Shown one piece after another: positions 1 through 64,000 of a stretch of 64,000 nt of DNA. The notes beneath the pieces are model-generated. The model made no database searches and had not been told where the DNA came from. It saw nothing but the letters and a program-made list of their open reading frames with translations. Where the stretch lies: positions 1 through 64,000 of IMG/VR virus record IMGVR_UViG_3300017783_000003; one strand, 5' to 3'. This DNA comes from a virus. The position numbers and the translations under genes are program-made. How positions within the stretch are numbered: the stretch's first letter is position 1; every line of letters begins with the position of its first letter.

Positions 1-1
1 T

Positions 2-328
2 TCGATGGTTACTGCGAACCGTTTCTGGTCGCAGATCTTCGGGGTTGCGTTTAGCAATAAGCGTTGGTTGCACTTCTTTATGCTGTTTGTTCCTGTCATG
101 GGTCTTTGGGTCTCTTCTATTGGGATCATTGGGCTTGCTCTTAATCTTCGTGCTTATGATTTTGTGAGTCAAGAGATTAGAGCAGCAGAAGATCCTGAGT
201 TCGAGACGTTCTACACAAAGAACATCCTTCTCAATGAAGGACTACGTGCTTGGTTGGCACCTGCCGATCAACCACATGAAAACTTCATCTTCCCTGAAGA
301 AGTTCTACCAAGAGGTAACGCACTGTGA
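2..328 (+). CDS. psbD: Photosystem II D2 protein, C-terminal part (5' end outside window)
   Basis: The last 108 codons of D2, the photosystem II reaction-centre subunit of the thylakoid membrane. The segment matches the conserved D2 C-terminus: [14 protein letters not shown] contains the histidine corresponding to D2 His268 (non-haem iron ligand), followed by [14 protein letters not shown] and the terminal LPRGNAL. Host-type D2 is about 352 residues, so roughly 245 residues lie upstream. Cyanophages are known to carry psbA/psbD to sustain photosynthesis during infection. No frameshift is seen in this part, so the gene looks functional. It overlaps the next gene by 4 bases (GTGA). Confidence 0.97.
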
Positions 329-570
329 TCAAAGCATTCTTCACTTTTATATTTGCTGCAGTGATGTGGGTTCAAGTCCCACAGTGGCAGGATGATTGGT
401 CTAAGTGTGCGGTTGATGTACCAGACACAGCATGTCATTGGTACATCACAGCACCCGATAGCACCATGGGTGAAGGATTCAGTTGGGCAAATGCCCCTTG
501 GTTCAGTGCTGAAGGTCTCCTAGACATTGGAGAACTTCACAACACAGTTCAGTCCCTTCAAGAGGCATGA
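325..570 (+). CDS. Small secreted/membrane protein following psbD
   Basis: 81 residues starting at a GTG that overlaps the psbD stop (GTGATC). An N-terminal hydrophobic stretch (about residues 4-17) looks like a signal or anchor segment. The rest is acidic and rich in Trp, with two Cys (about residues 28 and 37). Resembles small proteins that I recall next to psbD in other cyanophages, but no function is known. Translational coupling to psbD suggests expression with the photosynthesis gene. A tRNA T-arm-like sequence lies inside the gene at 366-382. Confidence 0.7.
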
Positions 571-689
571 TGATGATGCAATTTCAGTACCTTCTATGGG
601 TAGGACTCGTTATCCTATTCGTTATCTCTCAGGAAACTGACGATGATGATGATCAAGATGGTGGTATGATGGTGCCGTCGTATGAATAG
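567..689 (+). CDS. 40-residue single-helix membrane micro-protein
   Basis: ORF beginning with four consecutive ATG codons that overlap the upstream stop codon (ATGA). It has a hydrophobic helix (QYLLWVGLVILFVIS) followed by an acidic D-run and a MMVPSYE tail. It overlaps the next gene by 8 bases. The continuous stop-start coupling and the TM design argue that it is a real gene. Function unknown; a role at the thylakoid or cell membrane is only inference from its place after psbD. Confidence 0.6.
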   Translation: MMMMQFQYLLWVGLVILFVISQETDDDDDQDGGMMVPSYE

Positions 690-888
690 TTTTGAAGTCA
701 CACTATACTTCATATGTTTTGCTCTCATTGCTGGTGGTGCCTTCGCTATGATGTGGGCTAACATTCAATCTATTAACATAGAGATGAATACACCCAAACC
801 AAAGCATCCTGAAGCACCACAAGCAGGTGAAGAATTGATGTATGTAGATCTGTCCAGAGAAAAACTTGAAGATCTCTATAATAAATGA
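682..888 (+). CDS. Small membrane protein, 68 aa
   Basis: N-terminal transmembrane helix (about residues 6-25) then a hydrophilic, proline-rich tail with EELMYVDLSREKLEDLYN. Its layout (TM helix, short linker, acidic EEL-Y-V motif) is like the 75-aa gene at 2664-2891, so the two may be distant relatives. Coupled to both neighbours by overlapping start/stop codons. No known function. Confidence 0.65.
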   Translation: MNSFEVTLYFICFALIAGGAFAMMWANIQSINIEMNTPKPKHPEAPQAGEELMYVDLSREKLEDLYNK

Positions 889-1019
889 AGCGATTAGATG
901 ACCATAAAGGCTTCATTATGGGTGAAGATACTATTCCTCCATGGCTTTGGATGACTAGTATAGGTCTGGCGCTCTTCACTATCCTATGTTTTTTGATCAT
1001 GCTTGCAGGAATGCTCTAA
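885..1019 (+). CDS. 44-residue membrane micro-protein
   Basis: ATG overlaps the stop of the preceding gene (ATGA). The short N-terminus MKRLDDHKGFIMGEDTIPPW is followed by one strongly hydrophobic helix running to the C-terminus. It lacks the conserved ExxNGR motif of high-light-inducible proteins, so it is not called hli. Last gene of the psbD cluster; a terminator follows 12 bases later. Confidence 0.6.
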   Translation: MKRLDDHKGFIMGEDTIPPWLWMTSIGLALFTILCFLIMLAGML

Positions 1020-1031
1020 ACGTGTTATAAT

Positions 1032-1056
1032 GGGGGGGTTCACACCCCCCTTTTTT
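1032..1056 (+). terminator. Rho-independent terminator after the psbD cluster
   Basis: Seven G (1032-1038), loop TTCACA, six C (1045-1050) and six T. A textbook intrinsic terminator between the membrane micro-genes and the oxygenase pair. It ends two bases before the next start codon, so that mRNA would have to begin within or just after the hairpin, or come from read-through. Confidence 0.9.
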
Positions 1057-1057
1057 A

Positions 1058-1642
1058 ATGTCGATCATTTGGAAGTCTAAAAAAAAGATGGACTCGTCTC
1101 TTATTGAATCTTGTCAAGATGAATTGGGTAAGATTCCTACTAAAGAAGGAGATTACAGCACGTCATACTTCACTACAAATGGTTTGAGTGGAACTGAAAT
1201 GGAGGAACCTGTCATTAAATTCTATGATGATTTAGTTAATGATTGTACGAAAAGTCTTGGGTTGTATCACGTCAGTAAATATGGTGTGGTATTTTGGATG
1301 CAAATGTATGACCACACTACTAAAGGACATACAATTCACTCCCACTTTGCTGGAAGTGAATGTATATCATGGGTACATTTCCTACAAGTTCCCGATCAAA
1401 AGTGTTTCTTTTTTATGGATTCATATGGTAATAAACATTATCCTGACCATCAAAAAGAATTTGATTTTATTGCGTTCCCTTCCTGGGCACTGCATGGTGT
1501 TGACAAAGTAGAAGATCCTGGGATCAAACGAACTGTTACTGCTGGAAATATTTACTTGTCTGAATATGGATTTGATGGTTTTGAGATAGTGTCAAGTGCA
1601 TTTGAAAACACTGTATTATGGGTAAAGAAAAGTGGCATGTAA
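1058..1642 (+). CDS. 2OG-Fe(II) oxygenase-like protein (paralog 1)
   Basis: 194 residues, predicted double-stranded beta-helix oxygenase. The facial-triad region reads HTIHSHFAGSECISWVHFL (about residues 90-108), and the distal His and Arg are in FPSWALHGV...KRTVTAGN (about residues 145-167), the pattern of the PF13759-type 2OG-Fe(II) oxygenases common in cyanophages. The substrate is unknown. The next gene is a clear paralog with the same motifs in the same order. No Shine-Dalgarno sequence is visible because the start sits directly behind the terminator T-run. Confidence 0.75.
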   Translation: MSIIWKSKKKMDSSLIESCQDELGKIPTKEGDYSTSYFTTNGLSGTEMEEPVIKFYDDLVNDCTKSLGLYHVSKYGVVFWMQMYDHTTKGHTIHSHFAGSECISWVHFLQVPDQKCFFFMDSYGNKHYPDHQKEFDFIAFPSWALHGVDKVEDPGIKRTVTAGNIYLSEYGFDGFEIVSSAFENTVLWVKKSGM

Positions 1643-2213
1643 CTTTATTATCTGGGATTCTAAAATAGAAATTCCACAAGAACAGGTAGATCTTCTTATT
1701 AAAGAATGTAAGGAGAACCAAACCAATCCAGAAAAGTTTTATAGTACATACTTAGATGGTAAAGCCGACATCACATTTAAAAAGGAGAGTCGAAAATTAT
1801 ACAAGACAACTATCGATGATATCTTGCAAGACTTTGGTATCTGGGATAGTTGTATGTTCTATGTAGATTATTGGGTGCAAATGTATAGTGATACTAATGA
1901 AAATTTTCATGATGTTCATGTTCACTATGCTGGTGCTGAATTTATATCTTGGGTACACTTTATACATACTCCAGAGCAAAATTGCTTTTACTTTTTTGAT
2001 GGGCATGGTAAAAAACATTATCCTGAGAAGCAACGGTCTGGAGACTTTATTGTATTCCCGTCGTGGATGCCTCATGGTATTGAACCAGTCATAGAAGAAG
2101 GATTTGATAGAGTTGTAGTTGCAGGAAATGTATCCATGTCTATGCTTGAATTTGGAAACATTAAATGGAACTCCAATAGTTGGAACAAAAGCACCTTATT
2201 CATCCGCAAATAA
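1632..2213 (+). CDS. 2OG-Fe(II) oxygenase-like protein (paralog 2)
   Basis: 193 residues starting at GTG, overlapping the end of paralog 1 by 11 bases. It shares with paralog 1 the blocks HVHYAGAEFISWVHF, CFYFFDGHGKKHYPE, DFIVFPSWMPHG and a late Arg before AGN. Both putative metal-ligand histidines are kept, so it is not an obviously dead copy. A tandem duplication followed by divergence is the simplest explanation. Substrate unknown. Confidence 0.75.
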   Translation: MACNFIIWDSKIEIPQEQVDLLIKECKENQTNPEKFYSTYLDGKADITFKKESRKLYKTTIDDILQDFGIWDSCMFYVDYWVQMYSDTNENFHDVHVHYAGAEFISWVHFIHTPEQNCFYFFDGHGKKHYPEKQRSGDFIVFPSWMPHGIEPVIEEGFDRVVVAGNVSMSMLEFGNIKWNSNSWNKSTLFIRK

Positions 2214-2216
2214 CAC

Positions 2217-2474
2217 ATGTATAAAATAGAAATTTACAAGACCCCTGGTTGTGGGTATTGTGTCAAGATAGACGAGTTAATGTATCGTGCTCATCTTACA
2301 GAGAGTGTCACTGCCTATATGGTTGGTAAAGATCTAACCATCGAGGAATTTAAGGAAAGGTTTCCTGAGTCGAGAGGATTTCCTCATGTAGTTGTTGATG
2401 GTAAACCTATTGGAGGACTAATTGAGACTGTTAAATGGTGTGTTGAAAAAAGGTTAGTGACATCTAAAAAATGA
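2217..2474 (+). CDS. Glutaredoxin
   Basis: 85-residue thioredoxin-fold protein with the dithiol active site CGYC at residues 12-15, a cis-Pro segment GFPHVVVDG (about 57-65) and the glutathione-binding GG at about 69-70. Glutaredoxins use glutathione to reduce disulfides and can supply electrons to ribonucleotide reductase, fitting phage nucleotide metabolism. T4 has the analogous NrdC. It overlaps the following gene by ATGA. Confidence 0.9.
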   Translation: MYKIEIYKTPGCGYCVKIDELMYRAHLTESVTAYMVGKDLTIEEFKERFPESRGFPHVVVDGKPIGGLIETVKWCVEKRLVTSKK

Positions 2475-2659
2475 GTAAAGAAAGTTCGGAACTTCCCATA
2501 AATAAAGGAGTAGAGCTCATGCTCAGGAGGGTTGATAAAGAAGTTGAAGAACCTAAAAAAGGTTTCTTGTTCAATCGATTCTTCACTCTCCGCAAAAAAC
2601 AATTCCGTATAAACATTGAGTTTTCGTGGAGGGACTTAAATAAACGTCGCTCGGAGTAG
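2471..2659 (+). CDS. Conserved cyanophage-type small basic protein, 62 aa
   Basis: Starts at ATGA overlapping the glutaredoxin stop. Highly charged, with MSKESSELPINKGVELMLRR at the N-terminus and FSWRDLNKRR at the C-terminus. No transmembrane segment or known domain is visible. Accepted as real because of its exact coupling and its place in a gap-free operon. Confidence 0.55.
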   Translation: MSKESSELPINKGVELMLRRVDKEVEEPKKGFLFNRFFTLRKKQFRINIEFSWRDLNKRRSE

Positions 2660-2663
2660 GTAA

Positions 2664-2891
2664 ATGGAATCATCCACACTATTTTTCTCAGGATGTCTAA
2701 TGGTTATGTTCTTAGTTGTTGGAATCATTGCTGGATGGCATATCAACGATGTTGTTTACAATCTGACGCAAAAAAACAACGGACCAACCATGCATCCAGA
2801 AATGTATGATGATAATGGAATTGTTATTAATGAAGAGTTATACTCTGTAAGATTTGTCCAAGAGGAGAATGAGGAGGATGATTATTATTGA
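2664..2891 (+). CDS. Small membrane protein, 75 aa
   Basis: One N-terminal transmembrane helix (about residues 6-25, FFSGCLMVMFLVVGIIAGW) followed by an acidic tail containing MHPEMYDDNG and a terminal EENEEDDYY. Overlaps the RNase H start by 14 bases. The TM-plus-acidic-tail layout resembles the gene at 682-888. No function known. Confidence 0.6.
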   Translation: MESSTLFFSGCLMVMFLVVGIIAGWHINDVVYNLTQKNNGPTMHPEMYDDNGIVINEELYSVRFVQEENEEDDYY

Positions 2892-3741
2892 CATGAATCA
2901 GATTATGATTAGCAATCTGATGACTCAACTGAAACATGATTTTCTGAATGAAAAACTGGTAAGACACATGGTTCTTAGTAGTTTAAAAAAATATGAAAGA
3001 GAATATTCAGGTGAGTATGGTGAAATGATCTTAGCGTATGATTCTAAACATTATTGGCGTAAAGATTATTTCCCATTCTATAAACAAAATAGAAAAAAAG
3101 ATAGAGAGAAATCAAAACATAACTGGAGTCAAATCTTTGATGTTTTAAATCTCATTCGTGATGAAATTCGTGAATACTTTCCGTGGAAAGTATTGGAAGT
3201 GCATGGCGCAGAAGCAGACGATGTTATCTCAACTCTATGTAAGAACAAAGACAACGGTAAAGTCTTAATCTTATCTGGAGACAAAGACTTTATCCAACTC
3301 CAAAAATATCCTGGAGTTCAGCAGTTCAATCCAACAACAAAACAATATATCTATACTGACAATCCCTATCAGTATATCAAAGAACATATTATAAAGGGAG
3401 ATAAGTCTGATGGTATTCCCAACTTCTTATCTGATGATGATAGTTTTGTCACCAGAGTAAGACAAAAACCTATCAGTCAAAAGAAACTAAACATATGGGT
3501 TGATCAAGACCCAGAAAAGTTTTGTCAAAATCAAGAGCAGTTTAATAACTACTGCCGTAACCGTACTCTTATTGACTTTGATTACATCCCTGATGAGATC
3601 GAAAATAAAATCATGATTGAGTATAGTTCACTAAATAATAGTGGGAAACAAGTTCCGCTTGAATACTTCCAAAAGCATCAACTTAATGACTTGATGGAAG
3701 ATTATTTCTTTCGTAGTACATCATCACCTTTCGCAAAATGA
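2878..3741 (+). CDS. rnh: RNase H / 5'-3' exonuclease (T4 Rnh, FEN family)
   Basis: 287 residues. Start placed at ATG 2878, behind a GAGGAGG-like ribosome site, giving MIIIDMNQ with the first catalytic Asp. Other FEN motifs: AYDSKHYWRKDYFPFYKQNRKK (arch/basic region, split around residues 56-78), HGAEADD, SGDKDFIQL, and GDKSDGIPN of the helix-hairpin-helix region. In T4 this enzyme removes RNA primers from lagging-strand fragments. T4 RNase H is 305 aa, so the length is near normal. Overlaps both neighbours. Confidence 0.9.
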   Translation: MIIIDMNQIMISNLMTQLKHDFLNEKLVRHMVLSSLKKYEREYSGEYGEMILAYDSKHYWRKDYFPFYKQNRKKDREKSKHNWSQIFDVLNLIRDEIREYFPWKVLEVHGAEADDVISTLCKNKDNGKVLILSGDKDFIQLQKYPGVQQFNPTTKQYIYTDNPYQYIKEHIIKGDKSDGIPNFLSDDDSFVTRVRQKPISQKKLNIWVDQDPEKFCQNQEQFNNYCRNRTLIDFDYIPDEIENKIMIEYSSLNNSGKQVPLEYFQKHQLNDLMEDYFFRSTSSPFAK

Positions 3742-4172
3742 AATTACTTATCTCGGAAGTGCTCCAAAAAGTGAGCAACGCCAAAACAAAAGCAGAAAAG
3801 ATTAGATTATTGCAGGAGTATGAAACTCCTGCTCTTCGCTCGATCTTGATTGCAAACTTTGATGAGAGTATCATCTCTCTTCTACCTGAGGGTGACGTTC
3901 CTTATGAAAAGAACGATGCACCTAAGGGCACTGAACACACCGTACTTGAGAAAGAGTACCGTAAACTATACCTCTTTTTCAAAGGGGGAACCACATCGCT
4001 CAAGCAATCCCAGCGTGAAAACCTCTTCATTCAGATGCTAGAGGGTCTACATGAAGAGGAAGCGGCACTTTTGATCCTAGTTAAGGACAAGGGACTGAGC
4101 AAGCGTTACAAGGTCACCAGACCCTGTGTTGAGAATGCATTCCCCCAAATTAAATGGGGAGGTCGTTCCTAA
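3738..4172 (+). CDS. Conserved T4-like hypothetical protein downstream of rnh
   Basis: 144 residues, ATGA-coupled to rnh. Predicted mostly helical and charged: an N-terminal KTKAEKIRLLQEYETPALR segment, LEKEYRKLYLFFKGG in the middle and a C-terminal EAALLILVKDKGLSKRYKVT. This order resembles proteins assigned to DUF6433 in T4-like phages (family name from memory). Function unknown; a nucleic-acid role is only suggested by position. Confidence 0.65.
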   Translation: MKLLISEVLQKVSNAKTKAEKIRLLQEYETPALRSILIANFDESIISLLPEGDVPYEKNDAPKGTEHTVLEKEYRKLYLFFKGGTTSLKQSQRENLFIQMLEGLHEEEAALLILVKDKGLSKRYKVTRPCVENAFPQIKWGGRS

Positions 4173-4423
4173 TGGGCAAAGGTTGTAAAATCCTTCATCA
4201 AGATTGCGACCCAGCACTGGGTCAAGATAGATCTCTTCCATACAATAGTTTCTTGATTGAATATAATTTGGAAGGTCTTACCAAGTTTGATATTGCTTCT
4301 GGTGCTGGTCAAGTAGATATTTTTGATGACTATTGGGATAAATATCATAGTGATTTAATTAACATGACTCACACTGAAGGTAGAGTTAACCCAAAGATGT
4401 GGAATCCACCCGCAAGCAAATGA
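4172..4423 (+). CDS. Conserved cyanophage hypothetical protein, 83 aa
   Basis: Start at ATG 4172 (TAATG overlap). Reads MGKGCKILHQDCDPALGQDR...LPYNSFLIEYNLEG...FDIASGAGQVDIFDDYWDKY...GRVNPKMW. I recall proteins with this pattern in many cyanomyoviruses, without an assigned function. Two closely spaced Cys (residues 5 and 12) are the only candidate functional residues. Confidence 0.6.
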   Translation: MGKGCKILHQDCDPALGQDRSLPYNSFLIEYNLEGLTKFDIASGAGQVDIFDDYWDKYHSDLINMTHTEGRVNPKMWNPPASK

Positions 4424-4692
4424 CTTATAAAAGACCTAGTAGTACAAAAAATACTTTTTGCATTCAATATTGGAAGATGAAAGATCCAACTAAGCAAAAG
4501 GTATTACGTCGTATTAATAAAGATGGTGTTCCCATCTCAACTAAAAAGTATTCTGAAGTTTTCTTTTATGCTAGACTTGAGGATGCTATGGAAGACTGTA
4601 GATTTTTATTGGATAATGATTATGATGTTGCAGTGAAAAAATGCAACGTTAATAGTAGAGAAAAAGATACTTTCTGGTTGTCAGGAAGTTGA
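4420..4692 (+). CDS. Hypothetical protein, 90 aa
   Basis: Start chosen at ATG 4420, ATGA-coupled to the previous gene; an in-frame ATG at 4399 is possible but would increase the overlap. Basic N-terminus, then EVFFYARLEDAMEDCRFLLDNDYD, suggesting a small alpha/beta fold. No family recognised. Ends one base before speD. Confidence 0.55.
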   Translation: MTYKRPSSTKNTFCIQYWKMKDPTKQKVLRRINKDGVPISTKKYSEVFFYARLEDAMEDCRFLLDNDYDVAVKKCNVNSREKDTFWLSGS

Positions 4693-4693
4693 A

Positions 4694-5020
4694 ATGGGTC
4701 ACCATTATTTGTTGAATCTTTATATGTGCTCGTCGTCTAACTTGGATGACGAGTTTTTTCTTCGTAACTTACTTGAGACATCTGCTATTGCATGTGGAGC
4801 AAATGTATTAGAAACTGTTTCATATAAATTTGATCCACATGGAGTTACTGTTATTTGTTTATTATCTGAGAGTCATATATCTATACACACTTGGCCTGAG
4901 AAAGGTGAGGCTGCAGTGGATGTATTTACATGTGGTGAATCGGAACCAGAAATAGCATGTGGTATAATAGTGGAAGCACTGAAAGCACAGAAGCATAAGA
5001 TGGATTACATTAAACGATAG
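4694..5020 (+). CDS. speD: S-adenosylmethionine decarboxylase proenzyme
   Basis: 108-residue bacterial class 1B AdoMetDC, which makes decarboxylated AdoMet for spermidine synthesis. The self-cleavage site and active site are in LLSESHISIHTWPE: cleavage at Glu59-Ser60 makes the pyruvoyl group from Ser60. His65 and the Cys of VFTCG (Cys80) complete the catalytic set. All key residues are present and the length is typical. speD is a recurrent cyanophage auxiliary gene. It is the last gene before the promoter/riboswitch region. Confidence 0.95.
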   Translation: MGHHYLLNLYMCSSSNLDDEFFLRNLLETSAIACGANVLETVSYKFDPHGVTVICLLSESHISIHTWPEKGEAAVDVFTCGESEPEIACGIIVEALKAQKHKMDYIKR

Positions 5021-5039
5021 TGGTATTGACTATTACCGT

Positions 5040-5068
5040 TTGACAAACCTAAATAGTTATGCTATAAT
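5040..5068 (+). promoter_or_regulatory. Strong sigma70-type early promoter before the glutamine riboswitch
   Basis: Perfect -35 TTGACA (5040-5045), 17-bp spacer and perfect -10 TATAAT (5063-5068). Predicted start near 5075, which is the first base of the riboswitch aptamer, so the transcript should begin with the RNA structure. Confidence 0.9.
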
Positions 5069-5074
5069 ATAGCA

Positions 5075-5126
5075 ACGTTCATCCCACTCTAGGGTGGGAC
5101 GCAAGTAAGACTCGGAACGGAGCGTT
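5075..5126 (+). promoter_or_regulatory. Glutamine riboswitch (Downstream-peptide / glnA RNA family)
   Basis: The order CGTTCATCC, hairpin TCCCAC/GTGGGA (5082-5087 with 5094-5099), GGGACGCAAGTAAG, then CGGAACGGAGCG matches the consensus of the glnA and Downstream-peptide RNA motifs. These are established glutamine-binding aptamers of marine cyanobacteria and their phages. It lies between a perfect promoter and a short ORF, the classic Downstream-peptide arrangement. The first 11 bases of the aptamer core (CGTTCATCCCA, 5076-5086) are repeated at 5123-5133, where the last A is the first base of the start codon. A GGAG (5119-5122) that could act as ribosome site lies in the aptamer's 3' strand. 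Confidence 0.85.
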
Positions 5127-5132
5127 CATCCC

Positions 5133-5300
5133 ATGTTTGAGTATCTACTCTACACTACACTCTCATGTACCCAAACTTCAGCAATTATGTTGAAGATTGA
5201 AAGGAATGTCAATCTATCTACTGAGATCAAGATTGAGTTAGTTGAGACCCTTAAGGACTCAGCACCTGAATGTGAGTGGTACTGGGACGCACAAGTCTAA
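5133..5300 (+). CDS. Riboswitch-controlled micro-protein (downstream peptide), 55 aa
   Basis: ATG directly behind the aptamer. Product starts MFEYLLYTTLSCTQTSAIML, a hydrophobic or signal-like N-terminus, followed by an acidic amphipathic part and ends ECEWYWDAQV. This peptide type follows the Downstream-peptide RNA in other cyanophages (recalled, not searched). Control by glutamine predicts a role in nitrogen status during infection, but the protein does not resemble the cyanobacterial glutamine synthetase inhibitors IF7/IF17. Function unknown. Confidence 0.8.
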   Translation: MFEYLLYTTLSCTQTSAIMLKIERNVNLSTEIKIELVETLKDSAPECEWYWDAQV

Positions 5301-5339
5301 AGGAACGGATTAAAATCCAACTACTTTAGGAGTAAACTA

Positions 5340-5507
5340 ATGAACACACTCAACCTCATTAGAAAGCAGATTCAAAAAGCATCTGCACTACATGACGCAC
5401 AGATTACCCACACTACTTATCGTGGTGTTGAGTATAATACCCGTTGTGTGGAGAGTAAGGAGAGTCACGGTACATTCTGTTATCGTGGCAAACGTTACAC
5501 CAAATGA
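5340..5507 (+). CDS. DUF4278-like micro-protein, 55 aa
   Basis: Starts MNTLNLIRKQIQKASALHDA and ends with a YRGVEY ... GTFCYRGKRYTK pair, the two-strand YRG motif characteristic of DUF4278, a small cyanobacterial and cyanophage family. A good ribosome site (TAGGAG) precedes the ATG by about 8 bases. Same transcript as the riboswitch peptide and followed by a terminator, so it is probably also under glutamine control. Molecular function unknown. Confidence 0.8.
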   Translation: MNTLNLIRKQIQKASALHDAQITHTTYRGVEYNTRCVESKESHGTFCYRGKRYTK

Positions 5508-5514
5508 ATAGAGG

Positions 5515-5542
5515 AAAGGAGGGTTGACACCCTCCTTTTTTT
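5515..5542 (+). terminator. Terminator of the riboswitch operon; its loop is a -35 box
   Basis: Stem AAAGGAGGG / CCCTCCTTT with loop TTGACA (5524-5529) and a T-run to 5542. The loop is exactly a sigma70 -35 hexamer, used by the promoter listed next. Confidence 0.9.
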
Positions 5543-5552
5543 ATGTTAGAAT
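5524..5552 (+). promoter_or_regulatory. Promoter embedded in the terminator, driving the thyX operon
   Basis: TTGACA (5524-5529) in the terminator loop, 17-bp spacer, TAGAAT (5547-5552; 5 of 6 matches to consensus). The spacing is ideal. It would start transcripts near 5559, 15 bases before the ATG at 5574. Confidence 0.75.
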
Positions 5553-5573
5553 GTGTAAGTTATTACATACGGT

Positions 5574-5873
5574 ATGACACAGGCACCTTCATCTATCAAG
5601 CAATATATTAAGTGGTTACGCAATGCTGTAAGCAAACCTCATCTATATGATGAAGAGGAGTTTACTCGCATTAAAAGAGAACTTTACCAGGCACAAAAAG
5701 TACGTTCAACCCTTAAAAATTTAGAAAAATCACATCAAGGTTTTGGTTATGACGCAACAGTCCCAAGTCAAATTGGTATCAGTGACTCCAGAAGCGGAGA
5801 AGACGATGGGGTACGTAGCGAGAGTGAGCAACCCGAACAACCAGGACAACCCGAAGGTATCGGGTCTCCTTAA
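5574..5873 (+). CDS. Hypothetical protein with C-terminal overlap into thyX
   Basis: 99 residues. The first 60 (MTQAPSSIKQYIKWLRNAVS ... LKNLEKSHQGFGYD) look like a normal small helical protein. The remaining 40 are Ser/Glu/Pro/Gly-rich and lie entirely within thyX in another frame (125-base overlap). The second half looks like read-out of the thyX frame rather than selected sequence, so the ancestral stop was probably near 5749. First gene of the operon. Confidence 0.6.
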   Translation: MTQAPSSIKQYIKWLRNAVSKPHLYDEEEFTRIKRELYQAQKVRSTLKNLEKSHQGFGYDATVPSQIGISDSRSGEDDGVRSESEQPEQPGQPEGIGSP

Positions 5874-6396
5874 GTATTGTGTGAAGCATCAACATTGGAG
5901 TGTATTTGAACAAGCGTTTATGACGCTTGAAATAAATACAACGAGAGGTCTAGCAGCTCAGTGCTTGAGACATAGATCATTCACATTCCAAGAATTTTCA
6001 CAACGTTATGCTGACTCTTCTTTACTTGGGGGTGACATTCCTATCCCTGATCTACGTCGTCAAGACCATAAGAATAGACAGAACTCCATCGATGACATTG
6101 ATCCCTTTGTACGTCAAGAGTTCGAGATCAAAATTAAAAATCATTTTGAAGAAGGAATGAAACTCTATCAAGAAATGCTTGATAGAAATATTGCAAAGGA
6201 GTGTGCTCGTTTTGTACTCCCTTTGGCAACACCAACAAGAATTTTCATGAGCGGTTCATGTCGTTCGTGGATTCACTATATATCTTTACGTTCTGCTAAC
6301 GGAACGCAAAAGGAACACATGGATATTGCTCTTGCATGTAAAGAAATTTTCTGCGAGCAATTCCCTACAGTCGCTGAAGCAATGGAGTGGAAGTAA
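5749..6396 (+). CDS. thyX: Flavin-dependent thymidylate synthase ThyX
   Basis: 215 residues. Makes dTMP from dUMP using FAD, NADPH and methylene-tetrahydrofolate. The ThyX signature RHRSFTFQEFSQRY is complete at residues 74-87, and SGSCRSWIHYISLRS plus QKEHMDIAL fit the C-terminal FAD/dUMP region. Length is typical. Start is ATG 5749 (MTQQSQVKLV); an in-frame TTG at 5743 is ignored. It supplies thymidylate for phage DNA synthesis, as in many cyanophages. TAATG-coupled to the next gene. Confidence 0.95.
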   Translation: MTQQSQVKLVSVTPEAEKTMGYVARVSNPNNQDNPKVSGLLKYCVKHQHWSVFEQAFMTLEINTTRGLAAQCLRHRSFTFQEFSQRYADSSLLGGDIPIPDLRRQDHKNRQNSIDDIDPFVRQEFEIKIKNHFEEGMKLYQEMLDRNIAKECARFVLPLATPTRIFMSGSCRSWIHYISLRSANGTQKEHMDIALACKEIFCEQFPTVAEAMEWK

Positions 6397-6635
6397 TGCC
6401 TACATATCCTGTTAAACATAAAGAAACTGGGAAAACCAAGGAACTACGAATGACTGTCGCTGAGTACGAAAAGTGGAAGCAAGACAATCCCGATTGGGAT
6501 AAAGATTGGTCCGCTGGTGTTGCTGGCGTCGGTGAATCTGGCGACTGGAGAAACAAGATGGGCAAGACTCATCCTGGTTGGTCCGAAATTATGACGAAGG
6601 CATCTAAACTGCCTGGTTCCAATGTTCAATGGTAA
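6396..6635 (+). CDS. Small conserved phage protein between thyX and phoH, 79 aa
   Basis: Start ATG overlaps the thyX stop. N-terminus MPTYPVKHKETGKTKELRMT is followed by EYEKWKQDNPDWDKDW and a Gly-rich part ending KASKLPGSNVQW. The order resembles small FmdB-like regulators but there are no Cys residues, so a zinc ribbon is absent. Function unknown. Confidence 0.65.
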   Translation: MPTYPVKHKETGKTKELRMTVAEYEKWKQDNPDWDKDWSAGVAGVGESGDWRNKMGKTHPGWSEIMTKASKLPGSNVQW

Positions 6636-6649
6636 ATTAGAGTAAACTT

Positions 6650-7405
6650 ATGCCAAGATCTAGAAAGAAGCTAACTCCAGATATCCATGGTATGTCTGCA
6701 AAGCAAATGAAGCGTAGAAAACCTATTAATAGTAACTACCTTCTCAATATAGAACCTCTTACAGATAACCAAAGGGTTATGTTTGAGAAATATGGTGAAG
6801 GTAAAAATATCTATGCTTCTGGTTGTGCAGGAACGGGTAAGACTTTTGTTGCTCTCTATCTTGCACTTAAAGATGTTCTTGATGAGAACTCTCCTTATGA
6901 AAAAATTTATATCGTACGATCACTAGTTGCGACTAGAGAAATTGGTTTCTTACCTGGAACCCACGAAGATAAAGCATCTCTTTATCAAATTCCATATAAA
7001 AATATGGTTAAGTACATGTTTGAAATGCCTGATGACGGGGCGTTCGACATGCTGTATGAAAACCTGAAAGCACAAGAGACTGTATCTTTCTGGTCTACAT
7101 CGTTCTTACGAGGCACTACACTTGATAATGCTATCGTTATCATTGATGAATGTCAGAATTTAAACTTCCATGAACTGGATTCAATCATGACACGTTGTGG
7201 TCAGGACACTAGGATCATGTTCTGTGGTGATGCTAATCAATCTGATCTTCAGAAGATGAATGAAAAGACAGGCATCCTTGACTTCCAAAAGATTATTGCA
7301 AGCATGACTGATGACTTCTCTATGATTGAATATGGCATTGAAGACATTGTTCGCTCTGGTCTTGTCAAGAACTACCTAATTGCTAAACTTAATCTAGGAT
7401 TCTAA
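6650..7405 (+). CDS. phoH: PhoH-like P-loop ATPase
   Basis: 251 residues. Walker A GCAGTGKT (about residues 58-65), IYIVRS and TREIGFLPGT of the PhoH family, Walker B AIVIIDECQN (161-170), and CGDANQSDL. PhoH is a phosphate-starvation-associated ATPase of unclear biochemistry and a common marine phage marker gene. Very basic N-terminal 25 residues. TAATG-coupled to the nuclease downstream. Confidence 0.95.
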   Translation: MPRSRKKLTPDIHGMSAKQMKRRKPINSNYLLNIEPLTDNQRVMFEKYGEGKNIYASGCAGTGKTFVALYLALKDVLDENSPYEKIYIVRSLVATREIGFLPGTHEDKASLYQIPYKNMVKYMFEMPDDGAFDMLYENLKAQETVSFWSTSFLRGTTLDNAIVIIDECQNLNFHELDSIMTRCGQDTRIMFCGDANQSDLQKMNEKTGILDFQKIIASMTDDFSMIEYGIEDIVRSGLVKNYLIAKLNLGF

Positions 7406-8094
7406 TGCATATATTTGATCATGTTGGGTTAGAACCCGTTGATATGAATGCTGAAATGATTGATGGGAAAAGATACTATCTCACTCCTAGTGGGAATCAG
7501 TATCCATCTATCACAACAGTGATCGGAAACAATGCTAAGAAGCAAGCAGGTCTTGCCAAGTGGAGGGCTCGTGTTGGACAGAAGGCAGCACAAGCAAAGT
7601 CTAGTCGTGCTTCTGGTAGAGGTACACGCTATCATAAACTGGTAGAAGATTACATCAACAATGAGTTGGACAGAAAAAAATACAAGGACATGCCATTGCC
7701 TTGGATTATGTTCGACTCAAGTGTACCTACTTTAAACAAGATAAATAAAGTATACCTACAAGAAGCGGCTTTATATTCTGATTACTTACAGGTTGCAGGA
7801 CGAGTTGACTGCATCGGAGAGTATGAAGGAGAACTCGCTATCATTGACTTCAAAACGTCTGCTGAAGCAAAGAAAGAAGCGTGGTTGTACGATTACTACG
7901 TGCAAGAGACTGCTTATGCATGTTGTTTGCAAGAATTGTACGGCATCACAGTTAAAAAACTAGTAACAATTGTTGCTTGTGAAAATAGTGATGTTCAAGT
8001 TTCAGTAGTGAATCCTAAGAAAGAATATTTCTTAAGACTTCAAGAGTACATCACCGAATACCAACAAAAGCATGGCAAAAAATCTAGAGGATAA
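7405..8094 (+). CDS. PD-(D/E)XK exonuclease (MGME1/RecB-type)
   Basis: 229 residues. The nuclease core is visible as YPSITTVIG, GRGTRYHKLVEDYI (helix with RGT-H), then GRVDCIGEYEGELAIIDFKTS (catalytic D and D-x-K) and DYYVQETAYA (Q-x3-Y). This order matches PD-(D/E)XK exonucleases of the RecB/Cas4/MGME1 superfamily. Likely acts in phage replication or recombination, given its neighbours. Substrate polarity cannot be read from sequence. Confidence 0.85.
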   Translation: MHIFDHVGLEPVDMNAEMIDGKRYYLTPSGNQYPSITTVIGNNAKKQAGLAKWRARVGQKAAQAKSSRASGRGTRYHKLVEDYINNELDRKKYKDMPLPWIMFDSSVPTLNKINKVYLQEAALYSDYLQVAGRVDCIGEYEGELAIIDFKTSAEAKKEAWLYDYYVQETAYACCLQELYGITVKKLVTIVACENSDVQVSVVNPKKEYFLRLQEYITEYQQKHGKKSRG

Positions 8095-8317
8095 GTTTAT
8101 GACCGCTGCGAAATTTTCGCAGGAAGTTGAACAGATTGCATTTGATAATTCTATGAACTATATTGATGCCATTGTACACTACTGTGAAACAAATGAGATT
8201 GAAATTGAATCAGTACCTAAGTTAATTAGCAAACCACTTAAGGAAAAACTTAAGTATGATGCACAAAAACTTAATTACATTAAAAAAACAACTAGAGCTA
8301 AACTAATGCTAGTATGA
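8072..8317 (+). CDS. 33: Late-transcription accessory protein gp33
   Basis: 81 residues aligning by eye to the C-terminal two thirds of T4 gp33: VEQIAFDNSMNYIDAIVHYC corresponds to the T4 segment with EKMVEEFGMSYLEA, and KLISKPLKEKLKYDAQKLN to the T4 FIPSGIIEKIQSEA region. gp33 links the late sigma factor gp55, the RNA polymerase flap and the sliding clamp. The hydrophobic-acidic clamp-binding C-terminal tail of T4 gp33 is not evident here (ends KLMLV). Start 8072 overlaps the nuclease by 23 bases; ATG 8099 is a good alternative. Confidence 0.75.
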   Translation: MAKNLEDKFMTAAKFSQEVEQIAFDNSMNYIDAIVHYCETNEIEIESVPKLISKPLKEKLKYDAQKLNYIKKTTRAKLMLV

Positions 8318-8655
8318 ACGAGTTTTTTAAATCCGAAATGGTTCGTGGTAACATCCAAGAGATGGCTGCCATGCAAGAATTTTGTATGAAATCTATGGTT
8401 GCATTTCCAGTGCTAACACCAGAGAAAAAATTAGATTATTTTAATGTTCTCATGTCTCTCATTGAGAAACAAAAGATTTTTTATGCAAGATTAACACTTA
8501 GTGATGATGAAGAAGCAGTCAGTATGGCAGCTTCTATGAAAGACGCTGCTGTCTTGCTTGGTGCTGAACCAGGCGATGACCTTAACGAAATGTTTGATTC
8601 GTTATTAGTGCGTGTTAAAGCAATGATTGACCAACTAGAAGCAGAAGAGGGTTGA
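8314..8655 (+). CDS. DUF1825-like cyanobacterial-type protein
   Basis: 113 residues, ATGA-coupled to gp33. FFKSEMVRGNIQEMAAMQEF, LTPEKKLDYFNVLMSLIEKQ and KIFYARLTLSDDEEA follow the pattern of cyanobacterial DUF1825 proteins, with a phage-specific C-terminal helix. Probably acquired from a cyanobacterium. Function unknown. The gp32 promoter overlaps its last codons. Confidence 0.7.
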   Translation: MNEFFKSEMVRGNIQEMAAMQEFCMKSMVAFPVLTPEKKLDYFNVLMSLIEKQKIFYARLTLSDDEEAVSMAASMKDAAVLLGAEPGDDLNEMFDSLLVRVKAMIDQLEAEEG

Positions 8656-8680
8656 CACTCACCCCACCATCTGCTATAAT
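8652..8680 (+). promoter_or_regulatory. Strong sigma70-type promoter of gp32
   Basis: Perfect TTGACA (8652-8657), 17 bp, perfect TATAAT (8675-8680). The -35 box overlaps the stop codon of the preceding gene. Predicted transcription start at about 8687. Confidence 0.92.
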
Positions 8681-8686
8681 AACTTC

Positions 8687-8756
8687 GTTGGGCTGCACAG
8701 TATTAAGCGTAAGACCCAACACTTAAACAAAATCCAATTAAATCCGAATAAATCCT
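8687..8756 (+). promoter_or_regulatory. gp32 mRNA leader with predicted pseudoknot and AAATCC repeats
   Basis: 70-base untranslated leader. GTTGGG (8687-8692) pairs with CCCAAC (8715-8720). TTAAG in the loop (8703-8707) can pair with CTTAA just downstream (8722-8726), giving an H-type pseudoknot. The rest up to the ATG is G-poor and holds three AAATCC repeats, likely unstructured. T4 gp32 represses its own translation by nucleating on a 5' pseudoknot and coating an unstructured leader; this leader has the same design. No Shine-Dalgarno sequence is obvious. Confidence 0.6.
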
Positions 8757-9659
8757 ATGTCTTTTGCAGATCTTAAGCGCAAGTCCCAGAACAACATGGA
8801 GTTCCTTCAAAAGGAACTACAGAAGTCCAGCAACGCAGGTAGCGGTGCCGACGAGAGACTCTGGAAACCCGAACTTGACGCTTCTGGAAATGGATACGCT
8901 GTTATCCGTTTCCTCCCTGCCCCTGAAGGAGAGACACTCCCTTGGGCAAAACTGTACTCCCACGCCTTCCAAGGTCCTGGTGGTTGGTACATTGAGAACT
9001 CTTTGACCACTATCAACGAGAAAGATCCCGTTGGTGAGGTCAACCGTCGTCTATGGAACAGCGGCAGTGATGCAGATAAAGAAACTGCACGTAAGCAGAA
9101 GCGTAAACTCTCTTACTACAGCAACATCTTGGTTGTAAAAGACCCCAAGCATCCCGAGAATGAGGGCAAAGTATTCCTTTACAAGTATGGTAAGAAGATC
9201 CACGACAAAGTACTTGCAGCAATGCAACCTGAGTTTGAAGACGAGACTCCTATCAATGTCTTTGATTTCTGGGAAGGTGCTAACTTCAAGATCAAGATCA
9301 AAACTGTTGGTGGATACTGGAACTATGATTCGTCTGAGTTTTCAGAACCTACTGCTGTCAGTTCTGATGATACTGTCATGGAAGAAACGTGGAAGCAAGA
9401 ATACTCTCTTGCTGCATTCACCAATGCAGACCAATTCAAGTCCTATGCTGACCTGGAAAAGCGTCTGAACATGGTGCTTGGCATCAATCAACGTTCTGCT
9501 GTTCTTACAGTAGACAGCGAAGAGTATGAACCCGCTCCTGTTGCTGCTAGTGGTGGGTTTAACGATCCCGACATCACTACCTTCCGTGAGAAGGTGAGTA
9601 GCAATGCATCGGAAGATGATGATGCTCTGTCCTACTTCGCAAAACTTGCTGAAGAGTGA
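8757..9659 (+). CDS. 32: Single-stranded DNA-binding protein gp32
   Basis: 300 residues (T4: 301). Basic N-terminus (MSFADLKRKSQNNMEFLQKE, cooperative self-binding B domain), central OB-fold core and an acidic C-terminal tail (SEDDDALSYFAKLAEE) for partner recruitment. The T4 zinc-binding Cys are absent: the corresponding ENSLTTINEKDPVGEVN has no Cys. Coats ssDNA during replication, repair and recombination and is expected to regulate its own mRNA. Own promoter and own terminator, so monocistronic. Confidence 0.95.
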   Translation: MSFADLKRKSQNNMEFLQKELQKSSNAGSGADERLWKPELDASGNGYAVIRFLPAPEGETLPWAKLYSHAFQGPGGWYIENSLTTINEKDPVGEVNRRLWNSGSDADKETARKQKRKLSYYSNILVVKDPKHPENEGKVFLYKYGKKIHDKVLAAMQPEFEDETPINVFDFWEGANFKIKIKTVGGYWNYDSSEFSEPTAVSSDDTVMEETWKQEYSLAAFTNADQFKSYADLEKRLNMVLGINQRSAVLTVDSEEYEPAPVAASGGFNDPDITTFREKVSSNASEDDDALSYFAKLAEE

Positions 9660-9720
9660 TTTGAAAATCGACTTTTCGATTACGTGAATTTGGAAAAAAA
9701 TTCTCTGCTAATTTTTATCT

Positions 9721-9753
9721 AAAAAAGTTGAGGGGGTAAAACCCCTCTTTTTT
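9721..9753. terminator. Bidirectional terminator between gp32 and the minus-strand tail operon
   Basis: GAGGGG (9730-9735), loop GTAAAA, CCCCTC (9742-9747), then six T on the plus strand. On the minus strand the same hairpin is followed after three bases by six T (plus-strand A-run 9721-9726). Serves both convergent units. Confidence 0.9.
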
Positions 9754-9931
9754 ATTGTCCTGCTGCTTCTGCTTTTTGTTTCTCTTCTTGAATATATTGC
9801 TTAAGAAGAGCAATATAAACTTCACGCTCCCATGGCATCATATTTTCAATCTCAGTGAGAGAATATTTATGATATTGCATTAAAGCGAAGTTTGTTTTAT
9901 AATAGCCCTCCAGACTGTTCTGGAAGACCAT
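9752..9931 (-). CDS. Small tail/baseplate assembly ORF downstream of gp26 (gp51 position)
   Basis: 59 residues, MVFQNSLEGYYKTNFALMQY at the start, then YSLTEIENMMPWEREVYIALL and a Gln/Glu/Lys/Ala-rich tail. Its ATG overlaps the gp26 stop (TAATG). It is at the place of T4 gene 51 but is far shorter than T4 gp51 (249 aa). It is in the -1 frame relative to gp26, just after a T_TTT_TTC heptamer, which recalls the lambda G/GT pair of tail-assembly chaperones. It may be made alone, as a frameshift fusion, or both. Confidence 0.75.
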   Translation of the reverse strand: MVFQNSLEGYYKTNFALMQYHKYSLTEIENMMPWEREVYIALLKQYIQEEKQKAEAAGQ

Positions 9932-10644
9932 TATGCGAAAAAATTCTGCATCCCCTCAATAATGTACTCAGATTCAACACCCGTATTAGGATTTTTGACA
10001 GTAAAATTATATTGCAGTTTTGGCATAGTTTCGTAGAACTGTTGAATACTCTCAAATTGCTTTGCAGTGAGATTTTCAATAAATTCTAGTTTTTCTTTCT
10101 TTGAAGTGGTTGAAGAGTCATATACTTCTTCGGCATCAAAAATCTGATCGATGGAGTTGGCAATAAACTCGAAAACATCATCAGTTTTAATAGTTTTGTT
10201 CAAAAACTCATTTTCAACAAATCTTTCCATACTAGGATATTTCATAATCATGCCTGTGGACTCATTTAGCATGATTTTGTTGGAATGACCTTCTGGTTTA
10301 GTTACCTCAAGTTTGTTAATATCGATATTATGCTCAACTTGGGTTTTTCCATCATCTCTGCAGGTAATGGTCATATTCACTACTTCCCCAACTGAAGCAG
10401 CACGAATTTTAAGAAAAATATACTCTAAATCGAATGATGGTAGTTCATCTACCTTAATTCTGCTAAGAACGCAATTTTTAATTAAGTCTTTTACTGCAAT
10501 TTTAACTTCATCTTCATTTTCTCCTTCTAGGGCAAGTAATAAGACTTTTTCTTCTTTTACGACAAAGGGTCTATACTTAATTTTCTTCCCAGTAGAAGGA
10601 AGATCCAACTCATAGGTTGGATATCCAACTTTAGGTAATGCCAT
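9931..10644 (-). CDS. 26: Baseplate hub subunit gp26
   Basis: 237 residues (T4 gp26: 208). MALPKVGYPTYELDLPSTGK, KIKYRPFVVKEEKVLLLALE and the middle IKNCVLSRIKVDELPSFDLE are hallmarks of the T4-type gp26 baseplate family (PF12322). Needed for hub assembly in T4. The C-terminus GMQNFFA carries the TTTTTTC run described under findings. A late promoter (GATAAATA) lies 25 bases upstream on the minus strand. Confidence 0.85.
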   Translation of the reverse strand: MALPKVGYPTYELDLPSTGKKIKYRPFVVKEEKVLLLALEGENEDEVKIAVKDLIKNCVLSRIKVDELPSFDLEYIFLKIRAASVGEVVNMTITCRDDGKTQVEHNIDINKLEVTKPEGHSNKIMLNESTGMIMKYPSMERFVENEFLNKTIKTDDVFEFIANSIDQIFDAEEVYDSSTTSKKEKLEFIENLTAKQFESIQQFYETMPKLQYNFTVKNPNTGVESEYIIEGMQNFFA

Positions 10645-10668
10645 TTAATTAAATTCAAATCGTAATTT

Positions 10669-10676
10669 TATTTATC
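10669..10676 (-). promoter_or_regulatory. T4-type late promoter for gp26
   Basis: GATAAATA on the minus strand (plus-strand TATTTATC), 25 bases before the gp26 ATG and overlapping the stop codon of the upstream gene. Confidence 0.6.
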
Positions 10677-11451
10677 CCCTTTTCTTACGAATATCTGCAA
10701 AGGAACTTGTTAAGGTGTCGTAGTAGAAGTTAGCGGTGACTCTAGTGATCTGTGAACTGCCATAAGATAGAGGAACTGCATCAATAGAGTAAGGAAATAC
10801 TCCAGTAAATGCCCATACTAGTGGTGCTCTACTGTTAGCAGCATTTGCTCCTCTTTCTGTTTTTGCGATACGCAATTTGCATTGATAATCTCTGGGATAT
10901 GCCATTCTATAGCTTCTATTCGGTGTAGAAAAATTGGCACTATCTTTTAAGTGAAATAATTCATTGATAGTTGGTATCGAATCGTTACTTGTACGTTCTA
11001 TATGAGTGGAATCACCACGAATAAAATTAAACCACGTTGTTAAGAATTTATATGGTGCCATATTAGCATCTAACATCCAACTCAGACTGAAGTCGGTAAT
11101 TAACTTACTGTGTGGATAAAAATTGTTTCCACGTCCTTGGTATCTACCGTTGACGTTACCAGTAGCAAATTGTAAACTTGGTAACTGTGCTTCATCACAA
11201 AATAGATTAATTAATGACCCTGGTTTATTTGCTGTACTATAATCTTTTAGATTAATATCAAATTTACCAAAGGCATTCCTAAGAACAGCGGAAGCATCAT
11301 CAAAATAAAATTGAATATCATATCCATTTGACATGGACATGCCGCCATTGGCACTAACAGATGCTAAAAAGTTTGCAATAGAGTTGGATCTCCCTTTTGG
11401 TAACTCAATATCATCTGGTGTAGTTCCCGCAGGTTCTAATGGGTTAGGCAC
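10672..11451 (-). CDS. 54: Baseplate tail-tube-initiator-like protein (gp54-like)
   Basis: 259 residues with a GTG start. Contains tail-tube-fold features: FDINLKDYS, LPSLQFATGNVNGRYQGRG, FSLSWMLDANMAPYKFLTTW and a terminal beta strand VTANFYYDTLTSSF. This fits the tube-initiator gp54 or cap family; gp48 is encoded on the opposite strand nearby, so gp54 is the likelier identity. T4 gp54 is 320 aa, so this is shorter. A late promoter lies 28 bases upstream on the minus strand. It could instead be a generic tail-tube paralog. Confidence 0.6.
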   Translation of the reverse strand: MPNPLEPAGTTPDDIELPKGRSNSIANFLASVSANGGMSMSNGYDIQFYFDDASAVLRNAFGKFDINLKDYSTANKPGSLINLFCDEAQLPSLQFATGNVNGRYQGRGNNFYPHSKLITDFSLSWMLDANMAPYKFLTTWFNFIRGDSTHIERTSNDSIPTINELFHLKDSANFSTPNRSYRMAYPRDYQCKLRIAKTERGANAANSRAPLVWAFTGVFPYSIDAVPLSYGSSQITRVTANFYYDTLTSSFADIRKKRG

Positions 11452-11459
11452 TCTAAATA
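11452..11459 (+). promoter_or_regulatory. Late promoter for gp4 and the baseplate operon
   Basis: TCTAAATA, 25 bases upstream of the gp4 ATG, matching the relaxed late consensus [C/T]-[A/T]-TAAATA seen at several structural operons here. Confidence 0.55.
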
Positions 11460-11478
11460 TTAGTGATGGGTTATACTT

Positions 11479-11486
11479 TATTTATG
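11479..11486 (-). promoter_or_regulatory. Late promoter for the minus-strand operon, overlapping the gp4 start
   Basis: CATAAATA on the minus strand (plus TATTTATG). It overlaps the gp4 initiation codon (ATG 11484-11486) and lies 28 bases from the GTG start at 11451. Forms a crossed divergent pair with the plus-strand promoter at 11452. Confidence 0.55.
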
Positions 11487-11921
11487 GCGTACTCTGGAAT
11501 CTACAAACCGAAGCACCCGCAGAAGTATAGAGGGAATCCAACACGCATAATTTTTAGATCATTGTGGGAACGAAAGTTCATGATATTTTGTGACTCTAAT
11601 GAAAGTATTGTTGAGTGGGGTAGTGAGGAAGTCATCGTTCCATACCGATGTCCTACTGATGGTAGGGCACATAGATATTATCCCGATTTTTATATAAAAG
11701 TAAAGAACCGATCTAACTGTATACAAAAATATATTATTGAAATCAAACCTAAAAAGCAGGTGGCGGGACCTAATAAAAAACCAAAGCGAAAAACTGCTGC
11801 ATGGAAAAGAGAAGTCCTGACATTTATGAAGAATATGGCGAAATGGGATGCGGCGAAAGAATATTGTGAAGATAGGCAAATGAAGTTCTTAATTCTCACC
11901 GAAGATCATCTTAAAGTCTAA
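11484..11921 (+). CDS. 4: Head completion protein gp4
   Basis: 145 residues. Start chosen at ATG 11484 because the family begins MAYSG; the upstream in-frame ATG at 11463 would add seven residues. MAYSGIYKPKHPQKYRGNP, IIFRSLWERKFMIFCD, YYPDFYIKVK and IEIKPKKQ match T4 gp4 (150 aa), including the endonuclease-like D ... E-x-K arrangement. In T4 it is required for finishing DNA-filled heads so that tails can join. TAATG-coupled to the next gene. Confidence 0.9.
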   Translation: MAYSGIYKPKHPQKYRGNPTRIIFRSLWERKFMIFCDSNESIVEWGSEEVIVPYRCPTDGRAHRYYPDFYIKVKNRSNCIQKYIIEIKPKKQVAGPNKKPKRKTAAWKREVLTFMKNMAKWDAAKEYCEDRQMKFLILTEDHLKV

Positions 11922-12742
11922 TGGCAAAGAAAAATAATTTAAAACCAAAAGCATACGCCAAGAATAATATTGAAAGGTGGAAACATCTGACAGGTTATGA
12001 GCTGGAAGATTTTTCTTCGGAGTATTATACCCGTGATCAAATACGTGCTATTGCTTCTAGATATGGAGTAAAAAATTACTCCAAATATAAGAACATGGAT
12101 GAGCTCATCCAGGTTATAAAGCAAACTCTGGGGTATAGAGAGAAAGGAAAAAAACAGAGAGAAACTATATACGAAAAGATTAGAGATAAAACAGGGGGTG
12201 AATCTAAATCACTGTCTTGGTATATGAGAGAATTGAAGTCGTTAATGGTTGATATTAAAAAAGAACAATATCGCATGACCATTGATCAGAAATTTGATTC
12301 TGTCCAAAACTTAGTGCTTCAAGATCAAAATGAACTTAGAAGACGTGTGTTTCCTGGACACATGTATTTTTATGAATATGAAGCAACAACACCACAACCA
12401 TATTATGATAAGTTTCCTTTAGTATATGTTCTTAGCACTGGTGGAGGATATTTTTACGGCATTAATCTACATTATCTAGGATACAAAGATAGATTAATTG
12501 CTACTAAAAAATTATTTCTAGGTCAAATTGACGTACCCAAGCATATCATACATAAATATCTTAATAGAGGGTGTAAAAGTTCATTTTTAGACCTTGCTAC
12601 ATACGAGTGGGAAACTGCTTCGATGCTGCCAGTGGAAGATTTTGTTTTCCGAGGTAAAGTGAGTTATGACAAAGAACTTGTTTGGGAAGAGACCAAACAG
12701 TATAAAAGCAACAAACTTAAAGGAGCAGTACGTAGAAAATGA
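11921..12742 (+). CDS. Conserved phage protein with Rho-N/SAP-like N-terminus
   Basis: 273 residues. The N-terminal YTRDQIRAIASRYGVKNYSK and following MDELIQVIKQTLGY resemble a Rho-N/SAP nucleic-acid-binding helix bundle (about residues 35-70). A beta-rich part has PGHMYFYEYEATTPQPYYDK and GGGYFYGINLHYLGYKDR, a motif I recall from many tailed phages. T4 has gene 2 (DNA end protector, 274 aa) next to gene 4, so gp2 is possible by place and length, but no residue-level match is claimed. Confidence 0.6.
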   Translation: MAKKNNLKPKAYAKNNIERWKHLTGYELEDFSSEYYTRDQIRAIASRYGVKNYSKYKNMDELIQVIKQTLGYREKGKKQRETIYEKIRDKTGGESKSLSWYMRELKSLMVDIKKEQYRMTIDQKFDSVQNLVLQDQNELRRRVFPGHMYFYEYEATTPQPYYDKFPLVYVLSTGGGYFYGINLHYLGYKDRLIATKKLFLGQIDVPKHIIHKYLNRGCKSSFLDLATYEWETASMLPVEDFVFRGKVSYDKELVWEETKQYKSNKLKGAVRRK

Positions 12743-13854
12743 ATTGGTTTAACGAATATATTCTTGGTATTCCGCCAGATAATGCTGAGACTCAAGAAAT
12801 TATCGAGAAGGGTGCTACTTCAAGAAAAGCATATGAGGAAGCTAAGGCAGCTGGAAAGACTGAAGAAGAAGCAAAACAGTCTGCAAAAGATGCTCTAGCA
12901 CAACTTGCTGGGCAAGTAAAAAATAGAGGTCAAATTAAAATATCAGCACCAACTGTTAATTCAAGTTCTACTAGTGGATCACTGCGTTATCCATATGACG
13001 CATCAATTGAGGCAAGTGCTGACTATGTATCCTTTGAGTTCTTTGAGTATAATCCTCCCTTCAGTGGTAGAGGAAAAGATAATGGATCTTCAAGTAGTTT
13101 CGGACCTAATGCATCCTCTTCTTATAGGCAATATAATGCGTCTGCGGTAAGAACTGGTAAAAGCAGATATAAACCTATCATGCTGTACATGCCTGAAGAT
13201 ATTCAAACAATGTACAGTCAGGGATGGGGTGGTGCTAAATTTGGTGCTGCTAGTATCGGATTATCAAAAATTGCGGGAACAGATCTTAGTGCTGTAGATA
13301 GTGCTGTTGAATCTATCCCAGGCGTAGTAAAATCTGGTATATTCAAGGCAATGAATGACTTGAATAATAAGATTACTGGTGCTAACGTCAGTCTAGATCA
13401 GTTTATGGGTGGTATTTCTAAGACTATTACCAACCCAAATACAGAGATGATGTATGAAGGACCAAACCTGAGAACATTTGATCTTAAATTTAAGTTAGTT
13501 GCTTATAGCGAAAAGGAATCAACAGAGATTAGAAAAATTTGTAATACATTCAAGAAAGCTATGCTTCCTACTCATGGTGGAGAAGCAATCTTTACTGCAT
13601 TTAAAGATGCTGGAAACTTACTTACTATTCCTAGTGTAGTTCGTGTAAGATTCATGCATGGAGCTGGATTGCATCCGTTTTTGCCGCAATATAAAACATG
13701 TGCGTTATCTGATGTGGCAATTAACTTCACGCCAGATGGTAGTTTTGCTACATATGATAATGGAGCGCCAGTTGCTACTGAACTTAAATTATCCTTCAAA
13801 GAAATGAAGAATATCTTTGCAGAAGAAATTACCGAAGATGGAGTAAGTTACTAA
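12739..13854 (+). CDS. 48: Baseplate tail tube cap gp48
   Basis: 371 residues (T4 gp48: 364). After a helical, Lys/Glu-rich N-terminus comes SLRYPYDASIEASADYVSFE and FFEYNPPF, the T4 gp48 signature. Later NTEMMYEGPNLRTFDLKFKL and a terminal KLSFKEMKNIFAEEI give the tube-like domain. Caps the baseplate and primes tail-tube polymerisation. ATGA-coupled to the upstream gene. Confidence 0.88.
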   Translation: MNWFNEYILGIPPDNAETQEIIEKGATSRKAYEEAKAAGKTEEEAKQSAKDALAQLAGQVKNRGQIKISAPTVNSSSTSGSLRYPYDASIEASADYVSFEFFEYNPPFSGRGKDNGSSSSFGPNASSSYRQYNASAVRTGKSRYKPIMLYMPEDIQTMYSQGWGGAKFGAASIGLSKIAGTDLSAVDSAVESIPGVVKSGIFKAMNDLNNKITGANVSLDQFMGGISKTITNPNTEMMYEGPNLRTFDLKFKLVAYSEKESTEIRKICNTFKKAMLPTHGGEAIFTAFKDAGNLLTIPSVVRVRFMHGAGLHPFLPQYKTCALSDVAINFTPDGSFATYDNGAPVATELKLSFKEMKNIFAEEITEDGVSY

Positions 13855-14504
13855 TGTATTTCCGTTCAATACCGAACTTAGAATATGGCACAAAACCTAT
13901 TTCGTATCCATTTTCGGATTCGGATTATGTTGTAGCAAAGAATTTTTTTAGAAGGTATCGTGTCAATGAAGATGCTTTTTCGTATGCAGTATATTTTAAA
14001 AGATACGCTGTATTAGAAGGTGAAAGTATCTATCAAGTAGCAGAAAAAGCATATGAAGATCCCATGTTAGATTGGGTGGTAGTCCTTACCAATGGTATGG
14101 TCAATCCTTTATTTGATTGGCCTATGTCTAGTAGTGAACTCAGGAAGCATTGTGAGGCAAACTACAATAACCCATATGGTGACATTAGTCACTATGAGGT
14201 GGTTGAAGCATATGCAGAGAGTGGAATACCTATCTTACAAGAGGGTTTGAAAGTGGACGAGACGTTCTATAATAGTACGTATAAGTATTGGGATGGTACA
14301 CAGGTAAGATCTATTTTAGGTAGTAGCATTTCTAGACCAGTCACGGTCTATGAAAATGAAGAAACAGAAAATGAAAAGAAAAGAGAGATCTTTATACTCA
14401 AACCTAATTACTTGACTCCATTTCTGGATGACTTTAGGAAAAACAATCTATATCAAAAGTCGAGTGATTTTATTACCACTGGTCTTAAGAGAACTGGTCA
14501 ATGA
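13854..14504 (+). CDS. 53: Baseplate wedge subunit gp53
   Basis: 216 residues (T4 gp53: 196). RSIPNLEYG, NFFRRYRVNEDAFSYAVYFK, the LysM-like YAVLEGESIYQVAEKAYEDP (about residues 51-70), DWVVVLTNGMVNPLFDWPM and C-terminal FILKPNYL match the gp53 family. In T4 gp53 clamps neighbouring wedges together as the last wedge component. Coupled to both neighbours by overlapping codons. Confidence 0.9.
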   Translation: MYFRSIPNLEYGTKPISYPFSDSDYVVAKNFFRRYRVNEDAFSYAVYFKRYAVLEGESIYQVAEKAYEDPMLDWVVVLTNGMVNPLFDWPMSSSELRKHCEANYNNPYGDISHYEVVEAYAESGIPILQEGLKVDETFYNSTYKYWDGTQVRSILGSSISRPVTVYENEETENEKKREIFILKPNYLTPFLDDFRKNNLYQKSSDFITTGLKRTGQ

Positions 14505-17500
14505 ATTATATCGAACCACCATATGAAGTATTGGACCCCGATCAACCGTGGTATGGGAAAGGTCGTCCTGGTGGTACAGCACATACTAGTAATGTTTGGA
14601 AGGAATTACACTGGAAACTGACAGGAAAGACAAAGCCTGGTGGTGGGAGTTATGTTTCTAAAGTTAAGTTATCTGATGCTGATGCTGATAAAGTAATTGA
14701 AAGTATGAAGCAGGATACTAGAGGGTATCCTCAATTTAATGAGAGTGGGTTAGGGTTTACGGATTATGATGAAGCACTATCTAAGTATCAAAATTGGTTG
14801 GTAGAGCAACATCTTCCAAAAAATACTGCTATTGACACTAGGGGAAACGGTGGAGTATCTATTTACAAACCAGCTGATAAGTTTGTAGATGATAAGAAAG
14901 AATTTTCTGACGATACAATGCGAGCTGCAGAAGACGCATTGGAAGAAACATCAGACCAGATCATGGATTCTGTGGATGCTCTAATCAAAGCAGATAAGGA
15001 TAGGTTTGAGAAATTTAAAGCAGAGGAAGCAGAAAAACTTAAGCAAAGAATCGAACAGATAAACACTCCAAAAGAACCAGAGCAACCAAAAATATTTAAA
15101 GAAGGTAGTTTCGAGTTTAAACTACCACCAGCACATTACATTCAAGGTCAAGCGGGACGTTGGGAAATTGAGTTTGAAAGTGATATTGATCACGCTATCT
15201 ATTTTTGTGGAAAACCTGTAGCTGGTAGTGGTAAAGAAAGGGGTGCCAAACAAAAAGAAGCATTGGCATGGTTGAGAGGTATTGGTATCCCTTATGGGGA
15301 TATTTTAGATCATAGGAAAAAGATTCTAGAAGCAATTAGATATACCATCTCAATTCCTGGAGCAATAGAAGAGTATCCATATCTATTTGTTGACGCAGTA
15401 GAAAAAAGTTTTAATGTAGAAGTTGAGGATGAGGAAGAACCTGAGGGTTTAGATGATCTCCTTAGTATGATTAGTGAGGAAGGTGAAGATCCTGATCAAG
15501 ATGAACAAGAAGTACCTGGAGAACTAGATTCTCTACTAGCAGAAGTCAAGCAAGAAGCAGAAAGAGAACAAGTAAGTGAGGATCAATCTAAAGAGGTTGA
15601 TGATATTCTGTCGGACATGCCGTCTAGTATTCAGGAGGAACTTGCTGACTTACTTAATAAAAAGAAAGAAAAAGAACCTAAGAAAAAAGGATATACAACT
15701 AACACCCAACTGCTGAAAAGTATTACGCAAACATTGGCAGCAGTTAGTGGTCAGTTAGAGCAAGTTAATAAGTCTCTAATAGAGCAAAATGAATTACTTC
15801 AACAAAACATTGATATCAATCTATCATCCTTAGAAGCATTGAGGATGCAGGATGATATTCTCACTGCTAAATTTGATTCTCTTTTGCAAGCATTTAATGC
15901 TCAAAATGATGCACAAGATGAGTCGAGAGAAAAACTTGAGGACATGAAGTCCGAAACTGATTTAGAAAATCAAAGGAAAGCAGCAGGATATGAAACTCCA
16001 GAAGATTTGAGAGGTACTAAAAAGGGTGGCAGAAACTCTCGAATGATTAGATTCTTTAAGAATAAATTATTGAGAAAACTTTATAGGAAAGCACCTAAAG
16101 GTTTGAGAAGAATGCGACAGAGGGCTAGACGTATTCAACGTATACCCAACCGTTTGAAGACTAGAGCATCTAATTCTATTGTACGAAGATTGCCAACGTC
16201 TGCTCAACGTATTGCTTCGGGTGGTGCAGCAAGCAGAGGTTCAATAAGAGGATTGCGTAGTATTAGAGGGACGAGAGTTCCTGGTCTAAATGTCGCTTTA
16301 TCAGCATGGGAGTACAGTGAAAGGAAGAAAGAAGGTCAGACGGAAGAACAGGCACTAATAGGAACTGGTGCTGGAGTCGCTGGGGGCATGGCTGGTGCCG
16401 CTGCAGGCGGTAAAGCTGGTGCTGCCCTTGGTGCTGGTATTGGTGCCTTGTTTGGAGGCGTTGGGGCGATTCCTGGTGCCGCTATCGGTGGTGCTATCGG
16501 TGCTCTTTTAGGTGGATTTGCTGGAGGTAGTCTTGCTTCTGGTGTTGCAGACCAAGCAACTGGTGCTAATAAGTATGAGACTGGTACTAAACCAGGAACT
16601 GCTATGCTTCATGGTACGGAACTGGTAGTAGATAGAGATCAATTAGACAACCCATATCAAAACGCTGCTGCCACCATTTTAGGTGCCACGATGAAATTTG
16701 TTCAGGCGATGGGACCTGCAGGTGCAGACGTTGCTCCACTTATTAACTCGGAGGCAGCACCATTAATCAGGAAATTTGGTATGTCTAACATTCTTACATC
16801 CACTTCTGTTGGTGGAGGTATTCCAACTGTTAGGTTCCCTAATGAGGATGGGAAACCTAGAGGTCCTAGATTTGAAGGTATGTCATCTGATGATATTGAG
16901 GCACAATTAGATCTTCCTTTGGAAAACAATTTTGATAAATTGATGAAAATGTTTGATCCAGACGGCAAGTTCCTTGGTGTACTCAACTCTCTTGGTCGAG
17001 TACTACGTAATCCATTCATGCCTTTAGAGACCTATGATGGCACTGGTGTTTTAGGTGATCTTAAAGGTAAAATTGTTAACCCCATGGAAAGTGGAGAACT
17101 ACAAGATTATCCTGGTGCTAAGTTTGGTGCCCCTAGAGCAGGAGGAAGAATTCATAAGGGAAGGGATATAATTGGACCCCCAGGTATGAAGGTAGTTGCT
17201 TCTATGCCAGGTGAAGTTACTCAAATGTATCCTGTAGGTAAATTAGCTAGTGGTGGTTGGAGTCAGGGCATTGTTGTTAAACATGAAAACAATATGGTTA
17301 CCAAGTATCTACACGTAAATCCAGGTGTTAAGGTAGGTGATAAAGTAAAAGCTGGGCAAAAAATTGGTACTATCACAGATACAGATGACATTAGTAGTGC
17401 CCCACACTTGCATTTTGAACTATTAGTTAATGGTGTACATGTAGACCCAGATAAACCAGGCAATAGTATACTAAAGAATGCTCACACACTAGAAGAGATT

Positions 17501-17914
17501 CAATCTGGATCTGTTGCTGGATTATCATTAGAGCAAGATGCCCCACTTGAGCAATACAGTGAGGCACCAGACACAGAAAATGAAGAAATTGAAACCCCTG
17601 ATCCAGCGGAAAAACCTAAAGGTGCTAAACGAACTAGTCGCTCTCGCAGAGAAAATCGTAGAAGTACAAGTTCATCACAACCAACACCACCCGTTTCTAC
17701 TCCACCTAAAAAGGATATGAAGTTTGAACTGGTTAATATGGAAGGTGATTTGGAAGAACAAAGTTTAATTATCTATAATGTTCCTGCTGCTCCAGCAGCA
17801 GCAAAAGAATTGGGTATTGAATTGACTGCTACTGGAATGGGAACAACGTTCTACACTAGAAACAAAGAGTATGATGTTAAGTTGTTAGAAAAACTTCGTC
17901 TAGCATTACAATAA
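14501..17914 (+). CDS. Virion/baseplate protein with M23 endopeptidase domain
   Basis: 1,137 residues. N-terminal unique region, acidic middle (about 305-390), coiled coil (400-500), very basic Arg-rich stretch (507-567), glycine-zipper membrane-like segment (622-682), a TAMLHGTELVVD / MGPAGADVAPLIN block (about 699-760), then an M23 (lysostaphin-type) domain at about 865-985. Zn ligands: HKGRD at about 883 and HLHFEL at about 968. M23 enzymes cut peptide cross-links in peptidoglycan, so this protein probably opens the wall during DNA entry. No signal peptide. ATGA-coupled to gp53. Confidence 0.8.
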   Translation: MNYIEPPYEVLDPDQPWYGKGRPGGTAHTSNVWKELHWKLTGKTKPGGGSYVSKVKLSDADADKVIESMKQDTRGYPQFNESGLGFTDYDEALSKYQNWLVEQHLPKNTAIDTRGNGGVSIYKPADKFVDDKKEFSDDTMRAAEDALEETSDQIMDSVDALIKADKDRFEKFKAEEAEKLKQRIEQINTPKEPEQPKIFKEGSFEFKLPPAHYIQGQAGRWEIEFESDIDHAIYFCGKPVAGSGKERGAKQKEALAWLRGIGIPYGDILDHRKKILEAIRYTISIPGAIEEYPYLFVDAVEKSFNVEVEDEEEPEGLDDLLSMISEEGEDPDQDEQEVPGELDSLLAEVKQEAEREQVSEDQSKEVDDILSDMPSSIQEELADLLNKKKEKEPKKKGYTTNTQLLKSITQTLAAVSGQLEQVNKSLIEQNELLQQNIDINLSSLEALRMQDDILTAKFDSLLQAFNAQNDAQDESREKLEDMKSETDLENQRKAAGYETPEDLRGTKKGGRNSRMIRFFKNKLLRKLYRKAPKGLRRMRQRARRIQRIPNRLKTRASNSIVRRLPTSAQRIASGGAASRGSIRGLRSIRGTRVPGLNVALSAWEYSERKKEGQTEEQALIGTGAGVAGGMAGAAAGGKAGAALGAGIGALFGGVGAIPGAAIGGAIGALLGGFAGGSLASGVADQATGANKYETGTKPGTAMLHGTELVVDRDQLDNPYQNAAATILGATMKFVQAMGPAGADVAPLINSEAAPLIRKFGMSNILTSTSVGGGIPTVRFPNEDGKPRGPRFEGMSSDDIEAQLDLPLENNFDKLMKMFDPDGKFLGVLNSLGRVLRNPFMPLETYDGTGVLGDLKGKIVNPMESGELQDYPGAKFGAPRAGGRIHKGRDIIGPPGMKVVASMPGEVTQMYPVGKLASGGWSQGIVVKHENNMVTKYLHVNPGVKVGDKVKAGQKIGTITDTDDISSAPHLHFELLVNGVHVDPDKPGNSILKNAHTLEEIQSGSVAGLSLEQDAPLEQYSEAPDTENEEIETPDPAEKPKGAKRTSRSRRENRRSTSSSQPTPPVSTPPKKDMKFELVNMEGDLEEQSLIIYNVPAAPAAAKELGIELTATGMGTTFYTRNKEYDVKLLEKLRLALQ

Positions 17915-17917
17915 ATA
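17910..17917 (+). promoter_or_regulatory. Late promoter before the GH104-like gene
   Basis: AATAAATA overlapping the stop codon of the M23 gene and 20 bases from the next ATG. Confidence 0.45.
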
Positions 17918-17936
17918 CATAGGGGCAGGTAGTCAC

Positions 17937-20288
17937 ATGGCAGCAGGTTTTGAAGTCGCTAAGGATACTAGAGGAGACGCCAATATCCTAGGACAGGGTA
18001 TTGGTACTATTGTCTCTAAAGTTCTTGCTGCAAAGGTACTAGCTAGAAAGGAAAGAGAGTACGCCGAGAGAAAGGCGGACGAACAAGGAATTGATATAGC
18101 ATCTTTTAATGCTATGTTTGGCAGGGGATACTTCTTCAAGAAGGCTCTTGTTGGTGAGATGGGTGGAAATGCCCTAAAGAAAAAGAAGCAAGAATTAGCA
18201 CAAGCATATCGTAAGACTCTTTTAATCGGTAAGATTACAAAAAATCCTCGATTAAGAAAGAAAGTCCTGCGTCAATTAGAAGATTCTGCATTTTATTCTA
18301 AAGGTAAACAAAAAGAATTTAGAAAGCAGTTTGATTATACAGACTACGAAGAGTATTTGGGTGAGGATGAAGCAGTACCATCTACCGCAAAGAAAACAAA
18401 ATCTGCAGTAGAAGGTGGTGGTAGAGGTAAGAGAGTATCTAGAGAACAAATTGCTGAGTCTATCAGTAAGATGGCTGACTCTATCAACAGAGCAGCACAA
18501 GCAATCAGTCAATCATCTGCTTCTGTATATGGAACATTAATTACTGCAAACAGTCTGCAGGCAGATGTTGCTAACGATCTAAAACTTAGAAATGATACTC
18601 TAGAGAATAAACTGCAAAGTTTAATTGATGCTATAAGTAATCAGACCACCGAGCAGAAAAATTATGTTGATAAAACTGAAGACAAAGCATCGGAAGCATC
18701 ACTAGAGAAGAAAGAAGTTGCTGCCGCTGCTGCTGTTGCAGATGATTTAAGAACAGACGAGGATGAGAGTAGAGAGTATAGTACTATTGAGAGTGAGCAG
18801 ATAGATGGTGCTCGACAACCCAAGAGTGCTGAACAGCAGAGAGACGAGCTACGTGAACGCTGGATGCAGGAGAGACCGCCACAGGCGGAGTCTGGTGGCG
18901 TCTTCTCTGGTCCTGACAGTGGATACTTAGTAGAACTGCATGGAAATGAAGCAGTTATACCTATAGACAATAACTACACACAAGGAGAACCAAGTGCTAT
19001 TGATGGTAAGGTAAGACCTAAACCACAATCTTCAGTATTCAATGAAAGTATTAGTAACACTGTATCTAAGATTAATAATCAGGAAAGACAAGAGACTTCT
19101 ACTACTAATTTCAGTAACCAACAAAGTCAAGAGACTTCTATTACTCCTAGGTTCAGTAAAACTGACATGTTTGAAGGTGGCACTGAGATCTCTATGTCTT
19201 CCAATATGGATGGTGGAGATGCCGCACAACCAATAACAGATGTAATGTCCTTGCCATTCACTGCTGTTGGTGGTGGATTAATTGCTGCAAATAGACAGGT
19301 ACTTGATAGTATGGGACCTGATGCTGCTAGGATTGCTCCAAAAGTTAATCAGATGTCTAGAACTATCGCCAGTGTATATGGTGTTCCTGATAGTTTAGCA
19401 AAATCTGTTGAGTCTAGTTCTGCTCCAGAAACAGGAACAGTAGAGAAGAAAGAAGATGTGAAAGAAGATAAAGGAGGATTGCAGAAGATGCTCGAATCTT
19501 TAAAAGGTTCATTTGGTAAATTCTTAGAAATGCTTGGCATGAAGATTAATGATGCCGCTCCAGATCCACGAACACCAGCACCACCAGGAGCATTAGCTAA
19601 AGATTTGGGTAGTTTCATTGGTGAAATTGAATCTGGAAATGATTATACTAAGATGGTTGGTGGAGCGAAAGATGCATCTGTGCTTGGCAAAACTGTAGAT
19701 GAATTGCATACGGAAAAAGGTGGTCAATTTGCTATGGGTCGTTATCAAATTCAAATGAGAACTGCCAAAGGAATTCTTGCTCAAAATAATATTGATTCAT
19801 CTAAATTTAAATTTGATAAAGCAGGTCAAGATCAATTATTCCAAATGTTATTAGAGGGTCGTGGTCTCAGTGACTTTCTCGCAGGTAAGATTACTGAAGA
19901 TGAATTTCTTATGAACCTTTCTATGGAGTGGGCAGCATTACCAAAGAATGCTGGAGGTCTTTCTTACTATGATAAGGATGGTAAGAATAAATCTCACACA
20001 ACATATGAAAAGTCTATTGAACAACTTAGAATGTTAAAGAGTGGGGTCACTCCTCCAAATAGTCCAATGCCTGATTTAGAACCATCAACTGATAGTTCTA
20101 CTAGGTTATCTAATGCAGAACAAATTTCCCAAAGGGCACGTCAACAAAGAACCAGTGTTGTAACGTTAAATAGTAGTGGTGATACTCAACAACCACCATC
20201 TGCTGGTGCTGCCGATACTCCTGGTGAAGCATCTCAGATTAGGAGAGGATTAAATCCACTCGATAATTCAGGAATTTATGTAGGTTAA
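17937..20288 (+). CDS. Virion/baseplate protein with GH104-like muramidase domain
   Basis: 783 residues. Basic helical N-terminus, coiled-coil and low-complexity regions, a block YLVELHGNEAVIPID plus MGPDAARIAPKVNQ (about 325-345 and 455-470) that parallels the M23 protein upstream, then a lysozyme-like domain at about 555-700. That domain has FIGEIESGNDY with the candidate catalytic Glu, MGRYQIQ, FDKAGQDQL and MEWAALP, in the same order as lambda endolysin R (GH104: GRYQ, FSPKSQD, WASLPG). It likely cleaves peptidoglycan glycan strands at infection. Confidence 0.75.
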   Translation: MAAGFEVAKDTRGDANILGQGIGTIVSKVLAAKVLARKEREYAERKADEQGIDIASFNAMFGRGYFFKKALVGEMGGNALKKKKQELAQAYRKTLLIGKITKNPRLRKKVLRQLEDSAFYSKGKQKEFRKQFDYTDYEEYLGEDEAVPSTAKKTKSAVEGGGRGKRVSREQIAESISKMADSINRAAQAISQSSASVYGTLITANSLQADVANDLKLRNDTLENKLQSLIDAISNQTTEQKNYVDKTEDKASEASLEKKEVAAAAAVADDLRTDEDESREYSTIESEQIDGARQPKSAEQQRDELRERWMQERPPQAESGGVFSGPDSGYLVELHGNEAVIPIDNNYTQGEPSAIDGKVRPKPQSSVFNESISNTVSKINNQERQETSTTNFSNQQSQETSITPRFSKTDMFEGGTEISMSSNMDGGDAAQPITDVMSLPFTAVGGGLIAANRQVLDSMGPDAARIAPKVNQMSRTIASVYGVPDSLAKSVESSSAPETGTVEKKEDVKEDKGGLQKMLESLKGSFGKFLEMLGMKINDAAPDPRTPAPPGALAKDLGSFIGEIESGNDYTKMVGGAKDASVLGKTVDELHTEKGGQFAMGRYQIQMRTAKGILAQNNIDSSKFKFDKAGQDQLFQMLLEGRGLSDFLAGKITEDEFLMNLSMEWAALPKNAGGLSYYDKDGKNKSHTTYEKSIEQLRMLKSGVTPPNSPMPDLEPSTDSSTRLSNAEQISQRARQQRTSVVTLNSSGDTQQPPSAGAADTPGEASQIRRGLNPLDNSGIYVG

Positions 20289-21700
20289 TGTCTTTTCCAT
20301 ACGCCGCTAGTTTTAAATTAAACTCTGTTGCCATCACTCCTGTTGGAGCAACTGAGGCAGATCTTATCACAGACCTTGTGATGAGACTAGATTACTTTGA
20401 GGATATTAAGTATCCTTCTGTCGCTGCTAAGATGTTGATCCAAGATAATGCGAACAACATGATCGCATCGATGCCTATCCAAGGATATGAGAAGGTAACG
20501 ATTAAACTACAATCATCAGATCAGGTAGATCATGAGTATAACTTTAGAATCTATAAGGTAGAGAATAGAACTAGCACGGAGAGAATGCAAATCTATGAAC
20601 TAGGTCTAGTATCTGATGAGGCACTGGTGAACGAGGCGACGAGAGTTGCTAAAACACTACGTGGTAAACCAGATGCAATTGTAAAAGAAATTCTAAAAAC
20701 CTATATCAGTACAGAGAAAGAAATTTTTACTGATAAGTCTGTCTATAATATTATCTTCCAACCAGGGAAGAAGACGCCATTCTCTATCATCAATAGTCTC
20801 AAATCCAAGTCTGTGCCAGAAGGTACGTCAGTGAAAGCTAAGAAAAAACCATCTGATAAATCTAATAGCACATCCAAGTCTGATGTAGCATCGACAGATA
20901 AGTCGGACTATAATACATCAGGTGGTACAGCAGGTTATTTCTTCTATGAAAATGCCTCTGGATATCATTTTAAATCTATTGATGGTCTTTGTTCCGTTGA
21001 TAACTTCAATGGCACAGAACCTGTAGCAAAATACTATCAAGATAGAGAAGATTCTAGTAGTTCAGGACCAGAAAGAAAGATTGGATCAATCTCTTATGAG
21101 CATGAGATTGATATTATGAGTAAGTTGAGACTTGGTGCTTATTCATCTTTGATTGCGTTCTATAACTTTTCCACAGGAGCATATGAAGAGCATGTGTATT
21201 CATTAGCAGATGAATACGAAAACCTAGGACACATGGGATCTCAAGGTGGTCTTCCCGCAGGACAGAAAGAGTTGTCTCAGTATCCTACAAGAGTCATGAG
21301 TGTCTTACTTGATCATGAGACATGGTTTAATGGTGCTGCAGTTGCTTCGCCAGAAGAAAAGGATGGCGCTGATGGAGACACAGCAGACTTCCCAGACTTC
21401 CAGAAACATTACATCTCACAGTCTATTTCTAGACTCAACTCGTTAGAGAATCAAAAACTAAGAATCTCAGTTCCAGGTAATCCTAGTTTAATGGTTGGAG
21501 ATAAGATTGAGATCTTAATTCCTAATCAGATTCCAACTAGGGATAGAACAGAACAATCTTATGATGATGAACATAGTGGTGTGTATTTGATCTCTCAAGT
21601 AAACCATGCCTTCAGTCCAAAAGAAGAAAAATCTACATCACACCTAACTTTGATTAGGGATTCGTATGGAAGAAAAGAAAGTGCATCCAAAGTTAAATAA
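20288..21700 (+). CDS. 27: Baseplate hub protein (gp27-like)
   Basis: 470 residues, TAATG-coupled to the muramidase gene. LDYFEDIKYPSVAAKMLIQD and YNFRIYKVENRTSTERMQIY in the N-terminal part, then YFFYENASGYHFKSIDGL, and a C-terminal GNPSLMVGDKIEILIPNQ beta domain followed by GVYLISQVNHAFSPKEE. This succession is that of gp27-type hub rings (T4 gp27: 391 aa) and precedes a gp5-like gene, as expected. A Ser/Lys-rich low-complexity insert sits at about residues 178-212. Confidence 0.7.
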   Translation: MSFPYAASFKLNSVAITPVGATEADLITDLVMRLDYFEDIKYPSVAAKMLIQDNANNMIASMPIQGYEKVTIKLQSSDQVDHEYNFRIYKVENRTSTERMQIYELGLVSDEALVNEATRVAKTLRGKPDAIVKEILKTYISTEKEIFTDKSVYNIIFQPGKKTPFSIINSLKSKSVPEGTSVKAKKKPSDKSNSTSKSDVASTDKSDYNTSGGTAGYFFYENASGYHFKSIDGLCSVDNFNGTEPVAKYYQDREDSSSSGPERKIGSISYEHEIDIMSKLRLGAYSSLIAFYNFSTGAYEEHVYSLADEYENLGHMGSQGGLPAGQKELSQYPTRVMSVLLDHETWFNGAAVASPEEKDGADGDTADFPDFQKHYISQSISRLNSLENQKLRISVPGNPSLMVGDKIEILIPNQIPTRDRTEQSYDDEHSGVYLISQVNHAFSPKEEKSTSHLTLIRDSYGRKESASKVK

Positions 21701-21703
21701 ATA
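21696..21703 (+). promoter_or_regulatory. Late promoter before the gp5-like spike gene
   Basis: AATAAATA, overlapping the hub gene stop and 20 bases from the ATG at 21724. Confidence 0.5.
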
Positions 21704-21723
21704 CATCGTAAAGACTCTTTGAT

Positions 21724-24700
21724 ATGGATCCAGTATTATCGTCACTATTTCCTGTACATCAAATTGGTTCGGATGGATTTAATTGGTGGGTAGGACAAAT
21801 TGAATCCAAAAAAGGGGATGATCCTAAGAACTCTGGTAGATATCGTGTTCGTATTGTAGGTCATCATCTGAAAGATTGTGATGCAACTCCTACAGAAGAG
21901 TTACCGTGGGCAAATGTAATGATGCCCGTGACCACACCATTCAGTGATGGTGGCGTTACTGGTTCATCTGTTAATATAGAGCAGGGTAACTGGGTTATTG
22001 GTTTCTACTTAGATAATGATAAACAGAAACCAATCATCATGGGATCGATTGGTCACACTGCTGGTGCTACTTTAGTTAAGAATGTAGAGAAAGATCCTTC
22101 TCCTGGCAGTACATGTAAACAGTTCACCACGTATTTGTCCCCTAACAGGAATCCATATAAGCACGAACCCATTGCAGAGGAAGATAAACTCTACGGTGAA
22201 ACTGAAGACGAAGCTACGGAAGGTGCTACTAAACCAGGGCAGGCTGGTCTTCCTACTAATGCAGTAAAGGGTAAACCATCAGCAAGTTTTGTTGCATTAT
22301 TTGCAGAAAATACAGCAACAAATCCAAATGGTTCTAAGATCTGTGTTGATATTGCTGATCCTAAGTGTGGTGCTGAGAATGACTTCCAAGGTAGACTAAA
22401 GACTATTGTTGGTGAAATGCTTTCTGCGAATCAGCAATCTGGTGGTCAGTTAGGTAGTTATTATGTGAGTAAAGTTAATGGTGCTCTCAGTCCCTATGTC
22501 AGTGAAGGCAGACGCCATATTAATAGAGCAGTTAGACTTGTCAAGAGTTTAATTGCTAGAATCAAAGGTGAGATCGTTACCAAGATCCGTGAGGGTGTAG
22601 ACTTTTTAGTACAGAATGCACTCACCACAGAAAAAGCAACGACAGATGCTCTTGGGAATACTAACACTGGACCAGTTAATCCTGATCTAGGAATCAAACC
22701 ATTCACACCCGTCACTAAGAGAGAATCTAGACTAAAACCAATTCAGGAATTTCTAGACAATACTTTAGGAGAACTTGGATGTAGCATTGAAGATATTACA
22801 GATAGAATTGCTAGGTTCTTGACAGATATTTTAATGAAGTATTTGATGGAAGCATTTCAAAATGCTGCCTGTCTGATTGATAATCTAGTCAATGGTATTA
22901 TTAATGAAATTGCAGGTCTTCTACAAGAGTTAATCAACGCTGTCCTTGGTCCACTTCAGAAAATCCTAGAGACTTTAGCAGCACCACTTAATCTAATTGG
23001 TGGAGCAATCAACTCCGTATTTAAACTTCTGGGTATTTCATGTGATGGTCCTGGTCCCCAGTGTCAAAAGGTGAAGAAAGAATGTACTGATTGTGGCAAT
23101 GAAGATGAAGATGATTGGTTAGATAAACTTCTGGCGCAAATTGAAGATGGTCCTTTAGCAGCAGATAGTGTGTGTTCTGATTCTAAACAGAACGTGGGAG
23201 CTGAAGATACTCAGGTGTTCTCTGTTGGTGGAATTTTCAAACCAAGACCTGATGGTTACATTCCTGGTTCTACGAGCCCAAACAGTATAACAAACAGTAT
23301 TACCTATGAATGTTCTGACATTACTGTAACTGAAGGATATAATGCTGTCTTTAAAGTCACTAGAGGAGGTAACATTACTTATTCATCTAGCATTTCTTAC
23401 AATATTGTAGATCTTGAGGCTACATTCAATGAAGACTATACTGGTGAGAGTGGTGGTATCATTGGTTTTGCTCCAGGAGAGACTGAGAAAGAAGTTATAT
23501 TCAGAACATTGAGAGATGATATTAGTGAAGGTGATGAAAGATTCTTATTTAGATTTACTCAAGGCATTGTTCCAGAAGGAGTACGTGCTAGATTCTTAGG
23601 TGGCACTACATTTGTTTGTACTATTGGAGATTTTAATTTACAAGGTGGTGGTGTTCTTGGACCATCAGTTCCACCTGATTCTTCTAATGTTTCTATTACT
23701 CCAATTATTCCTGGTGAGTTGGGTGGAGCAACTAATCCTCCCTCACAAACATTCAGAATTTCATCTGACAAATCTTACTATTACAATGGAGAAATAGTTT
23801 ACTTTGATATTTACACTACCAATGTAGAAGATGGAACTGAACTGCCTTATTCATTAGATGGATCTATTGATGAGAACGATATCGTAGGTGATATGAGTGG
23901 AACAATCCTCATCAACAATAATATTGGTGAGTTGGAAGTACAATTAGTAGATGATAATGATGGCGTTGAAGTTCTTACATTAGATTTAATAAACACGCCA
24001 GCATCTAAATCAGTTGCTATTGTTCAGGATGAAACTCCAACGTTTAGTGTTACTGCAGATAAAAATACAGTTGCTGAAGGTGAGAGAGTAACTTTCACTA
24101 TTAGAACTAGAAACGTTCCTGATAGAACAGTAGTTAGTTACACAATAACTGGAGATGTTTCTGCTAGAGATATTCTTGATGGTAGAGTTACTGGTGGATT
24201 TGTCGTCAAAAATAACACCGCACAAGTTGTTGTAGATATTACCGAAGATGGTGAGATAGAAGATGCTGAATTACTAACCTTTAATATCACCAACACTACA
24301 GCATCTGCTGATGTTATTATTGCACCAGCAGAGATCGCAGCACAAGCAGAAGATGTCACTTCAGTTTCTGTAACTACAGACAAACTAGAGTATAAAGAAG
24401 GTGAAACTATTACTTACACGGTTACAACAGAGAATATATCTAATGGTACTATACTAAACTATGGTATGTTTGGCACCAATATTACTCCAAGTGATATTGT
24501 TGGCGGAGAACTGTACGGATCCTTCATAATTCTTGACAACCAAGCAAAGATTTATATTGGACTAGAGGATGATGGCACATTAGAGAGTAACGAAACACTT
24601 TCTTTTAAAATCATCAACACAAATGCCTCGGCAGATGTTATAATTACATCAGCAGAACCAGTACCTCCAATTGATGATGAACCAATTACGGATCCTTGTT

Positions 24701-25230
24701 TGGACGCTCCCATCTTCGGTACACCCATTACTGATGAGAACGGATCTATTATTAGTGTCCCCATTATTGATTCTCCTTGTCCTTACCAAGAACCGCCACG
24801 TATTATTATCACTGGCAACGGTATTGGTTCTTCTGCTATCCCACTTTTGAATGATAAAGGATATGTTTCTGAAGTAAGAGTAACAAGAACTGGTGTAAAC
24901 TATAAGAAGAACAAACCCGAGGGTTTGATGTGTGTTATTGACTCATTCACTCTACTAAATCCTGGTAGAGGATATACAGATGAACCAGAAGTGTTCATTA
25001 ATGGTCAACCTAACCTTGCTGAAGCGAAGGTAAATAGTGATGGATATGTATATAGCGTACAAATCCTAGATAGATCACTAGAATTTTATGAGATTCCAGA
25101 GATTGTCATCCAAGGTGGTGGCGGATCTGGTGCTAGAGTTCTTCCGAGTATCATCTGTAAGGATGCTACAGAACTTGAGCGACTTGGATACGCTAAGATC
25201 GGAACAGGTAAGTATATTGATTGCCCATAA
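21724..25230 (+). CDS. 5: gp5-like hub protein: OB-fold with Calx-beta-type repeats, no lysozyme
   Basis: 1,168 residues (T4 gp5: 575). N-terminal OB-fold: FNWWVGQIESKKGDDPKNSG, GRYRVRIVGHH, ELPWANVMMPVT and GNWVIGFYLDNDKQKPIIMG correspond to T4 gp5. The lysozyme domain that follows in T4 is missing. Instead come amphipathic helices (about 250-430), a Cys cluster (CDGPGPQCQKVKKECTDCG, near 440-460), four Calx-beta/Ig-like repeats (about 526-977, each with an 'AEGERVTFTI ... SADVII' pattern) and C-terminal Gly/Tyr beta repeats. Forms the trimeric hub beneath the tail tube. TAATG-coupled to the needle gene. Confidence 0.8.
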   Translation: MDPVLSSLFPVHQIGSDGFNWWVGQIESKKGDDPKNSGRYRVRIVGHHLKDCDATPTEELPWANVMMPVTTPFSDGGVTGSSVNIEQGNWVIGFYLDNDKQKPIIMGSIGHTAGATLVKNVEKDPSPGSTCKQFTTYLSPNRNPYKHEPIAEEDKLYGETEDEATEGATKPGQAGLPTNAVKGKPSASFVALFAENTATNPNGSKICVDIADPKCGAENDFQGRLKTIVGEMLSANQQSGGQLGSYYVSKVNGALSPYVSEGRRHINRAVRLVKSLIARIKGEIVTKIREGVDFLVQNALTTEKATTDALGNTNTGPVNPDLGIKPFTPVTKRESRLKPIQEFLDNTLGELGCSIEDITDRIARFLTDILMKYLMEAFQNAACLIDNLVNGIINEIAGLLQELINAVLGPLQKILETLAAPLNLIGGAINSVFKLLGISCDGPGPQCQKVKKECTDCGNEDEDDWLDKLLAQIEDGPLAADSVCSDSKQNVGAEDTQVFSVGGIFKPRPDGYIPGSTSPNSITNSITYECSDITVTEGYNAVFKVTRGGNITYSSSISYNIVDLEATFNEDYTGESGGIIGFAPGETEKEVIFRTLRDDISEGDERFLFRFTQGIVPEGVRARFLGGTTFVCTIGDFNLQGGGVLGPSVPPDSSNVSITPIIPGELGGATNPPSQTFRISSDKSYYYNGEIVYFDIYTTNVEDGTELPYSLDGSIDENDIVGDMSGTILINNNIGELEVQLVDDNDGVEVLTLDLINTPASKSVAIVQDETPTFSVTADKNTVAEGERVTFTIRTRNVPDRTVVSYTITGDVSARDILDGRVTGGFVVKNNTAQVVVDITEDGEIEDAELLTFNITNTTASADVIIAPAEIAAQAEDVTSVSVTTDKLEYKEGETITYTVTTENISNGTILNYGMFGTNITPSDIVGGELYGSFIILDNQAKIYIGLEDDGTLESNETLSFKIINTNASADVIITSAEPVPPIDDEPITDPCLDAPIFGTPITDENGSIISVPIIDSPCPYQEPPRIIITGNGIGSSAIPLLNDKGYVSEVRVTRTGVNYKKNKPEGLMCVIDSFTLLNPGRGYTDEPEVFINGQPNLAEAKVNSDGYVYSVQILDRSLEFYEIPEIVIQGGGGSGARVLPSIICKDATELERLGYAKIGTGKYIDCP

Positions 25231-26567
25231 TGTCATTAACTAATAAACCCCTATCAGAAGAGAGACAGGAACAGACAAAAGGACCTGTTCCTAAAGGTGA
25301 AGGAGACTATACTGGTCTCTATGGTGCTCCACCAGTAGAAGCATTCACAGAATTTGGTGATGTTTCTTTTGTCAACTATAAATTTGAAGATGGATCAAAT
25401 GGATTTGCTATTTACTCTGCTGAGTGGGCGTTTCATGTAGACAATACAAATAATTTCATCTTCACTGCAGCACCACCATCTCAGGGTGGATGTGGTGGAA
25501 AAATGATCCAGAAATCCGAAGCAGAAGTGCATAAGACAGGATCGATTAGTACACATGTTACAGGTAGAGCAGATGATGGTGTTACTAAATCATCTGCTAA
25601 AGATGGTAACATAGAGGAAGATAAATTACCTGCATACTCACTTAAAGTAGAAGGAGATGTTCTGATTGAATGTGTCGGTGGTGATGCTTTTATTAAAGGT
25701 GATAGTATCACTCTTAATGCACTGAGTACACTCAACCTAAAATCTGGTAAAGATATTAATATCGAAGCAGGTAAAGGTAGCGGAGCACTCAACATCAATG
25801 CTGGTAAAGTTAAGATGGATGCTGCGTTCTTTGATAAAAAGATAAGTGGTAGAGAATCTACTGAAGGTGCTGGTGAAGTTGATGTTGAACAAACAAAACC
25901 AGGATCATCTACAAATATTAGTACTACTGGTAGTGTAAATTACACTGTCAATGGAGATTATACTCTTGGTGTTAAAAATGATTTCAAAACTATTGTCAAT
26001 GGAGATTATTCTTTACAAGTAGATAAAGATTCTGCCACCAAAGTCACTGGAAATTATTCCATGATTGTTGAAGGTAAAGCAAAGAATATATTCAGGGGTG
26101 TGTCTAAGACATCTAGTCAGCAAGAGTCTTACATTTTAGAGATTGGTCCTGCCAAAAAGAAAATCCCAGCATACAAGATTGACTCTGCTGGTGCTGTTAG
26201 AATTGAAACTCTTACTGATGGTTTGGAAGTATCAACTGCCAAAGGAATTAATACATTATCATTAAGTGAAGAAGATTTCTCCGTTGTCATTGGCAAGAAA
26301 ATGGGATCGATTAATGTCAACCAGAAACTTGCTACTATGTCATGGATGGAGCAGGCTACAGTCACTGCTGGACCAGACAAGGCAGAGATTAGTTACACAG
26401 GAAATACAGTCGCTACAACGACAACTGGTGCCACTATGGAAGCATCAGGTGGAGCACAGAAGGTTGAGGTCAACACAGCACAAACTGTCATCACTGGTGG
26501 GTCAGGGAACATCACTGCAGACACTGCTGGCGTCAGAATTACGGGTACTGCAATCTACCTGAATTGA
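25230..26567 (+). CDS. Tail spike/needle beta-helix protein (gp5 C-terminal type)
   Basis: 445 residues from ATG 25230. After an N-terminal globular part (to about residue 120) it consists of short repeating beta strands (VNYTVNGDYTLGV, TIVNGDYSLQV, TGNYSMIVEG and similar) ending VRITGTAIYLN. Such repeats form the triple-stranded beta-helix that makes the membrane-piercing needle in T4 gp5 and VgrG. Here needle and OB-fold are on separate, coupled genes. The stop codon is part of the -35 box of the next promoter. Confidence 0.75.
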   Translation: MSLTNKPLSEERQEQTKGPVPKGEGDYTGLYGAPPVEAFTEFGDVSFVNYKFEDGSNGFAIYSAEWAFHVDNTNNFIFTAAPPSQGGCGGKMIQKSEAEVHKTGSISTHVTGRADDGVTKSSAKDGNIEEDKLPAYSLKVEGDVLIECVGGDAFIKGDSITLNALSTLNLKSGKDINIEAGKGSGALNINAGKVKMDAAFFDKKISGRESTEGAGEVDVEQTKPGSSTNISTTGSVNYTVNGDYTLGVKNDFKTIVNGDYSLQVDKDSATKVTGNYSMIVEGKAKNIFRGVSKTSSQQESYILEIGPAKKKIPAYKIDSAGAVRIETLTDGLEVSTAKGINTLSLSEEDFSVVIGKKMGSINVNQKLATMSWMEQATVTAGPDKAEISYTGNTVATTTTGATMEASGGAQKVEVNTAQTVITGGSGNITADTAGVRITGTAIYLN

Positions 26568-26592
26568 CAGGACAAAGAACCTGTGCTATAAT
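26564..26592 (+). promoter_or_regulatory. Sigma70-type promoter of the tRNA/oxygenase/cpeT island
   Basis: Perfect TTGACA (26564-26569; contains the TGA stop of the needle gene), 17 bp, perfect TATAAT (26587-26592). Start predicted near 26599, six bases before tRNA-Leu. Confidence 0.9.
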
Positions 26593-26604
26593 TGGTGTTC
26601 ACTT

Positions 26605-26689
26605 GCGAGTGTGGTGAAATTGGTAAACACACCAGACTTAAAATCTGTCGGATGTAACGTCCTTGCGGGTTCAAGTCCCGCCACTCGTA
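26605..26689 (+). tRNA. tRNA-Leu (UAA)
   Basis: 85-nt class II tRNA. Acceptor GCGAGTG / CACTCGT with a G-U end pair and A73, anticodon loop CTTAAAA giving UAA, long variable arm, T-arm GCGGG TTCAAGT CCCGC. No encoded CCA. Its 3' end is one base before the next ATG, so RNase processing would trim the mRNA to a nearly leaderless 5' end. Confidence 0.95.
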
Positions 26690-26690
26690 T

Positions 26691-27233
26691 ATGAAAATTA
26701 TCTTTCCCACACATTTCTATTGGATTTTTGACGTTCCAAACTTCAAAGAAGTTCTGGACTACTGTGACAAACAAACTAATTATTCTGACACCCCTTCCTG
26801 GGCATCAATGTGCAACATTCGCACTATTAGTTTAGACATTAACGAACTATTTCCTATTATCGAACCATCAGTAACCTTATTTTTGGATGAGATGAAAGAA
26901 GATGTAGAGTTGTTGCCTACTAAAGAACCATGGTTGAATTTTTATGAGCGTGGAGGACACCAAGAAATCCACGATCATCCATCAGATATTGTCAGCGTCA
27001 TGTTCTTGAATGATGGAAAGAATTTTTCAGAATTTTTCTTTTATAATAGACATGGAAGAGATTTGAATGATGCTTGGAGAGATTCTAGTAAATTCTCCCT
27101 ACATACTACATGGTCTCCAGAAATAACTGCTGGTCAGATTATTTTTTTCCCTGGACACATGCTTCATGGAGTTACACAACATGATAATGATACAATAAGA
27201 AAAACTTTGGCGTGTAACTTCACAATTAAATGA
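26691..27233 (+). CDS. 2OG-Fe(II) oxygenase-like protein
   Basis: 180 residues. IHDHPSDIVSVMFLNDG (about residues 98-114) supplies the first metal ligands (HDH), and IIFFPGHMLHGVTQHDNDTIRKTLACNF (split: FFPGHMLHGV about 151-160; R at about 170) the distal His and Arg. Same PF13759-type design as the genes at 1058, 1632 and 61049. Substrate unknown. Transcribed with tRNA-Leu and cpeT. There is no room for a ribosome site because the tRNA ends just before the ATG. Confidence 0.75.
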   Translation: MKIIFPTHFYWIFDVPNFKEVLDYCDKQTNYSDTPSWASMCNIRTISLDINELFPIIEPSVTLFLDEMKEDVELLPTKEPWLNFYERGGHQEIHDHPSDIVSVMFLNDGKNFSEFFFYNRHGRDLNDAWRDSSKFSLHTTWSPEITAGQIIFFPGHMLHGVTQHDNDTIRKTLACNFTIK

Positions 27234-27532
27234 TAAATACACAGTGTTGGTTCGATAACATGAAGGACAAATATCAACTGACTCAGGGTTATCGTTTTTA
27301 TGAGGGGCATATTGTACTTATGTACTTCATTCAAGGTATGCCTTATACATTTGATGATCTTAATCAACTTATACAGGATCACCCGTCAGTACAAACAGAA
27401 GCATTAGAACATCGAGATTTTGATGATACTGATTTGTACAAAACGTCCTCATATCTTGTCAGTGAAGAGGTGCATCCATTAATGTTTGAGTTACATGTAG
27501 ACAATCCCGAACTATTACCAAAAGATGATTGA
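27230..27532 (+). CDS. Hypothetical protein before cpeT, 100 aa
   Basis: Starts at an ATGA overlap; ATG 27261 (MKDKYQLTQGYRF) is an alternative that would suit a late promoter at 27232. Acidic, with GHIVLMYFIQGMPYTFDDLN and a C-terminal FELHVDNPELLPKDD. No family recognised. Overlaps cpeT by 8 bases. Confidence 0.55.
   Translation: MINTQCWFDNMKDKYQLTQGYRFYEGHIVLMYFIQGMPYTFDDLNQLIQDHPSVQTEALEHRDFDDTDLYKTSSYLVSEEVHPLMFELHVDNPELLPKDD
27232..27239 (+). promoter_or_regulatory. Possible late promoter inside the island
   Basis: GATAAATA, 22 bases before the alternative start at 27261. It also encodes codons 2-4 of the longer reading, so its role is uncertain. Confidence 0.3.
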
Positions 27533-28079
27533 CGAATTTAATTTATTATTAGAAGGAAAATTTCAGAATAAGCATCAAGCATTTTGCAACCCCAGCAAAT
27601 TTGCTTTCATTAGAATAACCCATACCAGTATCGGTGATGGATTATTTTATGGCGAACAGGCATATAATCACAATCTAAATTCTCCATACAGACAATTTGT
27701 ATTGGAACCTACAACTGAAATTTACACAGACAAAAGTGGTAAAGATTTTAAGCGAATTCGTATCCTCAACTATAATGTTTTAGAACCTCAAGAATTTAAA
27801 GGACTTAAAAATCTTGACAAACTTGACAGAAGTATGCTAGAATACAAAGATGGTTGTGATGTCATTATGCATCGAACCAAGAAAAATCATTTCACAGGAG
27901 GTTTGAAATGTAAAACATGTATGGTTGATTGGGGTGGTACTGAAACTTATCTAAACAATACTATTGAGATGCTCTATGACATGTATATGGTTGAGGATAA
28001 AGGTATAAATCCTGTAACAAACAAGCAAGTATGGGGATCGCAATACGGTAGGTTTGAATTTCGGAGAATGACTGACTAG
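27525..28079 (+). CDS. cpeT: CpeT/CpcT-family phycobilin lyase-like protein
   Basis: 184 residues. F-NKHQAFCNPSKFAFIRIT, EQAYNHNLNSPYRQFVLEP, RIRILNYNV, a Cys pair GLKCKTCMVDWGG-ETYLNN, and the C-terminal NPVTNKQVWGSQYGRFEFRR match CpcT/CpeT chromophore lyases, which attach phycobilin to phycobiliprotein Cys. Cyanophages infecting phycoerythrin-bearing hosts commonly carry cpeT, presumably to alter light harvesting during infection. Length normal. Confidence 0.88.
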   Translation: MIDEFNLLLEGKFQNKHQAFCNPSKFAFIRITHTSIGDGLFYGEQAYNHNLNSPYRQFVLEPTTEIYTDKSGKDFKRIRILNYNVLEPQEFKGLKNLDKLDRSMLEYKDGCDVIMHRTKKNHFTGGLKCKTCMVDWGGTETYLNNTIEMLYDMYMVEDKGINPVTNKQVWGSQYGRFEFRRMTD

Positions 28080-28090
28080 TAATAATATTA

Positions 28091-28171
28091 GCCCAAGTGG
28101 TGGAATGGTAGACACGCAAGTCTTAGGAACTTGTGTCGAAAGACGTGAAGGTTCGAGTCCTTTCTTGGGCA
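28091..28171 (+). tRNA. tRNA-Leu (UAG)
   Basis: 81-nt class II tRNA. Acceptor GCCCAAG / CTTGGGC with A73, anticodon stem CAAGT / ACTTG with loop CTTAGGA giving UAG, variable arm around TGTCGAAAGACG, T-arm AAGG TTCGAGT CCTT. No encoded CCA. Confidence 0.93.
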
Positions 28172-28205
28172 TGGGATTCTAAATCCCTATAACAAATCGA
28201 TGGAT

Positions 28206-28233
28206 TTGGAGAATTTTTCTCCACCATTTTTTT
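28206..28233 (+). terminator. Terminator after tRNA-Leu (UAG)
   Basis: GGAGAA (28208-28213), loop TTT, TTCTCC (28217-28222), then four bases and a T7 run. It splits the island into two transcription segments or works as a processing site. Confidence 0.6.
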
Positions 28234-28257
28234 CTCAAAAAAGTCGAGGTAACGGAT

Positions 28258-28398
28258 ATGACTCTTCTATCAAAGAAAGATCATGATATGGTGATTGAGG
28301 CATTAGAAACTTTAATTTCATTTAAAACCGATGATTCTAGACCAGAATACCAAGATTTACTTATGTGGGTAAAAACTAAATCCAAAGAGGCGTTTTAA
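28258..28398 (+). CDS. 46-residue micro-protein between tRNAs
   Basis: ATG preceded by GAGGT at a good distance. The product MTLLSKKDHDMVIEALETLI then SFKTDDSRPEYQDLLMWVKT is helical with balanced charge. Its stop is immediately followed by the first base of tRNA-Asn. No family recognised. Confidence 0.55.
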   Translation: MTLLSKKDHDMVIEALETLISFKTDDSRPEYQDLLMWVKTKSKEAF

Positions 28399-28470
28399 TC
28401 CCAAGTAGCTCAGTGGCAGAGCCGCCGACTGTTAATCGGCTGGTCGCTGGTTCAAATCCAGCCTTGGGAG
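28399..28470 (+). tRNA. tRNA-Asn (GUU)
   Basis: 72-nt tRNA. Acceptor TCCCAAG / CTTGGGA with G73, anticodon stem CCGAC/ATCGG region with GTT, T-arm GCTGG TTCAAAT CCAGC. No encoded CCA. Third tRNA of the island. Confidence 0.95.
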
Positions 28471-28512
28471 TTGGCGATACTGCCAAACCAGAACCCCTTC
28501 CGTGTGACACAG

Positions 28513-28537
28513 AACCTTCCCTTAGGGGGAGGTTTTG
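28513..28537 (+). terminator. Terminator closing the tRNA/cpeT island
   Basis: AACCTTCCC (28513-28521), loop TTAG, GGGGAGGTT (28526-28534), 9-bp stem with one G-U, then TTTTG. Directly precedes the strongest late promoter of the window. Confidence 0.75.
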
Positions 28538-28540
28538 TTG

Positions 28541-28548
28541 TATAAATA
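28541..28548 (+). promoter_or_regulatory. Consensus T4-type late promoter of the tail-fibre operon
   Basis: Exact TATAAATA, 42 bases before the ATG at 28590. Isolates fibre expression from the tRNA island by sitting just behind its terminator. Confidence 0.8.
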
Positions 28549-28589
28549 CTTTGAGGAAAAAAAGTAGCGCCCAATAGGTTTCGGTAATT

Positions 28590-31500
28590 ATGGCTCTTAC
28601 AAGACTTGATAATCTGTATTCAAGTAAAACTGGTAAATATCTTTATGTCTCCCCTGACGATTTTAATGCAACAGATTCTCTTGACAACAGAGGTAATTCC
28701 CCTCTAAGACCTTTCAAGACAATCCAGAGAGCATTTATCGAGGTCGCAAGATTCTCGTATTTGCCTGGTAAAGATGATGACAGATTTGACCAGTTCAGCA
28801 TTATGCTGATGCCTGGTGATCACTATATTGATAACCGTCCTGGTATTGTAGATTTAAACAATGCTGGTCGTCAGCGTTATTTTGACTCTAGAAATTTAAT
28901 TAATGCAAACCGAACTGAAATTGTTGATCGTGCATTTGGACAAATTGTTATTGATTATGATGAATCTGCATGGGGAGTAGATTGGGTAGTTACTGGTGAT
29001 GATGTAGTTGGTCCTTCCCCAGATGCTCTGCGTAGAGGACAAGGTGCATATCGCCTTATTCAGAAAAATAGAACCGAAATTATTGATGCTGCTATTGCCG
29101 CTATTGCCGCAGCACATCCTACATTTGTATATCCAGGTGGAAATGATGTAAAGTGTCGTAGAGATACTGGATTCTTCATTGATTCTCTATCTCTTGACAT
29201 CTCTTTGGGTGGTGCAAACGTATATACTAGAAAATTCCTACAAGGTTATTTTAACGGCAATACTTGGGTAGACAATGGTCTACAAGACGAGGAAGCAGAA
29301 TCCATTACTGCTTTTGAGGCGGCAAGAGACCAGATGAAACTGGCACTCACCAACCAATTAACCTATAAAGATCTTACTCTCACTCCCGACCCTTCTACAG
29401 GTAGCAATACTAATACAGCATCCTGCTCAGGTATTCAGCAAAATATCGAAAACCTGACAACTCTTGTAACGACTTACATCAATCAGGGCAATATTGATGA
29501 TTTAGAAACTGTATCACCAGAAACAAGACCTGATGTTGGTCCTGGTGAGTCTAAGTGTAAGCGTGATATTGGTTATATTGTTGATGCTGTTGGTTCTGAC
29601 ATCGGAAACGGTGGAAATGCAAGTATCATTGCTGCAACAAAAGCATATTTTGATGGTGGTCTTCCTTTAATCAATGGTTTAGTTGGTGAAGAAGCCCAAT
29701 CTGTAATCGCATTCGCTCAAGCAGGCGAAATGATGAAAAAAGCGGTTACAAACCAACTATTTGCCAAGGATCTGACTATTTCCCCTGGTCCTGCATATTA
29801 TGGTGTTGGTAACACATTAGAGCCAAATCTTCCATCTGGCAATGGTGCTGCATGTATTGATGTTCAAAATACCATCGATACTCTCATTGCTATTATCAAC
29901 ACATCCATCTCTAATGGCAATCTAAACGAATTAGATGATTTAGAGGTTAGTGGTGATATTCCTGTATTCTACTATGATCAAGCGAAGAAAGAGTGGAATG
30001 ATCAGTCTGTTCTAGATCTCTCCAATCCTGATAACGTACTCTATAAGTTCAATGCCTCCACAGGTGGTGCTATTGTTCCTAGAGGATGTTCTTTGGTCGG
30101 TTATGACCTTCGTCGTACCATCGTACGTCCTCTCTATGTTCCTGATCCTGCAGATGGAACACAGGATAGAACAACTATCTTTAATCTCACGGGTGGTTGC
30201 TACCTCTGGCAGTTCACCATCAAAGACGGTGACTTAACCTCCAACTCTCCACTGTATGATGATGCAGCAAAAGTTGGTAAAGTATACTTCCAGAAGGGTA
30301 ATAATTCTCAGTTAGCAATTCCTGAGTATTCTCACCACAAAATCTGCATCATGGAGTATGCAGAGAATGCAGAACTCGATGCATACTACCTTAAAGTTGG
30401 TAAGTCATTCTCCTTATTCCAAGATTCTATCGATGAAGGTAATTTAGAAACTTTACCACAAGAAAATAGAATTGTCGGACCTTTGTCCGATACAAGAAAT
30501 ATCACCAAATTGAAGTTGCTTGAGCAGTATCAAGCAAATGGCAAGGATTATGTCAATATTGAAGCAACTACCAAGATTCCTCATGGTTATTTCATTGGTC
30601 AGTACATCGCTATAGTTGACAATGGACTGAATGAAGTTCTGAACGGAACATTCAAAGTCACCTATATTGACCTAGAAGACCCCCGAATCTTCCGCTATGA
30701 CGTAGAGACTACTCTACAACTTCTATCGCCCTTGGAGGTCAATGCAGAGGGTTATACGCCTTCTACAACACCAGAACTAGATCTCAACTGTAGAGCACAA
30801 GCAGAAATTGACTCTGTTGAGTCTGCTTCTCCATACGTCTTTAACTGCTCTATCCGATCCACTTGGGGTCAGTGCGGTATGTGGGCTAATGGTGCCAAAG
30901 CTACTGGATTCCGTAGCATGGTCGTAGCTCAATATACTGGGGTGAGCCTTCAAAAAGATGATAGGGCATTCATCCGTTATGATGAGTTTAGTAATACTTG
31001 GAACCAGGCATCACTAACTGATGCTTTCGCCACCACTGCTTATCACACCAAAGGTGATGCATATTGGAAGGATGACTGGAGAAACTTCCACATTCGTGCT
31101 TCTAATGATGCATTTATTCAGTGCGTCTCGGTCTTTGCTGTTGGTTTCTTCGATCACTTCCTGATGGAAAGTGGTGGAGACATGTCCATCACGAACTCAA
31201 ACTCCAACTTTGGTAATACATCACTTCATGCGATTGGTTTCAAAGGATTTGCATTCAACCAGGATAAAGGTGGTTTTGTAACAGACATCGTTCCTGTTGA
31301 AAAAATTGATGATACTGAGTTCAACTTTGAACAGAATAAGTATTACTCCCTCGCAATTCAACCAACAAAAGATCCTAACAACGACACCAGACTATATTAT
31401 GGTGCTGATAACGCATATGATCCATTCGCAAAACCAGCAACTAGCATCAGTGGTTATCGACTTGGTGCTTTAACAAATGAGAAATTATATCTCAATATCA

Positions 31501-34500
31501 AGTCTGCAGCTGGTCCTACAATTCCCTTCAATGCAACTCTAGAACCATCAGGTTTTACTAGATACGCATCTGCAATCGAATCTCTTAATCCTGATGGCAT
31601 CACCATCAACAACAATGCTCAGGATGCTGCCAATTTAATTGAAGCAAACAAAGAATTCATCCAGAAGGAAGCATACGGATACATCACATCTAAGTATCCT
31701 GCACTTTTATCTAACACTAACATTACTATTGGTAAGTGTGAAAGAGATATCGGTTACTTCGTTGATGCCGTTATTACTGACCTGAGACTGGGTGGTAATA
31801 TTAACGTCATTAAGGCAGCAGAAGGTTACTACGTTGGTGGTCAACTTGCATACATCGAAAGTGAACTGAATGAATCACTTGATGCTTATGATTATGTTAA
31901 AAATCTCTGTATCGCAGCAATGCGTAACTTTGATTATTTAATTCGTAGAGTTAGTACAGTTAACAACTCTCCAATTGTTGACATTGGCGACACCAGTGGT
32001 ATTATTGTTGGTATGCAAGCAGTTCAGTATGAATATACTACTGACAACTTTACTAACGGTAGACTTAACCCTGGTGCTACTCCAACAACAACTCAAATTC
32101 CTGCTGGTGCATATGTCAGGAGAATTATTGACTCTTCTAGAGTTGAACTTGGTGCTGCTGGCAGTTATCTGAACACAGGTCTTACTGTCAATGCTAATTC
32201 TACTGGTAATGGAGCATATATTTACTTCTCCTTACCTCAAACATCTTCACCAAGTGACAGTGTAAATGCACTTAGTGGTGTGTGGTCTTCTGTATCTGCT
32301 GTTAAAGATCCAACAGTTCTGCAAGATACCACAACTTGGGGTGACTTTGATCCTGATGGTTATCCTGAGTGTTCTGGTATTGCTACAACAATCCAAGGAT
32401 ACTTTAGAAATGTATCTCTTATCCTCAGTCAAGGTCTTACTGTTGTAAATGGTAGATATGCCGATGCTGCTAACTTAATTGAAGCAAACAAAGCATTTAT
32501 TGCTAATGAAGCACTCGAAAGAATGCTTTTAGCAAATCCAGGATTTAGTGTTCCAGGTGGAAATGTTAACTGCTTGGATGATGTTAACGGTGTTATGGAT
32601 GCGTTGATTTTCAACGTACGTTACGGCGAGAACAATAAAATTTATGAAGCAGGTGAACTGTATGTTCAAAATCCAACTGTTGTCGAAGGTGAAAGAGAAG
32701 AATCTGTAGAAGTTTACCTTAATGTGAGAAACATTGCCACTCAGGTGATGAGAAATGAGTCAGTTACAGTATCTGGTAGTCACGGATTGACTCAGATTAT
32801 TGATAACAGCGTTATTCCTGACTACAACGCAGATGGCACTCTGGCAACGCCACTTTGTCAGGATGTTGCTGGAACCATCACTACTTTGATGGCTATTGTT
32901 ACTCAGTCGATTGGTACTTCAATTCTACCTGGAAATCTTATTGGTATTACTAAGACAACTCCAGATTTTACTACCATCACTAGAGAAGAACCAACTCTAG
33001 ACACAGCAAATCTTGCTGCTAGAGCAACTCTATTCACAATTTTCGTTGATGGTGCTACCACCAACCCACACAATTTTGAAACTGGAACCCCAGTTAGACT
33101 GGTTCCAAAAGCAAAAGCGGGTACAAATCCCGACAAACGTGTTATTAGACTTCCAAAAGGTTTCGATACCAACAGTATCTATTATGTAATCGCTCCTGGA
33201 AGAAATACACAACCAGAAAATTATTCCGATTTCTCCAAATACGAAGATATCTTCAGTTCACAAGCATCAACCAAGTTAATGCTTGCATCAACTAGAGAGA
33301 ATGCTGCTGCTGGTATCTATATTTACTCTTCAGAAACAGAAGCAGTTGATTCTAATGTTGAAATTCAACTGTTCCAATATGTACTTGACAGTAAGTATGA
33401 TCTACATCAGTACACTTGTAATTTCCCATCTGGAAGAACAGATGTCATTCAAACAGATGTACCCCACATCTTTGATGTTCCTGCGTCCACAGAAACTATT
33501 CATAAGATCTTCTTCAGAACATTTGGAGAAGATAGTGAGTCTAGACTACCTTCTATTGCAGGTGCAGATCAACTAGATCCTGGTGTTTACTATTACGCAA
33601 GATACAATAGTGCTAAGACATTTAGTGTCCACACAACTATTGCAGACGCTATTGCTGGTGTACAAAATATCACATTCACACCAAATTCTGGATATAACTG
33701 GTACGTATTCTGTGATAAGCGTACATCTCCAGTTAAATTTGACGCTTCTAGAACTGATGAGGACACAAGTACTGGTCAATGGTACATGCAAGTTAAAGAT
33801 GAATCTGGTAACGCAGACAACATCCTTAACAGATACCATGAACTAGGAAGCACTCTTAAAGATAAAAGATCCAAGAACGCTTATTACACCAGACTTAAAG
33901 ATGAAAGACCTGCGGAAGATAGAATCTATCGTCTCCGTTATGTTATTCCTAAGTATGCAGAAGGTGTACGTGATCCCCTTAACGGTTTTGTCATTAAAGT
34001 AAGATCAGACACAACCAGAAAACTACTACCACAGAAGATTGTTCTAGCACCAGTTGCAACAGGATCTCCTGATGTTGCTACATTCAATATCCCTATTGTT
34101 GATGATCAAGGCAATACTATTCAACAACAATTAGGTTTAACTTCCAGTCAACTTGATCCAAGTTTCTCCTATGATCCTTACAACATCAATAGTGTTAAGG
34201 TTATTCCTAGTGATAAAACTACATCTAAGGTTTCGTTCAGTATTCAGTCTGCTCGACAAGTAACTGTTGGTTCTGATCAACGTCTAGAACTATCTGTTTT
34301 CGATCATACAATTACTAATGATGCATTAAGGAACGATACCTTCGTTACTGTTCGTATTGAAGCTCCACAAAATGATACATTTAGATCTAATTCTGGTTTA
34401 AATGAGATCACTTGGTCTGGTAATTCTACTGGTTCTGGTCTTGTTCAGGCATATTTAACTGTCCCTGGAACAGATCTTCATTATCTCATCATCAGAAACA

Positions 34501-37500
34501 TTTCTGGTAACATTTCATACAACAATCTGATCGATACTACATTCTATCAGACTCTACTAGATGCAAACAATGATCCTGTTATTGATCCAGCAACTGGTAA
34601 TGAACAGCAAATCTTTGCTAAACTGGTCAAGAAACAAAATAGTGTTGGTTCTGAAGACGAATCTTTAAGTAAGTCTATTAAGGCAGACTATCTCTACAGC
34701 AATAAACTTGCTAATGTTCTCACCATGACTCCTGGTGATATCATTGAAGATGACACTAATACTTCTTATCGTATTATCTCAGTCGAAGATGCTGGAGAAA
34801 TCGAAGATAGTTTCTACATCTTTGATATTGATGAAATCCAGAGACGTATTCCTAATCAGCAGGAAGGTGTCTATTATCTAACATGTCTGCGTGGTAATAT
34901 TTCACCATTCCCAACTGGTGCTGGTGTTGGTCAGAACTTCAGAAACTTTAAGTTCTCTCAACCAATTTCTCAACTATATCCTCTCAATTACAAGAATGAT
35001 CCTTTATGGTTCCAGGTTGTTGACAACAATGGATCTAGAGATGAAACTATTCTTGATGTTCCACCTACAATTTGTGCTGCTGATAACTACATTCACGGTC
35101 TTGTTACAACTAACGACTATAAGAACAGTGAAACTAAGGAAGTTATTCTTGATCTGATTCAGAACCCTGCTCTTGCACGTTATGAGTATGGAAGTACAAT
35201 CAAAGCACAAGCAGGTAACGCTACTTCTGGTTCTGAAGATCGTAAGATCTCTATCTCTGGTGACTCTCCATATCCTACAGAGAACAAACTCTACGTCGAA
35301 CTGCGTCGTCCTTCTATTGCTAGATCTGGTAACCACACATTTGAGTATCTTGGATTCGGTCCTGGTAACTACTCAACTGGTTTCCCCCTACGTCAGGAAG
35401 TCGTCTTAGAAGACCTTCAGGACTTCTATGCTCAAAGTAAGAAAGAAGATGGTGGTATCGTCTTCTACACGGGTCTGAACTCCAACGGCGACCTTTATAT
35501 TGGTAACCGTAAGATCAACGCTATTACAGGCGAAGAGACATTCCTTGAGCAAGCAAGACTTAATGACTCCGATGATGAAGGTGGAGATCTCGGAAACCTT
35601 GTTACAACGTTTGAACTACCTGTTGTATTTGAAAAAGAAATTACCGTTGATGGTGATGCAGTATTCAATAATCCTGTATCAATCAATGTAGAACCAAATG
35701 AAGGCAATGCTCTAACTATCTTCTCTAACATTGACACCAATGCTGGTGATGATGGAACTTTAGATAGCAACAAATTTGCATTGAGTAACATACCTTCGGA
35801 AGGTAATATTACTCTAAGCAAGAACAGAATTTATTCTGCTATCTACGCATTAAATCCAAGAGGTAGTGATCTAGCATCAGGTCAAAATTATTCTATTAGA
35901 ACTCATGTTGATCAGTCAAATGGCGATCAACCATCTAATATCCAACCTGATCAATCCGATACAATTGGCAAAGCGGTATCATTTGGTTCCGACTTACCAA
36001 TTTCTGGTGATATTCTATTCAAAGGTAGAGAAGTTAACAGAACTGGTTCTCTTGGTTGGATCTTTGCCAACTATTATAGTGTTGTAAGTAATGATTTCTT
36101 GAGTGTACAGGTTATCAGTGCATTCCAGATTGAATTCACTACTATTACAGGAACTACTCTAGATGCTCTATCTGGAAACGTCAGTATTACTGCTGGTGGT
36201 GAAGTAAGATTGACTTCATTTGGTGGAGATTTAGAACCCATTAATGGTGTACGTAGAGTATTCAGTGTTGCTTCTGATAACAGATCGTTCATCGTTCAGT
36301 CTCCTGTAGAGATTAGTCCTAGTGCTATTCTCACAATGCCAGGTGCTCAATCTAATCCTGATAATCCAACAGCAGTTCTTGAAGTAGGCACTCTACAATG
36401 GAAAGAGTTTGGTGTACTTGGTGCTGAAGCACTTAGAACTAATACTAATGATGATGGTATCTATTCTCTTGGTGTTAACACTCTTGCCCGTGCGGAGCAT
36501 AGTGATGCAAACAATGCATTTACTTCAGATGCTACTACCCCTAGAGCAACTTTAGATGTTGTTGGTAACACATGGATCAGTGGTAAGTCTCTTGATGCAA
36601 ATAATTGGACTGCTAATCCTTCACTGGTAAACAGAACATTCAATGGAATTTCTGAAGCCTTCATGGTTGGTGGTGATAGCACAACATCGGCAAATGTAGC
36701 AACCCTAAGAGTTTCTACACTAGATGATCGTGTTGGTATTAATGCAACTGCTCCTCAACTTGATAGAACTTTGGTTGTGTACGGTGATGCAAGAATCACC
36801 AGCAATTTAAGACTTCAATCAAATATGGAATTAAATGGTGGTAATCTAACCACCACTTCAACTTCCTTTAACTTAGCAACAACCAATGCATTATCTGCTG
36901 TAGCATTTAGTGTAGCAACTAACATTGCTATTGGTAACTCTGCTGTTACTGCACAAACATTCACATTTGGTTTCAATGCACCAGAGCAGGAAATCAACTT
37001 CGCTTCATTCTCACCAACCACAAGATTCAATGTACACACAGGTGCAGAGACTTCCTTCATTAAAATGGGTCTGGTTGGTAATGATCAGACACCAACTACA
37101 GCTGCTCCTAAGATTAGTGTTGTTGAATTTGGTGGTGGTTATCTAAATGATGGTGATAGTCTACTAACAGGTTCTGTATTCAAAATTTACAACAGATATA
37201 CAGAAGTAGATGGAGATTTGAGAATTGGTTCTAGATTTGACCCTGGTTCTGGCACTGCTAAACTTAATTCTAACGCAAGAGTTGTTGAGATGTTCTCACT
37301 CAACACTTCTAGATTAAGCATTGGTGCTAGTGCTGGTGACCTAGAGTTTGGTGCTAAAGGTGGTACAACTACTATCAATAACTCTTTGGTTGTTGAAGCA
37401 AATGGAACTGTTAAAGGTGACTTTACTCACTCTGGTGGTCTTAACACTGGTCAATATTCAATTAGAAGAGGTTCGTTCTCTACACCTACATTAAGTCATG

Positions 37501-39119
37501 ATCAAGGATCTATTGATACCACTAATCTTGACTTGTTCTCGAAGCAAACTATTAACAGAACACTGGATACAGGTGGTTTGGGAACTTGGAATATTAATGA
37601 GTGGAAAGTTGATCCAACTGATTCACAAGAAGATGAATACTTCATGCCTATTGGTCAAATAAGTAGCACCATTCAGTTTGAAATTGGTTCTTACATTTTG
37701 ATCGATAGAACTACTTCAGTAGCTGGTCAAAATTCCACAGTATCTCCTGTTGGTGAAGAGTTCAGTGAACTTGTACTTATTACTGGTTTAACTAACTTAA
37801 ATGACCAATCTGGCGGTAAGAAAATTACTTTAAGGGTTAGAAGAGCACAGAACCAACTAAATGGTGATGGCACTTTAATTGCAGATGTAAATCAAGCATC
37901 TGGATATAAGTATCTACGCAATGATCACCCCGACAACGCTGTTCTGGTTAGATATGATCTTTCCGAAAATGTAAGTTTCATCAATAATCCAGATGGTCTT
38001 GCCAACTCGGGTGCTGGAACACTGGATAATCTAACAACTGGTGTGTTCTCTGGCACAGTTAAACAAGGAGACATCTTTAGATTAACTGATAGTGAACTCG
38101 CATTCTTGAATGAAATTAATGTCACTAATCCTCAGATGTTGAGAGTTACTGATGGCACAACTTTAGATGTATTCACAGTTGAATCTACTACTGGTGATAC
38201 TATGGTTCTGGGTGATTTGGATATCTACTCCAATTTCTTCCAGCATGGTTCTAACACTCCAGATTTCCAAGAATTGGTAGTCTTTGATGGAAGTGATAGA
38301 AGAAGATTTACAGTTGATAGTGCTACTGGAAACACTAAGATCTTTGGTACTCTAAATATTGGTAATACCCAACTTTATGATAGATTAACTGTAGAGTCAA
38401 ATACTGGTGATTTGACAATGCGTGGTGGAGATTTGTTAATCTCTGGTGATAACCTCACCGATACCAAATTGTTCTTACAGAACAATACTGGCAACTTGAC
38501 AATCAGCGGTTTGTTTACTTCCGAAGATACGGAAGGTGAAAACACATTCAACACTGACTTAGTTGTCAATGGCGACAACTTTACCGTCAACAAAGTTAGA
38601 AATATCGGTGGCGTAGATACTCCAACCGAGATGTTTAGAACTCGTTGGATTGATGCTGATACCAACAGACCCGAAGGTGCAGCAATTAACTTTGCTGGTC
38701 AAGAAGGATTCCTCACACAAACAGGTGCTAGAAAATGGGTTTACGTTCCAACGGGTGCCGACATTATTGATGCAACTTCTAATGTCAACTACTTTATTGC
38801 TCCTACTGCAGACACTGTAATCAAACTACCAGATAATCCTCTAACTGGTGATATGATTAGATTCGTTGATACTGGTGGAAATCTAACATATAACGTCTCA
38901 CTCAAGTTTAGAGCACCTAACGGTGTTGCAATCCAAGGAGATGATACTAACTCTGGTACTTCACCAGATCCTGGTACTGATTACATTAGTGGTGGTGAAT
39001 TAGTTGTTCAAACACCAAACGCAGCATTAGGTCTTGTATTCATTGGATCTGTAAACTATGATGGAACCACAACTGGTGCTCCATCTAGTCAACAGGGTTG
39101 GTGGTTAATGGAGATTTAA
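28590..39119 (+). CDS. Giant tail fibre / virion structural protein, 3,509 aa
   Basis: One uninterrupted ORF of 3,509 codons. The N-terminus (MALTRLDNLYSSKTGKYLYV, DDFNATDSLDNRGNSPLRPF) resembles large cyanophage baseplate/fibre proteins with a pectate-lyase-like beta-helix start. At least four copies of a Cys-containing module occur: KCRRDTGFFIDS (near residue 187), KCKRDIGYIVDA (321), KCERDIGYFVDA (1048) and NCLDDVNGVMDA (1327), each preceded by an EANK/KNR helix and followed by a GG-N strand. From about 2,300 on it is beta-rich with DTNAGDDG and FTVDSATGNTK-type repeats, as in fibre shafts. The end has a WWLMEI terminus. Likely mediates host recognition. Confidence 0.8.
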   Translation: MALTRLDNLYSSKTGKYLYVSPDDFNATDSLDNRGNSPLRPFKTIQRAFIEVARFSYLPGKDDDRFDQFSIMLMPGDHYIDNRPGIVDLNNAGRQRYFDSRNLINANRTEIVDRAFGQIVIDYDESAWGVDWVVTGDDVVGPSPDALRRGQGAYRLIQKNRTEIIDAAIAAIAAAHPTFVYPGGNDVKCRRDTGFFIDSLSLDISLGGANVYTRKFLQGYFNGNTWVDNGLQDEEAESITAFEAARDQMKLALTNQLTYKDLTLTPDPSTGSNTNTASCSGIQQNIENLTTLVTTYINQGNIDDLETVSPETRPDVGPGESKCKRDIGYIVDAVGSDIGNGGNASIIAATKAYFDGGLPLINGLVGEEAQSVIAFAQAGEMMKKAVTNQLFAKDLTISPGPAYYGVGNTLEPNLPSGNGAACIDVQNTIDTLIAIINTSISNGNLNELDDLEVSGDIPVFYYDQAKKEWNDQSVLDLSNPDNVLYKFNASTGGAIVPRGCSLVGYDLRRTIVRPLYVPDPADGTQDRTTIFNLTGGCYLWQFTIKDGDLTSNSPLYDDAAKVGKVYFQKGNNSQLAIPEYSHHKICIMEYAENAELDAYYLKVGKSFSLFQDSIDEGNLETLPQENRIVGPLSDTRNITKLKLLEQYQANGKDYVNIEATTKIPHGYFIGQYIAIVDNGLNEVLNGTFKVTYIDLEDPRIFRYDVETTLQLLSPLEVNAEGYTPSTTPELDLNCRAQAEIDSVESASPYVFNCSIRSTWGQCGMWANGAKATGFRSMVVAQYTGVSLQKDDRAFIRYDEFSNTWNQASLTDAFATTAYHTKGDAYWKDDWRNFHIRASNDAFIQCVSVFAVGFFDHFLMESGGDMSITNSNSNFGNTSLHAIGFKGFAFNQDKGGFVTDIVPVEKIDDTEFNFEQNKYYSLAIQPTKDPNNDTRLYYGADNAYDPFAKPATSISGYRLGALTNEKLYLNIKSAAGPTIPFNATLEPSGFTRYASAIESLNPDGITINNNAQDAANLIEANKEFIQKEAYGYITSKYPALLSNTNITIGKCERDIGYFVDAVITDLRLGGNINVIKAAEGYYVGGQLAYIESELNESLDAYDYVKNLCIAAMRNFDYLIRRVSTVNNSPIVDIGDTSGIIVGMQAVQYEYTTDNFTNGRLNPGATPTTTQIPAGAYVRRIIDSSRVELGAAGSYLNTGLTVNANSTGNGAYIYFSLPQTSSPSDSVNALSGVWSSVSAVKDPTVLQDTTTWGDFDPDGYPECSGIATTIQGYFRNVSLILSQGLTVVNGRYADAANLIEANKAFIANEALERMLLANPGFSVPGGNVNCLDDVNGVMDALIFNVRYGENNKIYEAGELYVQNPTVVEGEREESVEVYLNVRNIATQVMRNESVTVSGSHGLTQIIDNSVIPDYNADGTLATPLCQDVAGTITTLMAIVTQSIGTSILPGNLIGITKTTPDFTTITREEPTLDTANLAARATLFTIFVDGATTNPHNFETGTPVRLVPKAKAGTNPDKRVIRLPKGFDTNSIYYVIAPGRNTQPENYSDFSKYEDIFSSQASTKLMLASTRENAAAGIYIYSSETEAVDSNVEIQLFQYVLDSKYDLHQYTCNFPSGRTDVIQTDVPHIFDVPASTETIHKIFFRTFGEDSESRLPSIAGADQLDPGVYYYARYNSAKTFSVHTTIADAIAGVQNITFTPNSGYNWYVFCDKRTSPVKFDASRTDEDTSTGQWYMQVKDESGNADNILNRYHELGSTLKDKRSKNAYYTRLKDERPAEDRIYRLRYVIPKYAEGVRDPLNGFVIKVRSDTTRKLLPQKIVLAPVATGSPDVATFNIPIVDDQGNTIQQQLGLTSSQLDPSFSYDPYNINSVKVIPSDKTTSKVSFSIQSARQVTVGSDQRLELSVFDHTITNDALRNDTFVTVRIEAPQNDTFRSNSGLNEITWSGNSTGSGLVQAYLTVPGTDLHYLIIRNISGNISYNNLIDTTFYQTLLDANNDPVIDPATGNEQQIFAKLVKKQNSVGSEDESLSKSIKADYLYSNKLANVLTMTPGDIIEDDTNTSYRIISVEDAGEIEDSFYIFDIDEIQRRIPNQQEGVYYLTCLRGNISPFPTGAGVGQNFRNFKFSQPISQLYPLNYKNDPLWFQVVDNNGSRDETILDVPPTICAADNYIHGLVTTNDYKNSETKEVILDLIQNPALARYEYGSTIKAQAGNATSGSEDRKISISGDSPYPTENKLYVELRRPSIARSGNHTFEYLGFGPGNYSTGFPLRQEVVLEDLQDFYAQSKKEDGGIVFYTGLNSNGDLYIGNRKINAITGEETFLEQARLNDSDDEGGDLGNLVTTFELPVVFEKEITVDGDAVFNNPVSINVEPNEGNALTIFSNIDTNAGDDGTLDSNKFALSNIPSEGNITLSKNRIYSAIYALNPRGSDLASGQNYSIRTHVDQSNGDQPSNIQPDQSDTIGKAVSFGSDLPISGDILFKGREVNRTGSLGWIFANYYSVVSNDFLSVQVISAFQIEFTTITGTTLDALSGNVSITAGGEVRLTSFGGDLEPINGVRRVFSVASDNRSFIVQSPVEISPSAILTMPGAQSNPDNPTAVLEVGTLQWKEFGVLGAEALRTNTNDDGIYSLGVNTLARAEHSDANNAFTSDATTPRATLDVVGNTWISGKSLDANNWTANPSLVNRTFNGISEAFMVGGDSTTSANVATLRVSTLDDRVGINATAPQLDRTLVVYGDARITSNLRLQSNMELNGGNLTTTSTSFNLATTNALSAVAFSVATNIAIGNSAVTAQTFTFGFNAPEQEINFASFSPTTRFNVHTGAETSFIKMGLVGNDQTPTTAAPKISVVEFGGGYLNDGDSLLTGSVFKIYNRYTEVDGDLRIGSRFDPGSGTAKLNSNARVVEMFSLNTSRLSIGASAGDLEFGAKGGTTTINNSLVVEANGTVKGDFTHSGGLNTGQYSIRRGSFSTPTLSHDQGSIDTTNLDLFSKQTINRTLDTGGLGTWNINEWKVDPTDSQEDEYFMPIGQISSTIQFEIGSYILIDRTTSVAGQNSTVSPVGEEFSELVLITGLTNLNDQSGGKKITLRVRRAQNQLNGDGTLIADVNQASGYKYLRNDHPDNAVLVRYDLSENVSFINNPDGLANSGAGTLDNLTTGVFSGTVKQGDIFRLTDSELAFLNEINVTNPQMLRVTDGTTLDVFTVESTTGDTMVLGDLDIYSNFFQHGSNTPDFQELVVFDGSDRRRFTVDSATGNTKIFGTLNIGNTQLYDRLTVESNTGDLTMRGGDLLISGDNLTDTKLFLQNNTGNLTISGLFTSEDTEGENTFNTDLVVNGDNFTVNKVRNIGGVDTPTEMFRTRWIDADTNRPEGAAINFAGQEGFLTQTGARKWVYVPTGADIIDATSNVNYFIAPTADTVIKLPDNPLTGDMIRFVDTGGNLTYNVSLKFRAPNGVAIQGDDTNSGTSPDPGTDYISGGELVVQTPNAALGLVFIGSVNYDGTTTGAPSSQQGWWLMEI

Positions 39120-39122
39120 TAG

Positions 39123-40832
39123 ATGCAGTCATACACAGCAATCAGAACAATGAAAGGGTTGCCCATTGGGTCTGTGCAACCCTGGACGGGAGATCTGTCT
39201 CGTATCCCCAATGGTTGGTTATTGGCTAATGGTGCTGAATTGAACGCAGTTGATTACCCTCTACTTGCACGTATTTTAAAAGATACTTATGGTGGAGTAA
39301 ACTTCACAGGAGTCTTTCCAAATTACGACGGAACATTTAGATTACCACCCACAAATCAAAAAGGACTATCAGACATTGATTCTAGTTACTTCAATGACGA
39401 TGACGTTTCTACTGGTCTAAGAAATAATGTATTCGATACTGTTGAAGCAGGAGCACAAGTATCACAATTTATTGGTGCTGTTGGTGATTTAGGTATCCCT
39501 TCATCTTTAAACGCTGTTACTGATTTACTATTCAGTTATACTCCAGACCCAGATGGTGTTATTTTAACTACAACTTATTCTGGCACTGCTCCTTCCACAG
39601 ATGTTGCTCAAGTATATGAACCAGGAGATCTAAGTGTCACTACTAATGGGAGTGGAACTGGAGCAGCGTTTCGTGTTGTTCAGAATACCAACAACACATT
39701 CTCAATTAAAATGGTATCTGGTGGTCAATTGTATGTTCAAGAAGATACAATTACTATCTTGGGAACATCTTTTAATAAGGGAGAAGTTGCTGGTAGTGAA
39801 GTTTTGGGCACAAGTCCAACAAATGATTTAAACGTCGTAGTTGAAGCAACTGGAGATGGTTTCTTTGAAGGAACTATTGAAGGTCAGTCTGTTATTGCTG
39901 GATTTGGTATCAAACCAATTTTTATTGTTGGTAGAAAATTATCTAGAGATCATTTCCCACAACATTTTCATGTTAATGATACTGGTTTCGCAACTATCAA
40001 CAAAAATGATTCTGGAGACTTCCCTGGATTTGGTGTAGGTGTATTTGATACCCCCGAGATTCAAATTCAAGCATATTGGTATAGAAGAACAGGTTGTGAA
40101 ATTCCTTTCGATGTTGTTGGTTGTAATGATGAAGAGAGAAGAAAGAATAGATCTAAACCAAAAACTATTGAAATTATGTGGAGTGGTCAAACTGGTAGTG
40201 AAAATGATTTCAGTACCACTGTTGGTGGTAATGGTATGGTACAACCATTCCAAACAGGTCAGGGTAGATATGCTATTGCAATGGTCGAAGGTACAAAACC
40301 AATTAAAGAACACAGACCAAATAGAACTGGACCAGATCGTCATGGTGTAGGTAAAAATTGGTTTACTGAAGGACAAAAACTTAGAGTTACTGACAGTATC
40401 ACTAGTAGCAACACTAGTTGGTTATCGAGTTTGAAAGCAGACGGTAAAATTCTTGCAGGATTAACACGTCTACCATTTTCAGATACATCTAATGCAGCAA
40501 ATGCACCTAACTATGATGATGGTGGTGGTGATGGTAATGCTACTGGTTTGAGTGATGGTTTGGTTAATCCTCAACAAGTTTTAATGAACGGTGATTTAAT
40601 TCATTACAATACTACAGAAAATGCTCCTGGGTTAACTCAAGTTATTCAGGCACATAATCATGGTGGTGAATTTAACGTCCTATATAATGGAGAAGCACTG
40701 CAAGCAAAATCTCCACTTACTGCCGTAGCAGCACCTAATGTAACACCAGATGATATTTTTGATGCGTTTCAGATTACATTTACTACGACATCACCTTCTA
40801 TGGCATGTATTCACTTAATTAGAGCATACTAA
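39123..40832 (+). CDS. Tail collar-domain fibre protein, 569 aa
   Basis: N-terminal phage tail-collar domain (PF07484 type) at about residues 14-80: LPIGSVQPWTGDLSRIPNGW, LLANGAELNAVDYPLLARIL and GTFRLPPTN. Such domains occur in T4 gp12 and related short tail fibres. The middle is beta-rich; several His (PQHFHVND, QAHNHGGEF) could bind metal, as the H-x-H of gp12-like receptor tips does. Part of the late fibre operon. Confidence 0.75.
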   Translation: MQSYTAIRTMKGLPIGSVQPWTGDLSRIPNGWLLANGAELNAVDYPLLARILKDTYGGVNFTGVFPNYDGTFRLPPTNQKGLSDIDSSYFNDDDVSTGLRNNVFDTVEAGAQVSQFIGAVGDLGIPSSLNAVTDLLFSYTPDPDGVILTTTYSGTAPSTDVAQVYEPGDLSVTTNGSGTGAAFRVVQNTNNTFSIKMVSGGQLYVQEDTITILGTSFNKGEVAGSEVLGTSPTNDLNVVVEATGDGFFEGTIEGQSVIAGFGIKPIFIVGRKLSRDHFPQHFHVNDTGFATINKNDSGDFPGFGVGVFDTPEIQIQAYWYRRTGCEIPFDVVGCNDEERRKNRSKPKTIEIMWSGQTGSENDFSTTVGGNGMVQPFQTGQGRYAIAMVEGTKPIKEHRPNRTGPDRHGVGKNWFTEGQKLRVTDSITSSNTSWLSSLKADGKILAGLTRLPFSDTSNAANAPNYDDGGGDGNATGLSDGLVNPQQVLMNGDLIHYNTTENAPGLTQVIQAHNHGGEFNVLYNGEALQAKSPLTAVAAPNVTPDDIFDAFQITFTTTSPSMACIHLIRAY

Positions 40833-41698
40833 TGACAGTATACTACACAAAACAAAAAGCAAAATTTGGAGGAGTTACGGGAACAATCATTCCATTTCCT
40901 GTTTCCATTGAAATCCCATCATTTAGAGATGAGATTTTACCTGCAGGATTTTTAAAATGTGATGGAAAAATTTTAAAAGCAGATATATATCCTGCATTGG
41001 CAGCAACAATTGGTATTGGATCTGATTGCAAATTTGCTAAAGATCCAGACAATATGGCACCAGATGAAATTCAATTGCCAGATTTAGGATCGAAGTATGT
41101 TAGATCTTCTACGGCATCAGGTGAGTATTTAAACGATACATTAAATCAGAATCCTTTAATCAAAAAAGTCGGTACTGAAATTGAAATTGTATCCTTGATT
41201 GGTAGTGAAGCTACTATTTCATACAGTGGTTTGTTCCAAATTCAAGGTCAAAGTGGTATTGGATTTAATGGTAGATCCATATTAGAATTACAATCTCCAA
41301 CTACATTGAATGATCAGTTATCTGAAGAAAATTTTCAGGCACATGGACATAATGCAGACACTGCTGTTATGACATATACTGGTAGATGGACAGATAACTT
41401 TTTTGTCGCAGATTTTGGTGCTAGAGGTGGTAATGCGGCACAAACAGAAGCACAGAATGATTACGTACTACTGCCATCCCCAGAGGGTGCGTCAACTTTA
41501 GTATCACATAATCATGATATTAATTTACCAACATCTAGTGAATTACGTGCAAACAATACCCAAACAATGTTCTTTGACACATTCAACATTCCTGCTGATG
41601 GTCTAACTAGTACTGTTACAGTTACTACAGAAGATACTATTAAACTAGATGACATAACATCACCATATTATCTTGTAGAGTACATTATTAAAGTCTGA
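40832..41698 (+). CDS. Tail collar-domain fibre protein, 288 aa
   Basis: TAATG-coupled to the previous gene. Collar domain at about residues 18-95: IPFPVSIEIPSFRDEILPAG, FLKCDGKILKADIYPALAA and IQLPDLGSKYVRS. His-containing motifs AHGHNAD and SHNHDIN in the C-terminal half parallel those in the upstream collar protein. A shorter sister of the 569-aa protein; the two probably form related short fibres. Confidence 0.75.
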   Translation: MTVYYTKQKAKFGGVTGTIIPFPVSIEIPSFRDEILPAGFLKCDGKILKADIYPALAATIGIGSDCKFAKDPDNMAPDEIQLPDLGSKYVRSSTASGEYLNDTLNQNPLIKKVGTEIEIVSLIGSEATISYSGLFQIQGQSGIGFNGRSILELQSPTTLNDQLSEENFQAHGHNADTAVMTYTGRWTDNFFVADFGARGGNAAQTEAQNDYVLLPSPEGASTLVSHNHDINLPTSSELRANNTQTMFFDTFNIPADGLTSTVTVTTEDTIKLDDITSPYYLVEYIIKV

Positions 41699-41700
41699 AC

Positions 41701-43092
41701 ATGGCAATATTAGCATCCAATTTTAATTCTAGATCAGTAAACAGGGATAATACAAATTATCCTACTATTAGTAATGCTGCATCAGCTTGGTCTACGTTTA
41801 TGAACACGTATGCAGTGTATCAACGTGGTTTATATGAATGGGATATTGAGGTCAATGATTGGGGATTGCAGAAATTTCAAGTCGCTGCAGACAACTTAGC
41901 ATATGTTTATTTGGATGGAGAATATATTGGTGATGCAGGATCTTATAATACTTCGGGTAATATTTTAACCTCCACAGAGTATTATAATTTTACCGATATA
42001 ATGCGGTTGACTATTATTAATAGTGATACTGGAGTAAAACCAATGGGTGTTGCTGCTAAATTTTATGGAGCTGTATATTCCCCTCTAAATTTATCATCAT
42101 TCACAGTTGCCCCTTTAGTAGCACAAAATACTACTCAAGTAGAATTACTTTGGGTAGTTCAAAATGCTGTCAAGGTAGAAATTGATCAAGGTGTTGGTGA
42201 TGTTACTGGACAATCAAATATAACTGTAGATACATATCTAAAATCTAATAATAATTTCCAATCCCCCGCTAGAAAAACTTATACTATTAAAGCATGGGGT
42301 GCAGTAGAAGAAGATACAGATACTCTACCATTAGAAGCACTGGTTAAAAATGATAATAGACCAGATGCATTTGAAATTCCAATTTTCGCCAGTCAAGAAC
42401 CTGATACCACTATCATATATAATGTCAACCCAATAACTGGATTTGATGTCCCAATCAATGTAAGTGGTGATGGTTTTGTTTTAGTTGCAGAAGGAGGTAG
42501 TTCAGCATTTACAAGTTCTATTACACTAAATCCATTAAATCAAGGATTTAGAATTAGATTCACTACTTTACCATTTAATCCTTCTCCAGATACTACAGTT
42601 AATTCGATAGTTCGTCATGTTGATGTAGGTCCAGATAGAAAATACTTTCAAATATCTACAAGAGCGCCAGATGATGCAGAGATATTTGATTTTGGAGATC
42701 TAACTCAAGAAGTTCCATTTCCAGTTCCCCCTGGCAACTCAGAATTACAGACACCACAAATTCAATCTCCAACTACAGTTGAACTTACTGTCGCAGCATG
42801 GCAGGTAGAATTGCAAGATACTGATAGAGTTAATGAGTTGGACGGTGTTGAAGTTAGAGCAGATGATACTGACCTTGAGGTTCGTGTCAAACCTTTAGGA
42901 TCATCATGGTTGGGGTGGCAAAATCCCGACAATATATATAACACAGTTGGTGATCAAGCACCAAGGTTGATTGATAACATGGACTTTAGTCCACTAACTG
43001 CACGTAGTGGTAGTGTTGCTAATCAATTTCCAACACGTATTCGTACTAGAGTTGTAGGAACATTAACCGCAAAAAATATACTAGAAAGCTAA
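41701..43092 (+). CDS. Virion structural protein with Ig-like domains, 463 aa
   Basis: N-terminal carbohydrate-binding-like beta sandwich (NDWGLQKFQVAADNLAYVYL, DGEYIGDAGSYNTSGN), then Ig-like repeats. The C-terminal block RAPDDAEIFDFGDLTQEVPF followed by TDLEVRVKPLGSSWLGWQNP recurs in the next protein, showing paralogous C-terminal domains. Likely a fibre or adhesin component. TAATG-coupled to the next gene. Confidence 0.65.
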   Translation: MAILASNFNSRSVNRDNTNYPTISNAASAWSTFMNTYAVYQRGLYEWDIEVNDWGLQKFQVAADNLAYVYLDGEYIGDAGSYNTSGNILTSTEYYNFTDIMRLTIINSDTGVKPMGVAAKFYGAVYSPLNLSSFTVAPLVAQNTTQVELLWVVQNAVKVEIDQGVGDVTGQSNITVDTYLKSNNNFQSPARKTYTIKAWGAVEEDTDTLPLEALVKNDNRPDAFEIPIFASQEPDTTIIYNVNPITGFDVPINVSGDGFVLVAEGGSSAFTSSITLNPLNQGFRIRFTTLPFNPSPDTTVNSIVRHVDVGPDRKYFQISTRAPDDAEIFDFGDLTQEVPFPVPPGNSELQTPQIQSPTTVELTVAAWQVELQDTDRVNELDGVEVRADDTDLEVRVKPLGSSWLGWQNPDNIYNTVGDQAPRLIDNMDFSPLTARSGSVANQFPTRIRTRVVGTLTAKNILES

Positions 43093-44996
43093 TGCCATAC
43101 GCAACTGAGACAGGAGAAAACGGAGAACGTGGTGATCAAGGTTCCTCTAAAACTACCACTATTGACACGCCGACGTTTAAAAACGGTCGTGTAAAGAGGA
43201 TATATGGCGCTGCAGTCGGTGCAGGCGGTGGTGGTGGTCCCAGAGGTGGTGGACGTGATAATGGCGGCGGAGGCGGCGGAGGCGGTCTGTCGGATGGTAC
43301 TCTTGATGCTTTGATTGATGGAGAAATTCAAATTATTGGAGGAGGTGGTGGAAAAGGATCTACCTCCACTCGTAGAGGATCAACTCCTGGTCGTGAAGGT
43401 GATTCCAGTTATGTAAACACTGGTGCTGGTAACATCGAAGGTGGAGGTGGCGAAGGTGGTCGTACTGCTAGAGGTGGTGATGGTGGTAATGGCACTGTGA
43501 GAGATGGTGGAGAAGGTGGATCTGAAAATAATGGACAATATGGTGGCGGAGGAGCAGGATTTCAAGGTACTGCTCCAGAAAGCGGTAACCGTGCTGGTGG
43601 TGGTATTGATTGGGACCCAGGAGATAGTAGTGGAAAATTAAAAACAGATCTCGAATCTGCTTCTGGTAAGAATGGAAGAAGTGGTGGAGGAGGTGCCGAA
43701 GGTCATGATAGTGGATCTCACGATTGTGGAGGCGGTGGAGGTGGTAAAGCATATGCTGGATGGATTATACTAGAGACTGATGATGATAAAAAAGTTCTTC
43801 GTTCAAATGAACCTATTGATATTGAGTACAATGATTCTGTAGATAGAGATGGAACAGTAACTTTTAACGGATACGAAAATAACACCGATGGACCAGAGGA
43901 TATAGTTTATACTTTTACTGATGAAAATGGTGCTCAATCAGAATATTTTTTTGGAATAATACCTAAAGTTCAAGTATTTTTTAGCAGCAGTGTGCCAGAA
44001 CCACAACAAAGTTTAGATGCTGTACCAAAATACGAAACTTTTCTCACATTTGAAGGCGTTTCATTTTTTGAAGCAGAGATTCAGAAAAAAATTGGTGGTG
44101 AGTGGGTTTCAACAGATCCAGTACATGAATATGAGGAGTTAGAACCAAACGATTCATTTGATGATGATAGTATAGAGTATGAACGAAGTAAATCTCGTAA
44201 TAACATTACACAAAAAGTTACTGACATGAAGCAGTCAAATGCTGATAATGCGGCAAGATCTCCTAGAAAAACACTTTATCGCTTACAAGCAACTGATGGA
44301 TATAATACTATCAATCACAATATTGAAACAAATGCATATAATGATGATTTTGCCACAGATCCTTCAATTCCAGATTTAATTGGGAGAGAACCATTAGAAG
44401 AAGTTCTTATCAGATTTACACTATCTGGTGTTGATATGCCAACGAGAATTACTGGAACAAATTGTTTTGTACGAGATCCATTCACTCTAAGTTATACAAC
44501 AACTGCTATATACACTAACGGTAGTACAGTTGAGATTAAAACAACAACATTGCCATTTAACACAGATGAAAATGGTCTAATTAACGAAAGAACTGACAGT
44601 CTATTGATTGGAAGAACTGAAGTTTCATGGGTGACCCAAACTAGAGCACCAGTTGTAAACGAAATTTTTGATTTCGGTAACAACGTTCAAAAAGTTCCAT
44701 TCCCACAAGGAGCACAAGGAGCATTAGAAAGTTATACTGGATCACAAACTCCACAAGAATACATTAAATCACCAACAGTAATTTACCCACCAACTGATAT
44801 TGATAACTGGGAAGTTGAATTAGAAAACCCATGGGGTGTGCAAATCAAAGCAGCAGATATCAAACGACAAAATAAAGGTGACGTGAGAGATAATTTCTCT
44901 AATTTATCAGGCGGCAACACAGATCTAGAAGTTAATGTACAAAGGTTTGGTGATACTCCAAACACCAACTGGAGAAAACCTAACATCTCACCATAA
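43092..44996 (+). CDS. Glycine-rich adhesin-like fibre protein, 634 aa
   Basis: Residues about 35-230 are extremely Gly-rich, with GAGGGGGPRGGGRDNGGGG and several more runs separated by short polar loops. This is the composition of polyglycine-helix adhesin tips, as in gp38 of some T4-like phages. The C-terminal part repeats the RAPVVNEIFDFGNNVQKVPF and TDLEVNVQRFGD blocks of the preceding protein. Probably a receptor-binding tip or cap on the fibres. Confidence 0.7.
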   Translation: MPYATETGENGERGDQGSSKTTTIDTPTFKNGRVKRIYGAAVGAGGGGGPRGGGRDNGGGGGGGGLSDGTLDALIDGEIQIIGGGGGKGSTSTRRGSTPGREGDSSYVNTGAGNIEGGGGEGGRTARGGDGGNGTVRDGGEGGSENNGQYGGGGAGFQGTAPESGNRAGGGIDWDPGDSSGKLKTDLESASGKNGRSGGGGAEGHDSGSHDCGGGGGGKAYAGWIILETDDDKKVLRSNEPIDIEYNDSVDRDGTVTFNGYENNTDGPEDIVYTFTDENGAQSEYFFGIIPKVQVFFSSSVPEPQQSLDAVPKYETFLTFEGVSFFEAEIQKKIGGEWVSTDPVHEYEELEPNDSFDDDSIEYERSKSRNNITQKVTDMKQSNADNAARSPRKTLYRLQATDGYNTINHNIETNAYNDDFATDPSIPDLIGREPLEEVLIRFTLSGVDMPTRITGTNCFVRDPFTLSYTTTAIYTNGSTVEIKTTTLPFNTDENGLINERTDSLLIGRTEVSWVTQTRAPVVNEIFDFGNNVQKVPFPQGAQGALESYTGSQTPQEYIKSPTVIYPPTDIDNWEVELENPWGVQIKAADIKRQNKGDVRDNFSNLSGGNTDLEVNVQRFGDTPNTNWRKPNISP

Positions 44997-45007
44997 ATAT
45001 TATAAAA

Positions 45008-45271
45008 ATGGTTAAAAAATTATACAAATTTACTACAATATATTTTAACATAGAGGGTGATGATACTCAGTATGGATATGTAGAATTTTATTATCATATT
45101 CTCGATGATAATGGTGTCATAATGAGTACAGATTTATACAGACTCCAACCATCCACAGATTATTCTGGTTACGAAGAGACAGTTAGAACTCTGTGTGACG
45201 CAGCATTCTCAACTATGTCTCAATGTCCAGAAATCCCCGAAAGTGAAACAGCTAAAGCAGTAATCCAATGA
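45008..45271 (+). CDS. Small hypothetical protein in the fibre operon, 87 aa
   Basis: KLYKFTTIYFNIEGDDTQYG, FYYHILDDNGVIMSTDLYRL and a C-terminal TMSQCPEIPE suggest a small beta-rich domain. ATGA-coupled to the next micro-gene. May be an assembly factor, but this rests on position only. Confidence 0.55.
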   Translation: MVKKLYKFTTIYFNIEGDDTQYGYVEFYYHILDDNGVIMSTDLYRLQPSTDYSGYEETVRTLCDAAFSTMSQCPEIPESETAKAVIQ

Positions 45272-45444
45272 AATTTACAGACCAATATTCCAACAACCAA
45301 AAACCAGATGATTTTTTCATCTCTAAGATTGTTGAGATAGATGACTTACCTAACGAAAAAAAGCAAGAATTAAAATCTAATGTTCCCATTGAAGTCAAAA
45401 TAAACAATGGAGAATGGGTTTTAATTGATCCTTCAGACCTATAA
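45268..45444 (+). CDS. 58-residue micro-protein in the fibre operon
   Basis: ATGA overlap with the upstream gene. Product starts MKFTDQYSNNQKPDDFFISK and ends EVKINNGEWVLIDPSDL. No family recognised. Its stop codon lies in the following late promoter. Confidence 0.55.
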   Translation: MKFTDQYSNNQKPDDFFISKIVEIDDLPNEKKQELKSNVPIEVKINNGEWVLIDPSDL

Positions 45445-45447
45445 ATA
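45440..45447 (+). promoter_or_regulatory. Consensus T4-type late promoter
   Basis: Exact TATAAATA, 32 bases upstream of the ATG at 45479. Confidence 0.75.
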
Positions 45448-45478
45448 AGAAGAGACTATCTGAACAGACGAGCATTTT

Positions 45479-48400
45479 ATGGCTAGGATTTTAGTAGGTA
45501 GGGGTGATCAGGTTCAGATCAGATATCCTACACCATCCACATGGAATACACAAACTACGGTCCAGGTCCAAATTGGTACTGGATTAGATCCTACTGACGT
45601 TACATTTGGTACTAGAATACCTGATGCTACTGTAGATCAGTTTACTTTCGTCAATCAAAATGGTACTGATGTAAATGGTGCTGCTCGACAAACATTTGAG
45701 AAAGATAGTTTTTACTACTCCAATCAAATTTTATTGACTGGTATTGAAATTGTTATTCCAGCAACTATTAATGTAACTACTTCTGGTCCTCAAAACCCCA
45801 ACGGTGGTGGAAGAGATTTAACGAGCAATAGGTCATCAGCAGCATTTGAAGTTAATAATAGTGGTACATGGGTAACTAGTGCCAATGTACAGAATGATGA
45901 TCTGATTAGATTAAGAGTTAAAACAGAGGATTGGTATACAACCACAACAAATATTGAACTAGAAATTGGTGACGAAACTTTTGGTACTGGTATTGGAGAA
46001 CCATCTACTGTTGTTGTAGATACTTGGTCTGTTACAACTAGAGATCAAAAGCAATCTATTGGTCCAATTGTATTTACAGACTTTGTTGATGTAAATGAAG
46101 ATGAATTGGGTTCATGGAAAACAAAAACATTAAGCACGTCATTAATTGATGATGATGTTGTCCTTAGAGCAACTGCTACTGAAGATGGACAGGTATCTAA
46201 AGATAATGTAAATTGGACACAAGATCTTAGAAATGTTGTACTTGGCGACACGATATATTGTAGAGTTGCTATTGGTACTTGGACTGAGAAAACAGAAACA
46301 GATATTAGAGTATTTGCTGTTCCTAGTGAAAAATATACAGGTGGTTATGATAATAATGAACCAGGAACATATGGCAGACCAGATTTAGGTCTCAGTAGAC
46401 GATATACAGTTGTTCAAGAGACAGGAGATGAGGATGATGATTGGAATGTGTGGACGGAAGTAAAACGTTATCCAGATGCAGTTGAATGTAAACCAATTTA
46501 CGCCATATCTGATGGTGATGAAGTAATAGTATCTAGCGAAAACAATTATAATTTTGCTAACATATCCATTCAAGACGATTTTGGAGTAGTTGCATTTGGT
46601 TACTACTATGCAGACCTTTTAGTTAGTGGTCTTGGTGTGGAATATGTTGGTGGTGCATATGCAGATCTACAACAACCAGTAGATATCACAAGAAATGGTA
46701 TCGTTAATTTACAACCAACTGGAACAATTAAAGATAATTTTAGTGTTGGTGGTAATGATCCTCTTAATTTAAATGATGTGCAAGTCCTTGCCCGTGTATC
46801 AAACGGCAATGCGGACATGAGAAAGAAAGCAGTTGGTGGTGCGTGGGTACAATCCATGTACGTAAAGAATGGAGATGTTGTAACAATCAGACAACGTTCA
46901 CCATTACAATATAATACCACATTCACAAGTACATTGTTATTTGAAGGTCCTCCATTTGGTGGTCCCAATGGCAACCCAACTGAAGGTCCTAGTGTTGCTG
47001 AAAGATCTAGAGATAATGTCACCGATACCATTACAATTAAAAATAGGTTAGCAAGGACTACCCCATATCCATTTAAAGCATCTAATGTTTATAATGCAGA
47101 TCCTGGTCAAGTTGTAGAAACACAATTCACTGTTGAAGGTATTGATCTACCAGTTACTGTAAGTGTTTATGATCAAAGTTCTGCTGCTTCAGCACAACTT
47201 AGTTCAGATGGTATTAATTACAATGGTGCCAACATCACAAATGTGTATGAAGGAACTACAATGGCGTTGAGGTTTTCTGCTTCAACAACTAGAGGTAGTT
47301 TTACATATGTAACCATCAAAATTGGAACTAGATATGATACTGTGTATTGTTACACAGGTAAAGAAAATTTTGACTATATTCTCTATTCTAACCTAGGTGA
47401 TGTTAGTGCTCCAATTACTGTAAACATCCCCACTTTTGCGGAAGAAGTTGATTATGTAGTTACTGGTGGCGGTGGTGGTAATGGTGGAGATGATGCTCCA
47501 AATAGTTTTGGTGGTGCTGGTGCTGCTGGAAATGAACTTAGAGGTACATTAACTTTATCTACTGCATATTTACTCGCAAGTCCAACTATTAAATTATATC
47601 CTGGTGCTGGAGGTGATAATGGTCTTTCATTCACCGCAGGTGCGGCGGGTGGTTCAGGTGGATGGGGATATTCTATAGGTGGAGATGGCGGAGATTCTGG
47701 TCCTGGTGATCGTTCTGGTTCTGGTGGTGGTGGAGGAGGTGCTACTGGTGTCACATTAAATGATGGTACATTGCTATTTTTTGCAGGTGGAGGCGGAGGC
47801 GGTGCGGGTGCTGGTAACGATACTGAGATTCCCCCCGACGAAATGCACGGAAACTACACCACGCCAGGACCACTTAAAACTTCTACTTCTGGTCTTGGTG
47901 CCACCAGTGGTGCTGATGTGTTGACACAAGGTGGTGGTCCAGGTGGCGGTGGTGGTGGATTTGGAGAGGCAGGTCAAATTCTCACGACTAGAGATGATGA
48001 ATTTGACGTAGAAGTACAAACAACTGACCTGGATTCCACTGCTGGACAAGGTGGTGGTGCATATTATAACCCAACATATGCAACATTAGCTGCAAATTTA
48101 GGTCTAGGTTCAGTTGATGGACTCCCAGTTCCACCAATGCAAGGTTCAAAGCAAGGTGATGGTGGTATTATCTTACTAGGATTCCCCCCACAAGATAGAG
48201 ATCCAGAACCTGTTACATTTGATACAGTACCTGCCGATATTAATACAGTAGTACTATCTAATATCGTACAAGTTAGAGGTATTACTGGTCTTATTCAAGC
48301 AAGAGTTCTAGAAAATAGTGCTAGAATTAGAGTATATGATACTGATGGTGTAACATTATTGCAAGACTGGACTGCACCAAATGTATTAGTTGGTAATGAA

Positions 48401-51022
48401 ATGTGGATTCAGTTGGAAATGACAACTGGATTAGATTATTATTCAGACTATGTAAGTACATTAGATCTTGGTATAAAAAGATTTACATGGACAGTGCAAA
48501 CTGGTGAACCACCAGATACACTCCCCAATCCATTTGAAATTCCAGGAGTAAATGATGTAGAACCAAGTATTACTGGCAACCCAAATTTAGTAGAATCAGA
48601 ACCAATCCACATCACTGGTATTAATACACCAGTAGACATTTTTACTATTGGTAATGCTGCAGAAATTGCTATCTGTACTGATATAAGCACATGTGGCAAT
48701 TATTTTACTTATTCTTCTGGTACTCCTGGACAAATTAATAATAATCAATACTTTAAAGTAAGAATTCCAGCATCTGAAAATTATGCAACTGATTCATCAA
48801 CAACAGTTCAAGTTGGTTCCACCCCAGTAGAACCTGCTAAAAGATTTGTTGTTCGTACAATGGATGAACCTGATATTACTCCAGATAATTTCATCTTCTT
48901 CCCAATGGAAGATCAACCATTAGAAACACAAATTATTTCAAAAAACTCCGTTACTATTAGAGGTATTGATACTCCAACATTCTTTAGAATTACTAGAAAC
49001 GGAGGTAACACGCCAAATGCAACTATTATTCTCAATGGCGACGATACTGGACTATCTGAAGTAAATGTAGAACAAAATTCTGTAATTAAGTTAACATATT
49101 TAACATCAAATGTTCTTGGTGATAATGTAGAATTTACTATTGAATGTGGTACGTATACTACATTCTGGCAAGTTGAGAATGAAGGTAATTTTGGTGTCAA
49201 TCCAGATCCATTCTTGTTCTCAGATGTATATGCAGACGTGTTACAATATGGTGTGTCTAATGAGATTGTTACTGTTAACGGTATTAATGTTGCAGTACCA
49301 ATTTATGGCACTAATGGTATACAATTTGATATTGGATTGACGGGATCATATTCAACAATTGAACCATTAGATTCTGTAACTATTACTAATGGCACACAAT
49401 TTAGAGTTAGATTATTAGCATCTGCTGTTGCTGGTTTTGATACTAGTGGTATTGTCACAGTTGGTTCATACCAAACCCCATTTATTGTATATGCTAATGC
49501 AGCAGTACAAGATCCCATCAAAGGACAATGGTATAGTAGTATTCAAACTATTAAACCAGGAGCATCAGGTCAGATTAGATATTCCACTAAGTTTGAAGGT
49601 CTACCTATTGCAACTATCATGCCAGTCTTCCAAGACTCAACTGCAGTTAATGAAGATGGAGCAGCAGATAATTGGGGTGTTTTATCTGGTAAAGCAGATT
49701 CTAGATTCCATGGTTGGGTATATTGTGATGGTAGATATGTAAGCAAGACTGAGTTCCCACTATTATTTGAAATTATTGGATATCAATATGGTGCAACTGG
49801 TGGAGATACAGATCTGTTTAGAGTTCCTGATATGAGGAACAGAAGAATCTGTGGTACTGGTCCTATTGATGGAAACTCTTCATCTTCTCCTATTCTAAAT
49901 CCATTATATGGTCCTGCCAAATCATCTTTAAATGCATCAGGTAACAGACCAGGATCCCAAGGTGGACAGTGGTTCGTCAAGACAATTGATGATCCTGGTG
50001 TTGATACATCAGGTGATAACAATGAATTTGAACAGATCATTACTCCTGGTGAAGGACAACCAGCACAATCCAGTCCATTCTTTACTATCGCAAACGTTAA
50101 AACTACAGGATACAGTAATATATCAGATCAAGTTGAATTTGTTGCTGCTGGTCAAATGGGTGGTGTTGTCACACTAGATACAACTCCTGTTCGTGATATC
50201 CCACGCCACTTCCACGAACTAGTTGCTGGTCGCCCAGATCCAAATAGAACTAAAGGATATGTTACATGGGGTGGTGTTGGTGGTTTTGGTACAACCATCT
50301 CTCTCACTAGTAAAGCAGGTGTAGATGGTCCATCTGTTCAACCAAATAATGCCAGAATTAATATCTGGGGATATTGTACAGGAGATTATGATATTCAATA
50401 TCCTAATAATGTTCCTCAGGTTTCAATTTCATCTGATGATGATGGAAATATACCTATTTTTGCAACTTCTATGTCTTCATGGGATGGTCAATCGGGTGCT
50501 GGTCCTGGTGGCAGTGGTGATGGATACATTGGCGACTATGCCTCTGGGGGCGCATCTAGTATCACTGTTGAACAACCAAACTTGGATGGTTCGGAGCAAA
50601 CAGAAATTGAAGGATACATTAATCTTACATGGTCTGGTGGTAATGTTGATGAGTCTGGTAGTACTCTAAGATACATTGCAGCAGTTGATGTTCCTGAGAA
50701 GTTTATTAGTGTTCAAGCATATCGTCCAAGTAGAACTGAACATTCTCATTACATTAGTTTGTCTGACCCTGGTGATCAACAAGAAACGTTTAGTTGGGGT
50801 AAAGGTGAAGGTGCTGGTGTAATAACTCCTGGTAGTGAATTTGCTACAACTGAAGTTGATGTTAGATTTGATTCATTTGAAGTTGGTATGGAAATTCTTC
50901 CTGGAACATTCACACTTAAACAAACCAAACAGTTAATTCCTGTACCAGAATTATCTCCACAAGATACTATTCCATTGATGACACCATATACATACGTCCA
51001 CTGGATGATCAAATCATTCTAA
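45479..51022 (+). CDS. Large fibre protein: beta repeats, Gly-rich and collar domains, 1,847 aa
   Basis: Repeated Ig/beta-sandwich-like units along most of the length (e.g. NTVVLSNIVQVRGITG, ETQIISKNSVTIRGIDTPTF), a Gly-rich polyglycine-type insert at about residues 660-900 (VTGGGGGNGGDDAPNSFGGA, GDRSGSGGGGGGATG), and a tail-collar domain at about 1411-1470 (GWVYCDGRYVSKTEFPLLFE, TDLFRVPDMRNRRICG). His motifs PRHFHELVAG and EHSHYISL follow. Domains found separately in the three genes upstream are combined here, pointing to modular shuffling. Confidence 0.75.
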   Translation: MARILVGRGDQVQIRYPTPSTWNTQTTVQVQIGTGLDPTDVTFGTRIPDATVDQFTFVNQNGTDVNGAARQTFEKDSFYYSNQILLTGIEIVIPATINVTTSGPQNPNGGGRDLTSNRSSAAFEVNNSGTWVTSANVQNDDLIRLRVKTEDWYTTTTNIELEIGDETFGTGIGEPSTVVVDTWSVTTRDQKQSIGPIVFTDFVDVNEDELGSWKTKTLSTSLIDDDVVLRATATEDGQVSKDNVNWTQDLRNVVLGDTIYCRVAIGTWTEKTETDIRVFAVPSEKYTGGYDNNEPGTYGRPDLGLSRRYTVVQETGDEDDDWNVWTEVKRYPDAVECKPIYAISDGDEVIVSSENNYNFANISIQDDFGVVAFGYYYADLLVSGLGVEYVGGAYADLQQPVDITRNGIVNLQPTGTIKDNFSVGGNDPLNLNDVQVLARVSNGNADMRKKAVGGAWVQSMYVKNGDVVTIRQRSPLQYNTTFTSTLLFEGPPFGGPNGNPTEGPSVAERSRDNVTDTITIKNRLARTTPYPFKASNVYNADPGQVVETQFTVEGIDLPVTVSVYDQSSAASAQLSSDGINYNGANITNVYEGTTMALRFSASTTRGSFTYVTIKIGTRYDTVYCYTGKENFDYILYSNLGDVSAPITVNIPTFAEEVDYVVTGGGGGNGGDDAPNSFGGAGAAGNELRGTLTLSTAYLLASPTIKLYPGAGGDNGLSFTAGAAGGSGGWGYSIGGDGGDSGPGDRSGSGGGGGGATGVTLNDGTLLFFAGGGGGGAGAGNDTEIPPDEMHGNYTTPGPLKTSTSGLGATSGADVLTQGGGPGGGGGGFGEAGQILTTRDDEFDVEVQTTDLDSTAGQGGGAYYNPTYATLAANLGLGSVDGLPVPPMQGSKQGDGGIILLGFPPQDRDPEPVTFDTVPADINTVVLSNIVQVRGITGLIQARVLENSARIRVYDTDGVTLLQDWTAPNVLVGNEMWIQLEMTTGLDYYSDYVSTLDLGIKRFTWTVQTGEPPDTLPNPFEIPGVNDVEPSITGNPNLVESEPIHITGINTPVDIFTIGNAAEIAICTDISTCGNYFTYSSGTPGQINNNQYFKVRIPASENYATDSSTTVQVGSTPVEPAKRFVVRTMDEPDITPDNFIFFPMEDQPLETQIISKNSVTIRGIDTPTFFRITRNGGNTPNATIILNGDDTGLSEVNVEQNSVIKLTYLTSNVLGDNVEFTIECGTYTTFWQVENEGNFGVNPDPFLFSDVYADVLQYGVSNEIVTVNGINVAVPIYGTNGIQFDIGLTGSYSTIEPLDSVTITNGTQFRVRLLASAVAGFDTSGIVTVGSYQTPFIVYANAAVQDPIKGQWYSSIQTIKPGASGQIRYSTKFEGLPIATIMPVFQDSTAVNEDGAADNWGVLSGKADSRFHGWVYCDGRYVSKTEFPLLFEIIGYQYGATGGDTDLFRVPDMRNRRICGTGPIDGNSSSSPILNPLYGPAKSSLNASGNRPGSQGGQWFVKTIDDPGVDTSGDNNEFEQIITPGEGQPAQSSPFFTIANVKTTGYSNISDQVEFVAAGQMGGVVTLDTTPVRDIPRHFHELVAGRPDPNRTKGYVTWGGVGGFGTTISLTSKAGVDGPSVQPNNARINIWGYCTGDYDIQYPNNVPQVSISSDDDGNIPIFATSMSSWDGQSGAGPGGSGDGYIGDYASGGASSITVEQPNLDGSEQTEIEGYINLTWSGGNVDESGSTLRYIAAVDVPEKFISVQAYRPSRTEHSHYISLSDPGDQQETFSWGKGEGAGVITPGSEFATTEVDVRFDSFEVGMEILPGTFTLKQTKQLIPVPELSPQDTIPLMTPYTYVHWMIKSF

Positions 51023-51025
51023 ATA
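51018..51025 (+). promoter_or_regulatory. Late promoter candidate
   Basis: TCTAAATA spanning the stop codon of the fibre gene, 16 bases before the next ATG, a short but usable leader. Confidence 0.4.
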
Positions 51026-51041
51026 CATATAAACCACGACA

Positions 51042-51980
51042 ATGGCATTTAATCCAAACGACTTTATTTTACAAGATATGTCTCCAGTTCCAGAGGGATT
51101 GGAGAAATCTTTACTTGAATATGATTCTAAAGCAAAGTTGATCCTGGTACGTACTACCGACGACACTAACGGTGGATTTAAATACCAGTCTGTCTTCTTG
51201 AATAGCAAACTTAATGAAAACTTACTCAATAATATTCCTGATGAGTATTCTCATCCAAAGGATAAATTATTGTTCTTTGCTATCTATGAAGATGGATCTT
51301 TCTATGCTATGAAAGAGAAAATGAAGTACAGTTTCAAGCAAGATAAATCGTTTTTAGTCAAATATGACGTTGACGATTTTACGACTGAAGATGCCAAAGA
51401 AATCTTTGAAACTATGAAAACAACAGTCTTCGTACAGATGACTGTTAACGAGAACGCTAGAAACAAAGCAGCATTGGCAGTACTTGAGAAGAGAGAATAT
51501 CTAGATGACGTATATAATACTATGCTTTCTGAAAGAGATACTTTTTTAAGAGAATCTGATCACAGAATTTTGGATGATTATCCAGAGACTTTTGATGGTG
51601 AGAAAGTATTGTGGACACAATGGAGAGCAAAATTAAGAGAAATTGTCAAGGGACCTGATTCATTTGAATCAAATATAGATTATCTAATTTATGTTGAAGA
51701 ATTTAAATGGCCTGTTGATCCTGTAGTATATCATGTTGATTATAGGGACAGCGGTAGATACTTAGAGACTGATGATCAGTATAATAAGCAACCAAATGCA
51801 ATCTCATCTCCAAGACAGCAAAAAATTATTATACAACAGGATGCTATCATCAATAGTAAGAAATTACGTGATGAAAGAGGTGTACCAGTCTCTAAACAAA
51901 TTCTTGAAATTATTGAAAAGTATGAACTTTGTGAAGGACTATTTGATTTTGACATTAACGAACTATCATTAGGAGTTTAA
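51042..51980 (+). CDS. Tail-fibre assembly factor-like protein, 312 aa
   Basis: N-terminal beta region (LILVRTTDDTNGGFKYQSVF), long central helices, then TQWRAKLREIVKGPDSFESN and FKWPVDPVVY. The W-x2-WR-x-LR ... WP-x2-P pattern is typical of phage tail-fibre assembly chaperones (PF16778-like). Location directly behind the last fibre gene fits. Could instead be a structural attachment protein. Confidence 0.55.
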   Translation: MAFNPNDFILQDMSPVPEGLEKSLLEYDSKAKLILVRTTDDTNGGFKYQSVFLNSKLNENLLNNIPDEYSHPKDKLLFFAIYEDGSFYAMKEKMKYSFKQDKSFLVKYDVDDFTTEDAKEIFETMKTTVFVQMTVNENARNKAALAVLEKREYLDDVYNTMLSERDTFLRESDHRILDDYPETFDGEKVLWTQWRAKLREIVKGPDSFESNIDYLIYVEEFKWPVDPVVYHVDYRDSGRYLETDDQYNKQPNAISSPRQQKIIIQQDAIINSKKLRDERGVPVSKQILEIIEKYELCEGLFDFDINELSLGV

Positions 51981-51982
51981 TC

Positions 51983-52360
51983 ATGCAAGTACACGATTTT
52001 CTTAGTTTTGCTAATGATCTTACTGGACAAGACGATGAAAAAAGATATCTAATGATTTTAAGGACTGTTGGTCCTGATGGTGTAGAGGATGCTGAAAAGG
52101 CAAATAAAATCTATTCTGCATATCATAATAATCTATCAGAATACCCTGGTATGTTTGATAAACTATTATATAACGAATTTGTATTCATCTATTGGGATAC
52201 TGAAGCGGAAGCAAGAGCATTTGTTAGAGAAAATTTACCAGAACATGCTACAGACTTGAGTGATCCTGATTATTTCGTTCAATATTATTTGTTCTCGGAA
52301 GGTATGTTCTTGGCAGGTAATAACAGTATTAAAGGATTAACAGAGCTACCTTATCAGTGA
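51983..52360 (+). CDS. Hypothetical protein ending the fibre operon, 125 aa
   Basis: Acidic protein with YLMILRTVGPDGVEDAEKAN, FVFIYWDTEAEARAFVRENL and a C-terminal GNNSIKGLTELPYQ. Helical and alpha/beta in appearance. Two bases separate it from the upstream gene. No family recognised. Confidence 0.6.
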   Translation: MQVHDFLSFANDLTGQDDEKRYLMILRTVGPDGVEDAEKANKIYSAYHNNLSEYPGMFDKLLYNEFVFIYWDTEAEARAFVRENLPEHATDLSDPDYFVQYYLFSEGMFLAGNNSIKGLTELPYQ

Positions 52361-52407
52361 ACCTTGGCAGAGTTATTCTACTGGTTTACTGAGGTTTTGT
52401 CAAGGGG

Positions 52408-52436
52408 TTGACAGATCAAGCATTTTGTGGGATACT
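52408..52436 (+). promoter_or_regulatory. Sigma70-type promoter of the helicase gene
   Basis: Perfect TTGACA (52408-52413), 17 bp, GATACT (52431-52436; 4 of 6). Start predicted near 52443, 16 bases before the ATG. Separates an early/middle gene from the late fibre operon. Confidence 0.65.
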
Positions 52437-52458
52437 ATGTATGTAATCACCACATGCA

Positions 52459-53676
52459 ATGCAACTCCATCCACACCAGAACCGAGCACTCAACGCTCTG
52501 TCCACGTATACTCATGGTCAGATCATTGCTCCAACAGGTGCTGGTAAGACCTTGATGATGATCTTTGATGCTCTTCGTCGCATCAAGAACGCTACCACAC
52601 CACAGACTATCGTTGTCTGTGCTCCACGTATCTTGCTTGCAGAGCAACTCTGCTGTGAGTTCATGGAGTTTATTGACTGTGCTAACGTTTTGCACGTTCA
52701 CAGTGGAGAGACACAGTATAAGAGCACTACCAAAGCATCTGTGATTCAAGAATGGGATGAGATTGTTGATAATCACAAGATCATCTTCACTACATATAAT
52801 TCTCTCCGTCGTATCAATGAGTCTGAGATTGATATCAGTGTTGCTTACTTCGATGAAGCACATAATGGCGTACGCAAAGACTTTTTTGATTATGTCAGTG
52901 TTTGTAATGCTGACAACTATTATTACTTCACTGCTACTCCTAAGTACAGAAAGAATGGCAATGGTATGAACAATCATATCGTCTTCGGACGTGTGATTGC
53001 TAATATACCTGCACCAGAACTTGTAGAACAAGGCAGCATTCTTCGTCCTACTATTGATATCCATGAGGTTGACATTGAGAGATGTAAGACAAATGCTGCT
53101 GAGAATGATGCAGATACCTTAATCAACATGATTGACAGACTGGACGCCAGAAACGCCCAGAAGGTCCTTGTTGCTGCTCCTAGCACAAAGGTACTGTGGA
53201 ACATGTTATCGACCACACAAGTCCTTACAGACCTGTCTCAGCGTGGTTACGATGTTATGCACATCACCAGTAAGCATGGTGCATATGTTAATCAACAAAA
53301 AGTAACCCGTGATCAGTTTTTCCAGACTCTTAATGAATGGGGTGCTGATCATGAGCGTAAATTTATTATCTTCCACTACAGCATTCTATCTGAAGGTATC
53401 AACGTGCAGGGTCTGACTCACACAATTCTCCTTCGTAATCTCCCCATCATTGAGATGGCACAGACTATCGGTCGTGTGATTCGTCTTAACAAGGAAGATT
53501 CTGCTGATATTCAATCTGGCAAGATTGCTGCTGGTAACTTCTCCATGTATCGCAAGCGTACTGGGTTTGTTACTGTACCTGTATTCAAAAACTATGGTAA
53601 GAATACTCGTCAACGTTTGAATGATGTGGTCTCTACTATCTTTGATAAAGGTGAACCCGCTATTGATATTAAATAG
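52459..53676 (+). CDS. Superfamily 2 helicase (UvsW-like)
   Basis: 405 residues. Motif I IIAPTGAGKT (22-31), Ia VVCAPRILLAEQL (52-64), motif II FDEAH (131-135), motif III FTATP (157-161), motif V LSEGINVQGLTH and motif VI QTIGRVIRLNKED (about 335-347): a complete SF2 DEAH-type engine. T4 UvsW (587 aa) is larger; the lack of extra domains suggests a compact branch-migration, repair or R-loop-resolving helicase. Its codons are more G+C-rich than the surrounding genes, possibly reflecting a different history. Confidence 0.88.
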   Translation: MQLHPHQNRALNALSTYTHGQIIAPTGAGKTLMMIFDALRRIKNATTPQTIVVCAPRILLAEQLCCEFMEFIDCANVLHVHSGETQYKSTTKASVIQEWDEIVDNHKIIFTTYNSLRRINESEIDISVAYFDEAHNGVRKDFFDYVSVCNADNYYYFTATPKYRKNGNGMNNHIVFGRVIANIPAPELVEQGSILRPTIDIHEVDIERCKTNAAENDADTLINMIDRLDARNAQKVLVAAPSTKVLWNMLSTTQVLTDLSQRGYDVMHITSKHGAYVNQQKVTRDQFFQTLNEWGADHERKFIIFHYSILSEGINVQGLTHTILLRNLPIIEMAQTIGRVIRLNKEDSADIQSGKIAAGNFSMYRKRTGFVTVPVFKNYGKNTRQRLNDVVSTIFDKGEPAIDIK

Positions 53677-53694
53677 TATAGTTGAAGGATGTAT

Positions 53695-53913
53695 ATGTAT
53701 GAATCATTAAATTGTTTTGAAGAGGCACTTAAACACTTTGGAACCCGTGTTGAAATGATTACATGTATGGAGATGGCACGTAAGATCTCTTCTGAGGATG
53801 CATACCAAATGATCAAAGATGAACTGAAAGCAGTTAAAAAATGTCGTAAACATTTTAATATACAAAAAAAAGCAATCGAGTATTTGAGTTTTGAAGATGA
53901 TGATAATATATAA
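53695..53913 (+). CDS. Small helical protein, 72 aa
   Basis: Start set at ATG 53695, six bases behind GAAGG; ATG 53689 would place that ribosome site too close. Product: MYESLNCFEEALKHFGTRVE, then charged helices ending in YLSFEDDDNI. No family recognised. Overlaps the membrane-protein gene downstream by 17 bases. Confidence 0.55.
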   Translation: MYESLNCFEEALKHFGTRVEMITCMEMARKISSEDAYQMIKDELKAVKKCRKHFNIQKKAIEYLSFEDDDNI

Positions 53914-54151
53914 TAATTGGTTATGGTTCTGTGCTCTTGTACTTTTAGTATATGTGTTCGCAAGTGATCGAAATGTTTCCGACTACATAGTATTGAGAAT
54001 TAAATTAGTATCAATAAACATTAAAAGATATTGGTACATTATTCAATTTCATCCTAGCAATAAAATCTCTCGTTGGTTTTTTGAGAGGCGCTTACGTAAA
54101 TTAATTAAATCTTTTGATAATGAAATTCACCGATCTGATCTGGACAACTGA
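53897..54151 (+). CDS. Membrane-anchored basic protein, 84 aa
   Basis: N-terminal hydrophobic helix (NNWLWFCALVLLVYVFA, about residues 6-22) followed by a basic tail with KISRWFFERRLRKLIKSF. The start could be ATG 53897 or 53900. Overlaps the next gene (oxygenase) by 32 bases. May anchor something at the membrane; no family recognised. Confidence 0.55.
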   Translation: MMIIYNNWLWFCALVLLVYVFASDRNVSDYIVLRIKLVSINIKRYWYIIQFHPSNKISRWFFERRLRKLIKSFDNEIHRSDLDN

Positions 54152-54749
54152 CAATGCACTGAGTGCTTCTTTTTGTAAGAAAACTATTAAAAAATTTGAA
54201 GAGCGTGTAGAAGACCAAAAACATGGTATTGTTGGTGGAGGATATGTTCCGAGTATAAAGAGATCTACAGACCTTCATATATCAGGAAACGATGCTTGGA
54301 CTATTGAAGATAAAGTGTTTTATGAATCTCTCAACAAACACTATGACATATACAGAAAACATGTAAACCATAGTGGTTTGTATGAAGAAATGGGGAGAAA
54401 TTGTAATGATGTTGGTTATCAATTACAAAAGACTGTTCCAGGAGAATATTATCATTGGCATCATGATTCAATTCCAGAATGGAATATACAAATTGAGACA
54501 CTATCAAATCGTATTGTAACTTTCATTTGGTATCTTAATGATGTTACTGATGATAATGGTGGTTACACTGAGTTTATTGATGGGACAAGAATACAACCAA
54601 AGCAGGGTAAAATGCTATTTTTTCCCTCTACTTGGAATTATGTGCATCGAGGAGTTTCTCCTGTTGATGAAATTAAGTATATTTGTACTGGATGGATGTA
54701 CACAGATTTTACTATTTTCTCTCAAAACCTCCAAGTAACGGGAGGTTAG
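54120..54749 (+). CDS. Prolyl-4-hydroxylase-type 2OG-Fe(II) oxygenase
   Basis: 209 residues from ATG 54120. Carries the full P4H-type active site: YYHWHHDSIPEW (H-x-D, about residues 115-120), NRIVTFIWYLNDVTDDNGGY then TEF, and PSTWNYVHRGVSPVDEIKYI with distal His and the 2OG-binding Lys. Hydroxylates an unknown substrate. Distinct subfamily from the four PF13759-like oxygenases here. It is followed by a small gene and a carbamoyltransferase in a tight, overlapping cluster, so its new hydroxyl could be the carbamoylation target (inference). Confidence 0.82.
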   Translation: MKFTDLIWTTDNALSASFCKKTIKKFEERVEDQKHGIVGGGYVPSIKRSTDLHISGNDAWTIEDKVFYESLNKHYDIYRKHVNHSGLYEEMGRNCNDVGYQLQKTVPGEYYHWHHDSIPEWNIQIETLSNRIVTFIWYLNDVTDDNGGYTEFIDGTRIQPKQGKMLFFPSTWNYVHRGVSPVDEIKYICTGWMYTDFTIFSQNLQVTGG

Positions 54750-54750
54750 C

Positions 54751-55134
54751 ATGGGAATGTTTGATATTGTACGTTCATCGTACAAATTGGGTAAAAAATT
54801 TGAAGGTGTCAATCAAACAAAAGATATTAGATGTGATGGTGGATCATTAATAGAACATTGGATTGATCCATCTGGTAAACTGTGGATGATTGATACTTCT
54901 GATACACAAGATTTTGTTCTTGATGAAGACAATCTGTTATATTATAGATGGGAACCAAATGGTAGACATGGTAGAGTTACACCACTATACATCACAGGAT
55001 CTGTTAAAATCTATCCAGAGAAATATTATGGTCCACCACAAGACCTTCCCACATGCACTATCAATTTTATTGGTGGCATTATAAAATCATTCAGTTTACA
55101 TCCAAAACACTATTATGAAATTCATTGGACTTAG
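54751..55134 (+). CDS. Hypothetical protein between hydroxylase and carbamoyltransferase, 127 aa
   Basis: Strong ribosome site GGAGG five bases before the ATG. Beta-rich: DIRCDGGSLIEHWIDPSGKL, WMIDTSDTQDFVLDEDNLLY, then ITGSVKIYPEKYYGPP and HPKHYYEIHW. No catalytic motif visible; might be an accessory or binding subunit. Overlaps the carbamoyltransferase by 20 bases, so the two are probably translated together. Confidence 0.6.
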   Translation: MGMFDIVRSSYKLGKKFEGVNQTKDIRCDGGSLIEHWIDPSGKLWMIDTSDTQDFVLDEDNLLYYRWEPNGRHGRVTPLYITGSVKIYPEKYYGPPQDLPTCTINFIGGIIKSFSLHPKHYYEIHWT

Positions 55135-56614
55135 ATTATGTGAGCATGACTCTAATGTTACTTACACTGATGGAGTAAAGGTAAGATATTATAAATTAGA
55201 ACGTGACTCACAAATCAAACACCATGGATATGATGATCTGACATCATGGAGTTATCTTATCAAACGATGGGACATTACACCATCTGAAGTGGATGCTATT
55301 GGTATTGTCATTGATGGTGATCAGTATCCAGATCTCAAGATTGATGAGTCTATTACTCATCAATATATTGATATACCTGATTTTGAAAGATTAGGGTTTG
55401 AATGTCCAGTGCATAGAATAGACCATCACATGGCACATGCTTTAAGTTTGTGGACAGAAGGTGAAGAAGCACATTTAGGCATGGTATTTGATGGGTTTGG
55501 TGATGACAATGCATCACACTCTATATTCTGGAATACTGATAGAAGAACAGTATATAATAATGATGATTGCATGAGTCTTGGACAGATCATGCCACATTAT
55601 GCAGGAAACTACATGAATATTGAAGGCAGTCCTTATGATCTTGCTGGTAAATTGATGGCATTGAAGGGATTCTCTAAGATATTAGATAATAATCATTTAC
55701 TTGGTCAATTAGAATGCTTATCAATTGAACATCTTAATCATGTATGGGGTGTGTATGGATTTGGAAGGATGTCATGGGAGCGTAAATGTGATTTCATTGG
55801 TTTATGGCATGAAGCAACTGAACGCATTTTTGCAAAATACTTTGCTTCGCAAGATGCATATACAATATCATTTAGTGGAGGTGTTGCACAGAATACATTA
55901 ATCAATACTGCCATTAAAGATGCATGTGCTCTTAGAAATAAAAGATTAATTGTACCACCACATAGTAGTGATGAAGGTCTTAGTCTTGGTATTGTAGAAT
56001 ATCTTAGACAACACCATGACCAGGAAGAGTTTGACCGCACTGGTTTCCCATTCTGGCAGGATGATGAGGTTCCAGACAGTGTGCCATCAGATAAAACTAT
56101 AAACGAAGTTGCACACATGCTTGCAAATGGTGCTATAGTTGGATGGTATCAAGGACATGGGGAGGTTGGATCAAGAGCACTAGGCAACCGTAGCATACTA
56201 ATGGATCCATCAATAAAAAATGGTAAAGACATTATAAACAAGAAAGTTAAGCATCGTGAGTGGTTTAGACCATTTGGTGCATCTATTCTTGAAGATGATG
56301 TTGATATCTATTTCAAATGGACGGATCCTTCGCCATATATGTTATATGTTGCTAATACAAGAGAACCTGATCGATTTCCATCTGTTGCACATATAGATGG
56401 GACATGTAGAATACAAACTGTTGATCAATCACATACACATTTTCATAGATTGATTGACAAATTTAAAACTATCACAGGAATGCCAATGTTATTGAACACA
56501 TCATTAAATAATAATGGTAAACCTATTGCAGGACACATTCAAGATGCTGTAAATCTATTACATACATCTGAATTAGATTGTGTAGTTGCTGGTAACGAGA
56601 TTATTAAACGATGA
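55115..56614 (+). CDS. O-carbamoyltransferase (NodU/TobZ/CmcH family)
   Basis: 499 residues (TobZ about 570). N-terminal Kae1-like ASKHA domain: FIGLRLCEHDSNV, RIDHHMAHAL (metal-binding His), MVFDGFGDDNASHS and FSGGVAQNTLINTAI. C-terminal YrdC-like domain: VGWYQGHGEVGSRALGNRSI, KVKHREWFRPFGASIL and MPMLLNTSLNNNGKPIA. These enzymes activate carbamoyl phosphate with ATP and move the carbamoyl group to a hydroxyl of a sugar, nucleoside or natural product. All family motifs are present. ATGA-coupled to the AbrB-like gene. Confidence 0.9.
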   Translation: MKFIGLRLCEHDSNVTYTDGVKVRYYKLERDSQIKHHGYDDLTSWSYLIKRWDITPSEVDAIGIVIDGDQYPDLKIDESITHQYIDIPDFERLGFECPVHRIDHHMAHALSLWTEGEEAHLGMVFDGFGDDNASHSIFWNTDRRTVYNNDDCMSLGQIMPHYAGNYMNIEGSPYDLAGKLMALKGFSKILDNNHLLGQLECLSIEHLNHVWGVYGFGRMSWERKCDFIGLWHEATERIFAKYFASQDAYTISFSGGVAQNTLINTAIKDACALRNKRLIVPPHSSDEGLSLGIVEYLRQHHDQEEFDRTGFPFWQDDEVPDSVPSDKTINEVAHMLANGAIVGWYQGHGEVGSRALGNRSILMDPSIKNGKDIINKKVKHREWFRPFGASILEDDVDIYFKWTDPSPYMLYVANTREPDRFPSVAHIDGTCRIQTVDQSHTHFHRLIDKFKTITGMPMLLNTSLNNNGKPIAGHIQDAVNLLHTSELDCVVAGNEIIKR

Positions 56615-56823
56615 ACAAAACCTTTATCACCACAGTACAACAGTATGGCAACACGGAAGACTACTTCATCGAAATCCCCGAAGAAATCACCAAAGAAAAC
56701 GGATGGGAAGAAGGTGACACGATCGATTGGAAAATCGAAAACAACACCATCATCATTACCAAAGTCAAAGAAACCGACACCAACACCAAGGAAGAGGAAG
56801 ACAACAAAGAAACAACCATTTAA
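56611..56823 (+). CDS. AbrB/MazE-like small DNA-binding-type protein, 70 aa
   Basis: Short N-terminal strand region, then FIEIPEEITKENGWEEGDTI, DWKIENNTIIITKVK, the swapped-hairpin SpoVT/AbrB pattern (I-P-x-E-I-x-G-W-x-E-G-D). Acidic, poorly conserved C-terminus. Could be a transcriptional regulator of the preceding operon or an orphan antitoxin-like protein. Almost all of it is overlapped in the +1 frame by the Lys-rich ORF listed next. Confidence 0.75.
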   Translation: MNKTFITTVQQYGNTEDYFIEIPEEITKENGWEEGDTIDWKIENNTIIITKVKETDTNTKEEEDNKETTI

Positions 56824-57016
56824 GGTCATGAATAGTAGGAAGAAAGAACTCTTCCCATGGATAGAAACATTCCCATACTTCCTGCAAGATCTTACTGAGA
56901 ATAAAAAATGTTGGTTTACATGTGAAGAACATGCTGAGAAATATGTTGATAGATATAACTGTAAATATAAACTCTACAAATACACAGGAACATATATAAA
57001 AGAACCTGTGGTATGA
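56645..57016 (+). CDS. Protein with Lys-rich N-terminus overlapping the AbrB-like gene
   Basis: 123 residues. The C-terminal 63 (from ATG 56828, MNSRKKELFPWIETFPYFLQ ... CEEHAEKYVDRYNCKYKLY) look like a normal domain. The first 61 residues are Lys/Ser/Thr/Pro-rich (SKSPKKSPKKTDGKK, TPTPRKRKTTKKQPFKV), like histone H1 tails, and lie inside the AbrB-like gene in another frame. Either the true start is 56828 or this is overprinted dual coding. Confidence 0.55.
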   Translation: MATRKTTSSKSPKKSPKKTDGKKVTRSIGKSKTTPSSLPKSKKPTPTPRKRKTTKKQPFKVMNSRKKELFPWIETFPYFLQDLTENKKCWFTCEEHAEKYVDRYNCKYKLYKYTGTYIKEPVV

Positions 57017-57020
57017 AATA

Positions 57021-57161
57021 ATGCAATACGAGGACTTACAAGACTACATTACATCACTTGAGGACAGGATTTATAGATTAGAGGAAGAGGATGTTGTCAC
57101 ATCTAATCTCTTGTATGAATTAGAAAATAGACTGACCATTTTAGAGAAGGATAATAAATAA
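57021..57161 (+). CDS. 46-residue coiled-coil micro-protein
   Basis: MQYEDLQDYITSLEDRIYRL then EEEDVVTSNLLYELENRLTI: regular heptads of Leu/Ile with acidic partners, so a likely short coiled coil. Four bases after the upstream stop. No family recognised. Confidence 0.55.
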   Translation: MQYEDLQDYITSLEDRIYRLEEEDVVTSNLLYELENRLTILEKDNK

Positions 57162-57188
57162 CGTTGTAATAGTTCATTTATATTAATT

Positions 57189-57317
57189 ATGAATACTTTT
57201 TTAACAATTATTGCCACTAGTGTTATTTCTGTAGGTGGTTGGGAAATTGCTCATGGAGCATTTCATCTAGATGGCATTAATATCCATTGTCACACAGATA
57301 TTTGTCATTCTCACTAA
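57189..57317 (+). CDS. 42-residue His-rich micro-protein with hydrophobic N-terminus
   Basis: A signal-like hydrophobic N-terminus (TFLTIIATSVISVGGW) is followed by AHGAFHLDGINIHCHTDICH and SH. The C-terminal H-x-C-H ... C-H-x-H cluster could bind a metal. Unusual composition for chance. Followed by a terminator. Confidence 0.5.
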   Translation: MNTFLTIIATSVISVGGWEIAHGAFHLDGINIHCHTDICHSH

Positions 57318-57344
57318 TTATAGACAGTTTAAGAACTGACACAT

Positions 57345-57368
57345 GGGGGGCAGACGCCCTCCTTTTTT
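57345..57368 (+). terminator. Intrinsic terminator after the carbamoyltransferase cluster
   Basis: GGGGGGC (57345-57351), loop AGAC, GCCCTCC (57356-57362) with one G-U, then six T. A TATATTAT stretch (57374-57381) follows and may be the -10 of the next unit, but no good -35 is seen. Confidence 0.85.
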
Positions 57369-57401
57369 GTGTGTATATTATCAATGTCTGCTATATACAT
57401 C

Positions 57402-57605
57402 ATGCAACTAACTTCCGATGAATGTGACTTCTTGATTGAACTTCTTCAACGTGCTCTCCCGAGTGACGTGGAAGAATGTGAGAAATTCTTTGAGGTTGAC
57501 GCCCTGGTTATTCAGGGTAAACTGTGGGACCAGTCTGAAGAACAGACTCGGTTCCGTTTTGATGATGTTTCTTTTGATGATGTCTGTGAAGTTCTCCACC
57601 GTTGA
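57402..57605 (+). CDS. Small acidic protein, 67 aa
   Basis: Start placed at ATG 57402 because a -10-like TATATTAT ends at 57381 and would give mRNA from about 57387; ATG 57384 is the alternative. MQLTSDECDFLIELLQRALP and a C-terminal FRFDDVSFDDVCEVLHR. Helical and acidic. Overlaps the next gene by 26 bases. Confidence 0.55.
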   Translation: MQLTSDECDFLIELLQRALPSDVEECEKFFEVDALVIQGKLWDQSEEQTRFRFDDVSFDDVCEVLHR

Positions 57606-57780
57606 CAACAAGGTTCTCACTCAACTTATTGAGAACCTTGACATTGCTATTAAAAAATGTTATGATGAGCCCCAGAACGATCCTGACTGCGGGTATGCTT
57701 ATGCCACTGGTTACGCTAGTTCATGTATGACAACCACTAAAGAAATTCTCTCTCATGTATTACACTCTCAAGCAACTTAA
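57580..57780 (+). CDS. Small protein, 66 aa
   Basis: Start set at ATG 57580 (MSVKFSTVDNKVLTQLIENL), which limits overlap with the upstream gene; a longer in-frame reading from 57436 has no coding character. Contains KKCYDEPQNDPDCGYAYATG and C-terminal SCMTTTKEILSHVL. Four Cys in total. Function unknown. Confidence 0.5.
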   Translation: MSVKFSTVDNKVLTQLIENLDIAIKKCYDEPQNDPDCGYAYATGYASSCMTTTKEILSHVLHSQAT

Positions 57781-58054
57781 AGAATTTGTAGACGATAGAT
57801 TACAATTATTTCCAGAGGAAAGTCCTATTGCAATCTATTACCTCTTGCCTGAAGACATTACTGCAAAACATCATATCACTGGTGAAACTATCAGTGTGAC
57901 TAATGAGCAGAAAAATCTTATGCTACAAAAGATTGGTAATATGGGAGAACCTGATCAAATTATCAGTCATGCTAAGTATGAAGAAATTGACAAGATTACA
58001 TCACTATTCCAAAGCACTTTAGTTGAAGAAGAACCCAACACCGATGATGATTAA
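57755..58054 (+). CDS. Hypothetical protein, 99 aa
   Basis: MYYTLKQLKEFVDDRLQLFP, IAIYYLLPEDITAKHHITGE and a C-terminal acidic EEEPNTDDD. Mixed alpha/beta. Overlaps the neighbouring genes at both ends, as is usual in this micro-gene block. No family recognised. Confidence 0.6.
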   Translation: MYYTLKQLKEFVDDRLQLFPEESPIAIYYLLPEDITAKHHITGETISVTNEQKNLMLQKIGNMGEPDQIISHAKYEEIDKITSLFQSTLVEEEPNTDDD

Positions 58055-58298
58055 TCTAGACAGTCTAACACATGAGTTTAAGGAGCAACTTGCGGAAGAC
58101 TGTGAAGACTATCTTCTTCACAGACATATTCCGCTACACTCACACAGTTATGATAACATCATCCGTCAAGCATTTAAGGAAGGTTATCAAGTAGATCGCT
58201 TTGATCGGTTTGTTAACAAACCTTATGCTAAAGTTTCCGCTGCTTCAGATCAAAATGTAGCACTGACTGAACTTAGAGAAATGTTTGACGCTCTATGA
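58044..58298 (+). CDS. Hypothetical protein, 84 aa
   Basis: Start at ATG 58044 or 58047 (MINLDSLTHEFKEQLAEDCE). His-rich middle HRHIPLHSHSYDN, then FKEGYQVDRFDRFVNKPYAK and a C-terminal helix. Predicted soluble. No family recognised. Confidence 0.55.
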   Translation: MMINLDSLTHEFKEQLAEDCEDYLLHRHIPLHSHSYDNIIRQAFKEGYQVDRFDRFVNKPYAKVSAASDQNVALTELREMFDAL

Positions 58299-58313
58299 TT
58301 ACGGAATAATCAC

Positions 58314-58517
58314 ATGAACCACGGACCCCACTATCAAATCTTGCATCTACCCACAAATCAACCTATTAGATACAAGGGTGATATTGGGTTCAATTCTTGT
58401 GATGAAGCAAAGAGAGTGATGAATGAATTTCATAAGGAAGAGATTAACGGTAGATTGGAGACCAATGTAAGATATAATGATTGTCGCATAGTTGCAAGAC
58501 ACGGTTATCTATTCTAA
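58314..58517 (+). CDS. Hypothetical protein, 67 aa
   Basis: MNHGPHYQILHLPTNQPIRY, then GFNSCDEAKRVMNEFHKEEI and DCRIVARHGYLF. The layout (strand, helix, strands) suggests a small alpha/beta fold. No family recognised. Confidence 0.55.
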   Translation: MNHGPHYQILHLPTNQPIRYKGDIGFNSCDEAKRVMNEFHKEEINGRLETNVRYNDCRIVARHGYLF

Positions 58518-58548
58518 CCACTTGCTGAACTGTCCACTCAATCGCCAT

Positions 58549-58566
58549 AGGGCATGAAAATGCTCT
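58549..58566 (+). other. GNRA-tetraloop hairpin ahead of a micro-gene
   Basis: AGGGCAT, loop GAAA, ATGCTCT (7 bp, one G-U), 31 bases before the ATG at 58598 and just before an A/T-rich TATATTATATT. No T-run follows, so it is not a simple terminator; it may be a 5' leader hairpin or an operator. Confidence 0.4.
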
Positions 58567-58597
58567 ATATTATATTCATACCAAAGGGAACCACCCA

Positions 58598-59005
58598 ATG
58601 AACACCACACTCACCAATGAACTTGTGGAAGACTACACAGTCATGTTGTGTGATGCTCTCTACATGAACTTCAAAGAGTACCAGATCCGTGCTCACAAGC
58701 GTAGCATCGCTAATGACATCAACATGGACTATCATCAGTCCAAGATCGATTACATCATGGACAATGGTGCAGACATCGAATTCTATGTTAAGCGTGGTCG
58801 TCGTTACCTGAAGGTCATGATGAAGGATAGTGGTGGACATGGGTCTGTTCATGCCTTCATTGATCGTAGCAGTGGTAATGTGTTTAAACCCGCATCTATC
58901 AATGCACCAGCGAAAGGAATACGCTATAATATCCTTAAGGAAGGCGATCGTGAGTATCTCTACACTCATGCCGACTGGTCTGGTGGTTATCTGTATGTCA
59001 GATAA
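58598..59005 (+). CDS. Conserved cyanophage hypothetical protein, 135 aa
   Basis: MNTTLTNELVEDYTVMLCDA, then IDYIMDNGADIEFYVKRGRR, YLKVMMKDSGGHGSVHAFID and YLYTHADWSGGYLYVR. Helical N-terminus and beta-rich C-terminus. I recall similar proteins in other cyanomyoviruses, none with a function. More G+C-rich codons than the fibre genes, as for other early-type genes here. Confidence 0.65.
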   Translation: MNTTLTNELVEDYTVMLCDALYMNFKEYQIRAHKRSIANDINMDYHQSKIDYIMDNGADIEFYVKRGRRYLKVMMKDSGGHGSVHAFIDRSSGNVFKPASINAPAKGIRYNILKEGDREYLYTHADWSGGYLYVR

Positions 59006-59040
59006 TCAACACATTTTCTACACAATTCACTGATTTTATC

Positions 59041-59229
59041 ATGCAATTTCAAAAGAAACCTTTCCCTCTTGGCACCAGCAATCCTTACATTGTACGTGGC
59101 ATCATTGGTTCTCATAAATGGGAACTAATCATTCGTGAATCACGTATTCGTATTGGCACTTATGCTAGTGAAAACGATGCTATTGATGTGCGTCGTATCA
59201 TGCTCCGTCGTGAAGGTTACGACGCATGA
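59041..59229 (+). CDS. Small basic protein, 62 aa
   Basis: MQFQKKPFPLGTSNPYIVRG, then HKWELIIRESRIRIGTYASE, DAIDVRRIMLRREGYDA. Strand-strand-helix design and strongly basic. Overlaps the next gene by ATGA. Confidence 0.55.
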   Translation: MQFQKKPFPLGTSNPYIVRGIIGSHKWELIIRESRIRIGTYASENDAIDVRRIMLRREGYDA

Positions 59230-59366
59230 TTTGTGAAGTAAAACTGTACAAGGCAGGCAAAGTATTTGTCGAGACTGTACATGCAAGTAACTACCAAGAT
59301 GCAAGAGAAACTGCTCTTGCACGTAACCCTAATGCTAGTATTGTAGGTGTCACTGCTAAACTTTAA
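59226..59366 (+). CDS. 46-residue micro-protein
   Basis: ATGA-coupled. MICEVKLYKAGKVFVETVHA then SNYQDARETALARNPNASIV: beta-beta-alpha-beta design with a DARETAL helix. Likely the same fold as the preceding protein (strands then a short DA-x-R helix), so the two may be paralogs. Confidence 0.55.
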   Translation: MICEVKLYKAGKVFVETVHASNYQDARETALARNPNASIVGVTAKL

Positions 59367-59367
59367 C

Positions 59368-59529
59368 ATGGTAACCACACTCTCATACAATGAGTCAGAA
59401 TTTCTGATCTCTGCTATGCAACATCTATCCACAAAGAATGAGGCATTTCTACAACAGCAATGTGATGTAGACTCATCTAACCTGTACCAGAAACTACTCA
59501 ACATCATGGAGATTCAATGTGATGAATGA
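59368..59529 (+). CDS. 53-residue micro-protein
   Basis: Starts one base after the upstream stop. MVTTLSYNESEFLISAMQHL then STKNEAFLQQQCDVDSSNLY: helical. Overlaps the next gene by 8 bases. N-terminal pattern (L-x-x-x-E-x-x-F-L-I) resembles the start of the 57402 protein. Confidence 0.5.
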   Translation: MVTTLSYNESEFLISAMQHLSTKNEAFLQQQCDVDSSNLYQKLLNIMEIQCDE

Positions 59530-59656
59530 AGAACAACTGGACATCCTACAGCAGTATGAAGACGGAGACATTGATTGTCTCTTTGTCAAAGCAATCGAAG
59601 AAGAAGCAGCACGTCTTGAAGTAACAGTTGATTACTTCATGTACGAGTTTCTCTAA
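59522..59656 (+). CDS. 44-residue acidic micro-protein
   Basis: MNEEQLDILQQYEDGDIDCL then FVKAIEEEAARLEVTVDYFM: two acidic helices. Overlaps the upstream gene and ends inside a TCTAAATA late-promoter-like sequence. Confidence 0.5.
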   Translation: MNEEQLDILQQYEDGDIDCLFVKAIEEEAARLEVTVDYFMYEFL

Positions 59657-59659
59657 ATA
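59652..59659 (+). promoter_or_regulatory. Late-promoter-like site in the micro-gene block
   Basis: TCTAAATA, 25 bases before the ATG at 59684, similar to sites before structural genes. In this early-type block it may be fortuitous. Confidence 0.3.
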
Positions 59660-59683
59660 AATCCATTCAGACACTGAACTATC

Positions 59684-59836
59684 ATGGTCGTATCAACGGA
59701 ACAAGCAAACTCTCTCATTCACGAAATGGAAGATCTAGTTAAATTTCTCCAAGATGAAAATGCAAGACTAAGAGTCGAGAATACGATCCTAAAGGATCAA
59801 GCGGACCTACCTGCGACTTTAGAATATGATTGTTGA
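59684..59836 (+). CDS. 50-residue leucine-zipper-like micro-protein
   Basis: SLIHEMEDLVKFLQDENARL then RVENTILKDQADL: heptad-spaced hydrophobics with E-N at the core, resembling a short leucine zipper. Probably a dimer. Overlaps the next gene by 11 bases. Confidence 0.5.
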   Translation: MVVSTEQANSLIHEMEDLVKFLQDENARLRVENTILKDQADLPATLEYDC

Positions 59837-60083
59837 TGTAGTACATGATTTCGATAAACATCTCCAATCAGGACATGTTTATGAACTTAACATTGATTTG
59901 CCCATGAGTGACGGGGAGAGTGACACTTTCTATTCCGTCAACACATATGTTATTGCGTCATCACCCGAACAAGCACACTACATTGCTGCCTGTTTGTATC
60001 CAGACTCTCTCAGCATATGCTATGAAGAACAACCGATCACCGAGCGAAGATATGTATCCAGTCGGAGCACATGTGAAGATTAA
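59826..60083 (+). CDS. Hypothetical protein, 85 aa
   Basis: MIVDVVHDFDKHLQSGHVYE, LNIDLPMSDGESDTFYSVNT, then YVIASSPEQAHYIAACLYPD. The SPEQA helix after two strands recalls the DA-helix micro-proteins upstream. Overlaps both neighbours. Function unknown. Confidence 0.55.
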   Translation: MIVDVVHDFDKHLQSGHVYELNIDLPMSDGESDTFYSVNTYVIASSPEQAHYIAACLYPDSLSICYEEQPITERRYVSSRSTCED

Positions 60084-60225
60084 TGGTGTTCTTGGTCGTG
60101 TAGTCTTTTCTGATCCAGAATTACATACTATGTCTATCTGTATTCATGAACATCCTACTGACAGAAGCAAGAACACATGCCTTATCCATCAACCAGGACT
60201 CTCAAACGTTATTGAACCAGCATGA
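60052..60225 (+). CDS. Small beta-rich protein, 57 aa
   Basis: MYPVGAHVKINGVLGRVVFS then DPELHTMSICIHEHPTDRSK: an SH3-like barrel is plausible (V-G-x-x-V-x-I-N-G-x-x-G-R-V). Start ATG 60052; ATG 60022 in the same frame is possible. Overlaps the upstream gene by 32 bases. Confidence 0.55.
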   Translation: MYPVGAHVKINGVLGRVVFSDPELHTMSICIHEHPTDRSKNTCLIHQPGLSNVIEPA

Positions 60226-60365
60226 CTTATCAAGAAGATCTCACTGTCGATTATTACAATGACGAAACACTTCGTCTCAAGATCCTACATGAAGCAGAGG
60301 AAATGATCTGCTACCAACCACAAGAAGATGAAGACCTGATTCAACTGCTTGACAATTTCGATTAA
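60222..60365 (+). CDS. 47-residue acidic micro-protein
   Basis: ATGA-coupled. MTYQEDLTVDYYNDETLRLK then ILHEAEEMICYQPQEDEDLI. Helical and acidic. Its last codons contain the -35 box of the promoter listed next. Confidence 0.5.
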   Translation: MTYQEDLTVDYYNDETLRLKILHEAEEMICYQPQEDEDLIQLLDNFD

Positions 60366-60377
60366 CTCTGCTACAAT
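60349..60377 (+). promoter_or_regulatory. Sigma70-type promoter for 60405-61639
   Basis: Perfect TTGACA (60349-60354), 17 bp, TACAAT (60372-60377; 5 of 6). Start near 60384; a good AGGAGG ribosome site follows at 60393-60398. Confidence 0.8.
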
Positions 60378-60404
60378 CTGAAGACACCACTCTAGGAGGA
60401 ACCC

Positions 60405-60641
60405 ATGGTCTATGATGACTGTATGTACATTGTTGTAGGAAATATAGCGTTGGCGATAGACTACTCTGGTACAGCAATTTCTGCAGACATCATTCAAGAT
60501 GGTGACGTGGAATATGTTGACTGGGATGGTGCTGATCCTATTGATTGGATTGACCTACCACCAACACAATATGAATATTTTAAATCTTGTGTAGACTTCC
60601 TACAACAATTCTCTAACCAACCACAGGTATTCACTAAATGA
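60405..60641 (+). CDS. Hypothetical acidic protein, 78 aa
   Basis: Strong ribosome site AGGAGG. MVYDDCMYIVVGNIALAIDY, VEYVDWDGADPIDWIDLPPT, then a C-terminal helix YEYFKSCVDFLQQFSN. First gene of a promoter-driven unit that ends with an oxygenase. ATGA-coupled to the next gene. Confidence 0.6.
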   Translation: MVYDDCMYIVVGNIALAIDYSGTAISADIIQDGDVEYVDWDGADPIDWIDLPPTQYEYFKSCVDFLQQFSNQPQVFTK

Positions 60642-60856
60642 GACCATCCATTGTTGCCGATCACTTGAAAGAACTTATGGTTATTGTGGATGATAAACCA
60701 CAACCTAGAGAAGATCTCTCTACTAGAGAAAGAACTCTCTATTGGAGATATCATGGATATTTCCCTAATGAGTTTGCAAGAGCAGTTGCTGACATGATTG
60801 CTCCTAAGAAATTTATCTCTTATGATCATCTTCAGAATGTACTGACTTATGAATAG
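60638..60856 (+). CDS. Hypothetical protein, 72 aa
   Basis: MRPSIVADHLKELMVIVDDK, then LSTRERTLYWRYHGYFPNEF and ARAVADMIAPKKFI. All-helical in appearance. Overlaps both neighbours. No family recognised. Confidence 0.55.
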   Translation: MRPSIVADHLKELMVIVDDKPQPREDLSTRERTLYWRYHGYFPNEFARAVADMIAPKKFISYDHLQNVLTYE

Positions 60857-61052
60857 TAAACAAACAAAAGAACAAGAGTCTGTTTCTAGACAGTCTGACC
60901 AAATCCTCCTATATTTCCAAGATCGTTTCCAAGAACTTATGGAAGATGATCGTATGGAAGATGCTATCGCCATTGGTGATGAATACTTAGAGTGGATTAA
61001 AGGTGATGATGATACTGTCTTCCTATATTACAATGAACACGAACTTAAATGA
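60849..61052 (+). CDS. Hypothetical helical protein, 67 aa
   Basis: MNSKQTKEQESVSRQSDQIL then FQDRFQELMEDDRMEDAIAI and GDEYLEWIKGDDDTVFLYY. Acidic helices. ATGA-coupled to the oxygenase that follows. Confidence 0.55.
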   Translation: MNSKQTKEQESVSRQSDQILLYFQDRFQELMEDDRMEDAIAIGDEYLEWIKGDDDTVFLYYNEHELK

Positions 61053-61639
61053 TTGACCTGTTTCCCACACCACTCTACATTGAACCAATTACAATAGAAG
61101 AAAACAATTGGGATAATATACGTATGGAGTCGTGTGGGAATGGTCTCACATCTGTTAGTCGAAACATTTTAAATATTCTCCCACTGTTAACTCAACAAGT
61201 ATACTATCATATAGATCAATACTTACAGTTGACAGGACATAAGACAAAAATTAATATTACATCATCATGGTTGAACTTTCATCGTTACATGGACTATGCT
61301 CAAACTCATTACCATTCTAACTCAATCATCTCTGGTGTGATATTCATTGTAATACCACCTAACAGTGGTAATTTCTGTATTCGTAAACCACACTCATTTA
61401 CCAAAGATTTCTCTATGGTAACTAAACTGAATACAACACATGATACATCATACAATACAGAAGAATTCATACTTAAACCAATGAATAATACCATTGCATT
61501 GTTTCCTTCTGTACTACAACATGATGTAACACCTAATTACACTGATCATACTCGAATTACCTTAGCATTTGACTGTGTACCAGCAGAATTATGCACATCA
61601 TATGGTAACTCACCATTAAACATCAGTTATTATTCTTAA
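61049..61639 (+). CDS. 2OG-Fe(II) oxygenase-like protein (TIGR02466/PF13759 type)
   Basis: 196 residues. MIDLFPTPLYIEPI is the typical N-terminus of this family. SSWLNFHRYMDYAQTHYHSN (metal ligands in THYH, about residues 89-92), ISGVIFIVIPPNSGNF, and FPSVLQHDVTPNYTDHTRIT with distal His and Arg match it closely. Fifth oxygenase of the window. Substrate unknown. Last gene of the 60405 operon. Confidence 0.82.
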   Translation: MIDLFPTPLYIEPITIEENNWDNIRMESCGNGLTSVSRNILNILPLLTQQVYYHIDQYLQLTGHKTKINITSSWLNFHRYMDYAQTHYHSNSIISGVIFIVIPPNSGNFCIRKPHSFTKDFSMVTKLNTTHDTSYNTEEFILKPMNNTIALFPSVLQHDVTPNYTDHTRITLAFDCVPAELCTSYGNSPLNISYYS

Positions 61640-61722
61640 GAATGTTTTTACACAGTTACTCAGTATACTCCGTAAAGGCACTCCGTAGTGACTGTAAGGG
61701 TTATTTGTGATACACTTTGAGG

Positions 61723-61757
61723 TTTTCAACAGGGTCTGTGGAAAAACCTGTGGAAAA
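61723..61757 (+). repeat. Cluster of DnaA-box-like 9-mers
   Basis: TGTGGAAAA at 61737-61745 and again at 61749-61757 (12-bp period), i.e. TTTTCCACA on the other strand, the cyanobacterial DnaA-box form. An inverted near-copy TTTTCAACA is at 61723-61731. Three sites in 35 bases is hard to explain by coding constraint, as there is no ORF. Confidence 0.6.
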
Positions 61758-61876
61758 CTAAATGTATTAAAAAACATAGGTAATGTATTGTAATGTACGG
61801 AGGTCTAGTTGCCTTAGCACGCCAGTCACCGAAAGTCAAGGAGCAATATGACAGTCCTCCAAGTGGCACAGAGACC

Positions 61877-61905
61877 TTGACAAACCCTCGGAAATCGAGT
61901 ATATT
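61877..61905 (+). promoter_or_regulatory. Sigma70-type promoter for the 62028 micro-gene unit
   Basis: Perfect TTGACA (61877-61882), 17 bp, TATATT (61900-61905; 5 of 6). Start near 61912 leaves a leader of about 115 bases. Confidence 0.8.
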
Positions 61906-61958
61906 GGGTACATCGAGGTTGAGGGATTGGCAACTTTCCTAAAAGTTCGATAAATCAG

Positions 61959-61999
61959 AAATCTCAAAAACTTAAAAAGTTTAAATAATGAGATTTTTT
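61959..61999 (+). terminator. Leader hairpin with T-run (attenuator candidate)
   Basis: AAATCTCA (61959-61966) pairs with TGAGATTT (61989-61996); inside, AAACTT and AAGTTT pair again. The 3' arm continues into a T-run. It lies between promoter and gene, so it would stop or modulate transcription before the ATG at 62028. Confidence 0.5.
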
Positions 62000-62027
62000 A
62001 ATTTTAAAAGTTAACCATTAACCATCT

Positions 62028-62264
62028 ATGACTTCTTTCACTAATTTGACTTCATCTGCTATTAACAAAGTAGAAGTAAATGACAGTAATGTTATGATTA
62101 CTTACACTACTAGTGGTAATGAATACAAATATGCTCTAAATGGTATTAATAGTGTTGATTTTGTCAATACTATGAATGATATTGTCCAAAATGGTCGTTC
62201 TGTTGGCAAATTCGTCAACAAATCGATCAAAGAGGACAAAACTCTTCAGATTATCTCAATCTGA
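62028..62264 (+). CDS. Small beta-rich protein, KTSC-like, 78 aa
   Basis: MTSFTNLTSSAINKVEVNDS, VMITYTTSGNEYKYALNGIN, then VQNGRSVGKFVNKSIKED. The S-S-A-I ... V-x-I-x-Y-x-x-x-G-x-x-Y-x-Y order is like KTSC-type domains (paired strands then a helix). Found in other cyanophages by memory only. Function unknown. Confidence 0.6.
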   Translation: MTSFTNLTSSAINKVEVNDSNVMITYTTSGNEYKYALNGINSVDFVNTMNDIVQNGRSVGKFVNKSIKEDKTLQIISI

Positions 62265-62265
62265 C

Positions 62266-62273
62266 TCTAAATA
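62266..62273 (+). promoter_or_regulatory. Late promoter candidate
   Basis: TCTAAATA immediately behind the stop of the preceding gene, 20 bases before the ATG at 62294. Confidence 0.45.
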
Positions 62274-62293
62274 GTACACAATTTCACCGAACA

Positions 62294-62455
62294 ATGGCAA
62301 AATCGAGTCAAAAATACACTGAATCCCCTAAAGAAACCTTTCGGGATGATTACGAGGATTTCGGTTATCAAGTCCAGAATAAGAAGCGTTATTCAAAAAG
62401 AAATAAACGCAAATCTAAATTCAAAGACGATGATGTGTACGCAGACTATGAATGA
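62294..62455 (+). CDS. Small highly charged protein, 53 aa
   Basis: MAKSSQKYTESPKETFRDDY, EDFGYQVQNKKRYSKRNKRK and an acidic tail DDDVYADYE. Basic centre flanked by acidic parts, probably disordered and possibly nucleic-acid binding. No family recognised. Confidence 0.55.
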   Translation: MAKSSQKYTESPKETFRDDYEDFGYQVQNKKRYSKRNKRKSKFKDDDVYADYE

Positions 62456-62569
62456 TACCAAAGTATGATGAATGATGCATCCCACCCAACCAGTTCTAGA
62501 GGTGGCACACAGTCGCTTCCAGAGGGGTCTGGTGGGACTATTGTAGACAAGAGTCAACCAACGAATTCA

Positions 62570-62737
62570 ATGAAGGACTACGGCAACGGCATCCACGCTT
62601 CAAGTGACTGGTTAGCAGACATTGCTCGTCAGTGCATTGAGCGTGAGATGATGCAACGTCAAGCACGTCTAGCATCATACAAAGATGACGATGACAGTGG
62701 ACAGTGGGGAATCTGGAACATCAGCGACAGACATTGA
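62570..62737 (+). CDS. Hypothetical protein, 55 aa (longer start possible)
   Basis: MKDYGNGIHASSDWLADIAR and QCIEREMMQRQARLASYKDD look like coding sequence. The frame is open back to ATG 62465, giving 90 residues, but the extra 35 (Ser/Gly/Thr-rich, SSRGGTQSLPEGSGG) have low complexity and overlie a small perfect inverted repeat, so the region may be a leader instead. Confidence 0.5.
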   Translation: MKDYGNGIHASSDWLADIARQCIEREMMQRQARLASYKDDDDSGQWGIWNISDRH

Positions 62738-62779
62738 CCCCTGACCCTGTAGACTAATCAAGTAAACAAACACAAGACC

Positions 62780-63001
62780 ATGAACGACACGCTGATCAAC
62801 TTCCGAGACGAAGCACTCCGCCTAGTGGAAGAGGGACACGATGCCCAGCACATGTTGCTCTGCTGCTTAAAGTACATGAGTCAGGATGATGTTGAGGACA
62901 TGCTTAAGATGAATGAATTCATGAATCCTCCAGAAATGGAAGAAGATGAAGATGATTGGTTTACTGATCCTAACAGTGTTGCAAGTTATCATCATTATTG
63001 A
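62780..63001 (+). CDS. Conserved-looking acidic protein, 73 aa
   Basis: MNDTLINFRDEALRLVEEGH, DAQHMLLCCLKYMSQDDVED then MLKMNEFMNPPEMEEDEDDW. Helical N-terminus with a Cys pair and an acidic C-terminus. I recall related proteins in other cyanomyoviruses. A terminator follows. Confidence 0.6.
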   Translation: MNDTLINFRDEALRLVEEGHDAQHMLLCCLKYMSQDDVEDMLKMNEFMNPPEMEEDEDDWFTDPNSVASYHHY

Positions 63002-63018
63002 AAACTTGTAAAAGTCAG

Positions 63019-63058
63019 AAAGTGAGATTTTTAAGAAAGTTAATTATCTCACTTTTTT
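63019..63058 (+). terminator. Intrinsic terminator with a perfect 10-bp stem
   Basis: AAAGTGAGAT (63019-63028) and ATCTCACTTT (63046-63055), 17-base A/T-rich loop, T-run to 63058. Confidence 0.8.
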
Positions 63059-63161
63059 CAATATTAAACTTTAAACATATTCTTTTACTATTAAACTTTA
63101 ACTGTTAAACTATAATAAGAAAATAGATTATTAAATAACAATATATTAACAATATACAATA

Positions 63162-63281
63162 TATTACTAATATAAACATACTGTCTATTACTAATACTAA
63201 CTCTCTAAGTATTACTAATACAAACTCACTGTCTATTACTAATACTAACTCACTGTGTATTAGTAATACTAATCCAATCTA
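63162..63281 (+). repeat. Five tandem 24-bp repeats (iteron-like), A/T-rich
   Basis: Units begin at 63162, 63186, 63210, 63234 and 63258, consensus TATTACTAATACTAACTCAC followed by TGTC. The first and last copies are the most diverged. No ORF crosses them. The preceding 63060-63161 is also A/T-rich with repeated TATTAAACTTTAA and TTAAACT elements. Could be a replication origin, regulator-binding array or spacer. Confidence 0.85.
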
Positions 63282-63295
63282 ATTGCATTCTTATT

Positions 63296-63481
63296 ATGAA
63301 CCCAACTCTAATGATTTCACTCCTCCGTAAAGGAAGAAATGGGGAAGAAATCCTCTCCATTCTTGATATCATCACCGACAATCCTAGCACCAAAGTGATG
63401 CAAACTGTCGAGGCGTTAGGTGACACTATCTCTCGGGGAGTTAGTATCAATCAAGGTAGTCCAGAACCCGTGGAAATCTAG
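63296..63481 (+). CDS. Small hypothetical protein, 61 aa
   Basis: MNPTLMISLLRKGRNGEEIL, SILDIITDNPSTKVMQTVEA then LGDTISRGVSINQGSPEPV. Helical, with the L-L-x-x-G-x-x-G-x-E-x-L-x-I-L-D pattern that I associate with short cyanophage proteins. Starts 14 bases behind the tandem repeats. Confidence 0.6.
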   Translation: MNPTLMISLLRKGRNGEEILSILDIITDNPSTKVMQTVEALGDTISRGVSINQGSPEPVEI

Positions 63482-63574
63482 TTACCATGTGACACTAATA
63501 CTAGTGGCACAAACATTTACTTTTTGGGTGTGGATGCTGTATTGTAGTTTCAAGTCAAACAATTGTTTAAAACA

Positions 63575-64000
63575 ATGCTTCGCTTTTCACACGGTAACGC
63601 AAAACTTAACCGTAACACGGTTATTTTCAACTTGCCTGCAGGATTCACTTGCCCTGGTGCTTTAAATTGTCTCTCAATGGCGGTTTTAGGTGACAACGGC
63701 AAAAGGACAATTAAAGACGGTAAATTCACTGAATTCCGTTGTTTTGCTGCCTCCAGTGAGGTTCAATACGACGCAGTTTATAACAACCGTCAAGACAATT
63801 TCAAAACAATTGTTAAAGCATTGCGTGATGGAAATGCTGCTGATCTTATTAACGAAGGTTTGCAGAATGCACGTAAGAAAGCAACAACTAAGGTCAGGAT
63901 TCACGAGTCTGGCGATTTCTTCAATGCCGAGTATTTGATGGCGTGGGTGTTAGTTGCACAGCACAATCCTGATCTTAAGTTTTACTGCTACTCAAAGAAT
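63575..64000 (+). CDS. gp88-family protein, N-terminal 142 codons (3' end outside window)
   Basis: Open reading frame from ATG 63575 to the window edge. MLRFSHGNAKLNRNTVIFNL, PAGFTCPGALNCLSM, then FRCFAASSEVQYDAVYNNRQ, VRIHESGDFFNAEYLMAW and NPDLKFYCYSKN match the phage 'Gene product 88' family, with its LPAG-x-TCPGA Cys pair and the RIH-SGDFF core. Molecular role unproven. A weak TTTACT / TATTGT pair (63516 and 63540, 18-bp spacer) may be its promoter. Confidence 0.8.
   Translation, partial: MLRFSHGNAKLNRNTVIFNLPAGFTCPGALNCLSMAVLGDNGKRTIKDGKFTEFRCFAASSEVQYDAVYNNRQDNFKTIVKALRDGNAADLINEGLQNARKKATTKVRIHESGDFFNAEYLMAWVLVAQHNPDLKFYCYSKN

Follow-up and report, generated by a model that had tools for sequence, protein, structure and literature searches.

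The DNA analysed here (the window, a 64,000-nucleotide stretch of a 116.8-kb viral record) contains a gene for the single-strand DNA-binding protein gp32, preceded by a sigma-70 type promoter whose -35 box overlaps the stop codon of an upstream DUF1825 gene (table 1). From the position of this promoter, the gp32 mRNA is predicted to start near G8687. A terminator-like hairpin 3' of the gene suggests that gp32 forms its own transcription unit. The protein matched T4/RB69-type gp32 structures (E 1e-48 to 1e-52), and its residues 7-10 read KRKS, close to the N terminus and similar to the LAST motif, which underlies the cooperativity of T4 gp32 (PMC12424627). Judging from its sequence, gp32 combines a homologous core with an N-terminal LAST-like motif of the cooperative type. 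In the structure-match alignment, the zinc cysteines of T4/RB69 (CPVC) aligned with gp32 residues that include no cysteine.

Table 1. Features of the gp32 locus and of related sequences. Positions refer to the window unless a contig is named.
Feature	Position	Strand	Basis
DUF1825 gene	8314-8655		
Sigma-70 type promoter, TTGACA-17-TATAAT	8652..8680	+	12/12 consensus match, extended -10 (TGC)
-35 box TTGACA; -10 box TATAAT	8652-8657; 8675-8680		
P motif	8687..8720	+	P1 covariation, covariance-model matches
P1 stem GUUGGG/CCCAAC	8687-8692/8715-8720		
P motif interior	C8693, U8694		
P2	G8695-C8708, C8696-G8707		
Apical loop ACAGUAUUAA	8697-8706		
GUAAGA	8709-8714		
Stem 2 (TTAAG/CTTAA), rejected as a conserved element	8703..8726 (8703-8707/8722-8726)	+	not conserved
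G-poor, weakly folding leader with AAATCC repeats, up to the start codon	8721..8756	+	composition, folding, repeats
AAATCC repeats	8730-8735, 8740-8745, 8750-8755		
gp32, single-strand DNA-binding protein, 300 aa	8757..9659	+	phrog_224 E 2.4e-125; PF08804 E 1.6e-47
Terminator-like hairpin GAGGGGGTAAAACCCCTC and T run	9730..9757 (hairpin 9730-9747)	+	consensus match only
Three tRNA genes	26605-26689, 28091-28171, 28399-28470		Rfam RF00005
manA RNA in five other contigs	L018:107-306, L021:1277-1476, L023:1220-1422, L028:1223-1425, L034:1266-1467		RF01745, 159-170 bits

A folded motif at the predicted 5' end

The first 34 nt of the predicted transcript would fold into a stem (P1), an asymmetric GUAAGA internal loop and a short second stem (P2), an arrangement that we call the P motif and whose general order is P1-C[A/U]-P2-apical loop-GUAAGA-P1'. 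Relatives were retrieved by the loop core GCACAGTANTNAGCGTAAGA alone, with P1 unconstrained, which yielded 87 viral stretches. P1 of at least 4 bp was present in 46/46 distinct loop-core contexts, and of at least 5 bp in 45/46. Because every context has P1 although the search pattern left it untouched, we regard the motif as real. At one pair of P1 all of CG, UA, GC and AU were seen, and two-sided changes occurred in 47 cells compared with 15.3 in shuffled alignments, none of 500 shuffles reaching 47. On this comparative evidence, stem 1, which the preliminary description had already drawn as GTTGGG paired with CCCAAC, is a real conserved stem, well beyond chance. Covariance model R1 scored the site at 57.6 bits, its sole match in the window and in the whole record, and the independent model R2, built on a long type of the motif, found the same site (E 3.2e-5). 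The long type keeps P1, C-A and CGUAAGA but encloses a 7-bp inner hairpin, whose loop is of the GAGA type and whose pairs covary too (two-sided changes at 5/7). Since the model of one type finds the other, the short and long types form one family, and a core reading GCACAGUAYUNAGCGUAAGA was near-invariant across different genes and stems.

No covariance model of Rfam 15 matched the hairpin. At gathering thresholds the window gave tRNAs only and no match to manA RNA (RF01745), and nothing relevant appeared at E up to 10. In 257 Gb of bacterial and host genomes the core had one exact match, in a Coriobacteriales MAG and without P1, a yield at or below chance. Extra copies of the motif in four records (14 bits) look like chance matches within protein-coding sequence, and a likeness of the loop to a GNRA receptor, judged by eye, was unsupported. 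The 3' half of the hairpin (8698-8718) also resembles the start of the gp32 coding sequence (8767-8789; AAGCG[T/C]AAG..CCCA), where this stretch codes for the conserved LKRKSQ; the likeness is probably a coincidence of codon choice.

The preliminary description had further proposed that the loop bases TTAAG pair with CTTAA to give an H-type pseudoknot, which would nucleate gp32 as in T4. All four segments lie exactly where it had placed them, and the complement is indeed present in the window; among 21 distinct gp32 leaders of the same hairpin type, however, it occurs in the window only. Stem 2 was kept in 0/20 of the others, three of which retain the loop TTAAG but not its partner, and its central pair (alignment pair 21-38) was broken in 13/16 rows. 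In shuffles of a 22-nt loop and a 12-nt flank, a 5-bp complement arose by chance in 7.5% of cases with Watson-Crick pairs and in 12.5% with G-U pairs allowed. Stem 2 also conflicts with P2 at G8707, and the loops of such a pseudoknot would measure 10, 7 and 1 nt, in contrast to the compact fold of T4. A test set in advance, covariation in both stems, thus came out strongly for stem 1, while stem 2 was not conserved. As judged from these alignments, TTAAG/CTTAA is a chance match and no pseudoknot is supported, which makes nucleation of gp32 on such a fold very improbable. An alternative loop-flank pairing, GCGU/ACGU, was seen in only about half of the leaders and partly overlaps P1, and was not kept.

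Exchange of the 5' element and its occurrence before other genes

The relatives comprised 80 gp32 loci fetched by protein similarity, and hence unbiased for the leader, others fetched by leader patterns, and named phages. A promoter matching at least 9/12 consensus positions was present in 64/72 distinct similarity-fetched gp32 leaders (window counted); the predicted +1 was almost always GU, and the predicted transcript leader varied in length from 32 to 122 nt. Sorting 77 distinct leaders by 5' element gave 29 with plain hairpins, 23 with no room for one (32-42 nt UTR), eight with the P motif, two with large elements, seven with none detected and eight without a promoter by the rule used, five of which have manA RNA. 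Hairpins at the predicted +1 were found in 29/36 leaders, compared with 8.7 ± 2.2 after shuffling. Upstream of the repeat leader there may therefore be nothing, a plain hairpin, the P motif or manA RNA. Plain hairpins of the kind found in S-PM2 and S-RSM4, phages in which the P motif had no match, occupy the same +1 place and precede the same leader, but have a 4-6 bp stem and lack the GUAAGA internal loop and the conserved apical loop.

Among named phages the P motif occurs once per genome, before gp32, as the short type in Syn1, S-RIM44, S-CAM4 and ACG-2014e/i/j and as the long type in Sf-FR1 and S-8S53, and before gp32 it recurs across many cyanophage clades. On the gp32 tree it is scattered among close relatives with a plain hairpin, and a single origin was rejected, the starred branches forcing at least 11 changes; this is a quick tree with loose 'plain hairpin' labels, recombination may separate a leader from its gp32, and the added P motif loci were pattern-fetched, two of the pattern scans having fixed parts of the motif.

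In five cyanophage contigs, gp32 and its AAATCC leader are immediately preceded by manA RNA, which occupies the place that the P motif takes in the window. This orphan motif of cyanophages, a riboswitch candidate (PMC2864571), is about 200 nt long and differently folded, and the P motif of the window does not match it. The parts of the literature available on manA RNA do not mention a gp32 context.

Other arrangements were seen at particular loci. In L108 (4286-4530) and L095 (10264-10500), a tRNA-Asp gene has become joined to the gp32 promoter immediately 5' of its -10 box and replaces the -35 region; L108 has a second, degenerate copy of promoter and P motif before the tRNA, suggestive of a duplication around the inserted tRNA. 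About 120 nt before gp32 (locus start codon at 1501), L011 and L026 have another structured element of about 70 nt, CUGGG...CCACG-ACUUAGAAG-CGUGG...CCCAG, which is flanked by a 5' hairpin on one side and by the gp32 leader on the other and has no Rfam match at gathering. In some gp32 leaders (L279, L280, L043, L049, L053, L055 and L070), a T4-late-like CTAAATA stands next to TTGAC, which suggests that an early and a late promoter overlap there.

The P motif was also found, in uncultivated T4-like phages, ahead of small ORFs unrelated to gp32; the stems there differ, two motifs sometimes stand in tandem, and the distance to the start codon is 22-40 nt. These non-gp32 motifs are followed by a linker with a median of 36 nt and 4% G, and in one such phage the gp32 leader has repeats and no P motif. 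Occurrence before other genes argues for a general 5' module rather than a specificity determinant. In this sample the 5' element is both exchangeable and dispensable, and the hairpin does not qualify as an operator common to all gp32 genes, because many relatives lack a 5' structure and the P motif also precedes unrelated genes. The tandem elements (L134:1518-1595, L137, L143, L152 and L166) stand before an ORF of about 30 aa; the upstream one is a 24-nt-loop variant, CUGGGCACGUUAGC[GA][UA][UA]GCAUCGGUAAG[UA]CCCAG, five bases 5' of the standard motif. Many non-gp32 motifs (L124-L164) are followed by ORFs for short proteins (about 30-47 aa) that share the pattern GN[TG]G[DEN]EILQILD, and the one searched against Pfam had no match.

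The G-poor repeat leader

The best-conserved part of the gp32 5' region was the G-poor leader of about 36 nt, whose repeats persisted in 73 distinct gp32 leaders even as the fold 5' of them was exchanged or disappeared. The three AAATCC repeats of the window, correctly recorded in the preliminary description, have an exact 10-nt period; the leader has no GGAG-like Shine-Dalgarno sequence, and no stable pairs were predicted for 8721-8754. The window has a single triple repeat, at gp32 (mean of 0.47 in shuffled windows), and the strict pattern AAATCCNANTNAATCC, present in three genomes, was confined to gp32 in each.

In the relatives, leaders contained 8.9% G, with AAT[C/A][C/T] repeats at about -26, -16 and -6 relative to the gp32 start. 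Spacing was 10 nt (63) or 9 nt (26) in 89/107 cases, and 11 nt in two. AAT[CA]C occurred 1.96 times per leader versus 0.46 after shuffling (68 distinct leaders), AATCC 1.44 versus 0.29 times, and repeats of one leader shared their unit type (AATCC or AATAC) in 143/163 pairs, against 109 ± 4.6 in shuffles, although the leaders are related, so the shuffles overstate significance. Among 22 leaders less than 80% alike, autocorrelation peaked at lags of 5-6, 9-10 and 15. The 36-nt leaders folded weakly, with a mean of -0.65 kcal/mol; the mean for the 32 upstream regions taken for comparison, gp32's own among them, was -2.3.

A candidate landing track for gp32

Control of gp32 through its leader is already known as such. 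In T4, gp32 nucleates on a pseudoknot, polymerises over UUAAA repeats and blocks translation (PMC535899, PMC3014915), in an operator laid out as a structure followed by the repeats (PMC535899). Like the T4/T2/RB69 operator, the cyanophage leader has a structure at its 5' end and about 36-40 nt of unstructured repeats running into the start of a homologous gp32, and unlike it, it has no conserved pseudoknot and is unrelated in sequence. The repeats are AAATCC at a period of about 10 nt, as against UUAAA at about 5 nt, and the 5' end is predicted to be set by a promoter, whereas the T4-type operator is processed by RNase E at -71. Of the features of a T4-type operator, the repeat leader into the ribosome-binding region is present here and the pseudoknot and a zinc-binding gp32 are not. 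The T4-like logic claimed in the preliminary description therefore held for the repeat-bearing, unstructured leader, with its 9-10-nt period and matching units, and failed for the pseudoknot. The gene 32 leader of the T4-like phage RB49 is likewise reported to lack a pseudoknot; its UUAA units are disputed, being kept according to PMC535899 while no A+U-rich sequence is present according to PMC3014915, whereas the cyanophage leaders retain clear repeats.

The reading that we prefer, at a probability of roughly one half, is that gp32 assembles on the leader repeats and thereby represses translation of its own mRNA, the 5' cap being exchangeable and no pseudoknot being involved. A single-gene transcript would begin at about 8687 with the P motif, and the next 36 nt would stay single-stranded, presenting AAATCC units about 10 nt apart up to the start codon. 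When gp32 exceeds the available single-stranded DNA, protomers would bind this leader in register, about one per repeat, and would cooperatively cover the ribosome-binding region, so that translation is repressed; the 5' element would mark or stabilise the 5' end and may help loading. A repeat period of about 10 nt is near the site size of T4 gp32 (7-8 nt; 7 ± 1 in PMC5892887, 8 ± 2 nt in PMC12424627), KRKS is kept, and the T4 operator is laid out alike. Against this reading, the T4 zinc cysteines are not conserved, and the P motif with a bare G-poor leader also precedes unrelated genes and so need not mean gp32 control. The literature searched held no binding, footprint or repression data on a cyanophage gp32.

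Alternatively, a scarcity of G can do no more than make a leader easier to translate. Without any autoregulation, the repeats could act as an enhancer through ribosome standby or S1-type binding, the 5' hairpin only guarding the mRNA from 5'-end-dependent decay and both serving high gp32 output. Such an explanation would fit the same layout before unrelated small genes, the interchange of the P motif with plain hairpins of varied sequence, and the unusual stability of T4 gene 32 mRNA (PMC3014915), but a generic enhancer needs neither a 9-10-nt period nor matching units within a leader, and gp32 was the only site of AAATCC repeats (in the window, and in genomes with the strict pattern); we consider it unlikely, if well worth keeping in mind. 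Still less probable is that the P motif works independently of gp32, either sensing a signal by itself in the manner of a riboswitch or binding another phage or host factor, and so places gp32 under common control with several small phage genes. Its near-invariant core, its place shortly before unrelated start codons and the presence of the riboswitch candidate manA RNA at the same site in other phages would suit that role; yet there is usually one motif per genome, in named phages it stands nowhere but at gp32, the long type replaces the apical part with a GAGA-capped hairpin, and close relatives have a plain hairpin in its stead. We give hardly any weight to repeats that act in DNA, as a phased protein-binding or bending site just 3' of the promoter: their period is close to one helical turn, but spacings of 11 nt are almost never seen, and the repeats are fixed relative to the start codon while the transcript leader varies.

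Returning to assembly of gp32 on the repeats, conserved autogenous control of gp32 in cyanophages is plausible from the sequences compared. More tentatively, and with the odds somewhat against it, the P motif may define a hitherto undescribed family of short, folded cis-acting RNAs of marine T4-like phages, serving as a 5' module that plugs in ahead of gp32 and of several small genes and that, at gp32, can be swapped with plain hairpins and manA RNA. All would feed the same landing track, so that autogenous control would outlive replacement of the structured part. We found no description of the P motif, or of a pseudoknot-free, repeat-phased layout with swapped 5' modules, in a literature search that fell short of most subscription papers. 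A 2010 review called for work on gp32 autocontrol in diverse T4-related phages (PMC3014915). For these abundant marine phages, the repeat leader shared by the 73 distinct gp32 leaders is now identified as the thing to test, and the analysis adds an RNA motif absent from Rfam and places the orphan manA RNA before gp32.
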